Positions 1 through 12,862 of a stretch of 12,862 nucleotides of DNA are shown here, piece after piece (the first letter of the stretch is position 1; every line of letters begins with the position of its first letter). The notes beneath the pieces were generated by a model, which was not told the DNA's origin, ran no database searches, and saw only the letters and a list, made by a program, of their open reading frames with translations. This DNA comes from a bacterium (GTDB lineage Bacteria; JAHJDO01): positions 1-12,862 of the forward strand of contig JAUWOV010000052.1 in assembly GCA_030611945.1 (NCBI GenBank), written 5' to 3'. A program made the position numbers and the translations under genes.

Positions 1-2
1 CT

Positions 3-140
3 TGGCAATTAGCTAAAGATAAGGTGCCGAATCTGGACAAGCGCTTGCTTATGATTCCTCCTATTGACCTTGATACTGCGATTAGATTAGATCAGTCTTT
101 TTCTGCCCAGGGGGGTAATGATGTGTTGACCGTTCCCTAA
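3..140 (+). CDS. 3' end of an unrecognised protein (partial)
   Basis: One frame stays open from the window edge to a TAA at 138-140 and gives the last 45 residues of a protein, ending in QGGNDVLTVP. The other two forward frames hit stops within the first 15 bases, so this is the only coding option on the plus strand. The fragment is mixed polar and hydrophobic, with no membrane helix and no motif I can assign. It sits 57 bases before the signalling cluster and on the same strand. A promoter-like sequence follows it, so it may end a separate transcription unit. The start lies outside the window. Function unknown. Confidence 0.55.
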   Translation, partial: WQLAKDKVPNLDKRLLMIPPIDLDTAIRLDQSFSAQGGNDVLTVP

Positions 141-159
141 TATTCCGCGAGCACCTAAC

Positions 160-188
160 TTGACACAACTGTTTTATTATGATACAAA
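160..188 (+). promoter_or_regulatory. Candidate sigma-70-type promoter for the signalling/pilus cluster
   Basis: A perfect -35 box TTGACA at 160-165 is followed, after 17 bases, by TACAAA at 183-188 (4 of 6 matches to TATAAT). The predicted start of transcription is near 195, only about 3 bases before the ATG at 198, and no Shine-Dalgarno sequence is visible. If real, the promoter would give a nearly leaderless mRNA. An alternative -10, TATGAT at 178-183, sits too close to the -35. Confidence 0.4.
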
Positions 189-197
189 TAAAACATT

Positions 198-959
198 ATG
201 CTTAAAAAGAAACAAATTCTGGTAGTAGAGAACGCGCCTGATGTAGCTAGATATTTGAAGGAAAAATTAGAAAGCTGGGGATTTGAAATAACTATAGCTT
301 CATCCGGTAGAGCTGCCTTAAATAAGATATCAGAAACGCTGCCTGACCTTATTCTATTGGAAGAGAACATGCCTGGCATGGATGGGATTCGCGCTCTTCG
401 TTTGATAAGGGATTTAAACGCGGATGTTCCTGTAATAATGTTATCTGATTATATTTCTCAGGAATTAATAGACGAGAAGGAAAATCTCAAAATATCAGGA
501 TTCTCCCCTAAGGGATATGAATTTAACAAATCAGCTGTAATGATCCGAGACGCTCTTCTAAAAGAGAAAAGGGGGGGGATTTCCGAGAAGAAGAAAATCC
601 TGGTAGTAGAAGATGAGCCGGATGTTCGTAAAGCGCTTCAGGTACGCCTGGAGGATAACAACTGGGATGTTCTTTTAGCTTCTGACGGAGATGAGGCTTT
701 AAAAGAAATCCGAAAGTCTCACATTGATCTCATTATTTTGGATATTATGCTTCCTAAGATGAATGGTTATAAAATATGCCGCCTCATTAAATTTGACGCT
801 AAATACAAACATATACCCGTAATAATGCTGACAGTGAGGGCTGAAAAAGAAGATAAAATCTTAGGCATGGAGGCTGGAGCAGAAGATTATATAACCAAAC
901 CCTATTCTTCCGAATTATTAATAGGTAAGATAAAAAAATATTTAGGCGAGCAGAATTGA
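198..959 (+). CDS. Double receiver-domain response regulator (REC-REC), first receiver degenerate
   Basis: This 253-residue protein contains two CheY-like receiver domains and nothing else. The first (about 4-122) keeps the fold pattern but has E11-N12 for the acidic pair, glutamate E55 at the phosphoacceptor position (LILLEENMPG), S83 for the switch residue, and K105 followed by Gly rather than Pro. The second (about 132-252) is canonical: E138-D139, phosphoacceptor D182 in LIILDIMLP, T212, and K234-P235. A glycine linker encoded by a run of eight Gs joins them. With no output domain it probably passes phosphate or binds partners, perhaps the histidine kinase that overlaps its 3' end by 4 bases. 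The ATG at 198 has no visible Shine-Dalgarno sequence but places the first beta strand correctly. Confidence 0.9.
   Translation: MLKKKQILVVENAPDVARYLKEKLESWGFEITIASSGRAALNKISETLPDLILLEENMPGMDGIRALRLIRDLNADVPVIMLSDYISQELIDEKENLKISGFSPKGYEFNKSAVMIRDALLKEKRGGISEKKKILVVEDEPDVRKALQVRLEDNNWDVLLASDGDEALKEIRKSHIDLIILDIMLPKMNGYKICRLIKFDAKYKHIPVIMLTVRAEKEDKILGMEAGAEDYITKPYSSELLIGKIKKYLGEQN
571..578 (+). repeat. Homopolymer tract of eight G in the REC-REC linker
   Basis: Eight consecutive Gs follow AAAA and encode part of the linker R-G-G between the two receivers. Gain or loss of one G would bring in-frame stops soon after the tract, so only the first receiver would be made. Such tracts can slip during replication. 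Whether this one varies cannot be seen from one sequence. Confidence 0.6.
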
Positions 960-2437
960 AGCTCTTTAAGAAACTTTCTCCTGATGACCTCCTCCACAAA
1001 ATAGATGCGATAATAGATGAAGGAATTATAGTCGCTGATAAAAATTATAATTTCATATTTCTTAACCTATCAGCCAGAAAAATTCTGGAAATAGGACCTA
1101 AAGAGACCTTATCCAGGGAACTCCGGGAAGAGATTTTTGTTCCTTTATTTCGTGAATTGAACGAACCCGGGAAAAAGACAATAAACAAAGAGCTTAAAAT
1201 ATTTCTGCCGTTAAAAGACAGGGAAAAGGTCATAAAAACAGTACTTACCCCGATAGACGAAAAAGACAAGGATTCAGGATTTATAATTTCCATTTTTGAC
1301 GTGAGTTCCCAGAGGGAAAGGGAGAAATTCCAGTCAGAACTGATATCCCATGTCTCTCATGAGTTACGCACTCCTCTAACTACTATCAAAGAGTTCATCT
1401 CTATTCTCCTGGATGGTTTAGCAGGCGAGTTAAATCCTACACAGAAAGATTATTTAGGCATAACTTATAACAACATAAACAGATTAGGCAGAATCATCTC
1501 AACACTTCTTGATGTTTCCCGGTTAGAAGCAGGAAAAGTTAAACTTAATTTGGAAATCGCCAGTATAAAGAGACTCATTAAGCAGACTGTTTACTTCCTA
1601 AAGCCGCATGCAGACAAGAAAAATATCTCTTTAACCGCAGCTTCTTTCCTCGCCCATTTCCCATACGGTTACATAGATGTGGATAGAATAACACAGGTTT
1701 TAACTAATTTAATAGGAAATGCGATCAAACATACTCCTTCCGGCGGAGAAATTAAAGTAAAGGCAAAAAAAGATAAAGAATTTATTAAGGTTTCTGTTAT
1801 TGATAACGGCGAGGGCGTTCCTTCTGAAGACACAGAAAGAATTTTTACAACTTTCTATCAGATTGGTATAGAACCGGGTCCCGGAGCTAAAGGATTAGGA
1901 CTTGGTTTGCCTATATGCAAAGAAATTATTAAACTGCACCGCGGCGAAATCTGGACAGAAAGCAGGAAAGGCAAAGGTTCTGATTTTAATTTTACTGTTC
2001 CGTGTTATAAAATGAAAGGATTAAGTGAATATGTAGAAGATAATGTTAATTTTTCCAGAATAATTGGAAGAGAATTTGCCATTCTGCGCATAGAAGTAGA
2101 AAACATTCACGACATAGAAAAGAAACTAGGGAAAAAGAAAATGGAAATTATAATCAAAAAAATCAAGAAGAGTCTTGAAGAAAAACTACGCAAGGCTGTT
2201 GATTACGGGCCTCTGCAAAAAGGCAGTAGTCTATTCATCGGACTGCCCAACACTAATAAAAAACAATCTTCTGCCTTAAAAGAAAGGCTGGTAAAGGAGT
2301 TAAAAGCTGCGCAATTCCCAATCTCTCTTTCTTTAAAAATAGGAATTGCAAACTATCCGGCTGACGGCGGCACAGCGGAAGAATTGATTAAAAATTGCAT
2401 GAGCGCCAGCAATGAGGAGAAATTTAAAATTGGTTAA
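956..2437 (+). CDS. Cytoplasmic PAS sensor histidine kinase with C-terminal degenerate GGDEF-like domain
   Basis: This is a 493-residue sensor kinase without membrane helices, so it should sense an internal signal. An N-terminal PAS-like domain (about 12-115) is followed by a HisKA region with H135 in SHELRTP, the N box with N255 (NLIGNAIKHT), the G1 box D283-N-G-E-G, and the G2 box G313-LGLGLP. The catalytic core ends near residue 350. The remaining 140 residues resemble a GGDEF domain that lost its signature: the GGDEF position reads KGSSL (422-426), while the downstream GIANYPADGGTAEELI pattern (463-478) is preserved. It is therefore unlikely to make c-di-GMP but might bind a ligand or partner. 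The start is TTG at 956, overlapping the upstream stop by 4 bases, so translational coupling is likely. It probably phosphorylates the neighbouring receivers. Confidence 0.88.
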   Translation: MKLFKKLSPDDLLHKIDAIIDEGIIVADKNYNFIFLNLSARKILEIGPKETLSRELREEIFVPLFRELNEPGKKTINKELKIFLPLKDREKVIKTVLTPIDEKDKDSGFIISIFDVSSQREREKFQSELISHVSHELRTPLTTIKEFISILLDGLAGELNPTQKDYLGITYNNINRLGRIISTLLDVSRLEAGKVKLNLEIASIKRLIKQTVYFLKPHADKKNISLTAASFLAHFPYGYIDVDRITQVLTNLIGNAIKHTPSGGEIKVKAKKDKEFIKVSVIDNGEGVPSEDTERIFTTFYQIGIEPGPGAKGLGLGLPICKEIIKLHRGEIWTESRKGKGSDFNFTVPCYKMKGLSEYVEDNVNFSRIIGREFAILRIEVENIHDIEKKLGKKKMEIIIKKIKKSLEEKLRKAVDYGPLQKGSSLFIGLPNTNKKQSSALKERLVKELKAAQFPISLSLKIGIANYPADGGTAEELIKNCMSASNEEKFKIG

Positions 2438-2813
2438 AAAAATATTAGTAGTAGATGATGAGGCAGAATTAACCAAAGCTATGACAGTCAGGTTAAATGC
2501 AGCAGGTTATGAGGTAAGTATTGCTCACGATGGAGATGAAGCTTTAAAAAAAGCCCGTCAAGAGAAACCTGCCCTTATTATTTTGGATTTGATGCTGCCT
2601 AAAATAGACGGGTATAAGGTATGCCGTCTTCTTAAATTTGACCAGAAGTATAGAGAGATACCTATAATAATGGTTACTGCCAGAGTTGAGGAAGAGGATA
2701 AGAGACTGGGAATGGAGACAGGCGCTGATGAGTATATGACAAAACCATTTGACTGGTCAGAACTTTTAGAAAAAATAACTAAATTCATACCTATGGAGGA
2801 AAAGAATGAATGA
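2430..2813 (+). CDS. Single-domain response regulator (CheY-like)
   Basis: This stand-alone receiver has the acidic pair in ILVVDDEAE, phosphoacceptor Asp in LIILDLMLPKIDG, the switch Thr in IIMVTAR, and the conserved Lys in MTKPFDW. No output domain follows. I chose TTG at 2430 because GAGGAG at 2414-2419 lies 10 bases upstream and the receiver begins at once (VKKILVVDDE). An ATG at 2412, giving six extra residues, is the alternative start but has no Shine-Dalgarno sequence. Either way the gene overlaps the end of the kinase gene, so it is very probably a partner of that kinase. Its sequence closely resembles the second receiver of the first gene and the following receiver, which suggests local duplication. 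Single receivers next to pilus ATPases often act on motor activity, but that role is inferred here. Confidence 0.88.
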   Translation: MVKKILVVDDEAELTKAMTVRLNAAGYEVSIAHDGDEALKKARQEKPALIILDLMLPKIDGYKVCRLLKFDQKYREIPIIMVTARVEEEDKRLGMETGADEYMTKPFDWSELLEKITKFIPMEEKNE

Positions 2814-3183
2814 AAAAATTCTGATAACAGAGGACGAAGAAGACCTGAGAAAAGCCCTGGAAATCAGATTAAAGCAGTCTAATTTCAGAGTAATTATGAG
2901 TAAAGACGGCGAAGATGGTTTAAAAAAAGCTAAAGAGGAACTTCCAGACCTAATCCTTCTGGATGTTGTTCTGCCAAAGATGAGCGGCTTTGAAGTCTGC
3001 CACAGCTTAAAAACCGACCCTAAATATAAACATATTCCTATAATAATGCTCAGTATCAAATCATCAGAGGACGCAGTAAAGAAAGGATATGAGAATGGAG
3101 CCGACGAATATATTAGAAAACCATTTGACTGGCCTTTTATTCTTGAAAAAATAGGAAACCTCCTTTCCAAAAAAACGAGATAA
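2806..3183 (+). CDS. Single-domain response regulator (CheY-like)
   Basis: This 125-residue receiver domain has acidic residues in ILITEDEED, phosphoacceptor Asp in LILLDVVLPKMSG, Ser as the switch residue (IIMLSIK), and the conserved Lys in IRKPFDW. It has no effector domain. The ATG at 2806 overlaps the previous stop by 8 bases, and GGAGGA at 2795-2800 gives a well-placed ribosome site. The next gene, the pilus ATPase, begins 6 bases after its stop. This position makes it the best candidate among the receivers for direct contact with the assembly motor. The motif PK-x-x-G followed by CR or CH and a K-Y/IPIIM stretch recurs in three of the four intact or degenerate neighbours, consistent with tandem duplication. 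Confidence 0.9.
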   Translation: MNEKILITEDEEDLRKALEIRLKQSNFRVIMSKDGEDGLKKAKEELPDLILLDVVLPKMSGFEVCHSLKTDPKYKHIPIIMLSIKSSEDAVKKGYENGADEYIRKPFDWPFILEKIGNLLSKKTR

Positions 3184-3189
3184 ATAAAA

Positions 3190-5031
3190 ATGGACCAAGA
3201 AAATCTGGGAGAGAGCCTTCTCTCTAAAGGCTTGATTTCCGAAGACCAGCTGAACGAAGCCTCATCAAGAGCAAAGAGAGGCAAACTGCCTCTATCTCAG
3301 GTATTGATAGAGATGGGGTTTGTTACCAAAGAAGAAGCGTATAACATTATAGCTGAAGAAATGGACGTTCCTTATGTGGACATGTCCAATTATATTGTAG
3401 ACCCGAAGGTTGTTAATCTGATAGATAGAGAAGACGCTGCACAACACCTGATCTATCCTCTGTTCAAAATAGAAAATACTCTGACTATAGCTATGGCAGA
3501 CCCTGCGGATCTGGCGGCTATAGATAAAGTTAGAATGAAAACTAATCTGGAAGTAGAAACCTGTCTGGCAGCAGAAGACGACATGCGGGAGGCTATAAAA
3601 GGGAGTTATGATAAAGGCGATGCAGCTCTTGGGGTTATAGAGGATGTGGAAGAGCTCATTAAAGTCAGTCCGGAATCCTTAACCGATGTTGCAACCAGTA
3701 CTCCGGTGAGTAAATTAGTAGATATTATTTTAACTCAAGCTACAAGGGATAGAGCCAGTGATATTCATATTGAACCTGATGAAGATTCTTTAAGAATTCG
3801 TTTCCGAGTAGATGGAATACTCTATGAAGTCCCCTCTCCTCCAAAACATCTGGAACTGGCTATTATATCCCGGCTAAAAGTCCTGTCAAACCTGGATATT
3901 GCTACCACACGCATCCCGCAGGATGGTCATTTTAAAAAGAGGCTTGAAGGCAGAGAAATTGATTGCAGGGTTTCCACCATACCTACTATTTATGGAGAGA
4001 ATTTAGTTATGAGAATCTTAAATCCGGCTACTGCTTTACTCGGGCTGGATGAACTGGGTTTTTCTCCTGAAATGCTGACTAGATTTGAAGAAGTAATATC
4101 CCAGCCATGGGGCACTGTTCTGGTTACAGGTCCAACCGGCTCCGGCAAAACTACTACACTATATGCAGCTTTGAACAGAATTAACACAGTAGAAAAAAAT
4201 ATTATAACTATTGAAGACCCTGTGGAATACCGACTCGGTCTTATTCGCCAAATTCAGGTAAATCCTAAAGCAGGACTTACTTTTGTCAGTAGTCTGCGTT
4301 CTGTGGTGCGGCAAGACCCTGATGTTATTATGGTCGGAGAGATCAGGGACCACGAAACAGCGGAGATCTCTTCTCAAGCCGCTCTTACCGGACACCTGGT
4401 CTTTTCCACGCTACACACTAATGACGCTCCAGGAGCAGTAATACGATTGGTAAATATGGGGATAGAACCTTTCCTGATCGCCGGGTCTGTGATTGGAGTA
4501 CTAGCCCAGCGTTTAGTTCGGAAGATATGTCCCAGATGTAAGGAGTCTTATAAACCAAGCAAAGTTCTTCTGCGCAGATTAGGGTTAAAAGAAAATAAAT
4601 CATACGTTTTCTATCGCGGAAGAGGATGCAAAGCATGTAAAGAAACCGGATATAAAGGAAGAGTAAGCCTGTTTGAACTGCTAAGAGTAACTGATGAAAT
4701 AAAAGAGCTGATAATTAAGGGAATATCACCTACCGCTATCAGGAAAAAAGCGGAAAAAGAAGGGATGAAAGAGTTAAGAGAAGATGGAATAGCTAAAATT
4801 TTACAGGGTATTACCACTATAGAAGAAGTTACCCGGGTTACTCAGATAACTACTGATATGATGGCGCCTATTGAGGTCAGCCAGGAAGAAAAGGTGGAAG
4901 CAAAGAAAGAGGAAATAAAAGAAAGAAGGACAGTAACGGAAGAAAAAGCGCCGGCTACAAGTTTGGGAAAAACCCTGAACCTGAACGAATATGAGAACAA
5001 GATAACCTCCTGGATTGCAGGGAAAAGGTAA
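3190..5031 (+). CDS. pilB: PilB/GspE-family type IV pilus assembly ATPase
   Basis: This is the cytoplasmic hexameric ATPase that powers pilin or pseudopilin assembly. The 613 residues begin with a MshEN/GspE N-terminal domain (about 1-145). The ATPase core follows, with Walker A GPTGSGKT (314-321), Asp box IEDPVE (341-346), Walker B region DPDVIMVGEIRD (376-387) and His box GHLVFSTLHTND (401-412). The zinc-binding tetracysteine of this family is present as C447-x2-C450 and C480-x2-C483. The family core ends near residue 552. About 60 further residues form a charged linker rich in Lys and Glu and a final NEYENKITSW segment, which most relatives lack. The gene lies 6 bases after a receiver gene and 2 bases before an ExeA-like ATPase gene, so all are likely co-transcribed. 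Confidence 0.95.
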   Translation: MDQENLGESLLSKGLISEDQLNEASSRAKRGKLPLSQVLIEMGFVTKEEAYNIIAEEMDVPYVDMSNYIVDPKVVNLIDREDAAQHLIYPLFKIENTLTIAMADPADLAAIDKVRMKTNLEVETCLAAEDDMREAIKGSYDKGDAALGVIEDVEELIKVSPESLTDVATSTPVSKLVDIILTQATRDRASDIHIEPDEDSLRIRFRVDGILYEVPSPPKHLELAIISRLKVLSNLDIATTRIPQDGHFKKRLEGREIDCRVSTIPTIYGENLVMRILNPATALLGLDELGFSPEMLTRFEEVISQPWGTVLVTGPTGSGKTTTLYAALNRINTVEKNIITIEDPVEYRLGLIRQIQVNPKAGLTFVSSLRSVVRQDPDVIMVGEIRDHETAEISSQAALTGHLVFSTLHTNDAPGAVIRLVNMGIEPFLIAGSVIGVLAQRLVRKICPRCKESYKPSKVLLRRLGLKENKSYVFYRGRGCKACKETGYKGRVSLFELLRVTDEIKELIIKGISPTAIRKKAEKEGMKELREDGIAKILQGITTIEEVTRVTQITTDMMAPIEVSQEEKVEAKKEEIKERRTVTEEKAPATSLGKTLNLNEYENKITSWIAGKR

Positions 5032-5033
5032 AG

Positions 5034-5849
5034 ATGTATGAAAAGTACTGGAAAGTAGAAGAGAAGCCCTTTAAAAACACTCCTGATCCAAGATATCTGT
5101 ATTATTCCCCCCAGCACGAAGATGCTTTAATGAAACTCTCATACGCAGTGACCGGAGACATGGGCGGTGGTGTAATGACCGGTGTGTTTGGATGCGGAAA
5201 GACTATTGTTGGCAAGGCGTTGACACAGCAGCTGGGCGAGGCAAGATATAATTTTGCGTTTATAGATAATCCTATGGTCAGTTTCCCGGATCTCCTTCGG
5301 GCTATAGTAAGAAACCTAAATTCTTCTAAACTGCCTGATAAAAAAACCGAGCTCATGGTAGATTCACTTCTGGAAATTCTGGAGGGTGTTCTGATAGACA
5401 ACGACAGGGACGGAAAGGATACTGTTATAATCGTAGATGAAGCGCATATTATAGACGACCCAAAGGTGTTTGAAGAGTTGAGGCTGCTGCTCAATTTTCA
5501 GACTAAAGGTAAATTCCTCCTGACTCTGCTTCTATTCGGACAGCCGGAACTTAAAGGCAAGATATACAATATTAAACAGCTGGAACAAAGAATGCCTATA
5601 AAATGCCATCTGGACAAATTAGAGACAAAAGAGATTTCGGCGTATATAACACACAGGCTCAAAGTTGCCGGCAGGGAAGAACCTATTTTTACTCCTGAGG
5701 CAATATCGGCAATTCAGGAACATTCAGGCGGCATTCCAAGAAGGATCAATCATATATGCGACCTCTCTATGCTTGTCGGCTTCGGGAAAAAAGCTGACAA
5801 AATAAGCGGGGAATTAGTTCAGCAGACGATAAAAGATTTTGGGATATAA
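5034..5849 (+). CDS. ExeA/GspA-like AAA ATPase of the pilus/secretion operon
   Basis: This 271-residue AAA ATPase starts with YWKVEEKPFKNTPDPRYLY, the opening typical of ExeA/GspA and MshM proteins. Walker A is GVFGCGKT (50-57, Lys56), Walker B is VIIVDEAH (131-138), and GGIPRRIN (232-239) fits the sensor-2 region. In the best-studied systems ExeA helps the secretin cross or bind peptidoglycan. Those versions carry a membrane helix and a peptidoglycan-binding domain after the ATPase. Neither is present here, so this is the short form seen in many pilus operons. The ATG at 5034 lies 2 bases after the pilB stop, with a GGAAAAGG stretch upstream as a weak ribosome site. The exact role is inferred from family and position. 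Confidence 0.88.
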   Translation: MYEKYWKVEEKPFKNTPDPRYLYYSPQHEDALMKLSYAVTGDMGGGVMTGVFGCGKTIVGKALTQQLGEARYNFAFIDNPMVSFPDLLRAIVRNLNSSKLPDKKTELMVDSLLEILEGVLIDNDRDGKDTVIIVDEAHIIDDPKVFEELRLLLNFQTKGKFLLTLLLFGQPELKGKIYNIKQLEQRMPIKCHLDKLETKEISAYITHRLKVAGREEPIFTPEAISAIQEHSGGIPRRINHICDLSMLVGFGKKADKISGELVQQTIKDFGI

Positions 5850-5862
5850 AAGGGTAAAAGGA

Positions 5863-5917
5863 AAAAGTTAAAAGAAGAGGAACTTTGCATTCTTTTGCCT
5901 TTTGCGCTTTAACTTTT
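5863..5917. repeat. Intergenic inverted repeat between the ExeA-like and regulator genes
   Basis: AAAAGTTAAA (5863-5872) is matched exactly by TTTAACTTTT (5908-5917), with 35 bases between. The interior contains the repeated pieces CTTTTGC and CTTTTGCG. GAGG at 5918-5921, the ribosome site of the next gene, follows directly. It resembles the AT-rich miniature palindromes common between genes. It could form a weak hairpin near the start of the regulator gene but does not look like a terminator. Confidence 0.55.
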
Positions 5918-5928
5918 GAGGTATAAAG

Positions 5929-7287
5929 GTGGCTGTTGCAAAAATTTTAGTTGTGGATGATGAATCGGATATCATCCGCGCTGTTAATATAAGACTTGAG
6001 AACCTGAATTATGAGGTAGACACTGCTGACTCAGGTTTTACAGCTTTGGAGAAAATATCCTTAAACAAATACGATGTTGTCCTTTTGGATTTAGCGATGC
6101 CTATCATAGATGGTGTGGAAACCTTTAAGAGAATAAAAAATATTGACGAAAAACTGCCTGTGATATTTATGACCGCTTACGGAGACAGCAAATTAGCGGA
6201 GATGGCTAAAAAATGGCAGCCATCCGGGTATATTACCAAACCTTTTGATAAAGAAAAACTGCAGGACTGTATAGAAAGAGCTTTGATATCCCGTGGTTTC
6301 CCTTCAACTCCACTAAAAAAGCATATCCAGCAGAAATACGGGTTCAGAGAGATAATAGGAAAGTCTTCAAGCATACAACAAATATTTAAATCCATTGAAC
6401 AAGTTAAAGATAATGATGTTACTGTTCTTATTCACGGCGAATCAGGCACAGGCAAGGAACTGGTTGCCAGAGCTATTCACTTCAACGGCGTCCGCAAAGA
6501 GGGTCCTTTTATCTCTATAAACTGTTCAGCTATACCGGAGACCTTGCTGGAATCAGAGCTTTTTGGTTTTGAAAAAGGTTCTTTTACCGATGCTAAAATG
6601 CGGAAACTGGGTAAATTTGAGCTGGCGCATAAAGGCTCTCTATTCCTGGATGAGATTGGAGAGATGTCGGCGCCTCTGCAGGTAAAAATATTAAGGGTAC
6701 TGGAAGAGAAAGAGTTTATGAGAATAGGAGGCAGAAAAAAAATAAGCGTAGATGTCCGAATTATAGCCGCTACCAATAAAGACCTGTACAAAGAGGTTCA
6801 AAACGGAAACTTCAGGGAAGATTTATATTACCGAATAAACGTTTTCCCAATATATCTCCATCCCTTAAGAGAAAGAAAGGAAGACATACCTCTGTTTATT
6901 CAACACATTGTGGACAGGCTTAACAGCTATAATCACAACAAAATAAAACATATTCTTCCTGAAACCGTGCAGTTACTCACTCAGTATATGTGGAAGGGAA
7001 ACGTCAGAGAACTGGAGAATGTTATTGAAAGGGCTATGATCCTCTCCGACGGCGATACATTAAAACCGGAATATCTTCCCGCTTATATAAATACAAGAAA
7101 AGAAAACATTTCTTCTCTTTACCTAAATTTGCCGGATACAAACATACCTTCTCTGGAAGAGATAGAAAAAGAAGCGATTTCCAAAGTCCTGTCTCTGACT
7201 AAAGGAAATATTTCTCAAGCAGCCGAGAAACTTAAAATCGGCAGAACAACATTTTATCGCAAAGCCAAAAAGTATGGAATAATGTAA
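5929..7287 (+). CDS. Sigma-54-dependent response regulator (NtrC/PilR-type)
   Basis: This 452-residue transcription activator has three domains. The receiver (about 4-118) is canonical, with D10-D11, phosphoacceptor D54 and K104. The AAA+ sigma-54 interaction domain has Walker A GESGTGKE (170-177), the sigma-54 contact loop GSFTDA (217-222, in place of GAFTGA), Walker B GSLFLDEIGEM (236-246) and Arg fingers in FREDLYYR. A Fis-type helix-turn-helix closes the protein, with GNISQAAEKLKIGRTTFYRK (426-445). Start is GTG at 5929, with GAGG 7 bases upstream. It activates sigma-54 promoters after phosphorylation. The near-consensus -24/-12 promoter before the pilin gene 1.4 kb downstream is its most likely target. 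Its kinase could be the one encoded at 956-2437. By position it acts like PilR, though identity is not proven. Confidence 0.92.
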   Translation: MAVAKILVVDDESDIIRAVNIRLENLNYEVDTADSGFTALEKISLNKYDVVLLDLAMPIIDGVETFKRIKNIDEKLPVIFMTAYGDSKLAEMAKKWQPSGYITKPFDKEKLQDCIERALISRGFPSTPLKKHIQQKYGFREIIGKSSSIQQIFKSIEQVKDNDVTVLIHGESGTGKELVARAIHFNGVRKEGPFISINCSAIPETLLESELFGFEKGSFTDAKMRKLGKFELAHKGSLFLDEIGEMSAPLQVKILRVLEEKEFMRIGGRKKISVDVRIIAATNKDLYKEVQNGNFREDLYYRINVFPIYLHPLRERKEDIPLFIQHIVDRLNSYNHNKIKHILPETVQLLTQYMWKGNVRELENVIERAMILSDGDTLKPEYLPAYINTRKENISSLYLNLPDTNIPSLEEIEKEAISKVLSLTKGNISQAAEKLKIGRTTFYRKAKKYGIM

Positions 7288-7293
7288 AAAAAT

Positions 7294-7375
7294 TAACTCA
7301 CCCTGACCCTCTCTTGGAAAGAGAGGGAAAATGTTCTCCCTTCTCTTTGAAGAGAAGGGGTAGGGGGATGAGTTA
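7294..7375. repeat. Palindromic intergenic repeat with two internal hairpins
   Basis: The outer arms TAACTCA (7294-7300) and TGAGTTA (7369-7375) pair exactly. Inside are two perfect stems: CCCTCTCTT/AAGAGAGGG (7307-7315 with 7319-7327) and CCCTTCTCTT/AAGAGAAGGG (7338-7347 with 7350-7359). The element can fold as a three-way or cloverleaf structure. It resembles the CTCACCCT...CCCTCTC intergenic elements scattered through many bacterial genomes. It fills the gap between the regulator gene and pilC and ends 11 bases before the pilC start. It has no clear T-run, so transcription may pass through it. Confidence 0.75.
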
Positions 7376-7386
7376 GAGAGATAAAC

Positions 7387-8598
7387 ATGCCGACTTATCA
7401 ATACAGAGCCAGAAATAAAGAGGGTGAGGTTATCACGAGCAGTCTGGACGCGGATAGTGAGCCTCAGGTTATAGCTCAACTGGAAGCTCTGGGAAATCTT
7501 CCTATTACAGTCTCCCTTGTTAAGAAAAAAGAAGAACCAAAATTCAAATTTTCATTAGGAGGAAAGATAGGTCCAAAAATTCTGACAGTCTTTACACGAC
7601 AGCTTGCCACTATGATCCGCGCCGGAGTGCCTATTATTGCATGCCTTAACACACTGATGGCAGAATCAGAAAACGAAAGATTTAAACAGGTCTTAAGAGA
7701 AGTAAAAATGGATATTCAGGAAGGAAAGACTCTTTCAAGAGCTCTTTCCCTGCATCCAAAGGTTTTTTCCCAGCTATATACAAACACAGTTCTCTCAGGA
7801 GAGGCGGGCGGAGCGTTAGATGTGACACTGAAAAGACTGGCTACCTTGCTGGAGCATGAGGCAGAAATCCAGGCAAATATAAAAGCAGCTACCAGATATC
7901 CTGTTATAGTAATAGTCGGAATAACTATAGCTTTCTTTGTTCTGGTTACTACGGTTGTGCCTAAGTTTGCAAGTGTTTTCGCAGCTTCTAAAGTAGCGCT
8001 TCCTCTAGCTACCAGGATTTTGATAGGTGTAGATTACGGTATCCGTCACTATTGGTTCTATATTATTCCATCTATTCTCTTTTTGGGATTTGGTCTATGG
8101 AAATACATCCAGACAGAACAAGGAAAGTATCAATGGGACTGGCTCAAGCTTAAACTTCCCATATTCGGACCGCTTTCCACCAAGATCGCCGCATCCAGAT
8201 TCGCCCAGACCCTGTCTACCTTAAGCAGGTCAGGACTGCCTATTCTTAAAACTCTGGACATAGTAGGGCTGACTATTGGAAACGTTGTTATAGGCAAAGA
8301 AATAAATAAGCTAAGCGCTTCGGTTACGGAAGGAAAAGGACTTGCTGAGCCGCTTCTTGAAGGCAAATTTTTTCCGCCTCTTGTTTCTCATATGGTAGCT
8401 ATAGGCGAGCAGTCCGGGCATCTTGACGAAATGCTGGATTCTCTCCAGCAGCACTACGACCAGGAGATCAATTCTACGGTCAAGAACTTAACAACTCTGA
8501 TTGAACCCGTACTCACTGTTGCTCTTGGTGTCATAGTTTTGTTCATAGCTCTGGGAATATTCCTGCCTATGTGGAATTTGGCGAGCGCTGTGAAATGA
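7387..8598 (+). CDS. pilC: PilC/GspF inner-membrane platform protein
   Basis: This is the inner-membrane platform of type IV pilus or type II secretion machines, where the assembly ATPase engages. The 403-residue length is normal. The N-terminal MPTYQYRARNKEG opening is typical. Two GspF domains repeat the same motifs: RQLATMIRAGVPI (71-83) and AQTLSTLSRSGLPI (273-286), then GEAGGALD (138-145) and GEQSGHLD (340-347). Membrane helices fall near 172-192, 222-239 and 374-395. The ATG at 7387 follows a weak GAGAG ribosome site next to the palindromic repeat. The gene lies between the regulator and the pilin, so it belongs to the same functional set as pilB. Confidence 0.95.
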   Translation: MPTYQYRARNKEGEVITSSLDADSEPQVIAQLEALGNLPITVSLVKKKEEPKFKFSLGGKIGPKILTVFTRQLATMIRAGVPIIACLNTLMAESENERFKQVLREVKMDIQEGKTLSRALSLHPKVFSQLYTNTVLSGEAGGALDVTLKRLATLLEHEAEIQANIKAATRYPVIVIVGITIAFFVLVTTVVPKFASVFAASKVALPLATRILIGVDYGIRHYWFYIIPSILFLGFGLWKYIQTEQGKYQWDWLKLKLPIFGPLSTKIAASRFAQTLSTLSRSGLPILKTLDIVGLTIGNVVIGKEINKLSASVTEGKGLAEPLLEGKFFPPLVSHMVAIGEQSGHLDEMLDSLQQHYDQEINSTVKNLTTLIEPVLTVALGVIVLFIALGIFLPMWNLASAVK

Positions 8599-8629
8599 GA
8601 AGGAGAGAGAAAGGCATGTATCATATTAG

Positions 8630-8651
8630 AACAGTTCCTTATTTTACTGTT
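8630..8651. promoter_or_regulatory. Candidate activator (enhancer) dyad upstream of the pilin promoter
   Basis: AACAGT (8630-8635) and ACTGTT (8646-8651) form an exact 6-bp dyad with a 10-bp gap, centred about 80 bp before the -24 element. NtrC/PilR-type activators bind imperfect dyads about 100 bp upstream of sigma-54 promoters, so size and position fit. A wider pair, AGGCAT (8612-8617) and ATGCCT (8674-8679), encloses it. Binding is inferred. Confidence 0.4.
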
Positions 8652-8718
8652 TCAGATAGGAATAGAAGATAAAATGCCTAATTCCCAGATAAGCCTGCGG
8701 AAAAGGGATTGGCTAAAT

Positions 8719-8734
8719 TGGCACGTATTTTGCT
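8719..8734 (+). promoter_or_regulatory. Sigma-54 (-24/-12) promoter of the pilin gene
   Basis: TGGCACG at 8719-8725 and TTGCT at 8730-8734 match the sigma-54 consensus, with GG (8720-8721) and GC (8732-8733) exactly 10 bases apart. The predicted start of transcription is near 8745, giving a leader of about 64 bases to the pilin ATG at 8809. The nearby sigma-54 activator gene supports function. Confidence 0.85.
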
Positions 8735-8758
8735 CGTAATATAAGCTGCAGAAAGGAC

Positions 8759-8786
8759 TTGACACAATGAAAGCTAGTGTGATAAC
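8759..8786 (+). promoter_or_regulatory. Possible second, sigma-70-type promoter before the pilin gene
   Basis: TTGACA (8759-8764) is followed after 16 bases by GATAAC (8781-8786), preceded by TGT as in extended -10 promoters. Transcription would start near 8793 and still include the ribosome site. It lies within the leader of the sigma-54 transcript and could supply basal expression. The -10 match is only 4 of 6. Confidence 0.25.
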
Positions 8787-8808
8787 GTTTCAAAAGGGAG
8801 GTGAAAAC

Positions 8809-9219
8809 ATGTTGAAGAAATCGCTTAAAATGGACAAAGGATTTACATTGATTGAGCTTGTCATGGTAATAGTGATCATCGGTATATTGGCTGCGGTAGC
8901 TATCCCTAAATATATCGGTTTACAGGGTGATGCTAGGAATGCTGCGGAACAGGGAGTAGTCGGAGGCGTGAGAGCTGGTATTAGTGTCTGGCATGCCAAC
9001 GCATTAGTTAAGGCGACAACTCCTGTGTGGCCAGCTATTCTGGATGATGAGGATAACGATGCTACAACTAACTTATTTGCCAGCGTGCTGGATACCCCTA
9101 TAAATTCCGCCTGGAAAAAGAACAGTGCTACGGAATATGAAGCCAACACGGGACACACTGGTACGGGGGGAGTAGCTACCTATACTTACAATACCCTTAC
9201 TGGCTCGTTTACAAAGTAA
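8809..9219 (+). CDS. Type IV pilin-like prepilin
   Basis: This is a class III signal-peptide protein of the pilin/pseudopilin family. The short basic leader [11 protein letters not shown] is cut by prepilin peptidase between G11 and F12. The mature protein starts [20 protein letters not shown], with the conserved Glu at mature position 5, and is about 125 residues, short for a major pilin. It has no cysteine and a C-terminal part rich in Thr, Gly and Tyr. I chose ATG 8809 because GGGAGGTG (8796-8803) is a very strong ribosome site. An in-frame ATG at 8767 would add 14 residues. A sigma-54 promoter precedes it and a strong terminator follows, fitting an abundant, separately regulated structural subunit. 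Major pilin is likely, but a pseudopilin is possible. Confidence 0.93.
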
Positions 9220-9247
9220 GTCAAAAATGGTGTAGTTCTACATTGAG

Positions 9248-9287
9248 AAAGGGAGGATTAAAAAATCCTCCCTTTTGTTTTTTCTTT
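9248..9287 (+). terminator. Rho-independent terminator after the pilin gene
   Basis: A perfect 12-bp stem, AAAGGGAGGATT (9248-9259) with AATCCTCCCTTT (9264-9275), has a loop of four A and is followed by a T-rich run (TTTTGTTTTTTC). It lies 28 bases after the pilin stop and should end the pilus operon. Confidence 0.93.
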
Positions 9288-9392
9288 CTTTCTCTATTTA
9301 TTCGTAAAATAGAGGAGAAAAACTCCCGTCTCTTTTCAATGTATGAGTTACGTACTATACTAAATTCCCCACAGAAAAAATGCTCAACATTT

Positions 9393-9548
9393 TTTTACGA
9401 GTATTATGCTCTGCCCTGGCTTCTTATTGGAAAAGCTTATCAGAAAAACAATAATTCTGAAAAAGCCATGGAAAATTATGAAAGAGCACAAAAAATTGTT
9501 CCATGGAAGACAGGATTTGATAAATGGCTGGGAATTAGAAGGAAGTAG
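9393..9548 (+). pseudogene. 3' fragment of a TPR-like protein gene (copy 1)
   Basis: The frame ending in TAG at 9546-9548 reads a TPR-like helix pair (PWLLIGKAYQKNNNSEKAMENYERA in pieces) and then a C-terminal tail ending in DKWLGIRRK. The same protein end is encoded at 11057-11212. The frame is open back into the pilin terminator, but those upstream residues do not resemble a protein domain and there is no ribosome site, so this is most likely a 5'-truncated remnant. The parent gene cannot be named. TPR tails occur on many membrane enzymes and scaffold proteins. Confidence 0.6.
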
Positions 9549-9636
9549 ACAGACCAGCTAGCTGGAATATCTATGTTTGATAAGGACTGGAAAGCCAAGA
9601 CATTGCATCCTTTATATAATCGTAACAAAATAGGAC
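9399..9636. repeat. Long direct repeat, copy 1
   Basis: This 238-bp stretch matches 11063-11300 without gaps and, counted by eye, with 14 mismatches (about 94% identity). It holds the 3' end of the TPR-like gene, a short spacer with the 12-bp palindrome CCAGCTAGCTGG (9554-9565), and on the other strand the last codons of an abiEii-like gene. Similarity stops at 9636, and the ATPase unit begins there. Confidence 0.9.
9571..9636 (-). pseudogene. 3' remnant of an abiEii-like toxin gene
   Basis: Read on the minus strand, this stretch encodes NVLFCYDYIKDAMS, matching the KVLFFYDYIKDAIS end of the intact AbiEii at 11259-12035. The stop codon of the intact gene (TAG) is TGG here, so the frame runs on to a TAG at 9571-9573. 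The rest of the gene is missing because the repeat ends. It indicates that an abiEii gene, or its duplicated end, once adjoined this TPR fragment. Confidence 0.55.
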
Positions 9637-9650
9637 ATTTCTAAATGTGC

Positions 9651-9680
9651 TTGACAAATTAGTTGTATTTATTTTAAAAT
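9651..9680 (+). promoter_or_regulatory. Sigma-70-type promoter of the ATPase gene
   Basis: TTGACA (9651-9656) and TAAAAT (9675-9680) are 18 bases apart, with 6/6 and 5/6 consensus matches. Transcription would start near 9687, at the left edge of the repeat array that follows. The promoter lies just inside the unit between the two long direct repeats. Confidence 0.7.
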
Positions 9681-9683
9681 ATT

Positions 9684-9740
9684 GTTAGCATACTTAGCGA
9701 AAGTAGCAAAAGATGCTAACAGTGCTAATTGTGCTAAAAG
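9684..9740. promoter_or_regulatory. Symmetric array of six half-sites (operator-like) at the ATPase transcription start
   Basis: Three TTAGC-type units lie at 9685, 9694 and 9703 (the third is GTAGC), each 9 bases apart. Three GCTAA units follow at 9715, 9724 and 9733, again 9 bases apart. All three pairs are mirror-symmetric around 9711. The outermost left unit and the first right unit extend to a perfect 7-bp pair, GTTAGCA/TGCTAAC (9684-9690 and 9714-9720). The array starts at the predicted transcription start and ends right against the ribosome site GGGAGG. It could be a repressor operator with cooperative half-sites, or an RNA hairpin controlling translation. The binding factor is unknown. 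Confidence 0.7.
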
Positions 9741-9749
9741 GGGAGGCAA

Positions 9750-10907
9750 GTGAAACTAAATCCATTTATGCCAGGCAGAACAATTGATCCTCGGTTTTTT
9801 GCAGGGAGAGAAAGTGAAATTAAAAAATTTAAAATGTTTTATAGAAATGTTAAGCAGGGTAATTCCTTGCATTTTGCTGTGCAAGGAGACAGAGGTATCG
9901 GGAAAACATCCCTAATTCGTTACCTTGAATCTTTAGCTAAGACGGATAAAGCTATTGTTGTTAGGCTAGACATGGATGCTTCTTTTGATAGCCTTAATGC
10001 TTTCGCTAAAGCTCTGCTTTCTAAAATACGTAAAGAAGGCCAAAGATATTCACAGTTATTTAAGGTCTCGGAGACATTTAGAAAACTGTTTCAGGAGAGA
10101 TCTGTTTCGCTTGACCTTTTTGGGGCTTCTATTGAATTAAGCAAGAAAGAACAAATCCAATCCTTTGAACTTCAGGACAAACTTAGTGAAATATGGCTTA
10201 AAATGGCTAAAAATGTTCCCGCTGTTGTGATTATGATAGATGAGGCAGAATATTTAGAAAAAATAGAGGGAGCTTTCCAATACATAAGGAACGTATTTGC
10301 TAGATTAGCTGAAGAAAATTGCTGTTATATGCTTGTGATATCAGGGAAATTAACGTTGTTTAGAAAGATAAAAGAAATCCATTCTCCATTAGCAAGGTTT
10401 TTTAATCCCGTAGAATTGGGCTCTTTTAATGAAAAAGAGAGCAGAGAGGCAATCCTCAAGCCCTTGCAGGGTTCTGAGTTTGAAATGTCCAATACGGTCA
10501 TCAATAAAATCATAGAAGAAAGCGAAGGTCATCCTTATATTATACAAGTATATGGCTTTTATCTTTGCGAAAATTCCCCAAAGAAAAACATCGATATTTC
10601 TGTATTTAATGCTAATTATCCTATTATTTTAGATAGTCTTTCTCAACAACTTTTTTCGGATTATTATCATTTAGCAAGTAATGCTGAAAAAAACATTCTC
10701 AAGTTGATGGCGAATGATGATAAAAATACTATTCAAATTGTAGATGTCGCCAAGAAAGCTGGAAAAACAACTTCTGAAATAAGTTACTTATTTGAGCGCC
10801 TCGTAGAAAAGGATTCTTTGATTAAAACAAGTAGGGGGAAATACTCATTGTTTCATGGGTTATTTAAGCAATATTTGAAACAGGTTGAATATAAGGAATA
10901 TTTATAA
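9750..10907 (+). CDS. STAND/AAA-like ATPase with C-terminal winged helix, function unknown
   Basis: The 385-residue protein opens with NPFMPGRTIDPRFFAGRESE, a signature of orphan AAA/STAND-type ATPases in bacteria and archaea. Walker A is GDRGIGKT (46-53, Lys52) and Walker B is VVIMIDEAEY (159-168, Asp164-Glu165). A ISGK segment (197-200) fits the sensor-1 strand. Residues about 300-375 look like a winged-helix domain (NAEKNILKLM, then TSEISYLFERLVEKD). No membrane helix is seen. Start is GTG at 9750, behind GGGAGG. It has its own promoter and an unusual symmetric repeat array, and its stop overlaps the start of a serine recombinase gene. This context suggests a mobile or defence cargo gene. 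The winged helix might let it bind DNA or its own operator, but no role is established. Confidence 0.85.
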   Translation: MKLNPFMPGRTIDPRFFAGRESEIKKFKMFYRNVKQGNSLHFAVQGDRGIGKTSLIRYLESLAKTDKAIVVRLDMDASFDSLNAFAKALLSKIRKEGQRYSQLFKVSETFRKLFQERSVSLDLFGASIELSKKEQIQSFELQDKLSEIWLKMAKNVPAVVIMIDEAEYLEKIEGAFQYIRNVFARLAEENCCYMLVISGKLTLFRKIKEIHSPLARFFNPVELGSFNEKESREAILKPLQGSEFEMSNTVINKIIEESEGHPYIIQVYGFYLCENSPKKNIDISVFNANYPIILDSLSQQLFSDYYHLASNAEKNILKLMANDDKNTIQIVDVAKKAGKTTSEISYLFERLVEKDSLIKTSRGKYSLFHGLFKQYLKQVEYKEYL

Positions 10908-11017
10908 TGCTTATTGGATATACTAGCATTTCAACACATGACCAAAATCTTGATTTGGCTATTCTTGGGCTTTTTGTAATAATTTTTAAACTCATCCAAA
11001 AAGAGATTGGCACTTAA
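10907..11017 (+). pseudogene. Truncated serine recombinase (resolvase/invertase) N-terminus
   Basis: The frame starts MLIGYTSISTHDQNLDLA, matching the resolvase/invertase N-terminus (MLIGYARVST-DQN-LDL), including the catalytic-serine position (Ser9) in SIST. Similarity stops after about 17 residues, and the frame ends at TAA 11015-11017 after 36 residues, so the catalytic domain is broken and the DNA-binding part is absent. The ATG overlaps the ATPase stop (TAATG), so the two genes were translationally coupled in one operon. The break point lies near 10958, and the sequence beyond it is unrelated. This remnant marks a mobile-element origin for the unit. Confidence 0.7.
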
Positions 11018-11056
11018 GTAAGAAGCTGATTTACGGCTCATTCCTACCCTTCTATC

Positions 11057-11212
11057 TTCTATGAGTATTACGCTCAACCCTGGCTCCTTATTGGAAAAGC
11101 TTATCAGAAAAATAATAATTCTGAAAAAGCCATGGAAAATTATGAAAGAGCCCAAAAAATTGTCCCGTGGAAGACGGGATTTGATAAATGGCTGGGAATT
11201 AGAAGGAAGTAG
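11057..11212 (+). pseudogene. 3' fragment of a TPR-like protein gene (copy 2)
   Basis: This second copy of the TPR-like gene end has the same reading frame and TAG stop (11210-11212) as 9393-9548. An in-frame TGA at 11027 closes the frame upstream, and no start with a ribosome site is present, so it is also a 5'-truncated remnant. Seven of the eight codon differences from copy 1 within the repeat are silent; the exception changes Leu to Gln. It faces the abiEii gene tail to tail. Confidence 0.6.
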
Positions 11213-11300
11213 ACAGACCAGCTAGCTGGAATATCTATGTTTGATAAGGACTGGAAAACTAAGATATTGCATCCTTTATATAATCGTAAAAAAACAGGAC
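11063..11300. repeat. Long direct repeat, copy 2
   Basis: This is the partner of 9399-9636, shifted by exactly 1664 bases with no gaps. It includes the palindrome CCAGCTAGCTGG at 11218-11229 and runs 42 bases into the 3' end of the intact abiEii gene. The 1.4 kb between the two copies carries the ATPase and the broken recombinase. Confidence 0.9.
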
Positions 11301-12035
11301 TTTCTTAGAATCATGCGGAGCAAACAAAAACGGACCTACATCTTTTGCCAATAACTTAAAATTAAGCTTCTCGCATCTCAATAAAAGCCGCTTTTTTAAA
11401 TCAAAGTTATCTCTAATTTTCAATTTTTGTTTTAAGTATTCAAGATTCGGTTTTGTCTTACCCAGCAGAAAAACAGCATCGTAAAAATCCCTCCCCATCG
11501 GACGCTTGCGTTCAAAAATAGCATATATTTTCTGAGCCAGCAATACATCAACAGGCACCACATTTATTCTTAAGAACACATCAAACTTGTTTATAATAAC
11601 CACATCCGGACAATAACTAAACCTCTGAGGCTCTGCATCAAGTTGAATCAACAATCTTTCCTCTCTATGACCGGAAAGTCCATTCTCAAAAAGCACACCA
11701 AAAATTCTGATATAAGATCTATATGCGCCTTTAAACACATTCTTGACTTCCACAATATACCCTTCCTGCTCCAACTTTCTCTTTATTAATTCACTTAATT
11801 GCTTAAAATCTCCTTCATCCAAACCAAGATTATCAAAATCTAAATCTTCTGAGAACCTTGTATTTGAATGTATAATGCGAGCAGCTGTCCCGCCCATAAA
11901 CGATAATCTTTCGCCAAACTTTGATTCAAATATAATATCCAGTATCTTATATTGCAGATATTCCCGCAATAGATTCCGCTTGAACGGCTTTAGATATTCG
12001 GGATAGAAAGATTCTATCTGTCCTATATCAAGCAT
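11259..12035 (-). CDS. abiEii: AbiEii/AbiGii-family nucleotidyltransferase toxin
   Basis: This 258-residue protein is a DNA polymerase beta-type nucleotidyltransferase of the AbiEii family, the toxin of type IV toxin-antitoxin pairs also known as phage abortive-infection systems. Motif I is MGGTAAR (47-53) followed by RFSEDLDFD (60-68), with D64 and D66 as metal-binding residues. An Asp in LIQLDAE (133) fits the third carboxylate. The QK and GRDFYD stretch (168-186) matches the conserved basic and acidic motifs of the family. The ATG at 12035 overlaps the abiEi stop by 8 bases, with GGAG upstream, so both are made from one message. The last 13 codons and the stop lie within the long direct repeat. 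The known family targets GTP or tRNA; its target here is unknown. Confidence 0.9.
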   Translation of the reverse strand: MLDIGQIESFYPEYLKPFKRNLLREYLQYKILDIIFESKFGERLSFMGGTAARIIHSNTRFSEDLDFDNLGLDEGDFKQLSELIKRKLEQEGYIVEVKNVFKGAYRSYIRIFGVLFENGLSGHREERLLIQLDAEPQRFSYCPDVVIINKFDVFLRINVVPVDVLLAQKIYAIFERKRPMGRDFYDAVFLLGKTKPNLEYLKQKLKIRDNFDLKKRLLLRCEKLNFKLLAKDVGPFLFAPHDSKKVLFFYDYIKDAIS

Positions 12036-12645
12036 GTTTTACCCACTCCAGAAAAGATTTTATTGTCTTGCTTAATGTCTTTTGAGTAAACTTTTCAAGA
12101 AATGCATAGAGTTTTTTTTCATCAACTTGATGAAAGAACGCGTCTCTATTTATGCGAAGACCTGTAAAATCACTTTCTTTTTTCACATTTGGATTGATAT
12201 AAAGATAATCCAGAATAGTTTTTTCTATGCTGGCAATCTTAAAATATTTGTCGTTATACTTGATGAGATTATAACCAAAGAAGAGTTCTTGCTTTATTGT
12301 TTTATAGCTAAATTCCGCTATCGGGGTCTTAAACCTATAAGTGCGACGAGTAGAAGCAGAGGTTATCTCATACACGCTTTCAGGAATTAAATTATAATAA
12401 GACATCGCCATTTCAAACGATATATAGGACGGCTTATATATTCTATTAGCAATTTCAAAAAGAACATTTTCATTAAGTTCCAGATCAGAAAAAACATAAT
12501 AGCCCTTTACAATCTTTTTGATATAGCCCTTAGCCTGCCATTCATTTAATCTTGCGCGAAAGAAATCACTGTCAATCTTTTTAATGTCGTTAATGGAAAA
12601 TACTGTAAAATCCTTTAACGCCTCTTTCAGTCTAACATACTGCAT
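12028..12645 (-). CDS. abiEi: AbiEi-family antitoxin / transcriptional repressor
   Basis: This 205-residue protein fits AbiEi, the antitoxin that counters AbiEii and represses its own operon. The N-terminal 50 residues form a winged helix (RLNEWQAKGYIKKIVKGYY at 32-50). The conserved YISFEMAMSYYNLIP segment (74-88) and IASIEKTILDYLY (137-149) match the family pattern (YIS..SALSYHGLI and ASPEKALLDLL). It lies directly upstream of abiEii with an 8-base overlap, the usual antitoxin-toxin order. Start is ATG at 12645, with a weak AGAG ribosome site. In characterised systems the pair does not form a stable complex and AbiEi binds inverted repeats in the promoter. A candidate site is present upstream. 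Confidence 0.87.
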   Translation of the reverse strand: MQYVRLKEALKDFTVFSINDIKKIDSDFFRARLNEWQAKGYIKKIVKGYYVFSDLELNENVLFEIANRIYKPSYISFEMAMSYYNLIPESVYEITSASTRRTYRFKTPIAEFSYKTIKQELFFGYNLIKYNDKYFKIASIEKTILDYLYINPNVKKESDFTGLRINRDAFFHQVDEKKLYAFLEKFTQKTLSKTIKSFLEWVKHA

Positions 12646-12658
12646 TTTATTTCTCTAG

Positions 12659-12720
12659 AATACTCTTTTTAGTATTAATAAGAAATATATTATCCGCATT
12701 TATTTTAGAAATCAAGTATT
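12659..12720 (-). promoter_or_regulatory. Candidate abiE promoter and AbiEi operator
   Basis: On the minus strand TTGATT (12715-12710) and TAATAT (12692-12687) lie 17 bases apart and form a plausible promoter. Between the -10 and the ATG is the inverted repeat AATACT (12659-12664) with AGTATT (12671-12676). A further AGTATT copy lies at 12715-12720, at the -35. AbiEi proteins are known to bind inverted repeats in their promoter, so this fits autorepression. Binding is inferred. Confidence 0.45.
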
Positions 12721-12773
12721 AAATCCCAAATTCCTATTTAGACCGGCAAACACAGGGATCTAAAGAAAATTCG

Positions 12774-12794
12774 AGATTAGTTTTTACCTAATCT
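12774..12794. repeat. Short inverted repeat in the noncoding right end
   Basis: AGATTAG (12774-12780) and CTAATCT (12788-12794) are exact complements around a 7-base loop. The stem is AT-rich with no clear T-run, so terminator function is doubtful. Apart from the abiE promoter region I see no gene or other signal in 12646-12862. Confidence 0.4.
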
Positions 12795-12862
12795 ACTTAT
12801 TTCTGCCAAGAATTTCCTTTCAAATCACTATAATTCACTCAAAGAACGTTTTATGCCTGGTT

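Follow-up and report, generated by a model that had tools for sequence, protein, structure and literature searches.

What does an array of six short half-sites do when it stands, in mirror symmetry, between the strong predicted promoter of a single-gene ATPase and its ribosome site? The question is raised by one locus in a stretch of bacterial DNA of 12,862 nucleotides, here called the window.

The array and its neighbourhood

On the forward strand of the window, TTAGC occurs at 9685..9689 and 9694..9698 and, with one mismatch, as GTAGC at 9703..9707; these three left half-sites are followed by three right half-sites, GCTAA, facing the other way (reverse strand) at 9715..9719, 9724..9728 and 9733..9737. 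The steps are exactly 9 bp, all three mirror pairs share the centre 9711, and the G of the third left unit is the sole irregularity. Direct reading of the sequence thus agrees with an earlier sequence-only reading of this DNA, which had described six half-sites in mirror symmetry at 9-bp steps about the same centre. It had also placed the array at the predicted transcription start and beside the ribosome site of the ATPase gene, and this too holds: a predicted sigma-70-type promoter (TTGACA-18-TAAAAT, 11/12 in a consensus scan) lies at 9651..9680 on the forward strand, so that the array begins about at +1, and the ribosome-binding site GGGGAGG is found at 9740..9746 on the same strand, with the GTG start codon at 9750.

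The suspicion that this regularity exceeds chance is well founded. We used a period-9 mirror score, in which three left and three right units have to be alike under mirror symmetry and no letters are prescribed. The window array scores 92, a value reached by 0/4000 dinucleotide shuffles (mean 56.8, sd 4.4, maximum 78). Under a strict test for six units (any 5-mer at any step of 6-12, with <=1 mismatch) the window had 2 matches, as against 0 in 60 shuffled windows. Within its own genome (a 1.66-Mb assembly, ~91% complete) the complete pattern has a single occurrence, the other places with TTAGCN4TTAGC being isolated pairs and not arrays.

The surroundings of the gene are rich in repeats of other kinds. 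The -35 box of the ATPase promoter is supplied by a short dispersed repeat at 9617-9660 (GGACATTTCTAAATGTGCTTGACA), which has ~30 partial matches in the sister genome G004, often doubled ~25-35 bp apart and close to contig ends, and which looks like an insertion-sequence end. A 247-bp direct repeat (9393-9639 and 11057-11303, 93% identical) flanks the promoter-array-ATPase segment and contains the end of a TPR-like reading frame; these are its only two full copies in the genome, and G004 has a 165-bp relative (91%). It may be that the segment was acquired as a cassette. The downstream copy is overlapped by the 3' end of an AbiEii-type toxin gene (Pfam AbiEii; 11262-12645, reverse strand), upstream of which there is a reading frame in the antitoxin position.

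Arrays upstream of related ATPases

A search of genome and viral contigs with the single protein as query gave no match; a query made from a three-sequence alignment did find matches. Relatives occur in the same genus (L010), in another phylum (G359, L024), in Deltaproteobacteria (L062 and L072, with 49-52% identity), Micrarchaeota (L063), Hadesarchaea (L065), Methanophagales (L064/L066) and Patescibacteria (L083), and in many Acidobacteria. Directly upstream of relatives with 22-52% protein identity there is again a mirror-symmetric 9-bp array, as seen in Deltaproteobacteria, Acidobacteria, Patescibacteria, Micrarchaeota and Methanophagales. When the letter-blind score was run at periods 7 to 12 over the 170-180 bp before each start, period 9 stood apart in front of most homologues, with z about 7-12 where the array is clear, and the other periods were mostly at background in this first clade. 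In some members (L024, L075, L079) there is a second, smaller peak, in most cases at period 7, that stays below the one at period 9, and in one (L080) the two periods are about equal. The upstream regions of 18 of the 24 ATPases score 80-103, whereas none of the 1493 control windows taken at those loci exceeds 77; near-duplicates (L010/L067, L064/L066, L073/L074) lower the count of independent arrays to roughly a dozen.

Symmetry, position and the 9-bp pitch are constant in this clade, whereas the letters of the half-sites vary: TTAGC in the window, ATAGC/ATATC in L062, TTTAAC in L063, AAGTTA in L064, GTTAC/GTTCC in L010, GTTAC/GTTTC in L083, GGAACAAA in L070 and L079, and TCACAAA in L075 and L077. 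In the window and in L010, L024, L062, L067 and L083 the array lies over the -10/+1 region or directly beside it; in the archaeal L064 it comes, as read by eye, after a TATA-like stretch. The transcription machineries of bacteria and archaea differ. The two arms of an array can also differ slightly, with GTTAC on the left against GTTTC on the right in L083, GTTAC against GTTCC in L010 and ATATC/ATAGC against ATAGC in L062; in these and in L067 the arms look as though they were drifting or duplicating separately. In two Acidobacteria (L069, L071) what is present is mainly a single arm, made up of three near-perfect 9-bp direct repeats. No array precedes the gene of L065 (Hadesarchaea), which directly abuts its upstream gene, and several distant homologues have no clear array upstream. 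The sequence-only reading had asked for a comparison of homologues, those lacking 9-bp half-sites to count against the array; most close homologues carry them, and some do not.

A different pitch is seen in a sister clade (NPFAPGAGxPPPELAGR...), whose members are often met on plasmids and elements under the name 'ATP-binding protein'. Its median z is 5.2 at period 10 (n=24) and about 0-1 at 7, 8, 9, 11, 12 and 13; z exceeds 4 at period 10 in 14 of the 24, and about half of the sampled members are without a clear array. In the clearest case (L096) three AGTTTA-type units face three TAAACT units. On a quick tree of 51 proteins, two changes are needed to account for pitch 9 versus 10. On plasmids, the neighbouring genes are for the most part unrelated, with no conserved operon in most of the contexts seen.

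The ATPase and a candidate self-operator

The gene (9750..10907, forward strand) encodes a P-loop ATPase of 385 residues which Pfam, AlphaFold2 and Foldseek/VIA describe as AAA_16/nSTAND1 with a C-terminal winged helix. Both Pfam matches exceed their gathering scores (AAA_16, 44.9 bits versus 32.6; nSTAND1, 39.0 versus 27.1), and a Walker A motif, G..GIGK.S, and an acidic Walker B residue, D164, are invariant; these features place the protein among the AAA_16/STAND-type P-loop ATPases. The AlphaFold2 model (pLDDT 83.3, pTM 0.82) is of low confidence at residues 117-138. The winged helix, the presumed reader of the half-sites, occupies residues 311-367 (10680..10850, forward strand) at a pLDDT of about 90, with helices at 311-321, 330-337 and 341-353 and wing strands at 357-361/364-367. 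As in STAND-type proteins it comes after the lid, and the structures 2qen and 2fna align over residues 3-378. The nearest solved folds are archaeal, namely PABY2304 (2qen, Z 25.6), SSO1545 (2fna, Z 23.9), ORC2 (Z 23.6) and Orc1, followed by CED-4 and plant NLRs and, lower, TnsC. The archaeal STAND/ORC-like ATPases, Orc1/Cdc6 included, share the overall fold with its C-terminal winged helix, but only about 18-22% sequence identity with the window ATPase, and we know of no operator array for SSO1545, PABY2304 or Orc1/Cdc6. The window protein is not an Orc1/Cdc6 initiator by TIGR02928 (17.8 bits, against a curated NCBIfam cut-off of 181.3). PADLOC and NCBIfam gave only weak matches and pointed to no named system, and no known defence system was called. 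The C-terminal winged helices of L062, L063 and L070 weakly match AbiEi antitoxin winged-helix profiles, and that of L063 also weakly matches CasR/CARF regulators.

It seems to us quite likely that the array is an autoregulatory operator of the ATPase gene, with the ATPase docked on it by winged helices and its own transcription shut off. The identity of the ATPase as the binder, cooperative binding, repression as the outcome and a role for ATP are what we infer. A cooperative repressor operator had been among the earlier suggestions, and comparison of the sequences speaks for it: the architecture is conserved over the -10/+1 region in homologues of two domains of life, and its pitch tracks the protein clade. 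Each protomer would bind one half-site through its C-terminal winged helix, and successive protomers would be stacked head to tail with a spacing close to one turn of the DNA (9 bp in the clade of the window ATPase, 10 bp in its sister). Such a step would leave neighbouring protomers on nearly the same face, where they could touch head to tail. Three of them on each side of the dyad would form two opposed rows facing each other, which would cover the -10/+1 region and shut off transcription of the ATPase; since the array covers or abuts that region, repression of its own promoter would be the natural outcome. Loading and release of the rows would depend on nucleotide state or on some signal that the STAND/ORC-like ATPase module senses. 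The array is thus probably a docking strip by which the ATPase switches its own gene, although the ATPase may activate there instead of repressing. Among 13 proteins, with overall protein distance removed, half-site letters showed no significant relation to winged-helix or recognition-helix distance (partial r 0.03-0.07). A more general proposal, which we make tentatively, would be a class of one-gene device in which an ORC/STAND-like ATPase forms two opposed winged-helix filaments as it polymerises along DNA, and which has spread horizontally across domains of life; the protein-set pitch of 9 or 10 bp would be its ruler and the letters would drift freely, giving each copy a private, portable switch usable in any host.

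Could the array instead act in the RNA? The earlier suggestion was a switch that masks the ribosome site by pairing of left with right units in the leader. A hairpin, long but imperfect, can form in the leader and place left unit n opposite right unit n, but the fold, which the earlier reading had asked to be checked, is just modestly better than those of shuffles (z = -1.96), and the ribosome site stays outside the hairpin. Moreover, hairpin pairing is not the conserved property, because complementarity is no greater between the units of a mirror pair than between unpaired units (0.663 versus 0.660, p = 0.82, 18 arrays). The half-sites behave as independent copies, as alike within an arm as across arms (identity 0.689 versus 0.660, p = 0.057), and a comparison with Rfam gave no match up to E 0.5. 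A switch of this sort is very improbable. The same slight excess of identity within arms could be taken as a sign of chance or tandem-duplication debris, slippage being able to create short repeats; slippage does not, however, yield exact mirror symmetry, the shuffles never reach the array score, and the array recurs across the ATPase family, so that this explanation deserves practically no credit.

A protein other than the ATPase might also be the binder. A position over the -10/+1 region suits any repressor, including a host regulator whose control of the ATPase is incidental, another of the earlier suggestions. This is nevertheless highly unlikely, because unrelated bacteria and archaea have arrays of this architecture in other letters, with a pitch that follows the ATPase lineage; nor is there a second copy of the array in its own genome. 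Finally, the array could be an iteron-type or loading site at which the ORC-like ATPase nucleates DNA melting, replication or partition for a mobile element, control of the promoter being incidental. In favour of such a site, archaeal Orc1/Cdc6 is among the best folds, with TnsC further down the list; plasmids often carry members of the sister clade; and one weak phage match is annotated ORC1/Cdc6. Against this, chromosomal copies are solitary and no replicon genes were seen beside the window copy, the array lies at the promoter of the ATPase's own gene, and on some of the plasmids with the gene, other transfer or partition genes lie close to it. The iteron-like role once envisaged for the array finds no support beyond the ORC-like fold, and we regard a loading site as unlikely.

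Comparison with known systems

Among known regulators, the MerR-like BldC of Streptomyces has winged helices that stack head to tail on 9-bp direct repeats, in variable unit number (PMC5859096). One winged helix per 9-bp unit, head to tail, is also what we propose for the ATPase, and 9-bp direct repeats are present in the window array. BldC, however, has no ATPase domain and is described on direct repeats only (PMC5859096), whereas here there are two opposed arms about a dyad and a 385-residue ATPase, whose lack of a MerR match in Pfam places it outside the BldC family. Type Ia ParA of the F, P1 and P7 plasmids, itself a winged-helix ATPase, acts cooperatively on repeated and inverted motifs to repress the promoter from which it is expressed (PMC8465637), and by analogy the window ATPase would do the same. 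ParA differs in its deviant Walker motif and N-terminal winged helix, as against an AAA+/STAND-like protein with a C-terminal one; in its sites, which comprise hexamers in direct orientation every 13 bp and a 28-bp spaced inverted repeat instead of a 9-bp mirror array; and in working with ParB/parS, where no partner is evident here. With its best Pfam matches to AAA_16/nSTAND1 and Pfam-matched neighbours that are TPR-like and AbiEii, the window ATPase is not a type Ia ParA. The SARP-LAL regulator PimR, a large ATP-binding protein, acts cooperatively on tandem heptamers with an 11-bp (or 10-bp) pitch (PMC5930380), but it is an activator at the promoter of another gene, its sites are direct repeats only, and it is a much larger multidomain protein.

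Autorepressor, winged helix and cooperative repeats are all familiar parts, while a limited search of the open-access literature found no earlier description of a family-wide operator of this kind for the ATPase family. A widespread, unnamed family of 'ATP-binding proteins' gains a concrete and testable candidate DNA target, which suggests that STAND/ORC-like ATPases of this family are autoregulated DNA binders. The combination of constant architecture, changing letters and clade-set pitch offers a clean natural experiment in how oligomer geometry constrains operators, and the approach is a practical route to the binding sites of uncharacterised STAND/ORC-like ATPases.

A more distant, paralogous ATPase of the NPFIYGE/NPFVYGE type occurs at L054 (G000:C62) and L055 (G002:C125). 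There is no 9/10-bp array upstream of either copy; both have a doubled palindrome, TTACACTTTTTTGTG, right behind a TTGACA box, which is perhaps another kind of self-operator.
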